Shown: one piece after another, positions 1 to 64,000 of the stretch
How the letters are laid out: each line of letters starts with the position of its first letter
Position numbering within the stretch: position 1 is the first letter of the stretch
NCBI GenBank assembly: GCA_017881055.1
Contig: JADGRF010000117.1
Span: 1 to 64,000 of the forward strand
Source: Sandaracinaceae bacterium
GTDB lineage: Bacteria; Myxococcota_A; Polyangia; Polyangiales; JAFGIB01
Direction of reading: 5' to 3'
DNA: 64,000 bases
Made by a program: the position numbers and the translations under genes
Notes under the pieces: model-generated
The model's input: the letters and a program-made list of their open reading frames with translations, nothing else
Databases searched by the model: none
What the model was told of the DNA's origin: nothing

Positions 1-153
1 GGCCACCGTGTCATAAGCCACGGCGGTCGCCAGGCCCTTGTGCGACAAAACCGTGGTCAGCGCCGCGGTCAGCGTGGTCTTACCGTGGTCGATGTGACCA
101 ATGGTGCCAACGTTGACGTGCGGCTTCTTGCGTACGAACTTTTCCTTGCCCAT
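1..153 (-). CDS. tuf: Elongation factor Tu, N-terminal part (runs off the window edge)
   Basis: The 51 visible codons encode the start of EF-Tu, the GTPase that delivers aminoacyl-tRNA to the ribosome. The protein begins [20 protein letters not shown], followed by the P-loop GHVDHGKTT (G1) and the LTAAL helix, all canonical. The rest lies beyond position 1. The ATG is the only sensible start because the EF-Tu N-terminus is invariant in length. It is the last gene of the thrU-tyrU-glyT-thrT-tuf arrangement, 116 bases downstream of the nearest tRNA, so it is probably co-transcribed with the four tRNAs. Family and partial status are both secure. Confidence 0.97.
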
Positions 154-269
154 GGCGATTCTCCGTCAAACCCTTCCTGGAAAATGGAAGGTCGTTTCAG
201 TGAGTCCTGCGTGATCTTGCTGCGTGATTTCGCGTGATTCGCGCGTTTCGTGTGACTTGGTCTGCTCAG

Positions 270-341
270 AGCCCAGGATGAGGATTGAACTCACGACCTC
301 CTCCTTACCAAGGAGGTGCTCTACCACTGAGCTACCTGGGC
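270..341 (-). tRNA. tRNA-Thr (anticodon GGT)
   Basis: The reverse strand folds as a standard 72-nt tRNA. It has acceptor stem GCCCAGG/CCTGGGC, a D-arm with TAGCTCAGTGG, anticodon stem CCTCC/GGAGG around loop TTGGTAA, and T-loop TTCAATC. The anticodon GGT reads ACC/ACU threonine codons. CCA is not encoded. It is the last tRNA before tuf, matching thrT in the enterobacterial thrU-tyrU-glyT-thrT-tufB operon. Confidence 0.96.
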
Positions 342-382
342 GTTTATGTCTGTTGTTTCAATCAGTTACCGTCGCGCACCGG

Positions 383-455
383 AGCGGGAGATCGGGTTCG
401 AACCGACGACGTTCAGCTTGGAAGGCTGACGCTCTGCCAACTGAGCTACTCCCGC
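383..455 (-). tRNA. tRNA-Gly (anticodon TCC)
   Basis: The reverse strand gives acceptor stem GCGGGAG/CTCCCGC, D-arm TAGCTCAGTTGG, anticodon stem TCAGC/GCTGA with loop CTTCCAA, and T-loop GGTTCGAACC. Anticodon TCC decodes GGA/GGG glycine. The encoded 3' end is TCCG, so CCA must be added after transcription. It corresponds to glyT in the tRNA-tuf operon. Confidence 0.96.
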
Positions 456-590
456 AGCTCGTTTCTCCGTATCCGAGACCTACTCCGTGATCCAAAACCC
501 AACCGGGACCCAAAACCCAACCGTCTAAACCGTTCCCCGGCGCTCGTGTTCCGTTTCGAGGTGACTTCGTGGCGCACAATCAATCGGGGG

Positions 591-673
591 TGGAGGGTAG
601 AGGGTTCGAACCTCTGTAGGCTTGCGCCGGCAGATTTACAGTCTGCTCCCTTTGGCCGCTCGGGCAACCCTCC
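591..673 (-). tRNA. tRNA-Tyr (anticodon GTA)
   Basis: This is an 83-nt class II tRNA with acceptor GGAGGGT/ACCCTCC, a long variable arm and anticodon loop CTGTAAA. Anticodon GTA decodes tyrosine. The extended variable region and the T-loop GGTTCGAACC support tyrosine identity over serine or leucine. The discriminator base is A, as expected for tRNA-Tyr. It corresponds to tyrU in the conserved cluster. Confidence 0.96.
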
Positions 674-733
674 GAAACTATTCACATTTTGTGTCAGTGT
701 CGTATCTGGTACAGACCTTCATCCAGTTACTGG

Positions 734-808
734 TGGAGCTAGCGACGGGACTTGAACCCACAGCCGCCTGTTTACAAAACAGGTGCTCTACCATTGAGCT
801 ACGCCAGC
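734..808 (-). tRNA. tRNA-Thr (anticodon TGT), CCA encoded
   Basis: Acceptor stem GCTGGCG/CGCTAGC contains one G-T wobble. The anticodon stem CCTGT/ACAGG encloses loop TTTGTAA, and the T-arm is TGTGGGTTCAAGTCC. Anticodon TGT decodes ACA/ACG threonine. Unlike the other tRNAs here, the 3' CCA is encoded (734-736). It is the promoter-proximal member of the cluster, equivalent to thrU. Confidence 0.95.
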
Positions 809-930
809 AACGGAAACTCCTAGTGATTACGGTCACTTCCCGTTCGGAACCGGTACCCTCCCCAACTGCGAGTAGGACAGCGAATTTGCGGACGGACGCG
901 GGCCTGCGCTGGCACGCGAAAAGGGGGTGT

Positions 931-959
931 CTTCTACGCTCGGAGACCCGGTCTGTCAA
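931..959 (-). promoter_or_regulatory. Sigma70-type promoter of the tRNA-tuf unit
   Basis: The reverse strand carries a perfect -35 TTGACA (959-954), exactly 17 bases, then a -10-like TAGAAG (936-931), about 120 bases before the first tRNA. The bases after the -10 are C-rich. Together with placement ahead of stable-RNA genes, this would fit stringent control. The motif match is visible; promoter activity and stringent control are inferred. Confidence 0.6.
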
Positions 960-1025
960 GAAGAGGCGACGCAAAAAGCGTGCGCATTCGATCGGTTGGC
1001 CGATTCGAGGCCTATGCGCGCGGGG

Positions 1026-1814
1026 CTAGGCGGCGAACACGAGCAGCACCACGTACCAGAGCGGCGCCGCGAGCAGAAACGAGTCGTAGGCATCGAGCAC
1101 GCCGCCGTGTCCGGGCAACGTGGTCGAGAAGTCTTTGATCGCGGCACGGCGCTTCCACCACGAAGCCAAAAGGTCCGCGCCGGTGCCGGCGACACCGAGC
1201 GCGAGACCGATCAGCGCGCAGGCGGCCCGCGACCACTGCGGCTCGAAGAACACCAGCAGCGCTCCCGTGCCAGCTGCCGCGCACAGACCCGCGAGCAGAC
1301 CTTCCAGTGTCTTATTCGGGCTCAGCTGCGGGAACACGGGCCGGCGGCCGAGCGAGCGCCCGACGATGAACGCGAACGAATCGTTGAGTTCCACGGCGCC
1401 GAACAAGAAATAGATGTGGCGTGCGCCCTCGGCGCGTGTGCGGATCAGCGCCAGCGCGCACATGAAGAACAGCAAAAAAGCCGCGGCGCGCGCGACCTGC
1501 CGAGCTGCGCCGCGCAGCACGCCGGCCAGCGCGCGGCTCAGCTCGCGAAAGGCCGAAAGCACCGTGATCGTGATGGCGACCGAGAACCACGGCTCGCCGA
1601 GCACGGCCGGCACGAGCACCCACGAGCTGAGCAGCAGCTGCACACCCAAGGTGAGCCACGCCGCGCGATCGCGGCGTCCCAGCATGCGTTCCAAGAGGTA
1701 GAGCGCGAGCGCGCACAGCGCTGCGAGCGCACAAGCGGAGGCGAAAAGCAGGATCGTCGTGCCACTCGGTCGCAAGCGTCGTCCGGTATACTCCGAGCCG
1801 TGGGCCACGCCCAA
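1026..1814 (-). CDS. cdsA: Phosphatidate cytidylyltransferase family protein
   Basis: CdsA makes CDP-diacylglycerol from phosphatidate and CTP in the inner membrane, the branch point of phospholipid synthesis. The 262-residue product has about seven hydrophobic segments. It carries the family motif SPNKTLEG (residues 165-172) and the C-terminal signature with WWKRR, IKD and PGHGGVLD (219-241). Oddity: the usual D-R-x-D that ends the signature reads D-A-Y-D here; the two acidic residues remain but the arginine is lost. The frame opens with TTG at 1814, and a start a little downstream is possible. It stands alone downstream of the tRNA promoter region, transcribed in the same direction as the tRNAs. 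The family is clear; exact substrate is inferred. Confidence 0.82.
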   Translation of the reverse strand: MGVAHGSEYTGRRLRPSGTTILLFASACALAALCALALYLLERMLGRRDRAAWLTLGVQLLLSSWVLVPAVLGEPWFSVAITITVLSAFRELSRALAGVLRGAARQVARAAAFLLFFMCALALIRTRAEGARHIYFLFGAVELNDSFAFIVGRSLGRRPVFPQLSPNKTLEGLLAGLCAAAGTGALLVFFEPQWSRAACALIGLALGVAGTGADLLASWWKRRAAIKDFSTTLPGHGGVLDAYDSFLLAAPLWYVVLLVFAA

Positions 1815-1890
1815 GCGTTACTCGTTCGCCGACGTGCGCCGCTCGTATTCGCAGGAGAAAGCGGGCGCGCTCGATGGCGCTACGTTGTGA

Positions 1891-2172
1891 TCACAGGTCT
1901 GCGCGTACGCGCTGACGGCGCCAGTCGACGGCGCCACCGGCTTCTGCGAGAGCGGTGAGCTCCGCAAGTGCTTGCCGGACGGAACGATCGGCAAGGCCAC
2001 GGCGTGCGCGCAAGGCATCTGCCGCAACACTTCGAACAATCAGCTCGCCGACGGCCGGTTCCCGGGCGCGTGCGATACCACGCCCCAGTGCAAGGCGGGC
2101 GAGACCAAGTGCGCCGACGGCGGTGGCGGCGGTTCGCTGTGTCAGACCTGCGTGAACGGGTTCGGTCCATAG
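1891..2172 (+). pseudogene. Cysteine-rich secreted-type protein, 3' remnant
   Basis: An open stretch after an in-frame TGA (1888-1890) encodes about 93 residues with ten cysteines. They follow a C-x(n)-G-x-C rhythm (GFCESGELRKC, CAQGIC, CKAGETKC, CQTC) and end at TAG 2172. This resembles the tail of cysteine-rich extracellular myxobacterial proteins. The only usable start in frame is a TTG at 1972, and no signal peptide precedes it. The frame upstream of the TGA (from about 1801) is also open but has no start or signal. I therefore read it as a decayed gene. The remaining bases between cdsA (1814) and 2227 hold nothing else I can support. Confidence 0.4.
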
Positions 2173-2226
2173 GTCACTGAGTGGGACGGCTTTATTCCGG
2201 CGGCGAACTGGGGTATCCGGCTTTCC

Positions 2227-3297
2227 ATGACCCTTACGCCGGTCGACAACTCGCGCGTGATGGTCGTGCACAACGCCAAAAAGGCCGTGCGCGGTGCGCT
2301 GCGTTTCGCGGACAATCTGCGCGGACGCGGGATCGACGTGGAAGTCGTCGTGAGCAGCGACGCTACGCAAGCTGACGCCGCCGCGCGACGCGCGCTCGAC
2401 GCCGGCGTGACGCTGCTCGTGGCAAGCGGTGGCGACGGAACGGTTCGCAGCGTGCTTGCGCCGATCATCGAGGCCGAGGCCACGCTCGGCGTCTTGCCGC
2501 TCGGCACGACCAATGATCTCGCGTGCGAGCTGGGCATCTATACGATCGACGACGCGACACGCGCGGTAATCGCCGCGCGCGCGCGCAGCTGGGACGCCAT
2601 GTCGTGCACGTACCACGCGGCGGACGGAAGCGAGCAGAAGAGCCCCTTCTGCAGCACGGCCGGTGTGGGCCTGGTCGCACGCGCTCTCGCGATGTCGCAG
2701 ACACGGCCGGGCGGCGCGCTCAAGCGCGTATTGCGCAACGGCGTGTGGGCGCCTCTGATCACCGCGAGCACCTACATGACGCGTGCCGAGCGCTGCACGC
2801 TCGTGCTCGACGACACGCGCGTCGAACGCTCCCTGATGCTGCTCGAGATCTCGAAGCTGCGCGCCGCCCGGGGCATCCCGAGCACGCCCGACGCCCGCGG
2901 CGACAGCGGCATGCTGCACGCATGGACGGTCGAGAGCCCGCGCCTGTGGGAGCTTGCCGGGATCCTGTACGACAGCTTGTCTGGCAGCATGCGTCAGCTG
3001 GAAAGTAAGCACGTCGAGTATTTCTCGCGCGAGCCGGCGCAGAACCGTGTGGGGATTGCCGGTGTGACTCGAATTGCGGTCGAGGGCGCGAGGTTGCCCC
3101 TGCACTTGAACGGCGACTACGTCGGTAGGACACCTGCCGTCTTCGAGCTGGAGTCGGGCGCGTTTCAAGCACTCGCCGCGCCGATGTTCGCGGGGCAGGC
3201 GGTGCGCGTCGTGCCACCGAAGCCGCGCGGTGTCGGAGCCGCAGTGCCCCTGTCGAGCATGCGCATCTCGCGCTCCGCACGCATGCTGCCGGCCTGA
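2227..3297 (+). CDS. Diacylglycerol kinase-family lipid kinase
   Basis: This 356-residue protein has the DAGK catalytic fold. An N-terminal Rossmann-like half carries GGDGT (68-72), the ATP-binding loop, and PLGTTNDLA (91-99), the second nucleotide-contact motif. A beta-rich C-terminal half ends near HLNGDYVG (about 295-302), where the family has the D/N-G-E segment. Members phosphorylate diacylglycerol, ceramide, sphingosine or isoprenoid lipids; YegS and DgkB are the best-known bacterial examples. Which lipid is used cannot be read from the sequence. No strong ribosome site precedes the ATG, and the GTG/ATG pair at 2257-2262 is an alternative. It lies convergent to the next gene. Confidence 0.85.
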   Translation: MTLTPVDNSRVMVVHNAKKAVRGALRFADNLRGRGIDVEVVVSSDATQADAAARRALDAGVTLLVASGGDGTVRSVLAPIIEAEATLGVLPLGTTNDLACELGIYTIDDATRAVIAARARSWDAMSCTYHAADGSEQKSPFCSTAGVGLVARALAMSQTRPGGALKRVLRNGVWAPLITASTYMTRAERCTLVLDDTRVERSLMLLEISKLRAARGIPSTPDARGDSGMLHAWTVESPRLWELAGILYDSLSGSMRQLESKHVEYFSREPAQNRVGIAGVTRIAVEGARLPLHLNGDYVGRTPAVFELESGAFQALAAPMFAGQAVRVVPPKPRGVGAAVPLSSMRISRSARMLPA

Positions 3298-3366
3298 CTC
3301 AGAAGCGATCATTCGGGGTCACGCCGGTGCGCGCGATTGGCACCGCCACACGGTCCCAGAACCGAT

Positions 3367-4656
3367 TCAGGGTGTCGCGGGGGCGGTCGCCGGCGGTGCG
3401 ACGCTTGGGCTGCTCGCGGGTGGCAAGCGGTTACCTTCCGCGCCTGGGGCTGCGGGCTCCGGCGTTTGTGCCGGACTCGGCGTGACGGCCGGCGTCGCCG
3501 CAGCCGGCAGGCCACCCGGGCCTGCCGGCTGCGCCAGCATGAGAGCGCGCACGCGTTCCAGATCGGTCTTGGTCTTCGCGGCCCAGGGTGTGTTCATGCT
3601 GGTGCGCTCGATGAACATCAAGGTCAGCTCGAAGTAACGAATGGCGTGGCGAATCAGCGGCTTGATCAGCTTCGCGAGCTCTTCGTGATAAGCGGCCTCG
3701 CCCTGCGCGTTGCGTAGGTTCTGCGGCACGGGCGCGGACATGATCGCGTGCCACAGCTCGTCGTACATGTGCCCGATGCGATAACCGGACGCCGCGGCCC
3801 AGTGCAGGTTGTCGAGGTTCTGAAACGAGATCGTGTTGAAGTACTCGCGCTGCGCCTGAAGGAGAAGCTCAGCACGACGAATCAGCACGGCCTTCTGGGG
3901 CTCGAGGCCTTCGGGGAATGGCGTGCTCTCTTCGCGCGTGCGGTAGACCTCGGCCAGCACGTAGTTGCAGGCGGCGGCGAAGAACTCGTCGCGGATCGGG
4001 GACTCTTTGGGACGCGTGCGAAAGTAGCTGAGCGCGCTCTGCGCGTAGCTCTCGGCTTCGTCGTAGCGAGCGGCGCCGAGCAAGCCTTGGCTGCGCCGCG
4101 CCATGGCTTCGAGGCGCTCTTCCTGTGTGAGATCCTCGTGCGTGAGCAGTTCTTCCGAGGTGCTGAGCACATCCGCCCAGCGTTCCAGCTGCACCAGGAC
4201 CTCGGCGAGCTGGAACTTGGCGTCTTTGGAATCCTCCCAGTCCGGGCGCAGCTTCAACACTTGGGCGTAGTGCTCGGCTGCCGGCGCGAATTCGCCGAGC
4301 GCTTGAAAGCACAGACCCGCGTTGTAGAGCGCGGAGGCGACGTACTCGCTGTCGGGAAACTCGGCGACCAGCTTGTCGTAGCCGGCAGCGGCTTCGTGGC
4401 ACTGCTTGGCGTTCAGCAGATCGGTGGCTTGGCTGAACAAGCCCTTCGCGTCGTACGACTCGAAGTCGTAGCCGCCGCCGTTCTTGGCCTTGGCGTTGAT
4501 GTGCAGCTCGTCGAGCTTTACGACTTCGTTCGGCGTGGTCGTGCCTTTCGTCGTGCTCGCCGCGCAACCGCCGAGCGCGAGCGCCGCGCAGGCCAGCACG
4601 AACGAGCTCTTCGGACGAATCCCATTGCTCACGCGGCTCACTTCACTGCGGGTCAT
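3367..4656 (-). CDS. TPR-repeat outer-membrane lipoprotein
   Basis: The product is 429 residues. The ATG at 4656 is followed by a short basic segment, a hydrophobic stretch and lipobox LGGC, with the lipidated cysteine at residue 31. The mature protein is a run of helical tetratricopeptide-like repeats, for example YDKLVAEFPDSEYVASALYN and AEHYAQVLKLRPDW. These resemble TPR proteins that organise envelope complexes (BamD or CpoB style). The C-terminal 60 residues are rich in Pro and Ala and probably disordered. The upstream frame stays open to 4737, but using it would bury the signal peptide. No catalytic motif is seen and the specific role is unknown. Confidence 0.75.
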   Translation of the reverse strand: MTRSEVSRVSNGIRPKSSFVLACAALALGGCAASTTKGTTTPNEVVKLDELHINAKAKNGGGYDFESYDAKGLFSQATDLLNAKQCHEAAAGYDKLVAEFPDSEYVASALYNAGLCFQALGEFAPAAEHYAQVLKLRPDWEDSKDAKFQLAEVLVQLERWADVLSTSEELLTHEDLTQEERLEAMARRSQGLLGAARYDEAESYAQSALSYFRTRPKESPIRDEFFAAACNYVLAEVYRTREESTPFPEGLEPQKAVLIRRAELLLQAQREYFNTISFQNLDNLHWAAASGYRIGHMYDELWHAIMSAPVPQNLRNAQGEAAYHEELAKLIKPLIRHAIRYFELTLMFIERTSMNTPWAAKTKTDLERVRALMLAQPAGPGGLPAAATPAVTPSPAQTPEPAAPGAEGNRLPPASSPSVAPPATAPATP

Positions 4657-4787
4657 ATGCCCGATCAGACGCGCGAAGCGGCCCGCGGTTCCGGTTGGCC
4701 ACAAGAATTTCCGTTTTTTTGGCTCGTCTACGCACATGTCTTACTCTGTCCTACATCAATCGCTGTCCGGCTCCCGAGGAGATCTTG

Positions 4788-5216
4788 ATGCCTTACAACC
4801 GCCGACGCTCCGCACGACACCCGGTGGGGTTCTACGTCGATCAGTTCGTGAACGACGAGCTCGTCCGCTGCTTTACCACCGACTTGAGCGCCATCGGCTT
4901 GTACATGGAGCGGCTGGTCGAGCCGATCGACCGCGCCTCGCGCGTGATCCAGCTAGAGATCAAGCTACCCAGCACGGACGACTCGATCTGGGCCGCGGGC
5001 GAGGTGATCTACGACCGGATTGATTCGCTGTTCCACGGCACCGCCGTTCGCTTCACGAGCATGGCGCGCACGCACCAGCGCTGGATCCGCGAGTGGCTGC
5101 GCGAGAGCGAGCGCGTGGACCGCTTCGCCGTGGTGCACCCACAGCGTCAGACGGTGCGCGTGCATCGCCCCGTGCGTGCGGAGCGTGCCACCCAGCGCGC
5201 AGCGCTGTGCGCGTGA
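4788..5216 (+). CDS. PilZ-domain protein (predicted c-di-GMP receptor)
   Basis: This 142-residue protein is essentially one PilZ domain. The N-terminal RRRSAR (5-10) supplies the RxxxR switch, and DLSAIG (32-37) supplies the DxSxxG motif that together bind cyclic di-GMP. The ATG at 4788 is chosen because GAGGAG sits at 4776-4781 and because the RxxxR falls at the usual distance from the N-terminus. PilZ proteins relay c-di-GMP to motility or envelope targets. The C-terminal 30 residues are basic and unassigned. It is divergent from the TPR lipoprotein and followed closely by the next gene. Confidence 0.85.
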   Translation: MPYNRRRSARHPVGFYVDQFVNDELVRCFTTDLSAIGLYMERLVEPIDRASRVIQLEIKLPSTDDSIWAAGEVIYDRIDSLFHGTAVRFTSMARTHQRWIREWLRESERVDRFAVVHPQRQTVRVHRPVRAERATQRAALCA

Positions 5217-5250
5217 GCGTGAGCGTGAGCGTGTAGTAGTCTCGCCGCCC

Positions 5251-7704
5251 GTGCTTGGGCTTCGAGAGGTTGGTCGGACGGCGTGGGTCTCGGCGGTTGC
5301 TGGCTTTTTGCTGGCCACACAGGCGTGCCACGGCGCACCGGCCACGCAGCCGCGAGCCCCGGTGCCCGGACAGATCGTGCTGGGCGTGTCAGCCGGCACG
5401 CATGTCGCGACGCTCGTGCGTGCTACGCCCGGTGTGCTGCGGGTCTCGCTGTTCATCGACGCGGGCTCGCGTGATGCATCACCGCCCCAGCTCGCGACGA
5501 TCGCCGCAGGGCTCGCTGCGACCCATGGCGACCGCACGCTGCAGCCGGTGGTGTCGCCGGATCTGACCGAGCTCGCGCGCGACTGCGCGAGCGCCGAGCT
5601 GGAGAGCTGTGTTCGTCAGCTGCGCACCGCGCTCGACCTGCGTGCGGTGAGCGACGCGGACCTGCTGCGCGCACGCCTGCAATTGCGCGATGACCGTCGG
5701 CGGGCGCTCGCTGCCGATCCCGAGCGGCAAGCCGATCGCGGCGCGCTGCATGCCTTGCTGGGTGACGCCGCCGCCGGCTTCTTTCCGCTGGGTGAGAGCG
5801 CTGGAGACGATGCCAGCGACACGGCCGCGGTGCAGCAATTTCTGCGGGCGCACTACGGCCCGAGTCGCGCGCTCGTGGTGGTGGCAGGAGACGCGGAACC
5901 CGAGCGCGTGAAGCGCGCGGTGGCGAGCGCGTTCGCAGGCGCGAGCGCAGCAGGCGCGGCGCGCGCGGCGCATGCGCTCGTGGCCCAGAGCGAGCCGAGC
6001 GTCGAGGTAGCCGTCGAGGAGCGCGAGAGCGTGTCGCTCGCGATCTTGGCGGCCCGTGCGACGACCGCACGCGCTGTCGTCGCTGCGCTGCAGGAGGAAC
6101 TGAACAGGTCCGAACGAGCCGACATGACGCTGCGCGGCAACGTGTTCTCGGTGCGCGGCGGCGCATTGGCAGTCGTGCGAGTGCAGACCGCGAGCGCGGA
6201 GCATGGCCTGCTAACGAGCGCGCGCGAGCTGGCGAGGCTCATGCTCGAGCCTCCGCCGTCAGCTGAACCTGCTCCCGAAGCAGACGATCTGCTCGGTGTG
6301 TCGCGAGCGTTCGCAGCGCAGTGGAGCAACGGAAGTGCGCAGGCGCGAGCCGGCGAGTCCGCGGGCTTTTCGTTCGCGGCCGGTGTGCTCGTGAAGGGCG
6401 GACGCGGCGATGATCCGCGCAACCCAGATCCAAATGCTGCGGAGCGCACCCGCGCCAGCGAGCGTATGCACGACGCGCTAACGCTCGCGCTGACCGAGGC
6501 ACGGCCTGACACCAAGGGGACGATCGCCGAGCTCGCGGCGTCGGTCGTGGCGGGTAACGGTGCGCGCATCGAGGTGCGGCGGCAGCACGCTGAACGTGTT
6601 GCGATCGCGGTACGCAGCGCGCTCGGTGCGGGCGAGGACCCGCCCCTTTCACACGGGCGCGCCGCGCTCCTGGCCACGCTGACCGCGACTGCCTGTGCGG
6701 GCCTCGGCCCCGAGCGCTTGAACGCGGAGCTGGCCGCCTTGGGCGCGACACTTTCACCGCGCGTGGATGCAGAGTCGTACGGTCTCTTGCTGGACGTTCC
6801 GAGCGCGCGTTGGCGTGAGGGCTTGGATCTGGCGCTGCGCTGCCAGCTGGAACCCTCGCGCGATCCGGTGCACGTCGCCGATGCGTTGCTGCGCCTACAG
6901 GGGCGCTTGGGTGGCTCGCAATCGCCGCTCACGCTGCGCGCGCGAGTCGCGGCGCTCCTGGCACCGCGCGCGCCCGGTCTGTGCGCACCGTGGGGTCATC
7001 CCGAGCTACTCGGCAACGTGAACGGGGCCGAGCTCGAGCGCGTACTGCCGCGCGCGCTGACGGGTGCGCGACTTTCACTCGCGATCTTCGGTGATGTGCC
7101 GCCGGACGAGGCCGTGGCGCGAGCCGCTCGCCGGGTCTCGCGCTTGCCCGCGGGCTCGCTCGCACAGCGCGTCGACGCAGGTGTTCCCGTACCGCCGCCT
7201 CCGGCAGCTGCCAGCAGCGGCCTCGACTCGCATCTGCTCGTGGTCTGGCACGCGCATGACGCTGCGCTGAGCGGCGCAGGCTCCGTGAGCGCAGTCGTCG
7301 CAGCAGGCGCCCTCGCTACCGCGCTCGCGCGCACGCCGGGTTTGCGCGTGCTCGCGCGCGATGCAGGCCGCTGCGGCGACGACGCCTGGAGCGCACTTCT
7401 GCTACGTGTGGCCGCCGAGGCGCTGCCGAATCTACCCGCAGCGCTGACACGCGCCGTTGGCGTGGTGCCGGCGCCGCTGCTCGCGGAAGCACTGCAGCGT
7501 GGGCTCGATGAAGCAGAGCGCCGCACGGCGCAGGCGGGCTCGCAGCTCGACGTCAGCGCCGAGCGGCTCGCGCGTGAGCGGCTCGGTGTGCGGGCGCCCG
7601 CCGCCGCCAGTGGCGAGGCCGCCCGCGTGCACACGAACGAAGCTGCGCTGCGTGTGGCGCAGGCGCTGCTCGCGGCAGCGCCGACCGTGCTGTCACTTGA
7701 CTGA
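5251..7704 (+). CDS. Non-catalytic M16 (insulinase-like) tandem-domain protein, exported
   Basis: The 817-residue product has an N-terminal hydrophobic segment ([17 protein letters not shown]) suggesting export or a lipoprotein anchor. Two M16-type domains follow. The first has the family's [20 protein letters not shown] core strand-helix unit; the second has [20 protein letters not shown] and its following strands. Neither carries the zinc motif HxxEH: where it is expected, the sequence reads TIAAGLAAT and LLATLTATA. It is thus probably a structural subunit like the inactive partners of other M16 peptidases. GTG 5251 is the first start after the overlapping upstream gene. The 3' end overlaps rfbH by 12 bases tail to tail. 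Confidence 0.65.
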
Positions 7705-9039
7705 CGGCAGCACGCGCTTGTCGCGCGGCGCACTCACGAAGTCGTGAATCACTTCGAGCACGTAGTCGAGCTCGCGCGCTCCGAGGCCCGGGTACACGCC
7801 CAACCAGAACGTCTGGTTCATGATGGCGTCCGTGTTGGGCAGCGTGCCGATCGCGCGATGCGGGACGTCTTCGTAGGCAGGCTGGCGCAGCAAGTTGCCG
7901 GCAAACAGCTGACGCGTGCCGATCTTGTGCGCATCGAGATGCCGCACCAAGTCGGTGCGCGAGAAGTTGGCATCGGGCTTCACCGTGATCGGAAAGCCGA
8001 ACCAGGCGGGCGTCGAGCGCTCCGTGGCTTTCGGCAACGTCATCACGTGCTGCAGATCGGCGAGGCCACGCGCGAGGTAGTCGAAGTTGGTCCGGCGCGC
8101 GGCCACGAAGCCGTCGAGCTTCTGCAGCTGCGCCACGCCGACGGCCGCTTGCATGTCGGTCAGCTTCAAGTTGTAGCCGATGTGCGAGTAGATGTACTTG
8201 TGGTCGTAGCCGTGCGGCAGCGAGCCCAGCTGCCAATCGAAGCGCTTGCCGCAGGTGTTCTCGCAGCCGGGATCGCACCAACAGTCACGGCCCCAGTCGC
8301 GGAACGACTCGAGCAGCGTGCGTAGGCGCGGCGCGTTCGTGAACACGGCGCCGCCCTCGCCCATGGTGATGTGATGCGCGGGGTAGAAGCTGAGCGTGGC
8401 GAGATCACCGAACGTGCCGACTTGCTTGCCGTCGTAGAGCGAGCCGAGCGCATCGCAGCAATCTTCGACCAGCCACAGGTCGTGCTTCTTCGCGAATGCC
8501 GTGACGGCGGCGAGGTCGAACGGATTGCCGAGCGTGTGCGCCATCATGATGGCGCGCGTGCGCGGCGAGAGCGCGGCTTCCAGCTGCGTAACGTCGACGT
8601 TGTACTCGGGAATGGTCACGTCCACGAACACCGGAACCAAGCCGTTCTGCACGATCGGGTTGACCGTGGTCGGAAAGCCGGCGGCCAGCGTGATCACTTC
8701 GTCGCCGGGCTTCAGGCGCTCGGCGCCGAGCTTCTTCGAAGTGAGCGCGCTGCACGCGATCAAGTTCGCCGACGAGCCCGAGTTCACCAGCACGGTGTGA
8801 CGCGCGCCGACTTTGGCCGCGAGATCTTTGCTGAAGCGCTCGGCGTAGCGACCGGTGGTCAGCCAAAAGTCGAGCGACGAGTCGACCAACAGCTTGATCT
8901 CCTCGGCGTCGAACACGCGCCCTGCGGGCGGCACGGGCGAGCCGCCGGGCACGAACGCTTTCGGAGCGAACGCTTCACGGTGGTACTCGACTACGAGCGC
9001 TTCGATCTGCTTGCGCAGCGCGTCAGCTTTTTCCGACAT
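7693..9039 (-). CDS. rfbH: CDP-6-deoxy-L-threo-D-glycero-4-hexulose-3-dehydrase (E1)
   Basis: RfbH/DdhC uses pyridoxamine phosphate and a [2Fe-2S] cluster to remove the C3 hydroxyl of CDP-6-deoxy-4-keto-glucose, the committed step to 3,6-dideoxyhexoses. The 448-residue product has the aminotransferase fold. It shows the diagnostic replacement of the PLP lysine by histidine ([16 protein letters not shown]) and the cluster cysteines in [20 protein letters not shown], followed by SHIGYNLK. The ATG at 9039 has an AGGAG-type site upstream, and the longer frame is spurious. It overlaps rfbG by 17 bases and is last in the rfbF-rfbG-rfbH operon. No gene for its reductase partner (E3/DdhD) is in the window. 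Confidence 0.92.
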
Positions 9040-10048
9040 TCGCGAGGAACTCCTCGTACCAACGGATCGTGCGGGCCAGGCTCTCGTCGAAGCTGTACAG
9101 CGGCTTCCAGCCAAGGATTGTGTGCGCTTTCGCAGCGCTCAGGAACTGCTCGGGGATCTCGTGCGTGGCCTGATTCAAGATCTCTGGCACCAGCTTGGAA
9201 TTCATCCCGCGCAGGATCTTGCCGACGACGTCGAGCACCGACATCGGCAGCTCGGTCGAGAAGTTGAAGGCCTGCCCGCGCAGCTCTTTGCGTTTGCTGA
9301 GCTGCTCGGCCAGGTGCATGTACGCAGCGGCGCCGTCGTCGATGAAGAAGTAGTCGCGTACGAATTTGCCGTTCGAGCGGATCTGCGGGCGCTCGTTCAT
9401 CAGCACGGAGCGAATCGTACCGGGCACGATGCGGTTCCAGTTGAGGTCGCCGGGGCCGTAAAAATTGCCGCAGCGCGTGATGCCGACCGGAAGATCGTAT
9501 GTTGCAGCATACGACTGCGAGATCAAATCCGTGCACGACTTGCTGCAGTCGTAGGGGAACGTGCCGGTGAGCGAGGCGTCTTCGGTGTACGGCAGCTTCT
9601 GCTGCACGCCGTACGCTTTGTCCGAGGACGCGATCACGACGTCTTGGATCAGCGGGCTGCGCCGGCACGCTTCGAGCAGCGACCAGGTGCCGCCGATGTT
9701 GGTCTCCCAGGTGGACACCGGGTTGCGACTGGCGATGCCGACGATGGTCTGCGCCGCCAAGTGAAACACCGAGCGCGTCTCGTACTCGCCGACTACGCGC
9801 TCCATCAGCGCTTGATCACGCACGTCACCGCGCACGATCCGGATGTGCTTGTCCGTGCCGGAGCGAAACAGCTGACTCTGCGGAACCCAGTCGCGCACCA
9901 GACACGTGACCTCGGCGCGCGCTTCGACCAGGCGCGCGACCAGCGCCGAGCCCAGCAGCCCAGTTGCACCGGTCACGAAGACCGAGCGGCCTTCCCAGAA
10001 GTTGCGCGCGTCCGGGTGCACGGCGGCCTTGGGCTGCTCGCCCATCAT
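9023..10048 (-). CDS. rfbG: CDP-glucose 4,6-dehydratase
   Basis: This extended SDR enzyme of 341 residues converts CDP-glucose to CDP-6-deoxy-4-keto-glucose. The NAD-binding motif GATGLLG is at residues 27-33. HLAAQ follows, then SSDKAYG and the catalytic Y-D-C-S-K with TGTFPYD just before it. Substrate assignment rests on position between rfbF and rfbH rather than on residues alone, because the SDR family also contains GDP-mannose and dTDP-glucose dehydratases. The ATG at 10048 overlaps the rfbF stop as ATGA, showing translational coupling. Confidence 0.88.
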
Positions 10049-10821
10049 CGCCACACCTTCCAGGGCGCCTTGTTCGCGTCCCACAGCTCGTTCAGCGCGA
10101 GATACTCGCGGTACGTGTCCATCGTGTAGAAGCAGCCGCCGTGCTGGTACGCGATCAGCTGGCCTTCGTCCGCCAGCTTGCGCAGCGGTTCTTCTTCCAG
10201 CACGCAGTCGTCGCCGCCGAGATAGTCGACGATCTTCTTGTTGAACACGAAGAAGCCCGCGCTCGACCAGTCACCGAGCTGTGGTTTTTCCGCGAAGCGC
10301 TTCACGCTGGAGGCCGCATCGAGATCGAGGATGCCGTAGCGCGACTTCACGCGCACGCCGGTGACCGTAGCGAGCTTGCCGTGTGCATGGTGGAACGCCA
10401 GCAATGCCTTGAGATCGACGTCGGCCAGACCGTCGCCGTAGGTGAGCATGAAGGTGTCCGTGTCGATGTGCCGCGCTAGGCGCTTCAAGCGTCCGCCCGT
10501 CATCACGTTGAGGCCGGTCTCGGCCAGCGTGACCATGTAGTCCTGCTCGCCGTGCGAGTCGTGGTACTTCCTGTGGGCTTGGTCACCCAGGCGCACGGTG
10601 AAGTCGCTGCTCATCGCGTCGTAGTTCAAGAAGTACTCCTTGATCATGTCGCCGCGATAACCGAGCGCGAGCACGAACTCTTTGAAGCCGTGGTGCGCGT
10701 AGTTCTTCATGATGTGCCACAGGATCGGGCGACCACCGACTTGGACCAAAGGCTTCGGGCGATACTCGGTCTCCTCGCGAAGACGCATACCCATACCGCC
10801 GCAGAGAATGACGACTTTCAT
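10045..10821 (-). CDS. rfbF: Glucose-1-phosphate cytidylyltransferase
   Basis: RfbF/DdhA forms CDP-glucose from CTP and glucose-1-phosphate. The 258-residue product starts [18 protein letters not shown], the nucleotidyltransferase signature. It continues with [18 protein letters not shown], the metal-binding [10 protein letters not shown] and the sugar-site EKPQLGDW. Length and motifs match RfbF rather than RmlA or GalU. It is the first gene of the rfbF-rfbG-rfbH operon. The frame is open further upstream, but ATG 10821 gives the canonical N-terminus. Confidence 0.94.
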
Positions 10822-10911
10822 GGGCTGGTATCGTATCAGGCGAAAACCGCCTGGCACCATTCGAAACTACCCGAGCGCGAACACGACGTGGTCGGAGAAC
10901 CGACACCGGCC

Positions 10912-11895
10912 TCAGTGCGGAGGTGACGGCAGCGAGCGCTCGGTGGAGGGCACCAGCTGCACCGGCTCGTCGAAGTTGACGCGTTCTTGCTCGACCACGA
11001 TCCACTTCTGAAAGATGCGCTCGTGGATCGAGCCCAGGTACTCGCCGATTACCCCGAGGAACACCAACTGCACGGCCGAGAAGAAGAAGAAGCCGCACAC
11101 GATTGGGGCCACGCCGAGCGAGAAGCTATTCCAGTACACCAGCTTGTAGACCAGGTAGGCAGCGGCAACCAGCGCGCTGCCGAGCGCAACCAAGAGGCCA
11201 GTGAAGGTGGCCACCCGCAACGGCACCTTGGACTGCGCGGTCAGCCCGTTCATGGCCTCCGAGTAGAGCGAGTAGAAGTTGTTCTTCGAGAAGCCGCGCT
11301 TGCGCGTGGGCCGGACGTACTCGACCTGCGCGATCGGATAGCCGATCTGGCAGATCAGCCCGCGCCAGTACGGCTTGTGGTTGCGCGTGGAGCGGATGAT
11401 CTCGATCACCCGGCGGTCGTAGAGGCCAAAGCCGTGAAAGCCTTTGATCGTCTCCACCTCGGAGATGTCGTCGATCAGCCGGTAGTAGAGGCGCCGGATC
11501 TGGTTCATCGGGAAGCGCTCTTCGGAGCCCTTCTTGACGGCAGCCACCACCTTCCAGCCCTCGTCCCAGCGCTTGATGAACTCGGCGAGCAGCTCAGGTG
11601 GATCCTGGAAGTCGGCAGCGAGCGGGATGATCGCATCGCCGTGAACCTGGAAGTACGCGTGCAGGACGTGGCTCGGACCGAAGTTGCGCACGTTGACGAT
11701 CGCCTTCACGCGCTTGTCGCTGGCGGCGAGCCGCTTGATGATCTCGACGGTGCGGTCCTGCGAGCAGTTGTCGATGAACACGTGCTCGAAGTCGTGGTGC
11801 GGGAACGCGCTCATCACGTTGCGCACCGCGGTGACCAAGGCCTCGACGTTGTCCTCTTCGTTGAAGCAAGGGGTTACGATGCTGATCAGCGCCAT
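10912..11895 (-). CDS. Bactoprenol-type GT2 glycosyltransferase (GtrB/DPM1-like)
   Basis: The 327-residue enzyme begins with a GT-A fold (ISIVTPCFNEEDNVEAL) and contains the DPM1-like metal site AADFQDPPEL at about 95-104. It ends with two membrane helices (about 233-255 and 265-290). This architecture is that of GtrB/ArnC-type enzymes, which load a sugar from a nucleotide donor onto undecaprenyl phosphate on the cytoplasmic face. A GtrA-like flippase lies at the far end of the same locus, a natural partner. The sugar it transfers is unknown. The 90-base gap to rfbF leaves it unclear whether they share a transcript. Confidence 0.85.
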   Translation of the reverse strand: MALISIVTPCFNEEDNVEALVTAVRNVMSAFPHHDFEHVFIDNCSQDRTVEIIKRLAASDKRVKAIVNVRNFGPSHVLHAYFQVHGDAIIPLAADFQDPPELLAEFIKRWDEGWKVVAAVKKGSEERFPMNQIRRLYYRLIDDISEVETIKGFHGFGLYDRRVIEIIRSTRNHKPYWRGLICQIGYPIAQVEYVRPTRKRGFSKNNFYSLYSEAMNGLTAQSKVPLRVATFTGLLVALGSALVAAAYLVYKLVYWNSFSLGVAPIVCGFFFFSAVQLVFLGVIGEYLGSIHERIFQKWIVVEQERVNFDEPVQLVPSTERSLPSPPH

Positions 11896-12024
11896 GGGCT
11901 CTCGTTTTCGCAGCCGGCGGATAGCCCCGCCCTCACTGTCGAGCCGCAGGCTACGGCTCCGGTCCGGCGCCGGTCAATCAACGTGCCACGGCCGCGCGAA
12001 GCACGTTACAGTGGCCATGTCCCG

Positions 12025-13056
12025 ATGCCTCTGCCGACCGCCGATCTGCAGCACATTCTCGCGCACACCTCGCGTGTGTGGCCCGCGGTGCGCGGAAAAC
12101 GACTCTTTCTGACCGGCGGATCGGGCTTCTTCGGTCGCTGGCTGCTGGAGAGTTATCTCGCGGCGAGCGACGCCTACGGCCTCGGCGGCGAAGTGGTGGC
12201 GTTGACCCGCGACGCGAGCGCGCTCGCCGCCAAAGCACCGAAGCTCGTCGCTCATCCTGCGCTGCGCTTGCACCGCGGCCAACAGCGCGACTTCGCGTTT
12301 CCTGAAGGCAGCTTCGACCTGGTGATCCATGCGGCCGTCGAGTACGGCTCAGCAAAGACGATCCTCGAGAGCAACCTACTCGGCACCCAGCGCGTGCTCT
12401 CGCTTGCCGCCGAGCGCGGCACGAGCGCCGTGCTGCTCACGAGCTCGGGCGCCGTCTACGGCCGACAACCGCCTGAGCTGTCGCACCTGCCGGAAGACTT
12501 CGCCGGCGCCCCCGACTGCAGCGCGCTCGCGAGCGCGTACGGCGAACAGAAGCGTGCCTCGGAGCTGCTCGGCATCGCCTACGGACAGGAGCACGGCTTC
12601 GCCTGCAAGATTGCGCGCGGCTTCGCGTTCGTCGGCCCGCACCTGCTGCTCGATCAAGGCTCGGCGATCGGCAACTTCATGGGCGACGCGCTCCACGGAG
12701 GCCCAGTGCGAATCGGTGGCGACGGAACACCGGTTCGTTCCTATCTGTACGCGGCGGACCTCGCGATCTGGCTTTGGACGATCCTCGTGCAGGGTCAGCA
12801 CGGACGCCCCTATAATGTCGGCTCGGACGTGGCCTTGGATCTCGCGCACGTGGCTGCGCGCGTGGCAGCTCACGCCGAGCCCACGACCACCGTCACCATC
12901 GCCAAGACGCCGACACCCGGCACGCTCGCCGAGCGTTACGTTCCACTCGTCACCCGTGCTCGCGACGAGCTCGGGCTCACCCCTCTCATCGACCTCGACT
13001 CCGCCATCGCGAGAACACTCGCCTGGCACCGCTCTCGAGCGAAGGACGCAGCATGA
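12025..13056 (+). CDS. Extended SDR (NAD-dependent epimerase/dehydratase/reductase)
   Basis: The 343-residue protein has GGSGFFG (31-37) as its dinucleotide motif, then HAAVEYG and LTSSGAVYG, and the catalytic pair in AYGEQK (about 172-177). The late YNVGSD is typical of nucleotide-sugar SDRs. Its stop overlaps the next start (ATGA), so it is translationally coupled to the ThDP enzyme. In the yersiniose pathway the ThDP enzyme YerE works with a reductase, YerF; a CDP-abequose/paratose synthase-like reductase is the other obvious reading. ATG 12025 is the first credible start, although the frame is open 1 kb further upstream opposite the GT2 gene. Confidence 0.75.
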   Translation: MPLPTADLQHILAHTSRVWPAVRGKRLFLTGGSGFFGRWLLESYLAASDAYGLGGEVVALTRDASALAAKAPKLVAHPALRLHRGQQRDFAFPEGSFDLVIHAAVEYGSAKTILESNLLGTQRVLSLAAERGTSAVLLTSSGAVYGRQPPELSHLPEDFAGAPDCSALASAYGEQKRASELLGIAYGQEHGFACKIARGFAFVGPHLLLDQGSAIGNFMGDALHGGPVRIGGDGTPVRSYLYAADLAIWLWTILVQGQHGRPYNVGSDVALDLAHVAARVAAHAEPTTTVTIAKTPTPGTLAERYVPLVTRARDELGLTPLIDLDSAIARTLAWHRSRAKDAA

Positions 13057-14861
13057 TCAAGATCTCGGACTACGTGATGGAGTTTCTGGCTCGTCAGGGC
13101 GTCGGCCATCTGTTCTTGGTGTCTGGCGGCGGCATCATGCACCTCGTGGATTCTGCCGGAAAAACACCCGGACTCGAGTACGTGTGCAACTACCACGAGC
13201 AGGCCTGCGCGATCGCGGCCGAGTCGTACGCGCGGCGGGGCGGCGGCGTGGGTGCGTGCCTGGTCACGACCGGTCCCGGCAGCACCAACGCGCTTTCCGC
13301 GCTCGCGGGCGCGTACGTGGACTCGGTGCCGGTGATCGTGATCTCCGGGCAGGTGCGGCGCGAAGTGATCGCCGACTACATGAAGATGCGGCAGTACGGA
13401 CCGCAGGAGATCAACATCATCGACATGGCGCGACCGGTCACGAAGTACGCGGTGACCGTGATGGATCCGCTGCAGGTCGGCGCCGAGCTCGAGCGTGCGT
13501 ATCAGACCGCGATCAGCGGTCGACCCGGCCCGGTCTGGGTGAATCTGCCGCTCGACGTGCAGGGCGCGATGGTGGACCCGGCGCAGCTGGCAACCTACCA
13601 GCCCGAGCCCGCGGTACGCGCCACGGGGCGGAGCCTCGACGCGCAGCTCGACGACGTGATGACGATGCTGCGCAGCGCCAAGCGCCCCGTGTGGCTGTTC
13701 GGCAACGGCATCCATATCGCGCACGCCGAAGAGCTGACCAAGCGCCTGGTCGACGCCGCCGGCATTCCCGCGATCTTCTCGCTCGGCGGCATGGATCTGC
13801 TCGAAGAGAACCATCCGCGCAACATGGGCCGCTTCGGACCGCTGGGTCAGCGACGCTGCAACTTCACGCTGCAGAACTCGGATCTGATCGTGGCGATCGG
13901 CGCGAGTCTCTCGATCAGCTCGGTCGGCTTCAACACGGCGGGCTTTGCGCCGCGCGCACGCAAGATCGCCGTTAACATCGACACCTCGGATCTCACGCGA
14001 CCGAACGTGCACCTCGACCTGGCCGTGGAAGCTGACCTGCGCCCCTTCATGGAAGGCTTGATCGCGCGACTGTCGGAGACGGCGCTCACGCTGTCGCCCA
14101 AGTGGCTGCCGGCCTGCGCCAGCTGGAAACAGCGCTACCCCCTGGTCACGCCCGACTACGCTGAGCGGACCAACTTCGTGAACACGTACCTGTTCACCGA
14201 TCAGCTGTCGCGCGTGCTGCCCGAAGGCGCCACCGTGGTCACGGGCAACTCGCTCGATGCGGGCTCGGTGCTGCACTCGTACCAGGTGCGCGCCGGCCAG
14301 CGCGTGTACACGAACATCAACTTCGGCGCGATGGGCTGGGATCTCCCGGGCGCGATCGGCGCGTGCTTCGCTACAGGTCGCGGCACGACGGCCCTCTTGA
14401 CCGGCGACGGCAGCATTCAGTTCAACGTGCAGGAGCTGCTGACCATCAAGCAGTACCACCTGCCGATCAAGATCTTCGTCATCAACAACGACGGCTACGA
14501 GTCCATCCGCACGACGCAGACCAATTATTTCGGCGGCCATTTCGTCGGCGCGGGCCCGAGCTCGGGCATCGGCAACCCGGACTTCCGCGCGCTGGCCGAA
14601 GCGTACGGGCTCGCGTACTTCAAGATCGAGACCAACGCCGGCAACGAGGCGGGCGTGGCGCGCGCGCTGGCGACCGACGGACCCGTGCTGTGCGAGCTGA
14701 ACGTGGCGCCGGATCAGCCGCGCTCACCCAAGGTGGTCTCGGTCCGCAAGCCCGACGGCTCGATGGAATCGAAGCCGCTGCACGACATGTTCCCGTTTCT
14801 GCCGCGCGAGGAGATTGAAGCGAACATGCACCTGTTCGACGACGAAGACGGCGTCGATTAA
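13053..14861 (+). CDS. ThDP-dependent enzyme, acetolactate-synthase fold (YerE-like candidate)
   Basis: This 602-residue protein has the full three-domain acetohydroxyacid-synthase layout. The PYR domain carries the ThDP-activating glutamate in YHEQACAIAAESYA (Glu49) and TTGPGSTNAL. A middle domain follows, and then a PP domain with GDGSIQFNVQEL (about 450) through INNDGY (about 478), the GDG-N-N cofactor motif. It sits in a sugar locus, not beside ilvN/ilvC, and is coupled to an SDR. YerE is a homologue that attaches a two-carbon unit from pyruvate to CDP-3,6-dideoxy-4-keto-glucose, and the upstream rfbFGH genes could supply that type of substrate. Function as a sugar-branching enzyme is inferred. 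Confidence 0.72.
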   Translation: MIKISDYVMEFLARQGVGHLFLVSGGGIMHLVDSAGKTPGLEYVCNYHEQACAIAAESYARRGGGVGACLVTTGPGSTNALSALAGAYVDSVPVIVISGQVRREVIADYMKMRQYGPQEINIIDMARPVTKYAVTVMDPLQVGAELERAYQTAISGRPGPVWVNLPLDVQGAMVDPAQLATYQPEPAVRATGRSLDAQLDDVMTMLRSAKRPVWLFGNGIHIAHAEELTKRLVDAAGIPAIFSLGGMDLLEENHPRNMGRFGPLGQRRCNFTLQNSDLIVAIGASLSISSVGFNTAGFAPRARKIAVNIDTSDLTRPNVHLDLAVEADLRPFMEGLIARLSETALTLSPKWLPACASWKQRYPLVTPDYAERTNFVNTYLFTDQLSRVLPEGATVVTGNSLDAGSVLHSYQVRAGQRVYTNINFGAMGWDLPGAIGACFATGRGTTALLTGDGSIQFNVQELLTIKQYHLPIKIFVINNDGYESIRTTQTNYFGGHFVGAGPSSGIGNPDFRALAEAYGLAYFKIETNAGNEAGVARALATDGPVLCELNVAPDQPRSPKVVSVRKPDGSMESKPLHDMFPFLPREEIEANMHLFDDEDGVD

Positions 14862-15913
14862 CGCACCGCGACGTGATGAAACGCGAGAGGTGTGCCTCGA
14901 GCGATGTCCGCCGAGGCCAAGGAGCCCAATACCAGCTCGAGGTGCCGCGTGTGCAGGCCGCCCGCCGGGCGGATGCTGCGCACGTTGTCGGTCGTGAACG
15001 GCTCACCGCGCTTGATGTCTGCGACGGCATAGAGCGAGCGACGAAACTTGGTGCTAGCGAGCTCGCGCGCAGTGGGCGCATACGACACGGTACCGAGCAG
15101 CTGCTCGGCGGCGCGAACCGCATCGACCATCTGCTTGAACTCCGCAGGCTCGAGAGAGAACTCGGCGTCCGGACCACCGTCGGCGCGACGCAGCGTGAAG
15201 TGCTTCTCGATCACGCACGCGCCGAGCGCGACCGCCACGACCGGCGCGACGAAGCCCGGTGTGTGATCCGAGAGCCCGACGTGAGCGGAGAACGCTTGGG
15301 CCAGATGCGGGATGGTGCGCAGGTTCATCTCGGCGAGCGGCGCCGGGTACCCGCTGTTGCACTTGAGCAGCACGAGCTCGCGCGCGCCTGCTGCGCGAGC
15401 GGCGCTCACCGCTTCGTCGATCTCGGAGAGCGTGGCCATGCCCGTGGACATGATCAGCGGCTTACCGGTCGCCGCCACGCGGCGGATCAACGGCAGGTCG
15501 ACCAGCTCGAACGATGCGATCTTGAACAACGGAACGCCGAGCTGCGTGAGAAAATCGACGGCCGTCGCGTCGAACGGCGTGGAGAAGAAGTCGAGCCCGT
15601 GCGACTCGGTGCGCTGCTTGAGCTCGGCGTGCCACTCCCAAGGCGTCATCGCCTCGGCGTAGAGCGAGTGCAGCGTGCGCCCGTCCCAGAGCGTGCCGCC
15701 CTGCACGCGAAACCACGGCTGCTCGGAGCTCAGCGTAATCGTGTCCGGCGTGAAGGTTTGGATCTTGATCGCGTCGGCGCCGGTCGCCGCCGCGGCGTCG
15801 ACTAGCTCGAGCGCGCGAGCCAAGCTCTGGCCGTGGTTGGCGGACAGCTCCGCGATCACGTAGGTGGGCGCACCCGCACCGATGCGGCGAGAACCGAGCT
15901 CGATCTGTTTCAT
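14858..15913 (-). CDS. pseI: Pseudaminic acid synthase (NeuB family)
   Basis: PseI condenses phosphoenolpyruvate with 2,4-diacetamido-2,4,6-trideoxy-L-altrose to make pseudaminic acid. The 351-residue product shows AELSANHGQ, the KIQTFTPDTIT strand, the TPWEWH segment, FSTPFDATAVDFL, KCNSGYPAP and the metal/PEP-site HFTLRRADGGPDAEFS. A C-terminal SAF (antifreeze-like) domain with FRRSLYAVADIKRGE follows. NeuB paralogues for sialic or legionaminic acid exist; the neighbouring pseB/pseC/pseGH genes favour pseudaminic acid. ATG 15913 overlaps the pseGH stop (ATGA). The stop overlaps the ThDP gene by four bases, tail to tail. Confidence 0.88.
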   Translation of the reverse strand: MKQIELGSRRIGAGAPTYVIAELSANHGQSLARALELVDAAAATGADAIKIQTFTPDTITLSSEQPWFRVQGGTLWDGRTLHSLYAEAMTPWEWHAELKQRTESHGLDFFSTPFDATAVDFLTQLGVPLFKIASFELVDLPLIRRVAATGKPLIMSTGMATLSEIDEAVSAARAAGARELVLLKCNSGYPAPLAEMNLRTIPHLAQAFSAHVGLSDHTPGFVAPVVAVALGACVIEKHFTLRRADGGPDAEFSLEPAEFKQMVDAVRAAEQLLGTVSYAPTARELASTKFRRSLYAVADIKRGEPFTTDNVRSIRPAGGLHTRHLELVLGSLASADIARGTPLAFHHVAVR

Positions 15914-17460
15914 GGGCTGACCTTCGTGGCTGAAGCAGGCAACGCGCAACGGTAATCCAGACGGACGCACTCGTGCTGATCGAAGCGATCGGCCACGGGC
16001 GCCGTGAAGCCCGCGCGTCGAAACGCTGCGATCGATGCGACGTTACTCGGCTTCACGTACGCTGCAATGCGCTCGCAGTCCGGATGCGCCGTGCAGTAAC
16101 GCGTCGCGGCCGCTTCGAGCAAACGGCCGCCAAAGCCGCGTCCGCGAGCCTCGGGCGCAAGACCGACCGAGATCACGGCGTCCCCCGACGCGCGACGCGA
16201 GAGGCGCACCTGACCGATGGCGCCTTCACCGGGCAGCTCACCGATCAGCAACGTACTGGTGCTGTCGTCAAGCGTGCGCGAGAACCAGGCGACGTGCTGC
16301 TCGAACGGGATCGCAGCCGCAGAGAACGAGCTCGAGCGGGTGACGGCGTCGTTCGCCCACGCGAACAGCGCATGCACATCTGCCGGCTCCGCAGGACGCA
16401 GCGTGAGCTCCGCCGATTGCTCTGCGGGCGGACTGACACCGAGCTCGGCGAGCATCAGCTGACACACGCGCAGCGCGCCGCGGCCGTCCACGATCTTCGC
16501 GCCGAGCTGCGCCATGCTCGTTCTGCGCGCCGCATCTCCGCCCAGCTCCGCCACGATCGACGAAAGTCGCTCGGCCGTCAGCTGACTCGCCCAGCCTGCA
16601 GAATACGCAAAGCCCGCGCGATGTACGGCGCTCGCGAGCGCGAGTTGGTTGTCGGCCAAGACCAGCAACACGGCCGGCACGCCGAGGCAGGCCAGCTCCC
16701 AGGTGGTGGAGCCGGCGCCGGCAATCGCCAGGTCGGCCCACTGCATGTGCACGGTCATGTCGTTCGCACTCTGCACCAGCTCCGCGCCCAGGCCCGCGAT
16801 GGCCGCCGAGAGCTTCGGCAGATGCGGATTCTGCGCGCCGATCACGACGCGGATCTGCAGCGCGAGCGGCACGTGCGCCAACGCGCGCAACACCAACTCG
16901 GTGACGTTGTCGGGATCCGCGCCGCCGAGCGTGACCAGCACCCGCAGCGCAGAACCCACGCTCGGCGGACGCGGCGCCGCACGCCGGAACTCACGACGCA
17001 GCAGCGCATAGCGCGGCCCAAGCAGCAGCCGACGCCCGGTGCGACCCTCGGCGTACCATGCGATCTGGGGGGCGAGGTTCTGGTTCAGGATCAGGTCGGC
17101 GTCGTGCCGACCGTGCGTGCCGAAGTCGTCGAGCACGAGCACGCGCAGGCCGCGCACGTGCAGCGCGCTCGGCCACTGCGCATCGAAGCCGTAGCCGTCG
17201 AGCGCAACCCAGCGAGCACCAAGCCGCGCCGCCAACGTCGCCAGCGCACCGGGCTCACTGGCTTGCGCGCCACGCAGATCATGGCTTTGCACGCCGCTGC
17301 CCGCGATCCGCGCCGCGAGGCCCGGTGACAGCTCGGCGCTCGCGAGCTGCGCCACTCCGCCCGCGTCTTGCCACGCTTCCGCGAGCGCGATCGAACGCAT
17401 GACGTGGCCCGTGCCGATCGTCGGCGACGCATCCGCACGAATCAGCAGCACTTCGCTCAC
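15910..17460 (-). CDS. pseG: Fused PseG hydrolase - PseH acetyltransferase
   Basis: Two steps of pseudaminic acid synthesis are joined in 516 residues. Residues 1 to about 345 are PseG, the UDP-sugar hydrolase: an N-terminal GTGHVMR loop with the conserved histidine, and a GT-B-like UDP site AGAGSTTWELACLGVPAVLL. From about 350 a GNAT domain corresponds to PseH, the N4-acetyltransferase: LRPAEPADVHALFAWAND, EQHVAWFSR and the acetyl-CoA loop LAPEARGRGFGGRLL. The start is GTG 17460 with GGAGAGG just upstream. In Campylobacter and Helicobacter these are separate genes. It overlaps pseI by four bases. Confidence 0.88.
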   Translation of the reverse strand: MSEVLLIRADASPTIGTGHVMRSIALAEAWQDAGGVAQLASAELSPGLAARIAGSGVQSHDLRGAQASEPGALATLAARLGARWVALDGYGFDAQWPSALHVRGLRVLVLDDFGTHGRHDADLILNQNLAPQIAWYAEGRTGRRLLLGPRYALLRREFRRAAPRPPSVGSALRVLVTLGGADPDNVTELVLRALAHVPLALQIRVVIGAQNPHLPKLSAAIAGLGAELVQSANDMTVHMQWADLAIAGAGSTTWELACLGVPAVLLVLADNQLALASAVHRAGFAYSAGWASQLTAERLSSIVAELGGDAARRTSMAQLGAKIVDGRGALRVCQLMLAELGVSPPAEQSAELTLRPAEPADVHALFAWANDAVTRSSSFSAAAIPFEQHVAWFSRTLDDSTSTLLIGELPGEGAIGQVRLSRRASGDAVISVGLAPEARGRGFGGRLLEAAATRYCTAHPDCERIAAYVKPSNVASIAAFRRAGFTAPVADRFDQHECVRLDYRCALPASATKVSP

Positions 17461-17500
17461 GGTCCTCTCCCAATTGCGAGTCCGCGCCCGCGCCGCGCGC

Positions 17501-18640
17501 TCAGCCTAGGATCTCGTCGGCCACTTCGCGCACGACTTCGATCACACGATCGATCTCGGCATCGCTCATCTTCGGGAACATCGGCAGCGACACGGCGCGC
17601 GCGTAGAAGTCCTCGGCCACGGGGCAGAGGCCCGCGCGGTAACCGAGTCGCTCGTAGTACGGGTGAAGATAGACCGGCAGGTAGTGGACCTGCACCCCGA
17701 GCCCGCGCGCGCGCAAGCGCTCGAAGAACGGCCGGCGCTTGGTCGCGTCGCCCTGCACACGCACGACATACAGGTGGTACCCGGAGCTGGCGCCACTGCG
17801 CTGCGTGGGCAAGCGCAAGGTCGCGCAGTCTCGCAGCGCCTCGTCGTAGCGCACGGCGATCTGCCGACGTCGCTGCAGAAAGCCTGCGAGCTTGCGCATC
17901 TGACTCACGCCCAGCGCGCACTGCAGATCGGTGAGCCGGTAGTTCCAGCCCAGCTCCTGCATCTCGTAGTACCAGGGGCCCTCGTCGCGCTGCATCGACG
18001 CTTGTTCGCGCACGATGCCGTGCGTTCGAAAGCGACGCGCGCGCGCGATCAGTGCGGTGTCATCCGAGAGCACCGCGCCGCCCTCGGCGGTCGTGATCGG
18101 CTTCACCGGATGAAAGCTGGTCGTGGTGAGATCGGCGAGCTTGCCGACCTGCGTCCCGTTCAGCGTTGCGCCGAGCGAGTGCGCGGCATCGGCCACGAGC
18201 GAAAGGCCACGCTTCGACGCGACGCGCCGCAGCGCCGGATAGTCCGCCGGGTGACCGGCATAGTCGACGGCCACCAAGAGGCGCGTGCGCTCGTCGATCG
18301 CAGCTTCTGCCGCTGCCGGATCGAGGTTGCCGGTGTCGTCGCTGACGTCGGCGAACGTCACCTCGGCACCGAGGTAGAGTGCCGCGTTGGCAGTGGCCGC
18401 GAACGTGAGCGGCGACGTCACGATGCGATCGCCCTTGCCCAGGCCGAGCGCCGCGTAGCCGGCGTGCAGCGCCGCCGTGCCCGAGTTCACGACCGCGGCC
18501 GCCGTGCAGCCTGTGAGCTCGCAGAGGGCCGCTTCGAAGCGCTCGACCAGTGGACCCGTGGTCAGGTGATCGCTACGCAACACATCGGCGACGGCTGCGA
18601 AGTCGTCGTCATCGAGCCACTGTCGGCCGTAGGGAATCAC
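17501..18640 (-). CDS. pseC: UDP-4-amino-4,6-dideoxy-N-acetyl-beta-L-altrosamine transaminase
   Basis: PseC is the PLP aminotransferase that aminates C4 of the PseB product. The 379-residue protein has GCTAAAVVNSGTAALH near the N-terminus, ADAAHSLGA, the PLP lysine in TTSFHPVKPITTAEGGAV, and the GWNYRLTDLQCALG segment typical of DegT/DnrJ/EryC1 enzymes. GTG 18640 is chosen because it forms a GTGA overlap with the pseB stop and gives the expected IPYGRQWLDDDD N-terminus; the longer frame is spurious. Position between pseB and pseGH supports the name. Confidence 0.88.
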   Translation of the reverse strand: MIPYGRQWLDDDDFAAVADVLRSDHLTTGPLVERFEAALCELTGCTAAAVVNSGTAALHAGYAALGLGKGDRIVTSPLTFAATANAALYLGAEVTFADVSDDTGNLDPAAAEAAIDERTRLLVAVDYAGHPADYPALRRVASKRGLSLVADAAHSLGATLNGTQVGKLADLTTTSFHPVKPITTAEGGAVLSDDTALIARARRFRTHGIVREQASMQRDEGPWYYEMQELGWNYRLTDLQCALGVSQMRKLAGFLQRRRQIAVRYDEALRDCATLRLPTQRSGASSGYHLYVVRVQGDATKRRPFFERLRARGLGVQVHYLPVYLHPYYERLGYRAGLCPVAEDFYARAVSLPMFPKMSDAEIDRVIEVVREVADEILG

Positions 18641-19614
18641 GCGTTGTGAACCATCGCCCGCAGCTCGTCCTCGCTCAACCACTTGCTGTTGTTGTCGCTG
18701 GAATAGCTGAAGCCGTCTGCCAAGGGCTTGCCGCCGATGTCGCCGCGCTTTTCCCACCAGGAGGCCTGCGGCTTGATCACGTAGTAGCCGTCGAACTCTA
18801 CGGCGAGGCGCGCGTCGTGCACGCTGATCATCTCTTCATGCAGCTTCTCGCCCGGACGAATGCCGATGATCTTGATCTTCGCTTCGGGCGCGATCACGCG
18901 CGCCAAGTCGACCAGGCGCATGCTGGGGATCTTCGGCACGAACAGCTCGCCGCCCTGCATGCGCTCGGCGCACTGCAGCACGAACTCCACGCCCTGCTGC
19001 AGCGTGATCCAAAAGCGCGTCATGCGTTCGTCGGTGATCGGGATCTCGCCCGACGCCGCGAGCTTCTTGAACAGGGGCACCACGCTGCCTCGGCTGCCGA
19101 CCACGTTGCCGTAGCGCACCACGGAGAAGCGCGCCGCGCCGCCCGCCGTGTACGAATTGGCCGCGACGAACAGCTTGTCGCTCGCGAGCTTGGTCGCGCC
19201 ATACAAGTTGATCGGGCCGCACGCCTTGTCGGTGCTCAGCGCGACCACGTGCTTGACCTGACGGTCGAGCGCCGCATTGATCACGTTCTCGGCGCCGTGG
19301 ATGTTGGTGCGAATGGCCTCGATCGGATTGTACTCGACCGCCGGGACCTGCTTGAGCGCCGCCGCGTGCACGACCAGATCGATGCCATCGAAGGCGCGAT
19401 ACAACCGACCGTGATCGCGCACGTCGCCCAAGAAGAAACGAATCCGGCCTTCGTTCGGATGGTCTTCCGCCATCTCGGATTGTTTGAGCTCGTCGCGTGA
19501 GAACACCACCACGCGCTTGACCTTGGTTTGGCTGAGCAGGTGTTTGACCAACTTGCGACCGAACGAGCCGGTTCCGCCCGTGATCAATACCGATGCGCCG
19601 TCGAGATATGCCAT
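18637..19614 (-). CDS. pseB: UDP-N-acetylglucosamine 4,6-dehydratase (inverting)
   Basis: PseB opens the pseudaminic acid pathway by dehydrating and C5-epimerising UDP-GlcNAc. The 325-residue SDR has GGTGSFG near residue 13, VFSRDELKQSEM, HAAALKQVP, and the PseB/FlaA1-type STDKACGPINLYGATK carrying catalytic Asp-Lys-Tyr positions (Met-Tyr-Lys variant set). RPGEKLHEEM near the C-terminus is also diagnostic. ATG 19614 gives a canonical N-terminus. It heads the four-gene minus-strand operon pseB-pseC-pseGH-pseI. Confidence 0.92.
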   Translation of the reverse strand: MAYLDGASVLITGGTGSFGRKLVKHLLSQTKVKRVVVFSRDELKQSEMAEDHPNEGRIRFFLGDVRDHGRLYRAFDGIDLVVHAAALKQVPAVEYNPIEAIRTNIHGAENVINAALDRQVKHVVALSTDKACGPINLYGATKLASDKLFVAANSYTAGGAARFSVVRYGNVVGSRGSVVPLFKKLAASGEIPITDERMTRFWITLQQGVEFVLQCAERMQGGELFVPKIPSMRLVDLARVIAPEAKIKIIGIRPGEKLHEEMISVHDARLAVEFDGYYVIKPQASWWEKRGDIGGKPLADGFSYSSDNNSKWLSEDELRAMVHNA

Positions 19615-19773
19615 CCCACGCTCCACTTTCTCAGGTCCGTGAACTCGAGGTCGCGCGGTCCAAAGGAGCCGTGCGTTCGGTCGGAGATCATAACGCCTTC
19701 GTGAACGCTCGCGCCACGTTTCCTGCGATCCGCCCCGACCGACTCCACCCACATGGTGTGCGCAACCGAAACG

Positions 19774-20703
19774 TCACGGAGCCGCGCGCGCACGTAGCAG
19801 GGCGACCAGCACCACCGGATCGGACGGGGACGCGAAGCGCTGTTGCTCCATGCCGAGCACATCGAAGCCACAGCGCCGGGCCAGCGCCGTGAGCGAGGCT
19901 TCGTGAAAGAAGTTGATGTGCTCGTGCAGCTTCGGCACGGCGAAGGGCGGAGCCAGGCCCAGCTTGACGCGGGCCGCCGTGGAGTAGAAATCGAGCGCGC
20001 GCAGCGGCAATGGGTGCGCGGCCAGCCACGTCATGTACCGCTCGCTGACGACTCCGCGTCCCAGCGCGCGCAGCGACATGCGTTCGTACGGCACCTCGAC
20101 GAAGATGGACGCGCGCTCGCGTAGCAGCGGACGCACGCGCGCCAGCATCGCCGCGGGATCGGCGGCATGTTCCAAGACGTGCAGCAGCATCGCCAGATCG
20201 AAGGCGTGCTGCGGGAGCTCCGCTTCGTCGGTCACTTTGCGAACCGTGGCCACGGGCGGCGCGTCCGACAGATCGAACACTACGCGGTCGCGGCCCCAGC
20301 CGTCGGGAATCGCTTGCCCCGAATCGCCGCCGTAATCGAGCAGCGCGTCGACCTGCGCCCGATCGAGAAAGCGCGCGAGAAAACTAGCCGTGCGCTGCCT
20401 GCGCTTCACCAGGACTTCGCTCTGATCGCTGAGGTTCTCGTTGAAGCGGGCCGTGTACCAGGGCTCGTGCCGGTGGCGCGCCTCGAAGTACTCGGGACCG
20501 CGGTAGCGCGCGTAGAGCCGCTCGGCTTCGGCGTCGGTGAAGCGCTGGTCGAAGAAGCGAAAGCCGCAGGACCGGCACTCCAGCAGCTGGCACGTGCTGA
20601 CCGGCTGCCGGAGCACGAACTCCGCGATGAAGGGCGCAACCACGGCCGGCCACGACATCGTCGAACCGCTTTCACAACATGGACAGCGTTCGATCCGATT
20701 CAT
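19774..20703 (-). CDS. Class I SAM methyltransferase with N-terminal zinc-ribbon
   Basis: The product is 309 residues. An N-terminal CPCC and a later CRSCGF pair form a treble-clef or rubredoxin-like zinc site (about residues 7-45), followed by the helix region YFEARHRHEPWY. The SAM-binding core has motif I LLDYGGDSGQ and the post-motif LLHVLEHAADPAAML. Such zinc-headed methyltransferases are common in O-antigen and natural-product clusters, where they methylate sugars or act as C-methyltransferases. The acceptor is not known. ATG 20703 gives the cysteine motif close to the N-terminus. It precedes pseB on the same strand with a 159-base gap. Confidence 0.78.
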   Translation of the reverse strand: MNRIERCPCCESGSTMSWPAVVAPFIAEFVLRQPVSTCQLLECRSCGFRFFDQRFTDAEAERLYARYRGPEYFEARHRHEPWYTARFNENLSDQSEVLVKRRQRTASFLARFLDRAQVDALLDYGGDSGQAIPDGWGRDRVVFDLSDAPPVATVRKVTDEAELPQHAFDLAMLLHVLEHAADPAAMLARVRPLLRERASIFVEVPYERMSLRALGRGVVSERYMTWLAAHPLPLRALDFYSTAARVKLGLAPPFAVPKLHEHINFFHEASLTALARRCGFDVLGMEQQRFASPSDPVVLVALLRARAAP

Positions 20704-20780
20704 CGCGTGGGCCGGCGAGCTTAGCGTATCCGCGACGCACACGTATACTATCGGCGTCCCGTGCGAACCGCGGGCGAGCC

Positions 20781-21266
20781 GTGTCAGACCTCCCGCCGAT
20801 GAACCCGCGTCGCTTCTGGTCCCAGTCCCCCGACGCCGTGCTGATCGACCTGGTGCAGCGCTTCGGGCCGAGCTGGGCCGCGGCCTGGGTCGTGCGCCCC
20901 GACGCACGCCGGTACATCCGCTTCCTGTTCGTCAGCGCGCTGAACACGGTGTTCGGGTACTCGGTCTTCGCAGGCCTGCTCTACGCCGGACTGCACTATT
21001 CGCTGGCCGGCTTGATCGCGACCGTCCTCGGCGTGATCTTCAATTTCTTCACCACGGGCAGGCTCGTTTTCGACAGCAGCGACCCACGGCGCATCGTGTT
21101 CTTCGCGGCCATGTACGCGGTCATGTACGGCATCAGCTTGGGAGAGCTGCGCGTCGCCGACCTGCTCGGATACAACTTGTATCTGGCCTCGGCAGCGCTG
21201 CTCCTGCCCAACTCGTTGCTCGGCTACGTGATCAACAAAGTCTTCGTGTTTCGAGCGAAAGCCTGA
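20781..21266 (+). CDS. GtrA-family membrane protein (lipid-linked sugar flippase)
   Basis: The roughly 160-residue protein has four predicted membrane helices (YIRFLFVSALNTVFGYSVF, LAGLIATVLGVIFNFFTTG, FFAAMYAVMYGIS, LPNSLLGYVINKVFVF). It has the GtrA signatures R-F-x-x-V-x-x-x-N-T and the terminal N-K-x-F-V-F. GtrA proteins are thought to flip undecaprenyl-phosphate-sugar made by GtrB-type enzymes, so the GT2 enzyme at 10912-11895 is a plausible partner. Start may be GTG 20781 or ATG 20799; neither has a strong ribosome site. It is divergent from the methyltransferase. Confidence 0.82.
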   Translation: MSDLPPMNPRRFWSQSPDAVLIDLVQRFGPSWAAAWVVRPDARRYIRFLFVSALNTVFGYSVFAGLLYAGLHYSLAGLIATVLGVIFNFFTTGRLVFDSSDPRRIVFFAAMYAVMYGISLGELRVADLLGYNLYLASAALLLPNSLLGYVINKVFVFRAKA

Positions 21267-21295
21267 GCGCCGAGCACGTCTGCGAAGACTCTCCC

Positions 21296-21324
21296 TTGAC
21301 AGACCGCGCCACTATGCCTAAACC
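21296..21324 (+). promoter_or_regulatory. Possible promoter of etfBA
   Basis: A perfect -35 TTGACA at 21296-21301 is followed after 17 bases by TAAACC, a weak -10. Its first bases (TTGACAGACCG) are identical to those of the tRNA-tuf promoter at 959-949. The 143-base leader that follows contains the dispersed hairpin repeat. The -35 is clear; the -10 is poor. Confidence 0.35.
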
Positions 21325-21366
21325 CCCGGGCACCTAGGTAGACAACGCTGTATCACTGCGCGCTGT

Positions 21367-21422
21367 CGACATACCCGCCGAGCAGCGGGTCACATACCCA
21401 CCGAGCAGCCTTCGGCTCTCGG
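21367..21422 (+). repeat. Dispersed hairpin repeat, copy upstream of etfB
   Basis: Two imperfect direct units (21367-21386 and 21390-21409, sharing ACATACCC-R-CCGAGCAGC) are followed by a hairpin CCGAGCAGCC-TTC-GGCTCTCGG (21401-21422). Bases 21389-21422 match the reverse complement of 60480-60513 at 33 of 34 positions. Both copies have a second partial unit immediately before the hairpin unit. A short GGGT...ACCC stem around the CACAT core can also form. It lies in the etfB 5' leader. Confidence 0.75.
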
Positions 21423-21467
21423 CGGCGACTCTCAAAGCATCGGCATCAGGCTCTAGTTGGAGGTCCC

Positions 21468-22301
21468 GTGAAGATCCTCGTTCCCGTCAAGCGCGTCTGC
21501 GACCCGGACCATGCAAACAAGGTGAAGCTCTCGGCTGACGGCAGCGCCGTCACCTCCGACGGGCTCGAGTGGAAGCCGAACCCGTTCGACGAGTATGCGG
21601 TCGAAGCAGCCCTGCGGCTGAACGAGAACGCGCCGAAGAACGAGAAGCTCGGTGAGACCATCGTCGTGTCGCTCGGCTCGGCCGACGTGGCGCAGACGCT
21701 GCGTCAGGCGCTCGCGATGGGTGCCGACCGCGGCATCCTCGTCGAAGCCAACGACGCTCAGCTCGACTCCTCGGTCGTGGCGCGCGCGCTCAAGGCCATC
21801 GTCGACAAGGAAAAGCCCGACCTCGTGCTCATGGGCAAGCAGACCGTCGACGGCGACAGCAACGCGGTGGGCCAGATGCTCGCCGAGCAGCTCGGCTGGC
21901 CGATGGCCACGTTCGCGATGACGATCAGCACGACGGACGGCGGCAAGACGCTGACCGTTGGCCGCGAGGTCGACACGGGCGTGCTCACGCTCAAGCTCAC
22001 GCTGCCCGCAGTGGTCACGGTCGATCTGCGCATCGTGGCGCCGACCGCGATCAAGAACGGCGCGACTCCGGCCGATCACAAGTACAACGAAGGCGCGCGC
22101 TACGCTTCGCTCAAGGGCATCATGCAGGCGAAGAAGAAGCCGATCGACCAGTCGAAGCTGGCGGATCTCGGCATCGACACCGCGACCACCGCGAGCTACG
22201 CGAAGTTCGAGCTGCCGGCGGCCCGCTCGGGCAGCACCGTGTTCGTCGAGACCGTCGACGACTTGCTCGCCAAGCTTCGCAACGACGCGAAAGCCATTTG
22301 A
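21468..22301 (+). CDS. etfB: Electron transfer flavoprotein, beta subunit
   Basis: EtfB with EtfA takes electrons from acyl-CoA and other dehydrogenases and passes them to ETF-quinone oxidoreductase. The 277-residue protein begins MKILVPVKRVCDPDHANKVK. It has LAMGADRGILVEA, MGKQTVDGDSNAVGQMLAEQ (AMP-binding region) and the ETF-beta recognition helix region near residues 185-205. The start is GTG 21468 with GGAGG at 21459-21463. It is separated from etfA by 30 bases. Confidence 0.95.
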   Translation: MKILVPVKRVCDPDHANKVKLSADGSAVTSDGLEWKPNPFDEYAVEAALRLNENAPKNEKLGETIVVSLGSADVAQTLRQALAMGADRGILVEANDAQLDSSVVARALKAIVDKEKPDLVLMGKQTVDGDSNAVGQMLAEQLGWPMATFAMTISTTDGGKTLTVGREVDTGVLTLKLTLPAVVTVDLRIVAPTAIKNGATPADHKYNEGARYASLKGIMQAKKKPIDQSKLADLGIDTATTASYAKFELPAARSGSTVFVETVDDLLAKLRNDAKAI

Positions 22302-22331
22302 TCCAACTCTGAAGCGAATAGGAGAATTCCC

Positions 22332-23312
22332 ATGACAGACGTATTGGTCGTTTCAGAGCTCATCGATGGCGGATTGCGCAAGAACACGCTGACTGCGGTC
22401 ACGCTGGCCAAGCAGGTTGCCGAAGGTACCGGCGGCGCATTCGACATCTTGGCGATCGGCGCCGGCGCGAAGAACGCCGCGACCGAGCTCGCCAAGTTCG
22501 GCGCACGCAAGGTGTTCGTCGCGGAAATCGGCGGCGGCTACTTCGCCGAGAAGTACGCGCCGACCGTTGCCGACGTTGCCAAGAAGGGCAGCTACGGCGT
22601 GGTCACCGCGTGCGCGAGCACGTACGGCAAGGACCTCTTGCCGCGCGTGGCCGCGAAGCTGGCAGCTGCCAACATCAGCGACATCAGCGCGGCGAAGATC
22701 GACGGCGGCAAGGTCGTTTACAAGCGCCCGATGTATGCTGGCAACGTGTTCGGCTGGACGAGCCCGACGACGGCGGTGGCCTGCGTCGGCGTGCGTCAGT
22801 CCGAGTTCGTCGGTGCCGTCGCCGGCGGCGGCGCGAGCGCGGTGGAAGAGGTTGCCGTGTCGACCGACGCGGCTGCTGCGCGCGTCGAGTTCGTGGGCCT
22901 GGAGAGCCAGAAGAGCGCTCGCCCCGAGCTGACGGAAGCCGCGACGGTCGTGTCCGGTGGTCGCGCGCTCAAGAGCGGCGAGAACTTCAAGCTCGTGCTC
23001 GAGCCGCTCGTCGACGCCATGGGCGCCGCGATGGGCGCGTCGCGCGCAGCCGTCGATGCGGGCTACGTGCCGGGCGACCTGCAGGTCGGTCAGACCGGCA
23101 AGGTCGTGGCGCCGAAGCTGTACGTGGCCGTGGGCATCAGCGGCGCGATCCAGCACCTCGCCGGCATGAAGGGCTCGAAGGTCATCGTCGCCATCAACAA
23201 GGACAAAGAAGCCCCGATCGCTCAGGTCGCGGACTACTTCCTAGTCGCCGACCTGTTCAAAGCCGTCCCCGAGATGGCCGAGAAGGTGAAGGCGCTCAAG
23301 GCGCAGGGCTGA
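22332..23312 (+). CDS. etfA: Electron transfer flavoprotein, alpha subunit (FAD)
   Basis: The 326-residue EtfA carries the FAD. The C-terminal domain has [27 protein letters not shown], the [20 protein letters not shown] core and [20 protein letters not shown], all part of the FAD-domain signature. It ends with the [15 protein letters not shown] helix. Start ATG 22332 follows AGGAGAATTCCC. It shares a transcript with etfB and is followed by a strong terminator. The ETF pair fits fatty-acid oxidation; an acyl-CoA synthetase is encoded elsewhere in this window. Confidence 0.95.
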
Positions 23313-23346
23313 GAGACGGTACCGAGCAACTAGCCTGACCGTTCGA

Positions 23347-23385
23347 GGGCTCCGCACGCGTAGGCATGCGGAGCCCTTGGCTTTT
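23347..23385 (+). terminator. Rho-independent terminator after etfA
   Basis: A perfect 10-bp stem GGGCTCCGCA (23347-23356) pairs with TGCGGAGCCC (23367-23376) across a 10-base loop and is followed by TTGGCTTTT. It lies 34 bases after the etfA stop. Confidence 0.85.
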
Positions 23386-23403
23386 AACCCCCTGTGCGGC
23401 ACC

Positions 23404-24915
23404 ATGCTCAGCCCCATGGGGTTCCGGGCTCAGGCTGACGTGCGGGTGGTTATCGCGGTGCTTGGCGCCGTGCTGTGCGGGCTCGCGGGGCTAGGCGCCG
23501 GTCACGCGCTGGCCGCGCCGCCAGCACCGGTCCCTTCCCTCGAAGGCACGTGGCGGGCGGGCACCACTTCGGTCGAGGTCGCCATCGAGAGCTGGGGCGG
23601 CGACTGCGGGCAGCGGCCTCAGGCGAGCAAGACGGGCGGCGGCGGTCTCGTCACGCTCGTGCAAGCAGCCAAGGAGCTGATCATTCGCGGCCGCGACCAG
23701 GACATCCGCTCGGACACGTGCTGGAGCCGCAATCCCTCGATGCGCAAGCAATCGAGCTCGGTGGTCGAAGGGGTGTGGACCACGCGCTGCAGGACCGCTC
23801 CGAACGATCCGCGCGAAGAACAAGGCACGTACGTGCTCAAGGTGATGGGCCCGGACGCGGTGCTCTACCAAGACACGAGCCGCTACAACTGGGCGCTCAA
23901 CACCAGCAAGTGCGTCGCCACGTTCACTACCTCCCAGACCCTCGCGCGTGTGCACGACGGCGCGACGCGGACGCCTCCGCCGCCCACCAAGCCGCTGGTA
24001 CAACCCGCTGCGGTGCCGACCGTCACGCCGGTCGAGATCAGCAAGCCCGACCCGGTCGACCGCGCGTGCAAGCCGGAAGCGCCCGCGCATCTCGCGCTGC
24101 GCCCCAAGCGCGCCGAGATCGAAGTCGGGCAGCGCGTGTGCTTTCGCGCGCGTGTTACGGACGCCAAAGACTGCGTGATTCCGAACGCGCCCGTGGAGTG
24201 GACGCTCGGCCACTCGCGCGCGCTGCGTGGTGACCTCGACGACGGCTGCTTCAACGCAGCCCGCACCACCGCCGAAGCCGAAGGCGACTTCAAGATCATG
24301 GCCGCTTCGCTCGGGCTGCACGCGGAAGCCAGCGTCGGCGTGCACTCGGTGGATCTATCGGCGTTGATCGCCAAGCGCATGGAGGGCGACGCGGTGCAGG
24401 GCTTCGTCGAGCCGCCCGCGCCGCCAGTTAGCCCACCGAAGGCCGTGGCGCGCATCGCGACGCGCACGGTGGACGAGCCACCGAAGCCGAACCCGAAGCC
24501 GCTCTGGATCGCAGCTGCGGGTGTGCTCCTGCTGCTGGGCTTGGGCGTGGTCGCGCTGGTGCGTCGCAAAGCGCAGCCTCCACCCGAACGAACCGCCGCC
24601 ACCGCCGCTCCTGCGCCGCGCGCCGCCGTGCCCTCCGACAGACCGCGGGTTGGGGTTGGGGTCGGCGCAGGCATGTCGGACCGTCCCGCGGCCTCCCACG
24701 AGGCGTGGATCTGCCCGCTCTGCCGAATCGGTTATCCTGCCGAGCAGAAGACCTGCCCCCGCGACGGCAGCGCGCTCATGCCCTACGCCGAATTCAGCAA
24801 GCGCACCCGCGAGACCGGCCAGGACAAGCGCAAGCGCTGCCCCAAGTGCGGGGACCTGCTCCCAGCCACGTCCGCGTTCTGTGGCAAAGACGGTGCCAGC
24901 CTGGTCGACATCTGA
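23404..24915 (+). CDS. Exported Ig-like protein with membrane helix and cytoplasmic zinc ribbons
   Basis: The predicted 503-residue protein starts with a signal-type segment (VRVVIAVLGAVLCGLAGLGAG). A cysteine-containing extracytoplasmic domain follows (about 30-170) and a second domain near 215-315 with a bacterial Ig-like pattern (LALRPKRAEIEVGQRVCFRA). A Pro-rich linker leads to one membrane helix (about 365-385, LWIAAAGVLLLLGLGVVALV). The C-terminal tail carries two zinc ribbons (CPLCRIGYPAEQKTCPRDG and CPKCGDLLPATSAFCGKDG). Two Cys4 ribbons on the cytoplasmic side suggest docking to an internal partner. The start may be ATG 23404 or 23416. Function is not recognised. Confidence 0.65.
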   Translation: MLSPMGFRAQADVRVVIAVLGAVLCGLAGLGAGHALAAPPAPVPSLEGTWRAGTTSVEVAIESWGGDCGQRPQASKTGGGGLVTLVQAAKELIIRGRDQDIRSDTCWSRNPSMRKQSSSVVEGVWTTRCRTAPNDPREEQGTYVLKVMGPDAVLYQDTSRYNWALNTSKCVATFTTSQTLARVHDGATRTPPPPTKPLVQPAAVPTVTPVEISKPDPVDRACKPEAPAHLALRPKRAEIEVGQRVCFRARVTDAKDCVIPNAPVEWTLGHSRALRGDLDDGCFNAARTTAEAEGDFKIMAASLGLHAEASVGVHSVDLSALIAKRMEGDAVQGFVEPPAPPVSPPKAVARIATRTVDEPPKPNPKPLWIAAAGVLLLLGLGVVALVRRKAQPPPERTAATAAPAPRAAVPSDRPRVGVGVGAGMSDRPAASHEAWICPLCRIGYPAEQKTCPRDGSALMPYAEFSKRTRETGQDKRKRCPKCGDLLPATSAFCGKDGASLVDI

Positions 24916-25091
24916 AGAGACCGGCAGGGGCGCCCCGTTTTCGCCCAAGGCCTAGTGACTTTGAGGGTCATATGCCGCATAAGAGACCCCGCTTTTCGGT
25001 TCTCGATTCGAGCCAAGAATTTCGCTACTTTTCGGGTGCCGCGCGTTACTGAAGTCACGCGCCGACCCGAGGACCCAAGAGGACCAACGCG

Positions 25092-26819
25092 ATGAAGATC
25101 GTCTGCGGCAGCTGCCAAGCCAAGTACTCGATCGCCGACGAGAAGGTACAAGGCAAGGTTTTCAAGATCCGCTGCAAGCGCTGCAGCGAAGTGATCGTAG
25201 TGCGTGGTGACGAGCAAGGCGGGCAAGAAGCCGCTGCTGCCACACCTGCCTACGACGCCGCGGCGGATGCCATCTGGCACGTGGTGATCAGCGGAGAGCA
25301 AGCGGGGCCGTATGCGCCGTCGCAGCTCGCCGAGATGCTCACGGCAGGTCACGTCGACTGGGAAGCCTACGTGTGGTGCGAGGGCTTCGATAACTGGTCC
25401 GCGATGCGCGACGTGCCCGATCTCGTGGCAGCGATCACAGGCCAAGGCGAAGCACAGCAGCACGGCGGCGGCGCAGCCGAGCAAGGCTACGCGGCGCAGC
25501 CCTCGATGGGCGCCGACCCGTTTGCAGATGACGGCGGTGGCGGTAGTGGTGGTGGTGGTGGCCTGTTCGCAGAACCAGCAGCTCCTGCCTCGCGCGGCAA
25601 TCTGTTCGGCGGTGGACAAGACAACAGCCCGTTCGATGGTGGCGGTCAGGTCGTGGCGTCAGCTCCGAGCCCACGCGTCAGCGTCGAGCAAGCGATGACC
25701 GGTGCGCGCAACGAGAACTCCGTGCTGTTCTCGCTGAAGAACCTGCAGGCGCTCGCGACCGGCAGCAGCGGCGCGCCGGGATCGTCCCCTTCGGCCTCGT
25801 CGATAGGCATGGGCGGCCTGGGTGGTGGCATGGGCGGCGGCATGGGTCCGGGCAACCGTCCGGGCTTCGCCGGTGGCGAAGGCTCGGGCTTGATCGACAT
25901 CCGCGCGCTTGCGACTGCAACCGGCGTCGGCGATACGAGCCGCGGCGCGGACGAGAAAGACGCGTTGCTCTCGCTCGGCTCCGCACAGACCGGTGCGTTC
26001 GGTGCGCTCGGCTCGCCGATGCTCGCGCCGGCCGGCGCAGACGACGACAGCAGCAAGAAGGGTCTGATGCTCGCGGTGTTCGGTGGCTTCGCGTTGCTCG
26101 CAATCGCGGGTGTTGCGATCGCCGTGATCCTCAAGCCGCAGGCGCCCACGCAGGCGCCGATCACGGCGCCCGCAGCTCCGCCGCCAATGGCTGCAGCCGC
26201 AGCTGCGGTCAATCCCGCGCCCGCCGCAGCGCCCGCGCCGACCGAGGCGCCGACCGAAGGCGAGCTCGCAGCGCGGAAAGCCGCAGCGGCAGCCGCAGGC
26301 AACGAGAAGCCCAGCAGCGGCGCAAGCCGCAGCACGGGCGGCAGCAAGCATCACGAGAGCGCGGGCAGCGAGAAGCCGAGCAGCGGCGGCGGCCAGACCG
26401 TAGCCGCGAAGAGCGAACCTTCCACACCGAGGGAAGACAAGCCGAGCAAGGCCAAGGGTGGTAGCTCCTCGATCGACGATCTGCTCGACGGCGCGATCGG
26501 CGGCGGTTCGTCGTCGAAGCCGTCGAAGCACGAAGCGGCCGCACCGGCGCCTTCGAACCTACCGGAGAAGCCGTCGCGCGAAGACGTGCTCGCGGCCATG
26601 AACGGCGTCAAAGACGACGTGAAGGCGTGCGGCAAGGGCCAGACCGGCGTTGCGTTCGCGAACATCAACGTGGCGGGCAAGACCGGCCGCGTGACGAGCG
26701 CGGAGATCACCGGCATCACCGGCGAACCGGGCTCGTGCATCGCGCGCGTCGTTCGCAAGGCCAGCTTCCCGAAGTTCCAGTCGGACAGCTTCCAAGTGAA
26801 GTTCCCGTTCAAATTGTGA
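25092..26819 (+). CDS. AgmX/GltJ-like protein: zinc ribbon, GYF domain, membrane helix, SS-tail domain
   Basis: Domain order over 575 residues matches AgmX/GltJ of the Myxococcus gliding machinery. An MJ0042-type zinc ribbon (CGSCQAKYSI to IRCKRCSEV, 5-33) is followed by a GYF_2 domain (WHVVISGEQAGPYAPSQLAE to WCEGFDNWSAM, about 61-108) and a Gly-rich linker. One membrane helix (LMLAVFGGFALLAIAGVAIA, about 325-345) precedes an Ala/Pro/Ser-rich periplasmic stretch. The C-terminal AgmX/PglI-type domain has C-x(n)-G and ends FPKFQSDSFQVKFPFKL. In Myxococcus, the GltJ zinc ribbon contacts the GTPase MglA at focal adhesions. No other glt/agl gene is in the window. ATG 25092 follows AGAGGACC. Confidence 0.75.
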   Translation: MKIVCGSCQAKYSIADEKVQGKVFKIRCKRCSEVIVVRGDEQGGQEAAAATPAYDAAADAIWHVVISGEQAGPYAPSQLAEMLTAGHVDWEAYVWCEGFDNWSAMRDVPDLVAAITGQGEAQQHGGGAAEQGYAAQPSMGADPFADDGGGGSGGGGGLFAEPAAPASRGNLFGGGQDNSPFDGGGQVVASAPSPRVSVEQAMTGARNENSVLFSLKNLQALATGSSGAPGSSPSASSIGMGGLGGGMGGGMGPGNRPGFAGGEGSGLIDIRALATATGVGDTSRGADEKDALLSLGSAQTGAFGALGSPMLAPAGADDDSSKKGLMLAVFGGFALLAIAGVAIAVILKPQAPTQAPITAPAAPPPMAAAAAAVNPAPAAAPAPTEAPTEGELAARKAAAAAAGNEKPSSGASRSTGGSKHHESAGSEKPSSGGGQTVAAKSEPSTPREDKPSKAKGGSSSIDDLLDGAIGGGSSSKPSKHEAAAPAPSNLPEKPSREDVLAAMNGVKDDVKACGKGQTGVAFANINVAGKTGRVTSAEITGITGEPGSCIARVVRKASFPKFQSDSFQVKFPFKL

Positions 26820-26828
26820 GCAGCTGAG

Positions 26829-28343
26829 TCACGGGGCGGCGTTGAGAGCGCTGCCTCGTACGTAGCCCTGCTGAACGAGAAATTCGAGCAGGCGCGGGTC
26901 GTCTGCAGCTAACGGCGGCAGGTACGGGGCCAGGCGTTTGCGCTTCCAGTAGCCGGGCTCGCCGGCGTGCGTGAACGCGTAGCGGTAGCGCTCGGCGCGG
27001 ATGAAGCGTGGCGCTGCGTTCGGGAACGGGTTTTCGGCGATCAGCGAGAGCGTGCCGGGGTCGTTCTGCAAGAGCTTGTGGATGAGGCTCAGAATGAAGG
27101 GCTCGCTGCGGTAGTCGCCGAGCGCGGCGAACCACATCTGCCAGTCGAGCCGGTAGTGGTAGGGCGTGATCAGGCACGGGCGGCGTGAGACGTCGCCTGG
27201 CTTGCACTTGAATTGGTACTCGTGCCAGCGCGTGTCAGGTGCCACCACGGCGTCCGTCGTGCCCTCGAGGATCACCTCGTCGCGCTCTTTGCCCACGGAG
27301 CCGAACGCGCCGTACGTGTTCACCAAGTGCAGCGGGTCGAACGAGCCGTTCATGCGCTGATGCGGCGAGAGCATGTTCGTGATCGGCTGGTAGCTACGCA
27401 CGAGCACGATGCAGGCGAGCGCGAGCACGACGTAGTGCTGCACGCGACTCGGCAGCGGGCTCGCCGCACGTTGCGCCAGCAGACGCGAGAGCCGGCGCGG
27501 CAGCACGCGCTCGAACACGCCGTCGTCGAAGCAGGCGAGCGTGATCGCGAGCGTGAGCCAGTTCAGAAACGACAGGTTGCCACTGGCGATCAAGATGCAC
27601 TGAAAGAGCACGATGCACGCGCCCGCGGCCGTGCGGACCCAGCGCGGACCGAACACGAACCAGGGCGCCAGAAGCTCCACGAAGTGATTCCAGAGCACGC
27701 CCAGCTGCTGAAACCAAAGCGGCGCTTGATGCAGGAGCCAGCTGACAGGGCTCGGATTCGGCTGAGTCTCGTAGTGATAGACGAGGCAGCTGAGATCACG
27801 CCAACACGCATCGCCGCGGATCTTGATTAGGCCTGCGCCGAACATCACGCGGAACACGAGCCAGCGCAGCATCACGACGACAGCGAACGGTGGCGGCGTG
27901 CGATCTTCGAGAGCTCCCCAGCTGCGCACGGGGCACAGAAAGATGGCGAGAAAGCCGGCTTCGAGCAGCAGGATCTCCCAGCCGTAGCCGTAGAAGTCTT
28001 GGCCGACGTGCACGAACGACAATTGCAACGCCCAGAGCGTCGCCATCACCAGCGCGTTCTCGACACCGCACAGCACGAGCCACGCGAGGAGAAGTCCAAG
28101 CGCCGCGGCGAACCCGAACGCGGCATCCGAGGCATCGAAACGAAACAGCGTGGGCAGCTGCCAGAACGAGACGCTGTCGCCGAGTCGTTCGAGATAGAGA
28201 TCCGCGGGCTCGAGCCCGTCGTGACCGAGCAGCGGTAGAACCTGGTGATGCGCAATCAGGAACGCGACGACGTAGATGAACCCGAGCGCGCGCAGGTACA
28301 CGAAGCGAAACAGCCAGTACGGGGAGGACTCGCTGCCGGCCAT
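26829..28343 (-). CDS. Lipase maturation factor family membrane protein
   Basis: The 504-residue protein resembles LMF1, the animal ER protein needed for lipase folding, and its bacterial relatives. It begins with SPYWLFRFVYLRALGFIYVV and has GYGWEILLLEAGFLAIFLCP, then LRWLVFRVMFGAGLIKIRGD with CWRDLSCLVYHYETQP and PNPSPVSWLLHQ, all highly characteristic. About eight membrane helices precede a hydrophilic C-terminal domain with FDPLHLVNTYGAFGS and HYRLDWQMWFAA. The bacterial role is not established; help with folding or secretion of a lipase is only an analogy. It is convergent with the AgmX-like gene, nine bases apart. Confidence 0.88.
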   Translation of the reverse strand: MAGSESSPYWLFRFVYLRALGFIYVVAFLIAHHQVLPLLGHDGLEPADLYLERLGDSVSFWQLPTLFRFDASDAAFGFAAALGLLLAWLVLCGVENALVMATLWALQLSFVHVGQDFYGYGWEILLLEAGFLAIFLCPVRSWGALEDRTPPPFAVVVMLRWLVFRVMFGAGLIKIRGDACWRDLSCLVYHYETQPNPSPVSWLLHQAPLWFQQLGVLWNHFVELLAPWFVFGPRWVRTAAGACIVLFQCILIASGNLSFLNWLTLAITLACFDDGVFERVLPRRLSRLLAQRAASPLPSRVQHYVVLALACIVLVRSYQPITNMLSPHQRMNGSFDPLHLVNTYGAFGSVGKERDEVILEGTTDAVVAPDTRWHEYQFKCKPGDVSRRPCLITPYHYRLDWQMWFAALGDYRSEPFILSLIHKLLQNDPGTLSLIAENPFPNAAPRFIRAERYRYAFTHAGEPGYWKRKRLAPYLPPLAADDPRLLEFLVQQGYVRGSALNAAP

Positions 28344-28385
28344 CGGGCCATCCTACCGCAGTCGATCCGTGGCACAATCACGGCC

Positions 28386-28811
28386 ATGTCGACTCCCACG
28401 GAGCTGGAAACCTGGTTGCGCGCATGGCTCACGCAGAGCGGCGGCGTCGCGGGCACGGTGCATCTGCGCAAGGGCAACGACTTGCTGCTCGGAGCGGCGG
28501 TGAACATCCCGCCGAAGGTCGCCGAGGTCGTGCGCGTGGTGCCAAAAGGTAAAGGCATGGCCGGCCTCGCGTTCGAGCGCGACGCGCCGATCTCGACCTG
28601 CAATTTGAAAGCGGATGCGAGCGGCGATGTGCGTCCGGGCGCCAAGGCCGTGGATGCCAACGCCGCGGTGGCGATTCCGATCCACGACCAGCACGGCCAG
28701 GTGCGCGGCGTGGTTGGCATCGCGTTCATGGGCGAGCGCGAGCTGGGCGACGAGGAGCTGACGCGGCTCACCGCGCAAGCCGAGGCGTCGCCGTACGCCG
28801 AGACGGCCTGA
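28386..28811 (+). CDS. Small GAF-domain protein
   Basis: This 141-residue protein appears to be a single GAF domain. It has an N-terminal helix (TELETWLRAWLTQSG), a strand-rich middle with PKGKGMAGLAFERDAPISTCNL, and the final AVAIPIHDQHGQVRGVVGIAF strand pair that closes the ligand pocket. It has two cysteine-poor strands and no effector domain, so it would have to sense a small ligand and act through a partner, or act as a methionine-sulfoxide-reductase-like GAF enzyme. The fRMsr cysteines are not evident. ATG 28386 follows no strong ribosome site. It is divergent from the LMF gene. Confidence 0.7.
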   Translation: MSTPTELETWLRAWLTQSGGVAGTVHLRKGNDLLLGAAVNIPPKVAEVVRVVPKGKGMAGLAFERDAPISTCNLKADASGDVRPGAKAVDANAAVAIPIHDQHGQVRGVVGIAFMGERELGDEELTRLTAQAEASPYAETA

Positions 28812-28859
28812 GCGAAAGAACTGTCAGCTGAAACGGATGATTCACGAGCGTGCAGCTGC

Positions 28860-30347
28860 TCACGCGTGGCCCGCGCCAAGCTCGCGCAAGAGCGCGAGCG
28901 CCGTCAGCACGCCGAAGCCGGTACCACCCTTCGGCATGATGCCGAGCGGCTTTTCGAGGTACGCGGGCGCTGCGATGTCGAGATGCGCCCACTTGCAGTT
29001 GCCCACGAATTCCTGCAGGAACAGCGCCGCGGTGATGGCGCCGCCGAGCCGTGAGCCGGTGTGCTTGAGGTCGGCGATCGAGCTCTTCAGCTCGTCTTTC
29101 AGGTCTTCGTCGAGCGGCAGCTGCCAGAAGTTCTCGCCGCTCGCTTCGGCCGCGCGCTTGTAGCGAGCAGCCAAGTCGTCGTCGTTGGAGAACAGGCCCG
29201 CGCGGTAAGCGCCGAGCGCGACGGTGCAGGCACCCGTGAGCGTCGCGTGATCGATGATGTACGTCGGCTCGAGCTCGCGCGCGTAGGTGAGCGCGTCGGC
29301 CAACACCAAGCGGCCCTCGGCGTCGGTGTTGATGATCTCGACGGTCTTGCCGTCGCGGGACGGGAACACGTCGCCAGGGCGGTAGGCGTCGCCACCCGTC
29401 ATGTTGTCGGTGGACGCGACGATGCCGTGCACCTCGATCGGCAAGCCCAGCTCGGCGGCGGCCGTGACAATTGCAATCGTGGTGGCGGCGCCGGCCATGT
29501 CCATCTTCATCTCGAGCATCGAGCCCGACGGCTTGAGGCACAGACCGCCGCTGTCGAACGTCAGCCCCTTGCCGACGAACACCACCTTCGGCGTGTTGGC
29601 GTTCGCGTTCTTGGGCTTGTACGTGATGTGAAAGAAGCGCGGCTCTTCTTTGCTGCCGCGGTTCACGGCGAGCAAGAGCGGCATGTTCAGCTTTTCGATG
29701 CCCTTCTTGTCCCAGACCTTGCACGTGATGCCGACAGCACGCGAACGCTCGGCCGCATGGTTCGCAAGCACGGTCGCGCTCAAGTCGTTCGGCGGGCAGT
29801 TCACGAGATCGCGCGCGAAGTTCACGGCCGACGCGATCACGGTGCCTTCGTGCAACGCAGCCTTGCTCGCCTCGTCGGGCTTGCTCGCGATCACGATCTG
29901 CACCTTGGCGAGCTGCTTTTTCGGTACGCGACTGCCGGTGAGGTAACGCGTGTAGCGGTACGCACCGGTCATGATGCCTTCCGAGAGCGCGGCCAGCGCC
30001 GGCGCGTCGAACGAGGGCGCGACGAAGGCGAGGCTGGTGCGGGACATGCCGGCGCGGCCGGCCTTCACGCCGAGTAGGCGCGCAGTCGCCGTGCCCAGCT
30101 TCGCGTCGCCCGTGCCCACGAGCAGCACGTGCTTGGCTTTGACCCGACCGCGGCCTTCCACGGACAGCGTCTTGCCGCGCTTCGGCTCGAACGACTCGCT
30201 CTTGATCGCGTTGGCCAGCGCGCCGCCCATCGCCCGATCGAGCTTCTGCACGACGGGATCCAGCTGCGCCTTCTTGTGCGAAACGGCGACGACGAGCAGA
30301 TCGGTGGCAATACCCTGCGGAGCTTCGGCCGAAAGCGTGATCTTCAT
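28860..30347 (-). CDS. pepA: Leucyl aminopeptidase (M17)
   Basis: PepA is a hexameric dimetal aminopeptidase that trims N-terminal residues from peptides in the cytoplasm. The 495-residue product has the M17 metal-site segments GKGLTFDSGGLCLKPS (Lys and Asp ligands), MKMDMAGAA, and the family signature NTDAEGRLVLADAL, followed by DHATLTGACTVALG. The regulatory N-terminal half starts MKITLSAEAPQGIATDLLVV. ATG 30347 gives this N-terminus; the frame remains open upstream but lacks a plausible start. Confidence 0.93.
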   Translation of the reverse strand: MKITLSAEAPQGIATDLLVVAVSHKKAQLDPVVQKLDRAMGGALANAIKSESFEPKRGKTLSVEGRGRVKAKHVLLVGTGDAKLGTATARLLGVKAGRAGMSRTSLAFVAPSFDAPALAALSEGIMTGAYRYTRYLTGSRVPKKQLAKVQIVIASKPDEASKAALHEGTVIASAVNFARDLVNCPPNDLSATVLANHAAERSRAVGITCKVWDKKGIEKLNMPLLLAVNRGSKEEPRFFHITYKPKNANANTPKVVFVGKGLTFDSGGLCLKPSGSMLEMKMDMAGAATTIAIVTAAAELGLPIEVHGIVASTDNMTGGDAYRPGDVFPSRDGKTVEIINTDAEGRLVLADALTYARELEPTYIIDHATLTGACTVALGAYRAGLFSNDDDLAARYKRAAEASGENFWQLPLDEDLKDELKSSIADLKHTGSRLGGAITAALFLQEFVGNCKWAHLDIAAPAYLEKPLGIMPKGGTGFGVLTALALLRELGAGHA

Positions 30348-30554
30348 GGGCCGCAAGGCTGCCACGCCTACACGCGGCCGACAAGAAAGCCTGTCGGCCG
30401 CTGGCGGTAGCTGCGCGGTGCGCGCACCGCGCGCGCGCAACCCCGCGATGTTGCAGGACAGCGTGCTCGGCACGCGCTCTGCAATGTGCCGCATCGAGAC
30501 GCGGTGCAGCCAGGCGTCCACCCATCCGATCAACAGCTCACTCAGGAGATACCC

Positions 30555-30950
30555 ATGTCATCGCCCGTCGTCACGAACGTCAAGACCATCACGAAGCGCA
30601 GCAAGCTCGGTCTGCTCGCGGGCGTCGTCGCGCTCGCCATGTGCGCGCTCGGCGCAGTCGCGCACGCGGAGACCGCAACCCAACCACAGGGCCCGAAAGC
30701 AGCGGCGAGCGCACCTGCCGCCGCCAGCGGCGTCGTGAACATCAACACCGCCAGCGCCGCCGAGCTCGACCGCCTACCCGGCGTGGGCCCCGGCCGTGCC
30801 AAAGCCATCCTCGAGCTGCGTGCTCATCTCAAGCACTTCGAGAAGCTGGAAGACCTGATGCGTGTCAAAGGCATCGGCCGCGCCAGCTTCCGCAAGCTTC
30901 GCCCACTGCTCACGCTCACCGGCGAGACGACGCTGGCTACAACTCGCTGA
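30555..30950 (+). CDS. ComEA-type helix-hairpin-helix protein
   Basis: The 131-residue protein has a signal or membrane segment (LGLLAGVVALAMCALGAVAHA, about residues 17-37), an Ala/Pro linker and then one ComEA HhH domain. The domain comprises VVNINTASAAELDRLPGVG, PGRAKAILELRA and VKGIGRASFRKLRPLL. ComEA binds DNA in the periplasm and pulls it across the outer membrane during natural transformation. Similar small proteins without a known competence role are common, and no comEC lies nearby. ATG 30555 follows AGGAG at 30544-30548. Confidence 0.82.
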   Translation: MSSPVVTNVKTITKRSKLGLLAGVVALAMCALGAVAHAETATQPQGPKAAASAPAAASGVVNINTASAAELDRLPGVGPGRAKAILELRAHLKHFEKLEDLMRVKGIGRASFRKLRPLLTLTGETTLATTR

Positions 30951-30952
30951 AG

Positions 30953-31075
30953 GAGAACCGCGGATCCGCTTGCAGGCGCGGCTTACGTCCTCGCTTGGCT
31001 CGGTCACGTACGGGAAGTACGCTCCCTCGCCGCGCTGCGGGCGCGCTCGCGCCTGCAAGCGGCTTCGCGGTTCTC
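30953..31075. repeat. 123-bp inverted repeat between comEA and hisG
   Basis: Left arm 30953-30980 (GAGAACCGCGGATCCGCTTG then CAGGCGCG) pairs with right arm 31048-31075 with 26 of 28 matches. Inside, CGTAC (31007-31011) pairs with GTACG (31017-31021), giving a nested hairpin around GGGAA. The element fills almost the whole space between two convergent genes and could act as a bidirectional transcription block. It could also be a non-autonomous palindromic element. No flanking target duplication was identified. Confidence 0.75.
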
Positions 31076-31113
31076 GCTTCTGGTGGCGCTTTGAAGGGCG
31101 CTTTGGAAGGGCG

Positions 31114-31845
31114 CTAGCCGCGGAGCGCTTCTAAGAGAGGCGCGATGCGTGCGCGTTTGAGCTTTAGGGCGGCGCGGTTCGCGACCACGACCGACGAGAT
31201 CGAGCAGATCAGCTCGAGCTCGGAGAGGCCGTTTTGGCGCAGGGTTTCGCCGCTCTCTACGAGGTCGACGATCACGTCGGCGAGACCCGTCAGCGGGGCG
31301 AGCTCGACCGAGCCTTGCACGTAAACCAGATCGACTTGTTCGCCCTTGGCGAGGAAGTAGCGGCTCGCGATGTTGGTGAACTTGGTCGCGACGCGCAGCG
31401 TGCGACCGGGCGCGCGCTGCTCCGGTTTGCCGCAGACCATCATGCGACAGATGCCGATGCCAAGATCGAGCGGCGCGTACAGATCGTATTCGCGCTCGAG
31501 CAGGATGTCGCGACCGACGATGCCCAGATCAGCGGCGCCGTACTCGACGTAGGTGGGCACGTCGTCTGGCTTGAGCAGCAGAAACCGGAGGCCGGTGTGC
31601 GGATCGTCGCGAACCAACGTGCGATCGTCGGAGAGCAGCACCTTCGGATCGACGCCGATCGGCGCAAGGCGCTTGGCGAGCTGTGAGAGCACCCTGCCCT
31701 TCGGGATCGCGATCACGACGGGGTCGGCCGTGATGAGCTTCATCGACTGCGTCGGCTTCACGGACCGCACTACCTTCGTGGGCGGCTTCTTCGCCACTTT
31801 CGGAAAGGAACGCGTTGCAGCTGACTTAGACTTCGCTTTAGTCAT
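31114..31845 (-). CDS. hisG: ATP phosphoribosyltransferase (short form) with basic N-terminal tail
   Basis: HisG couples ATP and PRPP in the first step of histidine synthesis. After residue 40 the 243-residue protein follows the short HisG form: [49 protein letters not shown] and the PRPP loop with [17 protein letters not shown]. The short form needs the regulatory subunit HisZ, which is not encoded here. Residues 1-36 form an unusual Lys/Ser/Thr-rich extension. ATG 31845 overlaps the murA stop by eight bases, which supports the long start; ATG 31740 would give the bare enzyme. Confidence 0.9.
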
Positions 31846-33103
31846 GATCCGGGACTCGTTCGATGGTCGCGCCGAGGCCGGCCAGCTTGCGCTCGATGTG
31901 CTCGTAGCCGCGATCGATATGGTAGACGCGCAGCACTTCGGTGATGCCCTCGGCCATCAGGCCGGCGATCACGAGCGAGGCGCTGGCGCGCAGGTCGGTG
32001 GCCATGACGCTGGCGCCTTCCAGCTTGGCGGGCCCGTGCACCTTGGCGGTGCGGCCGTCGACTTCGATGTGCGCGCCCATGCGGTTCAGCTCGCTCACGT
32101 GCATGAAGCGGTTCTCGAAGATCATCTCGGTCACGGTGCTCTGACCGTCCGCCGCACACATCAGCACCATGAACTGCGCCTGCATGTCGGTTGGAAAATC
32201 TGGATGCGGCGCGGTGGTGATGTCGGTCGGCGTGAACGGCGGCTTGCCGACGACGCGCACGCCGCGGCCTTCGCGCTCCACGATCACGCCAGCCTGGCGC
32301 ATCTTGCGCGCGACGGCGGTCAGGTGCTCGAGCGTGACGCCTTCGACCAGCACGTTGCCGCCGGTAGCGGCAGCCGCGACCATGTAGGTGCCCGCTTCGA
32401 TGCGGTCCGCGATGATGGCGTGATCGACCGCGTGCAGGTCGGCACGACCTTCGATCACGATCGTGTCAGTGCCTGCACCCTCGACGCTCGCACCCATCTT
32501 GTTGAGCACCCGGCCCAGCTCTTCGACCTCGGGCTCGCGCGCGGCGTTGCGCAGCGTGGTGCGGCCTTTGGCAAGAGCTGCTGCGCACATCAGGTTCTCG
32601 GTGCCGGTTACGGTCACCATGTCGAAGTGGATGTCGGCGCCCTTGAGGCGCCCGCCGGGCACGTGCGCGTTGATGTAGCCGTGGTCGAGATCGATCACGG
32701 CGCCCATGGCTTCGAGGCCCTTCAGGTGCTGATCCACCGGGCGAGCGCCGATTGCGCAGCCGCCGGGCAGCGAGACGCGCGCGCGACCGAGACGAGCGAG
32801 CAGAGGTCCGAGCACGAGCACGGAGGCACGCATCTGGCGCACCAAGTCGTACGGCGCTTCGTGCGAGCTCACGTTGCTGCTCTCGATCGTGACGATCGGG
32901 GGCGCAACCGTCACGATCAGCCCCATGTGGCGCAGGAGCTTGGCCGTGGTGCCGATGTCGCGCAGGTCCGGCACGTTGCGGAACGTGGACTCGCCATGCA
33001 CGAGCAGCGACGAGCACAGGATGGGCAGCGCTGCATTCTTCGAGCCGCTGACCTGCACCACGCCCGACAGCGGCTTGCCACCCTGTACGCGAATCTTGTC
33101 CAC
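31838..33103 (-). CDS. murA: UDP-N-acetylglucosamine 1-carboxyvinyltransferase
   Basis: MurA transfers enolpyruvate to UDP-GlcNAc, the first committed step of peptidoglycan synthesis. The 421-residue product begins with [20 protein letters not shown], then SKNAALPIL. It carries the fosfomycin-target cysteine in [32 protein letters not shown] and [16 protein letters not shown], all canonical. The catalytic cysteine is present, so it should be fosfomycin-sensitive. GTG 33103 matches the usual N-terminus; the longer frame is not credible. It is coupled to hisG. Confidence 0.94.
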
Positions 33104-33129
33104 GCGAGTTGTTAACCCGCCCAACGCTA

Positions 33130-33783
33130 TTAAGCCAGAGCCATGCCGAGCACGAACAGACCGAAGCCCAGCACGATCACCGCGCCCCACTTGCGCGCTT
33201 GATCGGGCACCCAGCGGTCCTGCTCGTCGATCGCGCGCACGCTGAACACGAACGCCGCGCTCACCCAGGCCGCGAAGCCCGAGAGCAGCACCAAGGTCCA
33301 GAACACGTTGGGACCGGGATCGTGCTCGAGCAGCGCCAGGTGCTCGCGACGAATCTGATCTTTGGACTTGCCGGCGTCCATGCCGGGCGCGGGTTGCTCG
33401 GCCATCAGGGCGGCGATGTGCTCGTCGGCGGTCTGCAGGCGCGCGCGCTCGGGCACGTAGAAGCTGCGCGTGGCCATGATCGCGGCGCGAATGGCACGCT
33501 CGGCGCGCAGCGCGCGGTCGACGTCGCTGCTGGCTTCGGCGTCGCGCGCGATCTCGGCCAGGCGCTGCAGCGCTTCGACGTGATACGGGCTGCCCGGGGC
33601 GTACCAGCGCGCGGCGCGGCGGTAGTGAATGATCGCGCCGTCGACGTCTTTCTGCGCGAGCAGCGCGTCGGCTGCTTGGAGCTCTTGGCGCGCGGAGCTG
33701 AGCACGCGCACCAAGAGCACGCTCAGCACGACCGCGGCAATGCCGAAGCCACGAGCGACGCGTGTGACGGTGGCGGCGGGCAT
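33130..33783 (-). CDS. Membrane protein with helical-repeat domain, ABC-permease neighbour
   Basis: The 217-residue protein has an N-terminal membrane helix ([19 protein letters not shown]). A helical middle ([24 protein letters not shown] and following, TPR-like) is next, then two C-terminal helices ([20 protein letters not shown] and [19 protein letters not shown]). No catalytic motif is visible. It starts two bases after the stop of the ABC-2 permease gene, so the two are surely co-transcribed and may act together. ATG 33783 is chosen for this spacing; the frame upstream is a shadow of the permease gene. Confidence 0.7.
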
Positions 33784-33785
33784 GC

Positions 33786-34715
33786 TCACAGGAAGTCGCG
33801 GCGGCGGAAGATCACGGAGGCGAGCGTCAACAGCACCGCAGAATACACGACGCCGTAGATCATGGTGGAAGCGACGTATGCGAGCGGGCCGCCCACCGTG
33901 TCGAGGTGCGCTTCCAAGGTATGTCGGCCCGGCACGAACACGTTGAAGTTGGGCCAGACGTGCACGAGCTTGGCGAGCACGTCGATCACGATCTGCGGCA
34001 GCATGCGCGACTTCATCTGGATCATCGAGTCGGCAGAGCGCCCGACCAGCCAGACCCCGATCGTGAAGAGCGCGGTCAAGAACGGCGTGGAGAACGCGGA
34101 GAAGAGCAGCGCGACCGACGTGAGCAGCAAGACCTCGCCCATGGTCAGGAGCAGCGCAGCGAGGATGGGCGCGAGCGCGATGCCGGCATCGGCGGCGAGA
34201 AACGCGCCGACGCAGAGCGTGAGCGCCGACCACGGCACGAGCACGGCCGTGCGATCGCGAGCCTTCCACATGCCGAGGCCCATCAGCACGGGCAGGCCAA
34301 CCACGGAAGCCGCGATCAGCACGCGATTGCCTTGCGCCTGCCACGCCGTCACGCACAGCTGCACGGCGCCCATGATGCCGACGAACACGAACGCAGTCAG
34401 CGCGATGCCGAAGTACTTGCCGAGCAGAAATTCGTGGCGACGGATCGGCTTGGGCAGGATCACGTACAGCGTCTTGCGCTCGATCTCTTTGTACAGCAGC
34501 GACGAGCCCAAGAAGACTGCGACCACGACCGAGAAGAACGAGATCGAGGCGAGGCCCACATCGAGCACGATGCGGCGCTGCTGATCGAGCGAGAGCTCGG
34601 CGAGCGCGAGCGTGAGCACGAGCACCGCGAGCGCGACCCCAAGCACGCCGTTGAGCACGCGATCGCGCACCGCTTCGCGGAAGGTGTTCACGGCGACGGC
34701 GAGGATGCGCAGCAT
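33786..34715 (-). CDS. ABC-2 type transporter permease
   Basis: The 309-residue protein has the ABC-2 permease plan. An N-terminal amphipathic helix ([23 protein letters not shown]) and membrane helix lead into the family's [25 protein letters not shown] segment, followed by five further helices. That segment is characteristic of NosY/GldF-like permeases of long-chain or multi-copper exporters. The cognate ATPase is not adjacent and must lie elsewhere. It is preceded on the same strand by an SdhC-like gene (11-base gap) and followed by the TPR-like membrane protein. The cargo is unknown. Confidence 0.82.
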
Positions 34716-34726
34716 GCCCGTTGATT

Positions 34727-35353
34727 CTAATGATCTGGGGCCGGTCCGTCACCTTCGAGGCTCGGGCCCTCGGTCGGCAGCGTGCTGCTGCCGAGCGGAA
34801 TCAGGCTTTCACCCACGGCAAAGCGGGCGACCACCTGTAGGTACCCGAGCCAGAGCAGCACGGCCGCCACCAGCACACCGGCGCGCAGCGCGCGGGCGTC
34901 GCTCGGAATACCTCGCAACAGAGCCATCGCCATGTGGAAGGCCAGCGCGGTCACACCCGCGATGTAGGCGAGCAGCGGCCCGATGTGGCCGAGACCGGAC
35001 CACAACCGCTGATACGCCGCGAGCGCGTTTTCGTGTGGGCCGCTCGGGCCGAGGCGCACCTGCAAGAGGTGGAACACCAGGAACCCGAGCACAAGGCTGC
35101 CCGTGACCAACGGAAACACGCCCGGCGCATCACCGGTAGCCCGTCGAGCGCGCCAAAGACGCAGGCCCAAGAATGCGTACACGATGAAGCCGAGCACCAC
35201 GAGCGACCCCAAAAGCGGCCCGAGCCCGTAGTGCTGCCCGCGCTCGAACCACGCCTCGCGACTCTCGAGGGCCGGCCACTGCCGAAACAGATGAAAGCAC
35301 GCGTAGGCACCGAGCAGAGCCCCTAGCCACGAATGCATTCGGCGCAAAGACAT
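34727..35353 (-). CDS. SdhC-like cytochrome b membrane protein
   Basis: This 208-residue protein has five predicted helices. It opens with RRMHSWLGALLGAYACFHLF, closely similar to the first helix of the single-subunit cytochrome b558 of succinate dehydrogenase/fumarate reductase. Histidines that could ligate heme recur in later helices (LVFHLLQVRLG and ALAFHMAMALLRG). No sdhA or sdhB is nearby. It may be a duplicated anchor or serve another quinone-linked enzyme. ATG 35353 starts just before the first helix; 48 bases of open frame precede it. Confidence 0.62.
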   Translation of the reverse strand: MSLRRMHSWLGALLGAYACFHLFRQWPALESREAWFERGQHYGLGPLLGSLVVLGFIVYAFLGLRLWRARRATGDAPGVFPLVTGSLVLGFLVFHLLQVRLGPSGPHENALAAYQRLWSGLGHIGPLLAYIAGVTALAFHMAMALLRGIPSDARALRAGVLVAAVLLWLGYLQVVARFAVGESLIPLGSSTLPTEGPSLEGDGPAPDH

Positions 35354-35421
35354 GCGGCGCGATCCTGCACGTTCCGCGGAGGCCTGAACAGATCTTTGCA
35401 CAGCACGCCGTCGCGAGCGGC

Positions 35422-36420
35422 TCAGCGCCCGCGAAAACCGAGCAAAGTCAGCGGCTCGTCCGACAGCTGCAGCTGGATGCGCGAGGCCATGTGCACGCGG
35501 CGCATCTCGTGCGGTCCGTCGATGAACAAGCGGCCCGCGCGGATGTAGCTCTCGATGTGCAGGGTCTCGCCTGGCGCAACCAAGCCGCGCCCGAGCTGCG
35601 GCGGAGCGTTACGCGCGTTGTAGGGCTCGCGCACGACGAACTGCAGCTGCTGCGAGCGAATCGGCAAGGCGCGCCCGCCAGCCGAGCTCTGCGCCGCGGT
35701 GGAGCCCGCAGCCGGGCCGATCCACACACCGCTCGACTTGTGCTGCTCGCGCAACGAGCCGAGGCGAATGGTGTAGCGCGAGGTGGACGCGGGGCACTCG
35801 TGGCAAAAGAGCACGTCGTTGAGCACGCGCTTACTGACGAGCGCGCCGTCGACGTCGACCCGCATGCGCGCGAGCTTGAGCTCGCGCAGCTTGCCGCGCA
35901 ACGCCTGCGCGAAGACTGCGTGCAAGCCGTGCTTCTTGCCCGCGCAGAAGAAGCCGACGCTGTCTTCGGGCGCGGTGTTGATCGCGAGCACGGGCGCATC
36001 GGCACCAACCAGATGTGAAGCCCAGAGCAGCGTTCCGTCGCCGCCGAGCGTGACGACCAAGTCGAACTCGCGCGCCTGCCTGGCGTGCGAGCGGTGACGA
36101 AAGACCGCGCGCGCGCCCAGCTCGGCCAGCGCGCGCTTGGCCTCGTCGAGCGCTTCGAGGTGATGGCGGTGCGCACGCAAGAGATGCATGACCGTAGGGT
36201 CGTTCGCCGCGATCAGCTGCTTGATGCGCGCGTGCCGCCGATCGCGCACGTAGATCTGGTACGCGGACTTCTTGTAGATCACGAGCACGCGCGGCACGGC
36301 CACACGCGCGCCTGTGGCGCGGCCAATCGCACGCGCGACTGCGGCGCGGCCAATCGCACGCGCGCCTGTGGCGCGGCCAATCGCACGCGCGCCTGTGGCG
36401 CGCTTTTGGACCCGCTTCAC
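35422..36420 (-). CDS. nadK: NAD kinase with repetitive N-terminal extension
   Basis: NadK phosphorylates NAD to NADP. The 332-residue product has GGDGT at 126-130, the [11 protein letters not shown] segment (a variant of the usual N-x-G-x-x-G-F-L) and GPAAGSTAA, the family's triphosphate site. It ends with [13 protein letters not shown]. Residues 7-39 are 3.6 copies of a nine-residue RATGARAIG-type repeat encoded by a 27-bp minisatellite. GTG 36420 overlaps the transaldolase stop (GTGA), supporting inclusion of the repeat. GTG 36303, just past the repeat, would give a normal-length enzyme. Confidence 0.87.
36306..36401 (-). repeat. 27-bp tandem repeat (3.6 copies) in the nadK 5' end
   Basis: Units at 36306-36332, 36333-36359 and 36360-36386 share the core GCGCGGCCAATCGCAC, followed by a 15-base partial unit to 36401. 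Copies one and three are identical; copy two differs at three bases (GACTGCG for CCTGTG). The 27-base period is nine codons, so gain or loss of units keeps the nadK frame. Confidence 0.92.
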
Positions 36421-37061
36421 CGCGGGATCTTCTTCGCGTCCTCGAGGAACGTGGCAAGGCCGCTGTCGGTGAGCGGGTGCTTGAGCAGCTGCAGGATCAC
36501 TTTGTACGGGATCGTGGCGACGTCCGCGCCGAGCTCGGCGCAGCGCACCAAGTGCACGGGGTGACGGATGCTGGCGGCGAGCACTTCGGTCTCGTAGCCG
36601 TAGTTGTTGTAGATGGTGCAGATCTGCTCGATCAGCTCGAGACCGTCGCCGCCGATGTCGTCGATGCGACCGATGAACGGGCTGATGTACGTCGCGCCAG
36701 CTTTCGCAGCGAGCAGCGCCTGCGGTGCGCTGAAGCAGAGCGTGACGTTGGTGCGAATGCCCTGCTCGCTCAGCGCGCGCACCGCGCGAATGCCTTCGGC
36801 GATCAGCGGCACCTTCACGACCACGTTCGGATGGATCGCGGCCAGCACTTTGCCTTCGCGGATGATGCCCTCGGCATCGGTCGCGATCACTTCGGCGCTG
36901 ATCGGGCCGTCGACGATCTCGCAGATCTCGCGGATCACCTGGGGCAGCGGCTTACCGGCCTTGGCGATCAAGGTCGGGTTGGTGGTGACACCGTCGATCA
37001 CTCCCATCGCGGCTGCGTCTTTGATCTCGGCGATGTCAGCGGAATCGATGAAAATCTGCAT
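36417..37061 (-). CDS. Transaldolase-like / fructose-6-phosphate aldolase family protein
   Basis: The 214-residue protein belongs to the small TalC/FSA group of transaldolases, a TIM barrel with a Schiff-base lysine. It begins [20 protein letters not shown], has [14 protein letters not shown], the lysine strand [31 protein letters not shown] and [11 protein letters not shown]. Length and motifs fit proteins annotated as transaldolase in the pentose phosphate pathway. FSA activity cannot be excluded from sequence alone. ATG 37061 gives the canonical N-terminus. It is coupled to nadK, whose product NADP serves the same pathway. Confidence 0.9.
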
Positions 37062-37235
37062 GGTCTGAGCTGTCCCGGGCGAAAGTGCCTGCCGCCCGCG
37101 TTTGTAGGATTCCTGGAAAGGGCGGTCAAGGCGTGCCACGCTAGTTCCCTACCTGCGACACGGCATGAGCGCGGCGCGCGAAGTCACGCTGCTGCGCGCG
37201 CTGCGGTCGCGCGCAACGGCGTGACACCGCTCCCA

Positions 37236-38273
37236 TCAGAATGTCAGCCGCGCACTTGCTGCAGCTGACGTAGGCGACAGCGCCGGCAGGATCTCGAGCT
37301 TGGCGCGAGCGCCCTTGCCGCCGTCAGCTGCATGCGGATCGGCGGTCGGCGCGTCGTCCGATGTGAAGTACAGGACCGCGCAGGTGGCAGCTGCCATCAC
37401 CGCCACGCCGAAGCCCACGTCGGCGAACAGCGCGAGCCGCTCCCCGCGGTTGGCGGACGCAGTCGTCGGGTGATCGGTGTAGTTGCTGTGCTCCTTGAGC
37501 GAGAGGAAGCCGAGCACGCTGCCAGCGACCAAGCCTGCCGCGCCGACGCTGGCCGTGACCCAGAGCGCGGTCGTCGGCGGGCCGGCCATGCCGGGCTCGG
37601 CAGGACCGTCGACGTCGCTGCTCGAGACAGGTGCCGCAACCGGCGCAGCTGCGCTCGCAACCAACGCAGGCGGCGGAGTCGCTTTCAGTGTCAGGTGCAG
37701 CTCGGGTGCAGCGCCGGGCTTCGCCAGCACGTGCTCGCTGCCGCCCTGAAAGCCGTGCAAGGAGTACTCGATGGTGTGATCGCCGGGCGTTAGCTCGAAC
37801 TGCGTCGGCGTCTTCTTTTGCGTGGGCAGGCCATCGAGATCGATCTCGGCGCCAGCCGGGTCGGTGGTCACGATCAGGTGCGCGGGCGTGGCCGAGAGCG
37901 CCTTGATCTTGGCTTCGATGTCGGCGCGATCGGGCGCGTCCGGACGCAGCTCCAGATACTGCTGGAAGGTGGCGATGCCATCGGCCAGCTCATCGAGCTT
38001 GACCTGCGCCTCGGCGATGCTGAGCAGCACGATCGGATTGGGCACCGCTGCGAACGCGGCTTGGAACGCGGTCTTGGCGTCCGCGTACTGGCCCGCGTTG
38101 AAGGCGGCTTGGCCACGACCGTAGGCCGAGCGCGCTTGCTCTTTGGCTTCGGCGCTCGGTCCGGCCGGTGCCGGCTCGGCCTTCTTCGCGGGAGGGGCGG
38201 CCGCGGCCAGCGACGGGCCCGACGCGAACGCGAGAATGAAAACAGCTCCGGCGAAGAGGGTCTTGGCGCGCAT
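37236..38273 (-). CDS. PEGA-domain and TPR exported membrane protein
   Basis: The 345-residue protein has a signal peptide (LFAGAVFILAFASGPSLAAAA) and two to three TPR-like helices (AYGRGQAAFNAGQYADAKTA, LLSIAEAQVKLDELADGI). A PEGA domain (AHLIVTTDPAGAEIDLDGLP to TPGDHTIEYSLHGF, about 120-170) follows, then two C-terminal hydrophobic helices separated by a short loop. PEGA domains are common in myxobacterial cell-surface proteins and often follow protein kinases, but no kinase is adjacent. ATG 38273 is taken because the signal peptide follows at once. Function unknown. Confidence 0.75.
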   Translation of the reverse strand: MRAKTLFAGAVFILAFASGPSLAAAAPPAKKAEPAPAGPSAEAKEQARSAYGRGQAAFNAGQYADAKTAFQAAFAAVPNPIVLLSIAEAQVKLDELADGIATFQQYLELRPDAPDRADIEAKIKALSATPAHLIVTTDPAGAEIDLDGLPTQKKTPTQFELTPGDHTIEYSLHGFQGGSEHVLAKPGAAPELHLTLKATPPPALVASAAAPVAAPVSSSDVDGPAEPGMAGPPTTALWVTASVGAAGLVAGSVLGFLSLKEHSNYTDHPTTASANRGERLALFADVGFGVAVMAAATCAVLYFTSDDAPTADPHAADGGKGARAKLEILPALSPTSAAASARLTF

Positions 38274-38326
38274 CACGCGGTCACGGTAAGTCCGCACGCG
38301 CGCGCGCGTCAACCTGCAAACCCGTG

Positions 38327-38635
38327 TCAGCCGGCGTCGCCGCTGCCGCTGTCGTCCAGCGACATGTTCGGGCCGGAGTCGTCCCCACTCGCAGACGCAT
38401 CGACAGCCGCGTCGACAGCGACGTCGGGGCTGCACTGGCTCTTGGTCGCGCAGTAGCCGCGGTCCGCGGTCTTGCCGATGCAACACAGAAGGCCCGAGCT
38501 GCAGTCGCCGTCGATCTGACAAGTCTCGTTCGCGCCCTGCGAGCACGCCGCGAGGCCAGACAGCGCGAGACCTGCGACGAGCACGGCCAAGCGACGGACC
38601 AAGATAGATTGCAAACAGATGCGGGTGCGGGTCAC
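38327..38635 (-). CDS. Small cysteine-rich lipoprotein
   Basis: This 102-residue protein has a signal peptide ending in lipobox LAAC (cysteine at about residue 31). The mature part has six more cysteines in the pattern CQIDGDCSSGLLCC then CATKSQC, and a Ser/Asp/Ala-rich tail. Such short Cys-knot-like lipoproteins with acidic linkers are typical of Myxococcota surfaces. No catalytic role is evident. It follows the FGE-fold gene on the same strand, 129 bases on, and precedes the PEGA gene by 53 bases. Confidence 0.72.
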   Translation of the reverse strand: MTRTRICLQSILVRRLAVLVAGLALSGLAACSQGANETCQIDGDCSSGLLCCIGKTADRGYCATKSQCSPDVAVDAAVDASASGDDSGPNMSLDDSGSGDAG

Positions 38636-38764
38636 GACAAGGCCTCCAAACGCGAGCTCAGGACGAAAGCGGGCGGAGCATAGAGCTTCCGGTACCCGAA
38701 GGCCACCGAAGAGGGCGTGTGGGACCGAACCGAAGGCGCCCGCGTCCCGCGTGCCCGACGCAAA

Positions 38765-39718
38765 TCACGGGCTAGCCAGGCCCGCGTCCGCATTCTCGGG
38801 CGGCGAGACATGCTGCGGGACCGGCGCGGGGCCGGCGTACACGCAGCGAAAGCCGACGTCGGGGCGACGCTCGGCCTCGGCTAGGTGCGCGCGGCACGTG
38901 GTGCGCAGCGTGATCGGCGGCGAATGCCACGAGCCGCCGCGCAGGACGTGCTCGCTGCCAGCGCTTGCTCCCGTCGGGTCGACAGCGGTCGCGTGGTTAT
39001 CGTAAGGGCCGGCGTAGCGATCGAGCACCAGCTCCCAAACGTTGCCGGCCATGTTGAGCGCGCCGTAGAAGCTACGACCATCCGGAAACGCATCGACCGG
39101 AGCGGCGAAGCGATAGCCGTCCTCGACGCTCTCGTTTCCGTCGACTGCGCCGTGGTTGGCGAGCCGCGAGTTGTACGCGTCGCCCCACGGAAAGATGCGA
39201 TGGCTGCCGCCGCGAGCAGCACGCTCCCACTGCGCTTCAGTCGGCAAGCTGCCGCCGACGAAGCGGCAGTAGCTGGCAGCCTCCGCGAACGTCACCTGCA
39301 CGACGGGCTGCTCGGGATACGCGATCCGCGAGTCGGCATCCGACGCGGGGCTCGGCAGGCATGCACCTGCCGCGACGCAGCGCAGATACGCGCGCTGACT
39401 GACCTCGGTACGATCGATGAAATACGTGCGCAGCTGCACGTCGTGCGGGGCGCGCTCATCGGCGAACAGGCTCGCGTCGCAGCTGCTGCCCGCGGGCAGG
39501 CCGAGCAGACACAGCTGCAGCGCGGCTTGCAGCTCGCGCTCACCTAGGCCCATCACGAAGCCTCCAGCATCGATGCGAATACGCGCCGGCGTAGTTTGGA
39601 TCAGCGCGCCGGCCAGCGCGTGCGTGACCGCGAGCCCCGTCGCCGCCTGCCATGAGAGCACGACGAGCAGGAGCGACAGCGCTGCCGCGAGCGTGACGAT
39701 GCGCCGGTACATGCTCAT
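38765..39718 (-). CDS. Sulfatase-modifying-factor-fold protein lacking the FGE cysteines
   Basis: The 317-residue protein has an N-terminal membrane anchor (IVTLAAALSLLLVVLSWQA) followed by one FGE-sulfatase domain. The domain shows RIDAGGFVMG, TYFIDRTEVSQRAYLRCV, PVVQVTFAEAASYCRFVGG with LPTEAQWERAARGG, NMAGNVWELVLDRY, and the closing RGGSWHS to DVGFRCVY. In true formylglycine-generating enzymes two cysteines follow the RGGS segment. Here those places read Ser and Leu, so sulfatase activation is unlikely. It probably uses the fold for ligand binding or another reaction. It begins three bases downstream of the lgt-family stop. Confidence 0.75.
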   Translation of the reverse strand: MSMYRRIVTLAAALSLLLVVLSWQAATGLAVTHALAGALIQTTPARIRIDAGGFVMGLGERELQAALQLCLLGLPAGSSCDASLFADERAPHDVQLRTYFIDRTEVSQRAYLRCVAAGACLPSPASDADSRIAYPEQPVVQVTFAEAASYCRFVGGSLPTEAQWERAARGGSHRIFPWGDAYNSRLANHGAVDGNESVEDGYRFAAPVDAFPDGRSFYGALNMAGNVWELVLDRYAGPYDNHATAVDPTGASAGSEHVLRGGSWHSPPITLRTTCRAHLAEAERRPDVGFRCVYAGPAPVPQHVSPPENADAGLASP

Positions 39719-39720
39719 CG

Positions 39721-40518
39721 CTATGTACACCGGGCCCTTGTGCGGGCAAAGGCCAGCGCCGCCAACGTGACTGACAGCGCGAGCGCGGCGCAGAGCTGCG
39801 AAATCGAGAGGGCGCCGCCAAAGACGAGGCCGCGCGCGAGATCTCCGCGCAGCGGCTCGAGCGAGAACCGGACGAGCGCATAGCCCACCACATAGGTCGC
39901 GAAGCGCGTGCCTTCCATGCGGAAGCGGTGGGTCGGCAGGCGAAAGAGCACGAGTGAGAGCACGAGCAGCGCCGTCGCTTCGTAGAGGGGCCACGGATGG
40001 CGCGGCAGCGCGGGGTGCGCGCCGGGTGCGAGCGGATCCGAATAGGTGACGGCGAGCGCACCATGCCACGGCGCGCCGTAGCAGCAGCCGCCGAGAAAAC
40101 AGCCGACGCGACCCAGCGCGTGCGCCAGCGGAAGCACGGGCGTAATGGCATCGAGCGCACGCGGCGCGGGCAGTGCGAGCAGGCGTGCGGCGAGCAGAAA
40201 GCCGACGAGGGCGCCGAGCGCGCCACCGTAGAAGACGATGCCGGGTTGCGTGACTGCAGCCATCAGCGGCAGACCACGTAGGCAGCTGACAGCGGCAAAG
40301 AGCAAAACCGCACCGCCGAAACCGCAGCCGATGGCAGCGGCTAGGCTGGCGATCGTGGCGCCGACATCGAGGCCGGCCTGCGTCGTGCGCGCGAGCGCGA
40401 GGCCCGAGCCGAGCACCAACGCGAGCGCGAGGCACAGGCCGTAGCTGCCGATCACCAGCTCGTGACCGCCGTACCCGAGCTGATCCGCCCATGCCATGCG
40501 CAGAAGCACCGGGTGCAT
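39721..40518 (-). CDS. lgt: Prolipoprotein diacylglyceryl transferase family protein
   Basis: Lgt moves diacylglycerol from phosphatidylglycerol to the lipobox cysteine of prolipoproteins. The 265-residue protein has about seven membrane helices and the Lgt pieces GIVFYGGALGALVGF, the LAHALGRVGCFLGGCCYGAPW signature (GRxGxFxxGxxYG) and the late RxxLEPLRGD segment. It differs from enteric Lgt by the two vicinal cysteines in the signature, a variant I associate with deltaproteobacterial homologues. ATG 40518 follows the membrane-protein gene by four bases, with an FGE-fold gene next. Whether it is the housekeeping enzyme is uncertain. Confidence 0.75.
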   Translation of the reverse strand: MHPVLLRMAWADQLGYGGHELVIGSYGLCLALALVLGSGLALARTTQAGLDVGATIASLAAAIGCGFGGAVLLFAAVSCLRGLPLMAAVTQPGIVFYGGALGALVGFLLAARLLALPAPRALDAITPVLPLAHALGRVGCFLGGCCYGAPWHGALAVTYSDPLAPGAHPALPRHPWPLYEATALLVLSLVLFRLPTHRFRMEGTRFATYVVGYALVRFSLEPLRGDLARGLVFGGALSISQLCAALALSVTLAALAFARTRARCT

Positions 40519-40522
40519 GGGC

Positions 40523-41023
40523 TCACGGTCCTGGGCTGGCGGGGTTTCGCCGCGGACCCGCCGGCAGTGGCGGCGGCGGCAGGGCGGGATCCTGCGCGGG
40601 AGCGGTTGTGCTGCCGGCGGCACCCGTGGGCGTCTGGCCAGGCATCGTGGGCTGCGGCGCTGGCTCGTCGCCGGCGCCACCCGTGGGCGGAAGGCCCTGG
40701 TTCACGCCGAAACGCAGGTCTTTTTGCACGTGCACGTCGCCGTGCGTGAACAACGCATTGCAGGTGCCGCAGACCAGAGCGACCAAAACGGCCGGCAAGA
40801 ACGCGATCACACTGAGGATCACGCCGGCGCGCGCCATGTCGGTCGGGGCTCCCGTGCGCTTGGCGCGGGACATGGCCACGCCCCCGAGCACGCAGCCGGT
40901 CAGCGCCAGAACCGGGGCGCCGAAGGAAAACAGCTCGCCGACCCCTCGAATGGGCGTCGTGACGACGCCGATTCCCGTACAAGCGAAGGCCACGATGGCA
41001 AGCAAGATGGACGCTAGAGGCAC
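40523..41023 (-). CDS. Small membrane protein, DUF4190-like
   Basis: The 166-residue protein has three hydrophobic segments (LASILLAIVAFACTGIGVV, FGAPVLALTGCVLGGVAM, GVILSVIAFLPAVLVALVCG). The hydrophobic A-R-A-G-x-I-L-S-x-I motif fits the DUF4190 type, and a Pro/Gly-rich tail follows. GTG 41023 is preferred because it starts just before the first helix, and the longer frame would overlap the era promoter region. It lies four bases ahead of the lgt-family start, so they form one transcript. Function unknown. Confidence 0.6.
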   Translation of the reverse strand: MPLASILLAIVAFACTGIGVVTTPIRGVGELFSFGAPVLALTGCVLGGVAMSRAKRTGAPTDMARAGVILSVIAFLPAVLVALVCGTCNALFTHGDVHVQKDLRFGVNQGLPPTGGAGDEPAPQPTMPGQTPTGAAGSTTAPAQDPALPPPPLPAGPRRNPASPGP

Positions 41024-41103
41024 GTCGCGCTGTATCCGCCTTGGCCTGGGCCCGGTCAAGTACGCCTCGACGCGGGGCCATTGCCCACTACAATGGCGGC
41101 CCC

Positions 41104-42042
41104 ATGACTGAAACACAGGCCCGCAGCGGACGTGCAGCGATCGTCGGCCGACCCAACGTCGGCAAGTCGACCCTGCTCAACGCGCTGCTCGGGCAAAAGC
41201 TGGCGATCGCAGCACCGAAGCCCGGAACGACGCGCAGCACGCTGCTCGGCATTTTCACCGAGCAGAAGAAGAACAAGCCCGCGACGCAGATTGCGTTCGT
41301 GGATACCCCGGGTCTGCACCGCCCGAAGAACGCGCTCGGTCGCGCGCTGGTCGAGGACGCCAAAGCCGGCTTCGACGGCGCGGACGTGATCGTGATGGTC
41401 ACCGACATCGGCGAGCGCGGCGTAAATCCCGAGACGTTCCTGAGCGGTGGCGACGCCGAGGTGCTCGCGCTGGTGAAGGCCTGCAAAGCGCCCGCAATCT
41501 TGGTCATCAACAAAGTCGACCGCGCCAAGAACAAAGCGACGCTCCTGCCGCTGCTCGAGCAGGCGCTGCGCGTGCATCCATTCGCGGCGGTGGTGCCGCT
41601 GTCGGCGCGTGGCAACGACAACGTGGCTGCGCTGGTGAGCGCGATCCGCGAGCACCTGCATCCGGGGCTCACCTACGACGTGGACATGCTCACGGACAAG
41701 CCCGAGCGGTTCTTCGCCGGCGAGCTGATCCGCGAGGCCGTGCTCAACCACACGCGCCAAGAAGTACCGCATGGCGTGGCCGTGATCATCGAGAAGTTCG
41801 AGGACGCGCCGAAGCTCTACAAAGTGGCGGCGACGATCGTGGTCAGCAAGAACGCGCACAAGGGCATCGTGATCGGCAAGGGCGGTGCGCTGCTGAAGGA
41901 AATCGGCATCGATGCGCGCGTGGCCATGGAGGCGCTGTTCGAGCGCAAGGTGTTCCTGGAGCTCTGGGTCAAGGTGACCGAGAACTGGACCGAGGACCCG
42001 CACAAGGTGCAAGCGCTGGTGCGTGATGCGGGGAAGGCCTGA
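41104..42042 (+). CDS. era: GTPase Era, 16S rRNA-binding
   Basis: Era binds the 3' end of 16S rRNA during 30S maturation. The 312-residue protein has G1 GRPNVGKST, G3 VDTPGL, G4 NKVD and the C-terminal KH domain with IGKGGALLKEIG. These are canonical, as is the spacing between G-domain and KH domain. ATG 41104 is the normal N-terminus. Its stop overlaps the der start (TGATG), which links two ribosome-assembly GTPases. Confidence 0.95.
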   Translation: MTETQARSGRAAIVGRPNVGKSTLLNALLGQKLAIAAPKPGTTRSTLLGIFTEQKKNKPATQIAFVDTPGLHRPKNALGRALVEDAKAGFDGADVIVMVTDIGERGVNPETFLSGGDAEVLALVKACKAPAILVINKVDRAKNKATLLPLLEQALRVHPFAAVVPLSARGNDNVAALVSAIREHLHPGLTYDVDMLTDKPERFFAGELIREAVLNHTRQEVPHGVAVIIEKFEDAPKLYKVAATIVVSKNAHKGIVIGKGGALLKEIGIDARVAMEALFERKVFLELWVKVTENWTEDPHKVQALVRDAGKA

Positions 42043-43484
42043 TGTCGAAGCGTCGTAAGAGTCAGCTCGCGGTGAGCAGCCATGCTGCGCACACGGCGGA
42101 AGGTGCGAAGAGCGCGACTGCTGCAACTGACGCAGCTCCGGCGCAGCGCGCACGCGGCGGCGCCGGGCATCGGCCGATCGTGGCGATCGTCGGGCGACCG
42201 AACGTGGGCAAGAGCGCGCTCTTCAACCGCTTGGCGGGTGCGCCGCTAGCCATCGTCGAAGACATGCCGGGCGTGACCCGCGATCGATTGTACGCCGAGG
42301 CGGTGGCCATGGGCCGGCCATTCGTGTTGATCGACACGGGCGGCTTCGATCCGGACAGCGACGACCCGCTCACGCAGAGCATCGCCGTGCAGGTGAAGAT
42401 CGCGCTCGAAGAGGCCGACGTCGTGATCTGCGTGCTCGATGCCACGCAGCAGCCGATGCCTGCGGATCGCGAAGCAGTGCAGCTGCTGCGGCGCAGCGAG
42501 CTGCCGGTGCTCTACGTCGCGAACAAGTGCGACAACGCCGAGCGCGCGCGCGAAGGCATGGATTTGTACAAGCTCGGGATCGACATGCTGCGGCCGGTCT
42601 CGGCGCTGCACGGTCACGGCATCGGCGACCTGGAAGAGGCGCTGGTCACGTACTTCGCCGAAGACAAAGAAGCCGAGGCTACAGACGACAAGATCGACAA
42701 GATCGCCATCGTCGGTCGCCCGAACGCCGGCAAGAGCTCGCTCGTGAATCGTTTGATCGGCGAAGAGCGCCAGATCGTGGACTCGCGACCGGGCACGACC
42801 GTGGACAGCGTGGACACGCTGCTCGAGTACGAAGGCGAGCCGATGGTGTTGATCGACACGGCGGGCATTCGTCGCAAGCGCTCGGTCGAGCGCGGCCTCG
42901 AAGCGCTCGCCGTGATGCAGGCCGTGCGCGCGGTCGAGCGCAGCGACGTGGTCGTGCTGATGATCGACGCGCACGAAGGTCCGTCGGAGCAGGACGCGAA
43001 GATTGCGGGCCTGTGCATCGAGCGCGGGCGCGGCCTGGTGATTGCGCTGAACAAGAGCGACCTCTTGGATGCGGACGATCGCAAGAAAGTCGGCCAAGCC
43101 GTGAACGACCTGTTCACGTTCGTGACCTGGGCCGATGTGCAGATGATCAGCGCCAAGGAAGGCCGCGGCGTGAAGAAGCTGATGGAGGCGGTGCGTGCCG
43201 CAGCCAAGGCGCACAAGAAGCGCGTGACCACCGGCGAAGTGAACCGCTTCTTCGAGAACGTGCTCGGGCATCATCCGCCGCCGACCTCGGACGGTCGTGT
43301 GGTGAAGCTGTTCTACGTGACGCAGGTGCAGGCCTCACCGCCGAGCTTCGTGATCACCACGAACTACCCCGACCGGATCCACTTCTCGTACAAGCGCTAC
43401 GTGGTGAACCAGCTGCGCGAGCACTTCGGCTTCACCGGTACACCCGTGCGCGTGTTCTACCGCGACAAAAACAAAAAGCCGTGA
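42042..43484 (+). CDS. der: GTPase Der (EngA), 50S assembly
   Basis: Der has two tandem G domains and a C-terminal KH-like domain, and acts in 50S subunit assembly. The first domain has GRPNVGKSALFNRL, DTGGFD and NKCD. The second has GRPNAGKSSLVNRLI, DTAGIRRK and NKSD. The C-terminal KH-like part has HHPPPTSDGRVVKLFYVTQ. At 480 residues it is longer than the E. coli protein's core by a 40-residue basic/Ala-rich N-terminal extension. The start overlaps the era stop by one base. Confidence 0.95.
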   Translation: MSKRRKSQLAVSSHAAHTAEGAKSATAATDAAPAQRARGGAGHRPIVAIVGRPNVGKSALFNRLAGAPLAIVEDMPGVTRDRLYAEAVAMGRPFVLIDTGGFDPDSDDPLTQSIAVQVKIALEEADVVICVLDATQQPMPADREAVQLLRRSELPVLYVANKCDNAERAREGMDLYKLGIDMLRPVSALHGHGIGDLEEALVTYFAEDKEAEATDDKIDKIAIVGRPNAGKSSLVNRLIGEERQIVDSRPGTTVDSVDTLLEYEGEPMVLIDTAGIRRKRSVERGLEALAVMQAVRAVERSDVVVLMIDAHEGPSEQDAKIAGLCIERGRGLVIALNKSDLLDADDRKKVGQAVNDLFTFVTWADVQMISAKEGRGVKKLMEAVRAAAKAHKKRVTTGEVNRFFENVLGHHPPPTSDGRVVKLFYVTQVQASPPSFVITTNYPDRIHFSYKRYVVNQLREHFGFTGTPVRVFYRDKNKKP

Positions 43485-43533
43485 CGCCTGGGCCGCGATC
43501 CACTTCGGCTCGCGACCCAGGCGTTACGGTTTT
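43484..43533. terminator. Bidirectional terminator between der and the PilZ gene
   Basis: ACGCCTGGG (43484-43492) pairs with CCCAGGCGT (43516-43524), and an inner CGCG pair extends the stem. A T-rich run follows on the plus strand (GGTTTT, to 43533). On the minus strand the stem is followed by GGCTTTTTGTTTTT from the last der codons. It would serve both convergent genes. Confidence 0.75.
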
Positions 43534-43921
43534 AACACCAGGGCAAGGTGGCGGACGTCGTCAGCCATTTGCTCAGGGCGTGCTTGCCGTTCTTGATCTG
43601 TAGAAACTCGACGCCGACGCCGTGACGTGTGCCCGAGCGCGCGGCGACCGTGCGGGTGACGCAGGCTTTGGCGGATAGCGGATCCGCGGAGCCGGGCACT
43701 TGCATGAAGACATCCACGACCGAGCCGGTGCGCAGCGGAATCGCCGTGCGCAGAAACAGGCCCCCGACACCTACGTCGGCAGTCGGTCCGCAGATGGTGA
43801 GGTCGTCGGCCTCGAGCCAGCAGCGACAGGCCAAAATGTGACGCTGATAGCGACGCCGCTCTGCCGACGACAGAGCCGCCGATAGGGCCAGTGGCTCTTG
43901 GAACGCGAGATGTGGAACCAT
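43532..43921 (-). CDS. PilZ-domain protein
   Basis: The 129-residue protein is a second PilZ protein. The basic RRRYQRH segment (about 22-28) supplies the RxxxR motif. TADVGVGGLFLRT (about 46-58) is a D-x-G-x-G variant of the D-x-S-x-x-G motif, in which serine is glycine. That change could weaken c-di-GMP binding. ATG 43921 with GAGGGGAC just upstream is preferred; GTG 44008 would add 29 residues that have no PilZ counterpart. It is convergent with der. Confidence 0.7.
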   Translation of the reverse strand: MVPHLAFQEPLALSAALSSAERRRYQRHILACRCWLEADDLTICGPTADVGVGGLFLRTAIPLRTGSVVDVFMQVPGSADPLSAKACVTRTVAARSGTRHGVGVEFLQIKNGKHALSKWLTTSATLPWC

Positions 43922-44062
43922 GTCCCCTCGAACACGAAGCGAGGACACGGGAGTAGACTCGGGATCGAGCCGATGCAAGACCAAGCTGTAAGAATGATCA
44001 TCGTGCACGCCGCCTGCTCTACGAGCATCGCGTCAGGCTGTCCAAAAACCGGCCCGAGCGGA

Positions 44063-44530
44063 ATGCGCGCGGGCATGCGCACCTATCGCGTCGATCTTCC
44101 GAGCCTCTCCTTGTTTCTACTGTTGGCAGCTGCGGGCGGCTGCGGCGCGGACAAGGCCAAGGAACAGGCCGAGGCGCGGGATCTACTCACGCGCCTCAAC
44201 GCGATCGAGGATGACACCTCGCTCGCCACGCGCAAAAAGGCGCTCGACGCGCTGGAGTTGCTGCCGCTGTCCTCGCCCGCGAACCGTGCGGCGCGCGAGG
44301 CATGCCATGCCGCGCACGTGGGCCTGCTGAAAGCGGAGACCGAGCAGGCGGTCGCCAAGCAGACGCTCGACGACGCCGACAAAGGGCCGGTCGCTGCGCG
44401 CTTGCCTGCGGGCGACGCGCAGGGCGTATCGGAGGCGATTGCGCGCTCGAATGCGGCGCTCGAAGAGGCCCAAAAGCACTTCCCGGCGTGTGAGCAAGCG
44501 ATGCAGGCGTTGATCGCGCGAGCGCGCTAA
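44063..44530 (+). CDS. Small helical lipoprotein
   Basis: The 155-residue protein has a signal peptide ending AAAGGCG, a lipobox-like site (cysteine at residue 29). The mature part is helical and charged, with leucine-rich heptad-like stretches (ARDLLTRLNAIEDDTSLATR, EEAQKHFPACEQAMQALIAR) suggesting a coiled-coil. No known domain is recognised. ATG 44063 or 44075 could be used. It is 66 bases ahead of the glutaredoxin-like lipoprotein gene on the same strand. Confidence 0.65.
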   Translation: MRAGMRTYRVDLPSLSLFLLLAAAGGCGADKAKEQAEARDLLTRLNAIEDDTSLATRKKALDALELLPLSSPANRAAREACHAAHVGLLKAETEQAVAKQTLDDADKGPVAARLPAGDAQGVSEAIARSNAALEEAQKHFPACEQAMQALIARAR

Positions 44531-44596
44531 CGCAGCGCTCTGGGCTCGGCGCGGCGGGTTGCCGCGACCCTGGACAGCAGACACTATAAGGATACT

Positions 44597-45376
44597 GTGA
44601 AGGACACCGTGAACGTTGCGCACTCGCATTTCTGGGCCCGTTCTCGTGCCGGCGCGGTCTTGGCCGCCGTCTTGGCCGCGACATCGGTCTTCGTTGGTTG
44701 CGGAAATCCCGTAGGGCAAAGCCTCGGCGAGGACGAGGCTGCCGAGAACGCGACTGCACGGCCCGAGCAAGGCGCCAAAGGTACGACCAGCGGCGCCGCG
44801 AAGGGCGAGCCCGTGAAGCCGCCGTTCGCCGTCGCGGGCGAGCTCGATGGCCTACTCCTCGTGTGGTTCGACGCGCAGGGCGTGCACAGCGCGCAAAAGC
44901 GCTCCGAGATCCCCGCGGCCAGCCGCGAGCACGTGCGCATCGATTCGCTGGCCACACCGCCCGAGCAGCGGCTCGATCCCGATCACGTGTACGTCGCCGA
45001 CCTGCGTGCAGCTGACGGACACGGTAGCTACCCCGTGACCAAGACCACGCGCGACGCGTTCGACGCACAGGTCGATCACGCGAAGCCTCCGCCTGTGGTC
45101 GACGCGATCGCCAGCGCCGACGTGGTCGTCTACAAAGCGTCGTGGTGCGGCGTGTGTCGCTCGGCCGAAGCGTTCTTGAAGGCGCGGCACGTGCCGTTCG
45201 TCGAGAAAGACGTCGAGAAGGATCCCGGCGCGCAGGCCGAGATGCTCGACAAGACGCGCAAGAAGGGCCTCACGCCCACGGGTGTGCCGGTGATCGATTT
45301 CCGCGGCGAGATCATGCTCGGCTTCGATCAGGCACGCTTGGATCAGCTGATCGAGCGCGGCGGCAAGACGATCTGA
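44597..45376 (+). CDS. Lipoprotein with glutaredoxin-like domain
   Basis: The 259-residue protein has a signal peptide with SVFVGC as the lipidation site (cysteine at about 35). A disordered Ala/Glu/Lys linker and a small uncharacterised domain follow, then a C-terminal glutaredoxin domain (about 172-259). That domain has the active site WCGVC, KARHVPFVEKDVEKDPG, and the cis-proline strand TGVPVIDF before GFDQARLDQL. A periplasm-facing glutaredoxin-fold lipoprotein with C-G-V-C suggests thiol-disulfide exchange at the envelope. The substrate is unknown. ATG 44597 follows a short upstream run without a strong ribosome site. Confidence 0.78.
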   Translation: MKDTVNVAHSHFWARSRAGAVLAAVLAATSVFVGCGNPVGQSLGEDEAAENATARPEQGAKGTTSGAAKGEPVKPPFAVAGELDGLLLVWFDAQGVHSAQKRSEIPAASREHVRIDSLATPPEQRLDPDHVYVADLRAADGHGSYPVTKTTRDAFDAQVDHAKPPPVVDAIASADVVVYKASWCGVCRSAEAFLKARHVPFVEKDVEKDPGAQAEMLDKTRKKGLTPTGVPVIDFRGEIMLGFDQARLDQLIERGGKTI

Positions 45377-45475
45377 TTCGCGTTGCCGTGCGACACGTCT
45401 GGCCGTGAAACCGCATCCAGCGCAGCGTAGGCGCGCGAGTGTAGTGGCGCGCGATCGCCGAACAGAGGCATGCGC

Positions 45476-46765
45476 TCAGTCGTTCGCGAGCAGCGCGCCC
45501 GCAGCGCTGCGACGCACGCCGGGATCCTCGTCGAGCAGGAGCGCGGCGATGTCTTCCGGATGATCGAGCTCGTGGCCAAGCGCGCGCGCGGCACTGCTAC
45601 GCACGGCAGCGACGGGGCTCGCCACCAGGCTGCGCAGCACGGTCAGACCTGTTTCATCGCCAAGACGCGCAAGCTCGAGCGCGGCCTGCGAGCCCGTGAC
45701 GGAAGACAGCTTCGACAGGCTGAGGAACGTCGCGCGCACCTGCGAGTCGCTCGGTGCGAGCGCGAGCGCGAGCAGCAAGCGAATCTCCGGCACGGTCTCG
45801 CGTTCGAGGCGCTCCTTCACGGCACGTTGATCACGCTCGGCGAGCGGCAACGCGCGCAGCGTCGTCGCGGCGCGCCCACGCAGCGCGCTGCTCGACGCTT
45901 CGAGCGCAAGCGAAAGCACGCGCGCAGCGCGCACCGCTTCGTGCGCGGCGTGCGCGGTCAACAAGGCACGTGCTGCCTCGATGCTCTCGGCGCTGGGCTC
46001 GCCAGAGAGCCAACGCGACAGCGCCTGCTCCGCTGCAGCCACGTCAAGGCGCGGCAGCGCCGCGATCGCCGCCAACCGAACCGGCTCGCTGGGATCCTCG
46101 AGAACACGCAACACGGACGGCGCGGCGCCCGGTCCCTGCGCCTCTAACGCGCGCAGCGCGGCGACTCGCGCTTCCGTCGCGGGATCGAGCTGGGCGCGCT
46201 CGGACAGCGCAGCCGCGAGCGTGGGCTGTGGCTCGGCATGCGCGAGCACGTGCAGCGCGGCGAGCCTGCGCTCGGTACGGGTTGCCGACAGCGCAGCCAC
46301 GAGCAGCGCACGATCCCGAGCCACGTCGAGGGCTCCGTACGCGAGATCGACGATCTCTTGATCGCTCACGCTGACGAGCGCGCGCAGCTCGCTGCGTGCC
46401 AGGCCATCGCCGAGCGCGCTGAGCTGGCAGAGCGCGAGCGCACGCACACGCGCCGGCGTACCGTCCGTGTTCAAGCGCAAGAGCAGCGCCCTGCCCTTGT
46501 CACCCGCCGCTGCGATCTCCGAGAACGCCGCGTGCGCACTGCGCGCGTCGGGAGACAACGCGTCATGTTCGAGCAGGCCCGCCGCGATCGCACGCAGTAG
46601 CGCGCGATCATGCGAGCGCTGATACGAGGCATACGCTCCGCGCAGCTCGCCATGGCGTGCGCTGTCGCGGGCCCGCTCGGTCGTGCCGCTCGCTGCGCAG
46701 CCGGTGGCGGCGCTGGCAGCGAGCACCGGTAGAGCCACCGAGAAAACGCAGGCTGCGCGGCGCAT
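45476..46765 (-). CDS. HEAT-repeat lipoprotein
   Basis: The 429-residue protein has a signal peptide with AATGC as a lipobox-like site. The mature part is a continuous set of HEAT-type repeats, for example VLEDPSEPVRLAAIAALPRL, LVASPVAAVRSSAARALGHE and LLDEDPGVRRSAAGALLAND. HEAT solenoids act as protein-binding scaffolds; no catalytic motif is present. ATG 46765 begins right before the signal peptide. It is divergent from the acyl-CoA synthetase gene. Confidence 0.78.
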   Translation of the reverse strand: MRRAACVFSVALPVLAASAATGCAASGTTERARDSARHGELRGAYASYQRSHDRALLRAIAAGLLEHDALSPDARSAHAAFSEIAAAGDKGRALLLRLNTDGTPARVRALALCQLSALGDGLARSELRALVSVSDQEIVDLAYGALDVARDRALLVAALSATRTERRLAALHVLAHAEPQPTLAAALSERAQLDPATEARVAALRALEAQGPGAAPSVLRVLEDPSEPVRLAAIAALPRLDVAAAEQALSRWLSGEPSAESIEAARALLTAHAAHEAVRAARVLSLALEASSSALRGRAATTLRALPLAERDQRAVKERLERETVPEIRLLLALALAPSDSQVRATFLSLSKLSSVTGSQAALELARLGDETGLTVLRSLVASPVAAVRSSAARALGHELDHPEDIAALLLDEDPGVRRSAAGALLAND

Positions 46766-46869
46766 ATGCGCACCTTGCCCCGACGCACGGCCCGACGGCA
46801 AGCGTCACCCCCCTTGAGCCGGCGCTACGGCTCGGTGCAGCATGGTCGTTCACAAAAGAGGACGTGAAC

Positions 46870-48516
46870 ATGCAAGGACTGATGCAGGACTGGCCGCTTC
46901 TGGTCTCGACCGTGATCGACCACGCGCGCGTGAATCATCCCGAGCGTGAAGTCGTGACGCGCACCTGCGAAGGGCCGATTCATCGCTGCACGTACGCCGA
47001 CCTGCACGGGCGCGCGAAGCGCTGCGCGAAGGCGCTGCGCCGGCTTGGCGTGCGTGAAGGCGACGTGGTCGCGACGCTGGCCTGGAACACGCACCGGCAC
47101 ATGGAGATCTGGTACGGAATCATGGGCCTCGGCGCGGTCTGTCACACGCTGAACCCGCGCTTGTTCCTGGAGCAGCTCAGCTACATCGCGAACCACGCCG
47201 AGGACAAGTGCCTGTTCTTGGATCTGACGTTCGTGAAGCTCGCCGAGGCCATGCAGGCGCACTGCCCGACGATCAAGGGCTACGTGATCATGACCGATCG
47301 CGCGCACATGCCCGAGACCACGCTTGCGAATGCGATCTGTTACGAAGAGCTGCTCTCCGCCGAAGACGAGAGCTTCGACTGGGTCGTCGTGGACGAGCGC
47401 TCGGCGGCCGGGCTCTGCTACACGTCCGGCACCACCGGCAACCCGAAGGGCGTCGTGTATTCACACCGCTCGAACGTGCTGCACGCGCTCGCCGTCAACA
47501 CGGCCGACATGCTCGGGTTGCGCTCGGTCGATTCCGTCATGCCGATCGTGCCGATGTTCCACGCCAACGCCTGGGCCACGGTGTTCTCAGCGCCGATGGT
47601 CGGCGCGAAGCTGGTCATGCCCGGCGCCAAGCTCGACGGCGCCAGCGTGCACGAGCTGCTCGAGGCCGAGGCCGTCACCTGCACCGCCGCCGTGCCCACG
47701 GTCTGGCTGGGCCTGCTGCAATTTCTGGAGAGTGACAAGACCAAGAGGCTCGACACGCTGGAGCGGGTAGTCGTGGGTGGCGCCGCCTGTCCGCGCGTCG
47801 TGATGGAGAAGTTCGAGGACAACTACGGCGTGCTGGTGATGCACGGCTGGGGCATGACCGAGATGAGCCCGATGGGCACCGCCAGCCGCTTGAAGCACGG
47901 CATGGACAAGCTGCCACGCGAACAGCAGCTCGGCTGGAAGCTCAAGCAGGGCCGCGCCCCGTACACGGTCGAGATGAAGATCACGGACGACGCGGGCAAA
48001 GAGCTGCCGCGCGACGGGAAGACCTTCGGGCATTTGCTCGTACGCGGCGCAGCGATCGCCAAGGGTTACTACAAGGGCGAAGGCGGTCACGGCCCCGATG
48101 CCACGATCCTGGACGAGAACGGCTTCTTCGATACCGGCGATGTCGCCACGCTCGATGCCGAAGGCTTCATGCAGATCACCGATCGCGCGAAGGACGTGAT
48201 CAAGTCGGGCGGCGAGTGGATCTCCTCGATCGAGATCGAGAACATCGCGGTCGGGCATCCCAGCGTGGCCGAGGCCGCGGTGATCGGCTTGCCTCATCCG
48301 AAGTGGGACGAGCGGCCGCTCTTGATCGTGGTGAAGAAGAAGGGCGTCGAGGTCAGCAAGGACGAGCTGCTCGCCTACCTGACCGGCAAGATCGCCAAGT
48401 GGTGGATGCCCGACGACGTGGTCTTCGTGCAGGAGATCCCGCACACGGCAACCGGGAAGATCCAGAAGCGTGATCTGCGCGAGCAGTTCGTGGCGTACGC
48501 GTGGCCGGCCGCGTGA
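46870..48516 (+). CDS. Acyl-CoA synthetase (AMP-forming), AlkK-like medium/long-chain
   Basis: This 548-residue enzyme activates a fatty acid with ATP and CoA. Motifs are the P-loop [19 protein letters not shown], the A5 motif [10 protein letters not shown], the TGD motif ([11 protein letters not shown]), the hinge [12 protein letters not shown], and the C-terminal catalytic lysine in [10 protein letters not shown]. The N-terminus ([19 protein letters not shown]) matches AlkK-type medium-chain acyl-CoA synthetases. ATG 46870 follows AGAGGAC; GTG 46864 is also possible. Its product could feed beta-oxidation together with the ETF encoded here. Confidence 0.9.
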
Positions 48517-48529
48517 TGCGCGCTCACAC

Positions 48530-48598
48530 GAACTGAATCGCCGGCTCTTCACTGAAGCGGGTCATATGAACTGAACCGCCGGTTCGCCAGCGAACCGG
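48530..48598 (-). repeat. Imperfect tandem duplication at the 3' end of the methyltransferase gene
   Basis: A 31-bp segment (48530-48560) repeats the last coding bases of the methyltransferase gene (48568-48598) at 24 of 31 positions. Read in its own frame it resembles the C-terminal peptide (FSEEPAIQFV against FAGEPAVQFI). The offset is 38 bases, so the copies are out of frame with each other. Confidence 0.55.
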
Positions 48599-49422
48599 CG
48601 ATGCATCACCTCGTACGCAGGCGCGTGGTCGTCGATCAGAATGAAGCGGCGGTTCTCGAGCAGCGCAGCCGCGCCCGCGGTGCCGCTGCCAGCGAAGAAA
48701 TCGAGCACGACGCCGCCCTCGCGCGCCGAGGCCGCCACGATCCGGCGCACGATGCCGAGCGGCTTCTGCGTTGGGTAGCCGAGCTTTTCTTTTCCGGTCG
48801 GGCTGACGATCGTGTGCCACCAGGTATCGGTGGGCAGCTTACCGCGGGCGGCTTTCTCGGGACCGACGAGACCCGGCGCCATGTACGGGATGCGATCGAT
48901 GGCGTCGCGGTTCCACACGTGACGACCCGGGTGCTTGGCGTAGAAGAAGATCGTGTCGTGCTTGGCGGGCCAGCGATCGCGCGGGCGACCGCCGTAGTCG
49001 TACGCCCAGATGATCTCGTTCATGAAGCAGGCGCGACCGAACACCGAGTCCAGCATCAGCTTCACGTAGTGCGCTTCGCGGTAGTCGATGTGCAGGTACA
49101 AGCTGCCGTGCTCGGCCAGCACGCGATGCGCTTCGTGAAGGCGCGGCTCGAGAAACGCGTGGTAGTCGTCGAAGCTGTCGGCGTAGGCGGTCTCACTCAG
49201 CTTCTCGGTCGCGTAACGATGCCCGCCGAAGCCGACGCGATCGCCATCGACCGCGCGGCGCGTGCGGACGCGCGTGCGCGACTGCGCCTTGCCCGTGTTG
49301 AACGGCGGATCGATGTAAATGAGATCGATCGAGCCGTCGGCGATGCGGCCGAGAGCGTCTAGATTGTCCGCGAGGCAAACCAAGCCGCGCTGTTCGGGTT
49401 CCAGAGCCAGCTCGCGCGCCAT
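48562..49422 (-). CDS. Site-specific DNA methyltransferase, beta class (probably N6-adenine)
   Basis: The 286-residue enzyme has motif IV DPPFNTG (about 38-44) near the N-terminus and motif I/FxGxG as FFAGSGT (about 244-250) near the C-terminus, the order that defines beta-class methyltransferases. DPPF favours adenine N6 methylation; N4-cytosine is the alternative. No restriction endonuclease is adjacent, so it is an orphan methylase, perhaps with an epigenetic role. The middle third (YADSFDDYHAFLEPRLHEAH) carries the target-recognition region. ATG 49422 starts nine residues before the first conserved segment. Confidence 0.82.
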   Translation of the reverse strand: MARELALEPEQRGLVCLADNLDALGRIADGSIDLIYIDPPFNTGKAQSRTRVRTRRAVDGDRVGFGGHRYATEKLSETAYADSFDDYHAFLEPRLHEAHRVLAEHGSLYLHIDYREAHYVKLMLDSVFGRACFMNEIIWAYDYGGRPRDRWPAKHDTIFFYAKHPGRHVWNRDAIDRIPYMAPGLVGPEKAARGKLPTDTWWHTIVSPTGKEKLGYPTQKPLGIVRRIVAASAREGGVVLDFFAGSGTAGAAALLENRRFILIDDHAPAYEVMHRRFAGEPAVQFI

Positions 49423-49518
49423 GCCGGCCGGAGTCTACTCGACAATCTTCTCGGGTGAACTAGCATCCGCGGCGCACGGCACCCGCCCGACCGGCACAGG
49501 GCGCCACGAGCACCTCGC

Positions 49519-50994
49519 ATGTCACGCACGGCCTTCTCGGCAGCACCCACGTTTTCCCGCGCTCCGCTGGCAGCCCTGCTCGCGCTGGCGGCCGCGTGCT
49601 CGCAGGGTCCGGTCGCGAAGACCCCCCCCAAGGCGGCAGCACCTGCCGAGCCGTCCGCGGAAGAACGCGCTGCCGCCGAAAAGCAAAAAGAGATCGAGGT
49701 TAAGTTCCCATTGCACGGCTTGGTCACCGGCCTGCAGCTCAAGATCCGCATGCAGCCCGACGCGGACGCGATCATCGTGGGTTGGTTGCGCATCGGCTCG
49801 CGCGTGCGTCTGGGCCGCGATGTCATGAAGACGGCGACGTGCGCGACCGGCTGGTACCCAGTCGCCACGCAGGGCTTCGCGTGCGCAGGCGAAGGCATTC
49901 AGGTGGGCGAGACACCGCCCGAGTCGCCGACTGCGGTGGTGCCGCCGAAGCGCGATGCCGCTCTTCCGTACGACTACTACTTCGTGAAGGAAGAAAAAGT
50001 TCCGGAGTACCATCGCTTGCCATCGCGCGACGAGCAGCGCTCGGCTGAAACGTTCTCGGCGCGCTACCAAGAGCTGTACGCGCAAGATCCCAAGAAGGCG
50101 CAGCGCTTGCTGGCCGGCGAGCTGCCCGGCGAGCCGCACAAGATGGAGCTGGTACGACGCTTCATCGAGCGCGGCTTCTTTCTGGCAAGCAGCGGCGTGG
50201 AAGTGCGCGCGCAACGCAGGTTCGTGCGCACCGTGCGCGGCTCGTATGTGAAGCAAGTCAGCTTGGAGCCGCGCAAGGCCAGCGACTTTCACGGCGTTCT
50301 GCTCGACGACACGCATCACCTGCCGATCGCGTGGGCGGTGCGCACAGGGCCCACGTTCCTGCCCAAGCTGCGCGACGACGGCGGCGTGCGCTACCTGACC
50401 GACGAGAAGACGACCACGTACGAGCGCTTGTCGGTGCTGCCGTGGGTGAAGCGCGAGCACGTCGGCGATCAGGTGTTTCACAAGCTCGAAGACGGCCACT
50501 ACCTAAAGGCCTGGTACGTGGCCGTGGCTGACAAGATCGAGCGACCCAAAGAGATCCACGCCGCTGAGCCGTGGGTGCACGTGAACATCGATCAGCAGAC
50601 GCTGGTCGCATACCGCGGTGATACGCCGGTGTACGCCACGCTGGTGTCGACCGGTCTCGAAGGTCACGACACACCCACCGGCCTGTTCGAGATCCGCAGC
50701 AAGTACGTGTCCGCCACGATGAGCGACATCGGCCCCGACGTCAGCGAAGACCTGCGCTACAGCATCGAGGACGTGCCCTGGACGCAGTATTTCTCGGGCT
50801 CGGTCGCGCTGCACGGCGCGTTCTGGCACGGCGGCTTCGGACTGCGTCATTCCCACGGCTGCGTGAACCTCGCGCCTCTCGACGCGCACTGGCTCTTCGA
50901 TCACACTTGGCCCGAGATCGACGACGGCTGGCACGGCGTGACGACCGACACCACAGGCCTCAAAGGCAGCAAAGTCTGGATCACGGAGAAGTGA
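49519..50994 (+). CDS. L,D-transpeptidase (YkuD) lipoprotein
   Basis: The 491-residue protein has an export signal ending LAAAC, a lipobox (cysteine at about 27), then a large N-terminal domain of unknown type. The C-terminal YkuD catalytic domain has WVHVNIDQQTLVAYRGDTPV as its first strands. ALHGAFW and LRHSHGCVNLAPLDA hold the catalytic His and Cys. YkuD enzymes make 3-3 peptidoglycan cross-links or attach lipoproteins to the wall. ATG 49519 starts immediately ahead of the signal sequence. A one-base gap separates it from the phosphatase gene. Confidence 0.88.
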   Translation: MSRTAFSAAPTFSRAPLAALLALAAACSQGPVAKTPPKAAAPAEPSAEERAAAEKQKEIEVKFPLHGLVTGLQLKIRMQPDADAIIVGWLRIGSRVRLGRDVMKTATCATGWYPVATQGFACAGEGIQVGETPPESPTAVVPPKRDAALPYDYYFVKEEKVPEYHRLPSRDEQRSAETFSARYQELYAQDPKKAQRLLAGELPGEPHKMELVRRFIERGFFLASSGVEVRAQRRFVRTVRGSYVKQVSLEPRKASDFHGVLLDDTHHLPIAWAVRTGPTFLPKLRDDGGVRYLTDEKTTTYERLSVLPWVKREHVGDQVFHKLEDGHYLKAWYVAVADKIERPKEIHAAEPWVHVNIDQQTLVAYRGDTPVYATLVSTGLEGHDTPTGLFEIRSKYVSATMSDIGPDVSEDLRYSIEDVPWTQYFSGSVALHGAFWHGGFGLRHSHGCVNLAPLDAHWLFDHTWPEIDDGWHGVTTDTTGLKGSKVWITEK

Positions 50995-50995
50995 C

Positions 50996-51523
50996 GTGAG
51001 CGACAGCAAGCCCTCGATACCGGCACAGCCCATCGCTCCGCGCGCGAACGTCAGCATCTGCTTCGTGTGTCTCGGCAACATCTGCCGCTCGCCCACGGCC
51101 GAGGGTGTGATGCTCCAGCTCGTGGCCGATCGAGGGCTTACCGAGCACATCCGGATCGACAGCGCAGGCACGGGCGCCTATCACGTGGGCGAGCCGGCAG
51201 ACGCACGCAGCGCCGCGGCCGCCAAGCAGAAGGGTGTGCACCTGCCGAGTCGCGCGCGCCTGTTCGTGGCCGACGATCTCGAGACGTTCGACTACGTGGT
51301 CGCGATGGATTCGAAAAACTTCGCGCACATCGAGCGCATGGCGCGCAGCCGCGCGCAGCTCGAGAAGGTGTCGCTGTTGCGCAGCTTCTCGGTCGACGGC
51401 GGCCCACTCGACGTACCCGACCCGTACTACGCCGACAACTTCGACGAGGTCTTCGAGATCTGCCGCAGCGGCTGCGAAGGCCTGCTCGACCATATCGTGC
51501 GGCGTCACGGCCTGCCCGGATGA
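50996..51523 (+). CDS. Low-molecular-weight protein-tyrosine-phosphatase family protein
   Basis: The 175-residue protein has the LMW-PTP loop CLGNICRSPTAEGV (Cys and Arg of C-x5-R) and the general-acid aspartate in DVPDPYYADNFDEVFE. It has a 20-residue N-terminal extension. Bacterial LMW-PTPs act on phosphotyrosine or on sugar phosphates. The start is GTG 50996, one base after the preceding stop. Its stop overlaps the fructosamine-kinase-like start (ATGA). That pairing is recurrent in bacteria, where the phosphatase has been linked to ribulosamine-5-phosphate removal. Confidence 0.9.
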   Translation: MSDSKPSIPAQPIAPRANVSICFVCLGNICRSPTAEGVMLQLVADRGLTEHIRIDSAGTGAYHVGEPADARSAAAAKQKGVHLPSRARLFVADDLETFDYVVAMDSKNFAHIERMARSRAQLEKVSLLRSFSVDGGPLDVPDPYYADNFDEVFEICRSGCEGLLDHIVRRHGLPG

Positions 51524-52389
51524 ACCCGCAGCTGCGCAAAAAGCTCGCCGCTGCGCTCGGCAGCACGGTGGCGCATGCGCAGCAAGTCTCCGGCGGTGAC
51601 ATCAACGACGCGTTCGACGTGAAGCTGCACGACGGCCGACGTGTGCTCGTGAAGACGCACGCGCGCGCACCCGCGCGCATGTACGCGTGCGAGGCCGCGG
51701 GCTTGCAGCTGCTGGGCGAGCCGGGCAGCCTGCGCGTGCCGGCCGTGCTCGCGCACAGCGAAGCCGACGCTACCGGTCCCGCGTACCTTGCGCTGGAGCT
51801 GATCGAGGCTCGTGTGCGACGCGCCGACTTCGACGAGACGCTCGGCCGCGGGCTTGCGGCACTGCATCGCGCGCTGCTGCCCAGCTTCGGTCTCGATCAC
51901 GACAATTACATCGCGATCCTTCCGCAAGACAACGCTCCGTGCGCGAGCTTCCGCGAGTTCTACGCGCAGCGGCGCCTGCTGCCGATGCTGAAGCTAGCGA
52001 CGGACCGCGGTCGCGCCACGGGTGCGCTGCGCGGTGGCGTCGAGCGTGTGTGCGCGCGGCTGGCAACGTGGATCGCCAACGACGAACCGCCGTCGCGCCT
52101 GCACGGTGATCTGTGGGGCGGCAACCTGCTCGTCGACGACCAAGGCGCGCCGTGCCTGATCGACCCTGCGGTGTACGGCGGAGCACGCGAGCTCGATCTC
52201 GCGATGATGCGCCTATTCGGTGGCTTCTCGGAACGCGTGTTTTCAGCTTACGACGAAGCGTATCCGCTCGCTACAGATCACGAAGAGCGCGTGGCGCTGT
52301 ACCAGCTCTACCCCGTGCTCGTGCACGTGAGCCTGTTCGGCGGCGGCTACGTCGCGCAAGCCGAGCGCTTGCTGCGGAGTCTCATCTAA
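51520..52389 (+). CDS. Fructosamine/ribulosamine-3-kinase family protein
   Basis: The 289-residue kinase has the APH-like fold with the FN3K motifs VSGGDINDAFDVKLHDGRRV (glycine-rich loop, with VLVKTH following), HGDLWGGNLLVDD (catalytic loop) and LIDPAVYGGARELDLAMMRLFGGF (metal-binding D-P-A-V-Y-G). FN3K homologues phosphorylate C3 of ketosamines formed by glycation, which then fall off proteins. Translational coupling to an LMW-PTP fits a deglycation pair. The substrate (fructosamine or ribulosamine) cannot be told from sequence. ATG 51520 overlaps the phosphatase stop. The 3' end overlaps the next gene by four bases. Confidence 0.88.
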   Translation: MNPQLRKKLAAALGSTVAHAQQVSGGDINDAFDVKLHDGRRVLVKTHARAPARMYACEAAGLQLLGEPGSLRVPAVLAHSEADATGPAYLALELIEARVRRADFDETLGRGLAALHRALLPSFGLDHDNYIAILPQDNAPCASFREFYAQRRLLPMLKLATDRGRATGALRGGVERVCARLATWIANDEPPSRLHGDLWGGNLLVDDQGAPCLIDPAVYGGARELDLAMMRLFGGFSERVFSAYDEAYPLATDHEERVALYQLYPVLVHVSLFGGGYVAQAERLLRSLI

Positions 52390-54932
52390 TTAGCAGGCGC
52401 AGAGCTCTCGCGCGCACCGTCGTCGAGCTTGTGGCGGCGGAGCTTGTCGAGCAGCGTCGTGCGCGGCAGGCCGAGCAGACGCGCGGCCTCACTCTTGTTG
52501 CCCGCGGCACGCAAGAGTGCGTGCTCCAGAGCGCGGCGCTCGACTTCCTCCAACGTGCCGATCAGCGGGTTGTCGCCGAGCAGCGCGGCAGCACCCGTAT
52601 CCAGCATCAAGTCGCTCACCACAACGCGCTCCCCGCGTGCATGAGCCAGCGCGCGCTCGACGACGCGCGTGAGCTCGGCAAGGTTGTCGGGCCAGGCGTA
52701 CTTGGCCAGCGCTGCGAGCGCGTCAGGATCGAAGCCGATCGGGTCACGCCCGAGCAAGCGACACGCGCGATCGAGCGCAAGGAGCACGTGCGACTCGATG
52801 TCCTCCGGGCACTCGCGCAGCGGAGGCACACGCAGCGACACAGGCGACAAGCGCGCCGCGAGATCGGCATCGAAGTGGCCGCTGCCAGCCAACGCATCGA
52901 GATCGACGCGCGTGCCGAGCACGACCCGTGCGAGCACGGGATACGACTCGCCACCGTCGACGGTACGGCCACCACGCGAAGCAAGCGCGACTGCCAGCTG
53001 ACGCTGGGCGTCGAGCGAGAGCGCAGCCACATCGCCGAGCAGCAGCGTGCCGGCGCCGGCGATGCGCAGCGCACCGGCGTGACGATTGTCCCCGTGCGCG
53101 CCGCCGAACAGCACCGCAGCGCTCTCGTCCGCCCGCAACGCAGCACACGCCACGGCTACGAACGGCTCCGCGCTGCGACCGGACTCCGTGTGCAACAGAC
53201 GCGCGAGCGCTTCGATCGGCAGACCCGGCTCGCCGAGCAAGCAGACCGGGACCTCCAGCGAGGCCAAGCTGCGCACGCGCTCGGTCAGCGCGCGCATCGC
53301 AGGGCTGTACGCGATCAGCGGTGAAGCCTCCGCGCGAATGTTGCGGCCACCGTGCAGCAGCTCCACGTCCGAGCGCAAGCGCGACAGCTCGTCCTCGAGC
53401 CGCTCGCCTTGCGCCTGTGCGCGTTGCTGGGCCATCAGTAGCTCGTGCGCGCGTAGCTCGGTGCGACCCTGCGCGGCGAAGATCGACAGCAGCGCAGACA
53501 GATAGCGTGCGTGCTCGCGCAGCGCGCCCAGCTCTTCCAAGGTCAAGAGCGAGCGACGGTTGCCGCGCGGCACGATCAACGCGCCTTCGAGCTCACCGTC
53601 GGTCACCAGAGGCAGCACGCACAGCACGTCGTGCTCGATCAGCGCTTCGATCAATGGACGCAGCGGCGGGTTGCGAACGATCTGCGCTTCGAGCGGCGCA
53701 CGCACGATGATCTCGGCTGGATTCTCTCGTAGACGCTGGGCGATCGCAGCGGGCAGCGGACGCTCGGCGAGATGGGCCTCGCCGGCAGCGTCGATGCGCG
53801 CCTCGAACGCCGGATCGAATCCATACAGAAGCGGCACGCTGTTCGGCGAGCCGCTGGCCTTGCGCATGCAGCCGAGGACGGCTCGCGCCAACCCAGGCAG
53901 CGTGTGAATACCCGCCGTGGTCTCCGGGAACGTGCGCGTGGCATCGAGCAGCCGACCACCCGCAGGCGCGAGCGTGCGGTGCAAAAGAGGCGTGAACGCT
54001 TGGAAGAGCGCCAGACCCAAGCACAGGGCCGCAGCGACCCAAAGCGCGAACGCGAGCGGCGTCGCGGGCACGTAGGCGCGCAGCGGCATGGCAGCCAGCG
54101 CAACCGCGCTCGTGGCGAGCACGGCCGAGACGATCTCGCGCAGCGTGGGTCCTGCAGCGAGACGACGACGCGGATCGATCAACCAGACGTGACCGAGATA
54201 CAAACAGACAGCTGCGACGCTGCCAGAGACGCGCAGCAACGACGCAGCGATCGCGAGCGAGAACACCCGGCCCACCACGAGCGTTGCGGCGACCAGCATC
54301 GCGGGCGCCAGCGCGAGCACGGCCCAGCCGTTCGACGCGAGCGCTTCCGGCGTGCTGCCGAAACGACGACGCGATAGGCGCAGCCCGAGCGCGACCAGCA
54401 CGCTGAGCGCCGCGTAGCCAGCAGCTGCATCGCTGCAGCGGGCAGGTACGAGCAGCGGCGAACCCAAAGGCGCGAACACCGGACCGAGCGCGAGCGCCGA
54501 GAGCAATGCGCAGCCGAGGCCGAGCGCGTACGGCAGCACGCGTGCCGCACGTCGGTAGCGAGCGGGGACGATCACGTCCGGCACGGTCAGCGCGAGATCG
54601 AGCACCAGCGCGGCCAGCGAGGCCAGGGCGATGGCTTCGGCGATGTCGACCGAGATGCGCAGCGGCTCGTTGCTCAGCAGGCGCAAGAGCGACCCGCCCG
54701 CGGCCAGACCGAGATAGCCCGCCCGCCGCGCGCCGCGCTCCTGATTGGGATCCCGCTGGCCGAGCAGCGCACACCCGAGAAGCGTTGCGAGCGCCGCGAT
54801 CACTTCGCCGAGCCGATCGAGGCCGGCGCCGGTATGCACGCCGGTCGTCGATGAGACCGCGGATGAGACGTCCGCCACCAAATAGAGGATCAGCGCAGGG
54901 CCGAGGAACGGGAATATGGCGGCGCGGCGCAA
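52386..54932 (-). CDS. Membrane-anchored NtrC-like protein with degenerate AAA+ domain and Fis-type HTH
   Basis: The 848-residue protein has about nine membrane helices in residues 1-330, a GAF-like region (about 345-490), a coiled-coil (about 500-535), an AAA+ domain (about 550-780) and a Fis-type HTH (EHALLRAAGNKSEAARLLGL, about 800-820). It is laid out like a sigma54 enhancer-binding protein but its motifs are lost. Walker A reads GEPGLPIE instead of GETGTGKE, the GAFTGA loop is absent, and Walker B reads AGTLLLGD. It is unlikely to remodel sigma54 polymerase. It may be a ligand-sensing, DNA-binding membrane regulator. The start is ATG 54932. It is divergent from ligA. Confidence 0.75.
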   Translation of the reverse strand: MRRAAIFPFLGPALILYLVADVSSAVSSTTGVHTGAGLDRLGEVIAALATLLGCALLGQRDPNQERGARRAGYLGLAAGGSLLRLLSNEPLRISVDIAEAIALASLAALVLDLALTVPDVIVPARYRRAARVLPYALGLGCALLSALALGPVFAPLGSPLLVPARCSDAAAGYAALSVLVALGLRLSRRRFGSTPEALASNGWAVLALAPAMLVAATLVVGRVFSLAIAASLLRVSGSVAAVCLYLGHVWLIDPRRRLAAGPTLREIVSAVLATSAVALAAMPLRAYVPATPLAFALWVAAALCLGLALFQAFTPLLHRTLAPAGGRLLDATRTFPETTAGIHTLPGLARAVLGCMRKASGSPNSVPLLYGFDPAFEARIDAAGEAHLAERPLPAAIAQRLRENPAEIIVRAPLEAQIVRNPPLRPLIEALIEHDVLCVLPLVTDGELEGALIVPRGNRRSLLTLEELGALREHARYLSALLSIFAAQGRTELRAHELLMAQQRAQAQGERLEDELSRLRSDVELLHGGRNIRAEASPLIAYSPAMRALTERVRSLASLEVPVCLLGEPGLPIEALARLLHTESGRSAEPFVAVACAALRADESAAVLFGGAHGDNRHAGALRIAGAGTLLLGDVAALSLDAQRQLAVALASRGGRTVDGGESYPVLARVVLGTRVDLDALAGSGHFDADLAARLSPVSLRVPPLRECPEDIESHVLLALDRACRLLGRDPIGFDPDALAALAKYAWPDNLAELTRVVERALAHARGERVVVSDLMLDTGAAALLGDNPLIGTLEEVERRALEHALLRAAGNKSEAARLLGLPRTTLLDKLRRHKLDDGARESSAPAN

Positions 54933-54963
54933 GGCGGTTTCCTTGAAGGACCCGGTAATGTAA

Positions 54964-60407
<5,444 letters not shown>

Positions 60408-60457
60408 GTCGAAAAACCTGGATGGCCAGGATACCGCGGCCTAGCAGCCGCCAACAA

Positions 60458-60519
60458 GCTCGGCGGGTATGTGACTACCCCGAGAGCCGAAGGCTGCTCG
60501 GCGGGTATGTGACTACCCC
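60458..60519. repeat. Dispersed hairpin repeat, copy at the rsmE 3' end
   Basis: Two identical 24-bp direct units lie at 60458-60481 and 60496-60519, each starting GCTCGGCGGGTATGTGAC and ending TACCCC. They are separated by GAGAGCCGAAGGCT. In reverse complement, 60480-60513 matches the repeat in the etfB leader at 33 of 34 positions, including the hairpin CCGAG-A-GCC-GAA-GGC-TG-CTCGG. The second unit contains the rsmE stop codon, so the element reaches into that gene. Confidence 0.85.
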
Positions 60520-61256
60520 AGCGCGTGCATCCGGTCGAGGAGTAGCGCGCTCGCCACCACCGCGGCAGTGTCCACGCGCAGAATTCCCTCGCCGAGACCC
60601 ACCTGCTGGTAGCCAAGCGGCGTGAGTTGATCGATCTCGGCGGCGGAGAGCCCGCCCTCGGGACCCACCACGGCCCACACGTCGTGCAGGTCTTCTGCCG
60701 CGGCCACGCTCGCAAACGCGGCATCCAAGGTCTGCGTCGCGTTCTCCCAGAACACCACCCGCGCGGCATCCGCTGGGGCACGTGCGGCCACGAGCGCGAG
60801 CTCCTCCGGCCCGTGAATCTCGAGCGCGCGCGCTTGCCCCGACTGTGCGCAGGCTTCGCGCGCGATGCGCTTGCAACGTTCCAGCTTCGGCGAGTCGTGT
60901 GCGAGCTTCGGCACGCTGCGCTCGGTCAAAACGAAGCAAAGCGCGTGCACGCCCAGCTCGGTCATCATGCGCACGATCGTCTCGAGCTTTGGAGCTTTCG
61001 GCACACCGAGCAGCAGCGTCACGCGGCGCGTCCGCTCCGGCACGGAGCGCGGCGCTTCGGCGCGACAGCTCATCGCATCGCGCGCGACATCCAAGATCTC
61101 GGCGTCGGCTTCGCTGCCCGCCGCGTCGAACAAGCGAACGCGATCACCCACGCGCAGACGCAGCACCTGCGCGTGCCGCGCCGACTCCACGGGTAAGCGG
61201 AGCACCCCACCGTCGCGCGGCAGCTCAGGCGCAAACAGCCGGCGCCCTTCAGCCAT
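60513..61256 (-). CDS. rsmE: 16S rRNA (uracil-1498-N3)-methyltransferase RsmE
   Basis: RsmE methylates U1498 of 16S rRNA at the decoding centre. The 247-residue protein has the N-terminal PUA-like part (HAQVLRLRVGDRVRLFDAAG), the linker KAPKLETIVRMMTELGV, then the SPOUT-fold SAM site VVGPEGGLSAAEI and the C-terminal GLGEGILRVDTAAVVASALL. This is the expected RsmE organisation. ATG 61256 overlaps the prmA stop by eight bases. The last codons and the stop lie within the dispersed repeat. Confidence 0.94.
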   Translation of the reverse strand: MAEGRRLFAPELPRDGGVLRLPVESARHAQVLRLRVGDRVRLFDAAGSEADAEILDVARDAMSCRAEAPRSVPERTRRVTLLLGVPKAPKLETIVRMMTELGVHALCFVLTERSVPKLAHDSPKLERCKRIAREACAQSGQARALEIHGPEELALVAARAPADAARVVFWENATQTLDAAFASVAAAEDLHDVWAVVGPEGGLSAAEIDQLTPLGYQQVGLGEGILRVDTAAVVASALLLDRMHALG

Positions 61257-62112
61257 GCAGCGGCTTCTCCAGCACCAGAGCACACCAGTCACCGAGCACC
61301 GGTCGCGCGAGCTCGCGTAGCTCGGGGTATGCGGCGCGCACGGGATCCGCGTGGTCATGCAACAGGCCGCTCAACAAGAGTAAGCCCCCCGGAGCGAGCC
61401 GCGCCGTGATCGCACGCCCCTCTGGGATCAACACGCGTGCCTCGATGTTCGCCAGCACGAGCGGATAGCTGCCGGTCTGGGCGGACACGAGCGCCTGAGA
61501 CGCCGTCAGCTGCGCACCCACGCCATTGCGTTCTGCGTTCTCGTTGGCCGCATCGACCGCGAGCGGATCGGTGTCGAGCGCGAGCACGCTCTCGGCACCC
61601 AACAGTAGACACGCAATGCCCAGGATCCCGCTCCCGGTGCCCACATCCAGCACGCGCACGCCTTTCGTCACGCGAGCTTCGAGCTCGGCAAGCAACAAGC
61701 GCGTCGATTCATGCGTGCCGGTGCCGAACGCCTGCCCGGGATCGAGCGTAAGCACCACGTCGTCGGCAGCCGCTTCGTAGGGCTCCCAGGACGGCTTCAC
61801 GATCAAGCGCCGGCCCACGCGCATCGGCTTGAAGTACGCGCGCCAGCCATCGCGCCAGCCATCGCCTACCACGTGCTCGATGCGTGCGGGAAAGCGCCCC
61901 GCGAATGCTGCACGCGCCTGTTCGGCCGCCGCCTCGTCCGCGAAGCTCGCGACCAACGTCACCTGATCGCCGCCGCCCGCAGAATGCTCCAGCGTGCTGG
62001 CGTCGCGCTCCTCGAGGCCCTGCGCGCCCAGCTCGAACAGCTCGTTGGCCACGAGCTCCGAGTCGTCCGGAGAAACATCGACATGCACGTACGGATAGCG
62101 GGGTTCGTTCAC
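61249..62112 (-). CDS. prmA: Ribosomal protein L11 methyltransferase
   Basis: PrmA trimethylates ribosomal protein L11. The 287-residue product has the N-terminal L11-recognition domain (YPYVHVDVSPDDSELVANEL), the linker ending DPGQAFGTGTHESTRLLL, then the SAM core DVGTGSGILGIACLLLGAES and NIEARVLIPEG. GTG 62112 matches the canonical N-terminus and forms a GTGA overlap with the small membrane gene upstream. prmA followed by rsmE is a common bacterial pair. Confidence 0.94.
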   Translation of the reverse strand: MNEPRYPYVHVDVSPDDSELVANELFELGAQGLEERDASTLEHSAGGGDQVTLVASFADEAAAEQARAAFAGRFPARIEHVVGDGWRDGWRAYFKPMRVGRRLIVKPSWEPYEAAADDVVLTLDPGQAFGTGTHESTRLLLAELEARVTKGVRVLDVGTGSGILGIACLLLGAESVLALDTDPLAVDAANENAERNGVGAQLTASQALVSAQTGSYPLVLANIEARVLIPEGRAITARLAPGGLLLLSGLLHDHADPVRAAYPELRELARPVLGDWCALVLEKPLHG

Positions 62113-62333
62113 GACGCCGTCCGTAGCACGAGATACGCCGCCGCGAACACACACCACAGACCCGTCAGCACGAACGCACGCGCGCGGAACCCAGCCAGCA
62201 GCGTGATCGGCGGCAGACACGCCGCGGCGCGCAGCCAACGTGCGACGCCCGAGCTGTGCAGCACGCGTACCCAAAGCGCCACGTGCAGGCACAGCCAGCC
62301 GGCGCCCGTGATCACGAGCGCTGCGAGCAGCAC
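62109..62333 (-). CDS. Small two-helix membrane protein
   Basis: A 74-residue protein with two hydrophobic segments (LLAALVITGAGWLCLHVALW and PPITLLAGFRARAFVLTGL) separated by a basic loop (SGVARWLRAA). It is supported mainly by its GTGA overlap with prmA and by its hydrophobic pattern. The start is GTG 62333, although an in-frame stop lies 27 bases earlier, so no longer version is possible beyond that point. No homology is recognised. Confidence 0.55.
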   Translation of the reverse strand: MLLAALVITGAGWLCLHVALWVRVLHSSGVARWLRAAACLPPITLLAGFRARAFVLTGLWCVFAAAYLVLRTAS

Positions 62334-62434
62334 GAAGTCGCGGGTCAGAAGCGCGATGGTGGTTCCTTACGTGGTCCTACGTGGTTGCCGAATCGAGATC
62401 GGCGATTTAGCCTGCGCGCTCTCGGGAGGCTAGT

Positions 62435-63742
62435 GTGCGAAACATCCGTATCGGCATGATCGGCTGCGGTGTGGTCGGTCAGGGCATCATGCGGCTCTTG
62501 AAAGAGAACGCCGCTAGCATCGAGGGGCGCCTCGGGGGCAAGATCGAAGTGAAGCGCATCGTGGCACGGTCGAAGCGTGACCGCGGCCCGTTCGTGCCAC
62601 CCGACCTGGTCAGCTACGACGCGGGCCCTTTGCTCTCCGACCCCGACATCGACATCGTCGTCGAGGTCATGGGTGGCGTGCAGCCTGCGTATGAGCATCT
62701 GAAGCGCGCGCTCGAAGCCGGCAAGTCGGTCGTGACGGCGAACAAGGCGCTGCTCGCGGCCCGTGGCCACGAGCTGATCGAGCTGTCCGAGTCGCGCGGC
62801 GCCGATCTGTACTTCGAAGCGGCCGTCGCGGGCGGCGTGCCCGTGATCCGCGTGCTGCGCGAAGCCTTCGCGTCCGACCGCATCACCGCGGTGCGCGGCA
62901 TCATCAACGGCACCAGCAACTACATCCTGTCGCGCATGACCGAGTCGGGCCTCGATTTCGCGAGCGCGCTCAAAGAAGCGCAGGAAAAAGGCTACGCCGA
63001 GGCCGATCCCACGCTCGATGTCGGCGGCGGCGATGCAGCCCACAAGCTCTCGATCCTCGCCATGCTCGCCTACGGCGCGAAGCTCGAGCTGGCGCAGATC
63101 TCCACCGACGGTATCGATCAAGTCAGCGCCACCGACATCGCGTTCGCGCGCCGCTTTGGCTATGTGATCAAGCCGCTCGCCGTCGCACGCGCGCTCGCCG
63201 ACGGTTCACTCGATCTGCGCGTGCATCCCGCCTTGGTCAGCCAGAAGAACGTGCTGGCCAGCGTGAACGGCGCGCTCAACGCGGTGTATATAGAGGGTGC
63301 CGCCGTAGGCCCGTGCCTGCTGTCGGGTCTCGGTGCCGGCGCGATGCCCACCGCCGTCAGCGTGGTCAGCGACATCGTCGACGTCGGTCGCAACCTGCTC
63401 AGCGAAGCGGGTGGTCGCGTCCCGCAGCGCGCCTTCCGTGCCGACAGCGTGAAGGTAGCCAAGGTCCAGCCCATGAGCGAACACAGCTGCCGCTTCTACC
63501 TGCGCTTCGCGGTGCTCGATCGCAGCGGCGTGCTCGGCAAGCTCGCGTCGTCGCTCGGCAAGCACAACGTCTCGATCGAGCAGATGGTGCAGGAGGGTCA
63601 CCACCAGACCCAAGAGCCGGTCTCGGTCGTAATGCTCACGCACCCCGCACGCGAAGGCGACGTGCGAGCCGCGCTCTCAGAGATTGCATCGCTCGACATC
63701 GTGGCGGAACCGGCCCGCGCGCTCCGTATCGAACCCACGTGA
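62435..63742 (+). CDS. hom: Homoserine dehydrogenase with C-terminal ACT domain
   Basis: Hom reduces aspartate semialdehyde to homoserine, the branch to threonine and methionine. The 435-residue protein begins IRIGMIGCGVVGQGIM (NAD(P) motif) and has VVTANKALLAARG, FEAAVAGGVPVIRVL, IINGTSNYILSRM and the catalytic region YAEADPTLDVGGGDAAHKLSILA. The C-terminal ACT domain (FYLRFAVLDRSGVLGKLASS) implies allosteric feedback, probably by threonine. GTG 62435 follows GGGAGG at 62424-62429. A bactofilin gene follows 21 bases on. Confidence 0.95.
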   Translation: MRNIRIGMIGCGVVGQGIMRLLKENAASIEGRLGGKIEVKRIVARSKRDRGPFVPPDLVSYDAGPLLSDPDIDIVVEVMGGVQPAYEHLKRALEAGKSVVTANKALLAARGHELIELSESRGADLYFEAAVAGGVPVIRVLREAFASDRITAVRGIINGTSNYILSRMTESGLDFASALKEAQEKGYAEADPTLDVGGGDAAHKLSILAMLAYGAKLELAQISTDGIDQVSATDIAFARRFGYVIKPLAVARALADGSLDLRVHPALVSQKNVLASVNGALNAVYIEGAAVGPCLLSGLGAGAMPTAVSVVSDIVDVGRNLLSEAGGRVPQRAFRADSVKVAKVQPMSEHSCRFYLRFAVLDRSGVLGKLASSLGKHNVSIEQMVQEGHHQTQEPVSVVMLTHPAREGDVRAALSEIASLDIVAEPARALRIEPT

Positions 63743-63763
63743 TTGACTGCTAGGATCGGCCCC

Positions 63764-64000
63764 GTGTCAGAACGTGATCTATCCGGCGTAGGCGAGCTGC
63801 AGGCCCTGCTTGGCCAAGGTGCCGAATTCGAAGGCAAATTGGTCTTTCACGGGCGGATTCGCATCGAGGGCAAGTTCTCCGGCGAGATCAGCGGCGAGGA
63901 CGTGCTTATCTTGGGGCCGTCCGCCGAGGTGCGGGCCAACGTGCAGGTGGGCACGCTGATCGTCCGAGGTGGTTCCCTGTGGGGTCAGGTACGCGCCACG
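63764..64000 (+). CDS. Bactofilin, N-terminal part (runs off the window edge)
   Basis: The last 79 codons encode a bactofilin start. After a short N-terminal tail (SERDLSGVGELQALLGQGAE) comes the beta-helical DUF583 core: EGKLVFHGRIRIEGKFSGEI, then LGPSAEVRANVQVGTLIV and GGSLWGQVRAT. Bactofilins polymerise without nucleotide and scaffold cell-wall enzymes or chromosome-segregation proteins in myxobacteria. The start is GTG 63764. The gene continues beyond the window. Identification rests on the right-handed repeat pattern of G-x-I/V with hydrophobic alternation. Confidence 0.85.
   Translation, partial: MSERDLSGVGELQALLGQGAEFEGKLVFHGRIRIEGKFSGEISGEDVLILGPSAEVRANVQVGTLIVRGGSLWGQVRAT

Follow-up and report, generated by a model that had tools for sequence, protein, structure and literature searches.

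A genus-specific family of REP-like hairpin elements in Sandaracinaceae, found predominantly in sense orientation downstream of genes

The 64,000-nt stretch of Sandaracinaceae bacterium DNA analyzed here (the window) carries two closely similar hairpin-forming sequences, one in the 5' leader of etfB and the other at the 3' end of rsmE (Table 1). Both had been singled out in an initial annotation made from the sequence, and comparison of 21389-21422 (+) with 60480-60513 (-) bears out the match, with 33 of 34 bases identical; the pair also yields the only 22-base exact inverted match between distinct places in the window. Searched with an 18-base core at up to three mismatches, the window returns five matches against a shuffle mean of 0.10, among which the one at 21874-21891, inside etfB itself, is probably due to chance. 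A partial unit does stand beside each copy, as had been reported, with a 5' half unit in the etfB leader and a truncated unit beyond rsmE. Of the two hairpins previously described, CCGAG...CTCGG is real and proves to be the hairpin of the whole family, whereas GGGT...ACCC folds at both window copies but is incidental and not a family feature, with GGTA or GGGT found within 12 nt upstream in only 14 of 157 units examined. The placements stand as well: the downstream copy lies at the rsmE stop codon, its unit beginning 2 nt past the TAG, and the leader copy, spanning 21369-21425 with its half unit, lies 42 nt ahead of etfB (a gene named from the initial annotation and its sequence, with no family scan). 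Both are ordinary members of the family described below, rsmE providing the typical 3' position and etfB a minority 5'-leader one; the leader structure suggested earlier would apply to this minority, most clusters examined lying 3' of a same-strand gene.

In the etfB leader the element is placed between a conserved promoter/operator-like region and the gene, 3' of a near-palindrome (GTAGACAACGCTGTATC) that is probably an operator. The upstream stretch 21296-21354, comprising TTGACA and this near-palindrome, is kept in related genomes and may perhaps constitute a repressor site for the etf operon; a consensus promoter scan reported no promoter at the TTGACA box. The half-unit arrangement of the leader recurs at rpsK and rpoA. 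At gathering score an Rfam scan of the window returned only four tRNAs, and at the etfB copy a search relaxed up to E 1 gave only sR-tMet, at 20.1 bits, below the gathering score of 50. The terminator role once offered for these copies finds no support, as the scan detected no U-tract terminator at either window element and no T-run follows the stem in 70 first copies of the family; an intrinsic-terminator-like hairpin does lie separately, downstream of the two rsmE units.

Table 1. Features of the window at and around the two hairpin elements. G000 is the window's own genome and G001-G003 are related genomes.
Feature	Position	Strand	Basis
TTGACA box upstream of the palindrome	21296..21301	+	present in several orthologous leaders
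Near-palindrome GTAGACAACGCTGTATC upstream of etfB, candidate operator	21338..21354	+	similar in etfB leaders of G000-G003
5' half unit up to the hairpin apex (ACATACCCGCCGAGCAGC), immediately 5' of the full unit	21369..21386	+	exact core match
Full hairpin unit, etfB 5' leader	21392..21425	+	covariance model 56.8 bits, E 4e-10; fold
etfB	21468..22301	+	ORF; matches in 7/7 family genomes
Intrinsic-terminator-like hairpin with T-run, distinct from the two rsmE units and downstream of them	60417..60430	-	scan
Truncated second unit, ACATACCCGCCGAGC then host sequence, head-to-tail	60455..60472	-	pattern match, 3 mismatches
Full hairpin unit directly 3' of rsmE, on the rsmE strand	60477..60510	-	covariance model 56.8 bits, E 4.1e-10
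TAG stop of rsmE, followed after 2 nt by the unit core	60513..60515	-	ORF end

The element extends far beyond the two copies first seen, so the refuting condition named in the initial annotation, a genome with these two copies alone, does not hold. In the window's own genome (G000; 5.88 Mb in 341 contigs, 94% complete) the 18-base core, again at up to three mismatches, occurs 91 times on the forward and 95 times on the reverse strand, that is at 186 places against 10 (8 and 2) for the reversed-pattern control, and a 34-nt covariance model built from 35 distinct units (2 of the 37 distinct units were omitted from the alignment) finds 146 units at E<=0.001. Overall the element stands at about 100 places in G000; the sister genomes G001 and G002 have tens of sites each. 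Identical units are found at unrelated loci. An order-wide search, run with stricter filters that lose weak matches and with 38 candidates scored per genome, gave matches in 3 of 183 genomes, namely G000, G001, and G002, which form one Sandaracinaceae genus. A 27-base pattern run over GTDB contigs, a set from which the window's own genome may be absent, hit 33 stretches, all in assemblies JADGRG (Sandaracinaceae bacterium Chersky_785) and JADGRE (Proteobacteria bacterium Chersky.17_24). Viral contigs returned 0 matches when scanned, which does not support viral carriage. Together with the pairing and compensatory changes detailed below, the pattern counts, covariance-model matches, and order-wide search support the earlier description of a REP-like dispersed hairpin, and the family is one of genus-specific, REP-like short palindromic repeats. 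A second dispersed element, of about 120-150 bp with long complementary arms, also lies in the window (30953-31075), with its core GGCTTACGTCCTCG at 30980-30993 within a conserved frame GGCTTACGTCCTCG ... GGGCGCGCTCGC; its exact core is present in 18 of 303 loci examined (some of them overlapping) from G000, G001, G002, and G006, the last of which makes it wider than the genus, and Rfam gives no match at gathering score for the copy in the window.

The counts that follow rest on gene models from a codon-usage gene finder and on units drawn from the stretches around matches, which are not a random genome sample; one cluster, C336, was left out. Pairing, upstream-hairpin, orientation, and array counts use only units with the exact core ACATACC[CT][GA]C (157 units in 100 clusters), the 5' edge was read from units with at most one mismatch in ACATACC (115 units, 70 first copies), and 69 of 107 clusters offered a usable first copy for position counts. 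The names rpsK, rpsD, rpsE, rpoA, rpmE, nuoH, nuoI, and PBP2-like were given from protein sequence, with no family scan.

Each unit consists of an unpaired tail, TN-ACATACC, followed by CGCxxAG-C-AGCC-TNC-GGCT-CTxxGCG, which folds into a stem of 11 bp, interrupted by one bulged C and capped by a loop of 3 nt. Its length is about 34-45 bp, the sister species being too diverged to fix the 3' boundary or any target duplication. The tag ACATACC is kept at 93-100% per base, with T at position -2 in 93% of first copies; a UNCG tetraloop at the apex was considered and dropped, the third loop base being C in 87%, G in 9%, and T in 4%. The 157 units, selected on the first 10 bases, have 89.5% of cells paired, and sliding the partner by 1-3 bases lowers this to 38-46%. 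Among 91 distinct units the stem pairs exchange in concert: pair 11-30 is GC in 47 and CG in 26, and pair 12-29 is GC in 48, AT in 21, and CG in 4. In a smaller alignment the covariation score was reached in 0 of 500 shuffles, with two of the five measures unremarkable (reached in 48 and 184 of 500). The hairpin is thus maintained through compensatory changes. It folds on both strands, and the structure alone is therefore indifferent to orientation.

Adjacent units are arranged head-to-tail: none of 108 clusters mixes strands, no opposite-strand neighbor lies within 300 nt of any of the 100 exact-core clusters, and 42 of these 100 contain more than one unit. Among the 14 arrays of at least three units, 11 keep a single period; linkers are identical in 8 arrays and vary by one base in another 3. 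At etfB, rpsK, and rpoA the full unit is preceded by a half unit that breaks off at the apex of the hairpin (GAGCAGC), and we infer that polymerase slippage at the hairpin gives rise to both the half units and the tandem arrays. Duplication of the left flank was rejected as the source of every tandem linker: the linkers at L047 and L070 copy the flank and those at L044, L045, and L049 do not. The ends of contigs C12 (L109) and C110 (L134) share the same flank and carry at least three and two tandem units, respectively; they may represent one locus with variable copy number, and tandem arrays are perhaps the reason that the assemblies break there.

Orthologous sites were compared between the sister species. 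At rsmE the unit is present in G000 and absent from G001 and G002, and the G000 protein is one residue shorter than its orthologs; at nuoH, where G000 alone carries the unit, the C-terminus is about three residues shorter and TAG replaces TGA, while at nuoI, again filled in G000 only, the TGA is unchanged. The PBP2-like gene has a unit in G000 (stop TAA), a degenerate one in G001 (TGA), and none in G002 (TGA). The rpsK site is filled in G000 and empty in G002 and G004, and the rpsD site is filled in G000 and G002 and empty in G003 and G004. Following rpoA, G000 and G002 have the unit and G001 a degenerate version of it, the last residues of the protein being the same, and the etfB leader is filled in G000 and G001 and empty in G002-G006. 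Sites filled and empty among sisters mean that the element was gained or lost within the genus, mostly with few C-terminal residues altered.

Copies within proteins provide a further line of evidence. Thirteen clusters in the three genomes overlap predicted ORFs, 12 of them in sense, and 9 of these 12 are read in one frame, approximately as H-IPAEQPSALG; several of the 12 are close to gene ends, where the gene models may be wrong. In G002 the in-frame unit of an ABC-F ATPase corresponds to a 12-residue gap in the alignment to YheS, and that of MutM falls within a gapped alignment stretch (contigs C72, L276, and C36, L268, carry the ABC-F and MutM copies, respectively). In G000 one unit lies within a DUF2126 match and another between two dehydratase-like domain matches. 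Absence from the same sites in sisters, combined with in-frame copies inside proteins, indicates that the element has moved, and the comparison points to a real genus-specific palindromic element that has moved within the genus. A static functional element would likewise be compatible with the copies common to more than one species, namely those after rpoA and the PBP2-like gene and, for G000 and G001, the one in the etfB leader.

In G000, 57 of 69 clusters lie outside predicted ORFs, and where the upstream gene is known (53 clusters), 49 share its strand. Since convergent gaps are uninformative for orientation, the strand test was made on co-directional gaps, where the three genomes together give 58 sense and 2 antisense clusters (p 3e-15), or 31 and 2 once exact-stop units are removed (p 1.3e-7); divergent gaps hold 5 clusters. 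Inside predicted ORFs the ratio is 12 sense to 1 antisense (p 0.003). The 5' edge of first copies reads T T R(A>G) R(G>A) T N, and motifs resembling this edge are themselves sense-biased inside genes (122:68), which makes the ORF bias alone weaker evidence; in 140 element-free gaps their sense excess is just 44:22 and 72:45, and the sense bias of the units is greater than that of the edge-like motif.

This edge often coincides with the stop codon of the upstream gene. Among same-strand first units, a stop that finishes 2 nt short of the core, or shares the core's first base, is seen in 22 of 50 in G000, in 5 of 8 in G002, and in 1 of 16 in G001, so that docking is strong in the first two genomes and weak in the third; units starting at most 8 nt past the stop number 30 of 50, 6 of 8, and 5 of 16 in the same order. 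Stops at distance 2 comprise 8 TAA, 6 TAG, and 2 TGA, versus 16 TAA, 51 TAG, and 154 TGA in other genes (p 8e-6), and in the commonest class the hairpin base lies about 6-9 nt past the stop codon. TTAAT occurs twice in the 64-kb window yet precedes 13 of 70 first copies, some of them 10-81 nt from the stop of the upstream gene; being rare in the window and present far from stops, the motif is a feature of the target or of the element and not merely of stop codons.

The sense placement in 58 of 60 co-directional-gap clusters and 12 of 13 ORF clusters, and in 31 against 2 away from exact stops, is what one would expect if the element spread into the sense strand at the RNA level or coupled to transcription, via an RNA intermediate or the displaced non-template strand. 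Selection on orientation could yield the same pattern, and we consider such a route improbable; equally slim, in our estimate, is the chance that the family is a mobile 3'-UTR module, nearly always in sense, that would spread in this way without a dedicated DNA transposase. Were that so, an RNA-level module would dock on stop codons, supplying or reusing TAA or TAG, or cross ORFs in frame, and would rewire translation termination and mRNA ends genome-wide. A DNA-level route would make the element an ordinary REP/RAYT element or a non-autonomous derivative of IS200/IS605. A Y1 transposase of the HUH class would then recognize its bulged single-stranded hairpin and insert it 3' of a TTRRT-type target, and the sense bias would result from the target sequence and purifying selection. 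The single-bulge hairpin, the T-rich 5' flank, the tandem arrays, and the REP-like 3'-UTR preference are consistent with this, as are the share of the sense bias found in the edge-like motif and the RAYT-like Y1 proteins of G001. The sense bias nonetheless exceeds that of the motif, only 4 of 70 first copies carry GTAG at their 5' edge, and opposite-strand dimers are absent. The initial annotation's proposal of an unlinked RAYT-like enzyme has so far found no support either: at E<=0.001 the PF01797 (RAYT, Y1) profile matches nothing in G000 or G002 (both about 94% complete), and its two weak matches in G001 (28.3 and 24.5 bits) lie on contigs C376 (L239) and C54 (L238), of only 4.1 and 4.6 kb, neither of which carries a unit. 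In the four genomes G003-G006, which belong to the family but carry no copy of the element, Y1 matches are present, so the distribution of Y1 genes does not follow that of the element, and the TnpB zinc-ribbon profile PF07282 has no match in any of the three genus genomes; RAYT and TnpB were accordingly set aside as candidate mobilizers, with nothing for either in G000. We regard a REP/RAYT or IS200/IS605 origin as unlikely, if deserving of serious attention.

A static regulatory 3'-UTR element, be it an attenuator, an exonuclease block, or a protein-binding hairpin, that is under selection and spread by ordinary duplication would account for the sense-biased, near-stop positions and for retention after rpoA (G000 and G002, degenerate in G001) and in the etfB leader (G000 and G001). 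It sits poorly with the lack of matches in the other 180 genomes of the order under the stricter filters, with sites that differ between sisters, with in-frame copies in proteins, and with identical units at unrelated loci, and we hold it to be very unlikely. That the family is an artefact of assembly or binning is scarcely credible: the assemblies are fragmented, two are named as MAGs, and arrays reach several contig ends, but three different assemblies carry the family at differing insertion sites and many copies lie mid-contig within conserved operons. On balance we favor, with somewhat better than even confidence, a mobile hairpin with both REP-like and RPE-like features that would form a new subtype and probably acts as RNA in 3' UTRs; its most likely role is that of a transcribed 3'-UTR hairpin beside the stop codon.

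For this mobile 3'-UTR hairpin, we propose that some enzyme inserts the unit strand-specifically just 3' of TTRRTN or together with it, and that in a GC-rich genome motifs of this type would favor stop codons as sites. After placement, polymerase slippage at the hairpin would make the half units and tandem arrays, and sense-strand copies would be tolerated or kept since the transcribed hairpin acts on the mRNA, through 3'-end protection or through slowed termination like that reported for E. coli REPs near stop codons. REPs are widespread, yet their movement and their post-stop placement are not settled. The present family is unusually clean, having one orientation, one edge motif that often lies at stops, two of three genomes without a Y1 transposase match, and three sister species with differing sites. 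It thereby lends itself as a natural test case for asking whether REP placement is shaped by RNA-level function or by transcription-coupled insertion, while extending REP-type repeats to Myxococcota. A full-text literature search combining Myxococcota with 'repetitive extragenic palindromic' returned no paper, and the family is not described in the titles or abstract starts among the matches listed for Sandaracinaceae repeats and myxobacterial palindromes.

Rickettsia palindromic elements have in-frame copies inside protein-coding genes, and in this respect the present family behaves alike, with in-frame copies in conserved proteins and a preferred frame in 9 of 12 sense ORF clusters. The likeness noted here is one of behavior, and most units of the present family are extragenic and near stops. 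IS200/IS605 elements insert strand-specifically 3' of a short T-rich motif; their ends share the bulged hairpin, and insertion of that kind could explain the TTRRTN edge, which is compatible with it, although neither Y1 nor TnpB has a match in G000.

The closest comparison is with REPs, which, as described in PMC3733652 and PMC8266576, are likewise palindromes of 20-40 bp with an unpaired conserved tag at one end and a high copy number, the stem irregularity being common to the group 2 REPs described there. REPs of both the GTAG and CGTC types lie mostly 3' of ORFs, and GTAG termini often provide a stop codon, as set out in PMC3733652, which also describes intragenic REPs and RPEs; the present units are similarly found mostly close 3' of ORFs with some copies inside them. 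For TnpA-REP, PMC8266576 reports that the GTAG tag is important and that in E. coli the bulge in the stem is as well. The tag here, TN-ACATACC, is neither GTAG nor CGTC, with GTAG found 3' of some units, and the opposite-orientation dimers of REP BIMEs are absent, none of 108 clusters being mixed-strand. No RAYT gene was seen beside a unit, a trait shared with CGTC REPs, which have no dedicated transposase in the account of PMC3733652. REPs at most 15 nt from a stop codon can stall ribosomes and lower translation (Liang et al. 2015, as cited in PMC12306157), and the hairpin base here, some 6-9 nt past the stop in the commonest class, falls within that distance. The family thus shares size, copy number, and place with REPs, fails to share their tag, inverted dimers, and RAYT, and adds a nearly uniform transcript-sense orientation, which makes it REP-like without belonging to the known REP super-families.

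Follow-up and report, generated by a model that had tools for sequence, protein, structure and literature searches.

A predicted membrane-bound relative of the sigma-54 activators with a degenerate AAA+ domain in myxobacteria

The activators of sigma-54-dependent transcription (bEBPs) possess an AAA+ domain of the Sigma54_activat fold, which is marked by the GAFTGA motif, the Walker A lysine, and the Asp-Glu pair of Walker B. It has been reported that TyrR, DhaR, and HupR are paralogues of these proteins that have lost the contact with sigma-54 and work with sigma-70, and that VpsR of Vibrio cholerae and YplP of Bacillus subtilis, in which GAFTGA is defective, are probably not sigma-54 dependent (PMC3162934). 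In the Escherichia coli sequences, TyrR keeps both the Walker A lysine (GDTGTGKD) and Walker B (LLDEI), and DhaR keeps the lysine (GEEGVGKA) with a damaged Walker B; this lysine is present in both proteins, but is not known as a requirement of the GAFTGA-less kind. Both TyrR and DhaR are soluble. NifA, a cytosolic and ATP-dependent sigma-54 activator with intact motifs, is comprised of GAF, AAA+, and Fis domains. With regard to membrane-associated systems, PrsK (TIGR02916) is a histidine kinase of the PEP-CTERM system that combines membrane helices with a GAF domain, and PrsR (TIGR02915) is its partner. Here, we describe a gene in a window of 64,000 nucleotides from a Sandaracinaceae bacterium (contig JADGRF010000117.1).

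Domain architecture and relation to known regulators

The open reading frame, strand, and coordinates given by the first-pass annotation, which was made from the sequence alone, were found as stated (Table 1), and the TTG start matches the start position of homologues (ATG in L003 and TTG in L002). The encoded chain runs from ten membrane helices through a GAF domain, a coiled coil, an AAA+ domain of the sigma-54 activator type, and its lid to a Fis-type helix-turn-helix (HTH) domain. The order of sensor, AAA+, and Fis HTH proposed in that annotation is upheld by Pfam, which detects Sigma54_activat at residues 540-700 (E 2.7e-23), AAA_lid_14 at 706-777, and HTH_8 at 793-833 (E 2e-13). Its description of the N-terminus also holds for the membrane helices and the GAF-like region, except that the AlphaFold2 models give ten helices instead of about nine. 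Pfam recognises the GAF domain in 11 of 22 relatives (best E 1.4e-4), and gives no GAF match for the focal protein itself. By prediction only, membrane helices and a DNA-binding domain (HTH_8) are found in a single chain.

Table 1. Coordinates of the focal gene, its domains and motif remnants, and the adjoining short element
Feature	Position	Strand	Residues	Basis or remark
Whole focal gene	52386..54932	(-)		848 aa, TTG start
Ten predicted membrane helices, N and C ends inside	53970..54914	(-)	7-321	AlphaFold2 models, hydropathy, positive-inside charges
GAF domain	53553..53957	(-)	326-460	Pfam GAF in relatives, alpha/beta pattern in model, NifA match
Long helix, likely coiled-coil signalling linker	53349..53540	(-)	465-528	Model
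Pseudo-AAA+ core, sigma-54 activator type	52830..53315	(-)	540-701	Pfam, NtrC1 alignment, model, Foldseek
Walker A remnant GEPGLPIE, without lysine	53211..53234	(-)	567-574	GxxxxGK in 0/54 relatives
Site of deleted L1/GAFTGA loop, LFGGAHGDNRHAG	53073..53111	(-)	608-620	GAFT in 0/54 relatives; deletion of like kind in E. coli TyrR
Walker B remnant AGTLLLGDV (Asp lost, Glu to Asp)	53028..53054	(-)	627-635	Alignment, 54 rows
AAA lid domain	52602..52826	(-)	703-777	Pfam AAA_lid_14, model
Fis-type HTH	52425..52556	(-)	793-836	Pfam HTH_8 E 2e-13
Conserved short element CAGTGTTACATTRCC, gap between focal gene and ligA	54954..54968	.		Single copy in genome

The full-length AlphaFold2 model, built from 18 sequences, has a mean pLDDT of 79 and reproduces the ten membrane helices, a GAF domain with its alpha/beta pattern, a 64-residue helix, the AAA core with its lid, and the HTH. 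The structure prediction that the first-pass annotation had suggested as a check gave an AAA+ fold at a pLDDT of about 90 despite the loss of the motifs, and in Foldseek this part groups with NtrX, NtrC1, ZraR, FlrC, LuxO, and FleQ. A model of the membrane part alone reached a pLDDT of 84 and a pTM of 0.80; a fold search of the PDB with this part returned no confident match, the resemblance to seven-helix receptors being weak. Because Lys and Arg are more abundant in the inner than in the outer loops of all 24 sequences compared, the soluble part should be cytoplasmic, and we infer that the protein is located in the membrane.

The soluble domain order of the focal protein is the same as that of NifA, which is also its best match in a plasmid collection (spanning focal residues 342-790). 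A weak similarity of the N-terminal part to PrsK was detected in 4 of 22 relatives (best E 0.013) and is only suggestive of homology. Among the NCBIfam models, PrsR matches the AAA region best, at 157 bits against a cut-off of 503, but neither the histidine kinase nor the receiver domain of the PrsK/PrsR pair occurs in the focal protein. VpsR and YplP are alike by description, as NtrC-like proteins with a defective GAFTGA; neither is known to have a ten-helix membrane sensor.

Loss of the motor motifs

In the alignment with NtrC1, Walker A changes from GESGVGKE to GEPGLPIE and Walker B from LFLDEI to LLLGDV, the first acid being replaced by Gly and the second by Asp, and a deletion has removed the L1/GAFTGA stretch (LFG-GAHGDNRHAG in the focal protein, LFGYEKGAFTGAVSSKEG in NtrC1). 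The motif readings of the first-pass annotation (GEPGLPIE, no GAFTGA, and AGTLLLGD) are thereby confirmed. Neither the P-loop lysine (GxxxxGK) nor GAFT was found in any of 54 aligned relatives, and the loss in the focal protein is therefore more than chance. The lysine position is occupied by a hydrophobic residue or Pro in nearly all relatives and by Arg in two, and the second acidic position of Walker B is Asp in 47 of the 54 rows. Two further losses had not been recorded in the first-pass annotation: the sensor I Asn (Arg in 36/54) and the first arginine finger (Asp in 35/54). Despite these changes in sequence, the altered pocket may still bind ATP or another nucleotide. Close homologues with intact motifs, which the first-pass annotation had named as the sign of a local misreading, were sought across the order and the phylum by means of the membrane-GAF part, and none was present among the aligned members.

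Besides rpoN, the genome to which the window belongs encodes about 25 ordinary activators whose motifs are intact. Three further activator-like proteins without GAFTGA (L209, L211, and L212, on contigs C159, C142, and C240) keep the Walker A lysine, so the focal protein is the only one in this genome that lacks the lysine as well as GAFTGA. By eye, L211 has an FHA-like N-terminus, and L209 begins with a receiver domain and has no Fis HTH.

The focal protein thus has the features of the GAFTGA-less NtrC family, namely a bEBP-derived AAA+ domain from which GAFTGA has been lost, as in TyrR, DhaR, and (by description) HupR of Rhodobacter capsulatus, together with an intact Fis-type HTH. Its deletion is of the same kind and in the same place as that of TyrR. 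In contrast to TyrR and DhaR, however, the focal protein retains none of the three motifs and has gained a membrane part of ten helices. The earlier proposal of a new class of one-component regulator was too strong, since loss of GAFTGA and work with sigma-70 have been published for TyrR, DhaR, and HupR (PMC3162934). Three elements are new: one and the same protein has lost the P-loop lysine and Walker B in addition to GAFTGA, its membrane sensor has ten helices, and two sublineages have subsequently lost the HTH. Total loss of the motor together with a membrane sensor is unusual, and the open-access literature searched contained no case in which loss of the P-loop lysine is combined with a membrane sensor of ten helices.

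Distribution, selection, and loss of the HTH

Full-length homologues (34-58% identity) are present in most relatives. Among 116 genomes belonging to the order (taken to be Polyangiales), 88 are matched by a profile built solely from the membrane-GAF part, at one place per genome except for two genomes with a second, partial match; when 237 genomes were sampled across the phylum, no match came from another order. In a scan of contigs, the named records with family members were all myxobacterial and other matches covered the common AAA-HTH part only, while matches in viral contigs were all HTH-sized.

Selection was assessed as dN/dS by domain in five pairs, of which the two close ones weigh most, the synonymous distances of the distant pairs being near saturation. 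No structured domain reaches a ratio of 0.65. The ratio ranges from 0.10 to 0.35 in the dead AAA core of four pairs (0.49 in the fifth) and from 0 to 0.37 in the HTH, with values of 0.10 and 0, respectively, in the closest pair; only the short linker preceding the HTH seems free of constraint. The dead AAA domain is under purifying selection, and the protein is in use. Given the spread of the family, the uniform absence of intact motifs, and this selection, the reading frame is not a misreading.

Homologues without the HTH comprise the large f12 family (13-Mb genomes included), one f8 genome, and part of f6. They retain the membrane part, GAF, dead AAA, and lid, and no separate HTH reading frame was found adjoining them. 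In a tree made without the HTH region (a quick method with SH-aLRT support only), two HTH changes are required, each forced by well-supported branches. Since the AAA part descends from an HTH-bearing family, both changes are read as losses: two sublineages dropped the HTH independently, and DNA binding therefore cannot be the sole shared role. This loss is a result that goes beyond the first-pass annotation.

Possible roles and gene neighbourhood

That the focal protein is bound to the membrane and lacks the residues needed to activate sigma-54 with ATP, as had been proposed, has strong support from its sequence, the fold model, conservation across the family, and the lack of any member with intact motifs; transcription as its only role, on the other hand, is weakened by the two HTH losses. 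Our main reading, to which we assign a probability of roughly 0.6, is that the protein is a one-component regulator tethered to the membrane, which descends from a NifA-like (GAF, AAA+, Fis) sigma-54 activator and is itself independent of sigma-54 and ATP. It is based on the family-wide loss of the Walker A lysine, GAFTGA, and the Walker B Asp-Glu pair, the well-modelled AAA+ fold matched to NtrX, NtrC1, ZraR, and FlrC, the purifying selection in the dead AAA core and HTH, the rpoN and intact activators in the same genome, the ten-helix topology with positive-inside charges, and the precedent of TyrR and DhaR, which work with sigma-70 after GAFTGA loss (PMC3162934).

Briefly, a membrane signal, or a ligand in the GAF pocket, would alter the coiled coil, and the dead AAA+ domain would act as a rigid oligomerisation adapter instead of a motor. 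The pair of HTH domains would bind DNA near the membrane and repress or aid a sigma-70-type polymerase without ATP or sigma-54; such tethering would require the target DNA to come to the membrane. In the HTH-less sublineages, the same receptor would have to work via protein contacts. The protein probably responds to something at the membrane and regulates its target genes without consuming ATP.

The double loss of the HTH, with the membrane, GAF, and dead AAA parts kept, also suits a protein that is mainly a membrane receptor or scaffold acting through protein contacts (e.g., with kinases or live activators), its HTH being secondary or inherited. In addition, HTH-less members still match the bEBP lid and many terminate in Arg/Lys-rich tails, and Ser/Thr kinase genes lie within 1 kb of the focal gene in about 12 distinct genomes against about 2 expected (an estimate from kinase density), an excess that is weaker than these figures suggest because the genomes are related to each other. 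We nevertheless regard this as unlikely, since the HTH is better conserved than any other domain in the relatives that carry it (82-100% identity in five pairs) and the kinase link, which is a lead only, is not general and partly reflects shared ancestry. Less probable still is that the dead AAA+ pocket might bind c-di-GMP or another nucleotide and thereby switch DNA binding, by analogy with FleQ and related regulators, in which c-di-GMP is bound close to Walker A. FleQ and VfmH were reported to bind c-di-GMP via the AAA+ domain, where Arg residues lie close to Walker A (PMC10714721), and the focal gene often has a gene for an MshEN-domain protein nearby; however, the Walker A region is mostly hydrophobic and differs from family to family, and the lysine is not replaced by a conserved Arg.

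A pseudogene, an assembly error, or a drifting non-functional remnant might be imagined in large genomes that hold many regulators, and the more so in a draft of 341 contigs, but the frame is open over its full length in dozens of genomes, mostly as a single copy, and every structured domain is under purifying selection, which leaves this with almost no weight; it is refuted in practice by conservation. Next to the regulator reading, it is possible, and proposed here tentatively, that an order-wide, mostly single-copy receptor family arose from a dead sigma-54 activator, shedding the ATP motor first and then, in two sublineages independently, the HTH, to leave a membrane-GAF-pseudo-AAA receptor that would signal via protein contacts.

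The family offers a clear natural series from motor protein to non-catalytic signalling part, through intact activators, GAFTGA-less proteins with a live P-loop, the focal family, and its HTH-less members. A bEBP-derived membrane-tethered regulator that is order-wide in myxobacteria and usually single-copy points to a common signal, and the label "sigma-54-dependent regulator", if taken from the Pfam match, would be wrong for this family.

As for the neighbourhood, CAGTGTTACATTRCC is exact in two of three genomes of the genus and diverged in the third, and is probably a promoter sequence. It was rejected as a repeated binding site on account of its single copy, and a search of the genome for a repeated candidate binding site of the HTH found none. 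The ligA gene is the divergent neighbour in several families, and the gene for the MshEN-domain protein lies near the focal gene in 14 loci; both are read as inherited gene order and were rejected as operon partners. In the window, the latter protein has 1128 aa (57024-60407, (-)); its MshEN domain (E 3.7e-11) is N-terminal, and its long middle part is of low complexity.

Most of the adjacent Ser/Thr kinases belong to two ortholog groups. The first comprises AAA_16-bearing kinases of about 1100-1400 aa, encoded downstream on the same strand in HTH-less relatives (L165, L166, L177, L178, and L183), and is absent from the family of the window. The second (L027, L028, L172, L174, L180, L014, L037, and L182) varies in orientation, and its full-length copies have a common C-terminal domain without a Pfam match. 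On the other side of the focal gene, a low-molecular-weight phosphatase gene followed by a fructosamine kinase gene (50996-52389, (+)) is convergent on it, and this pair recurs close to the focal gene in several relatives.
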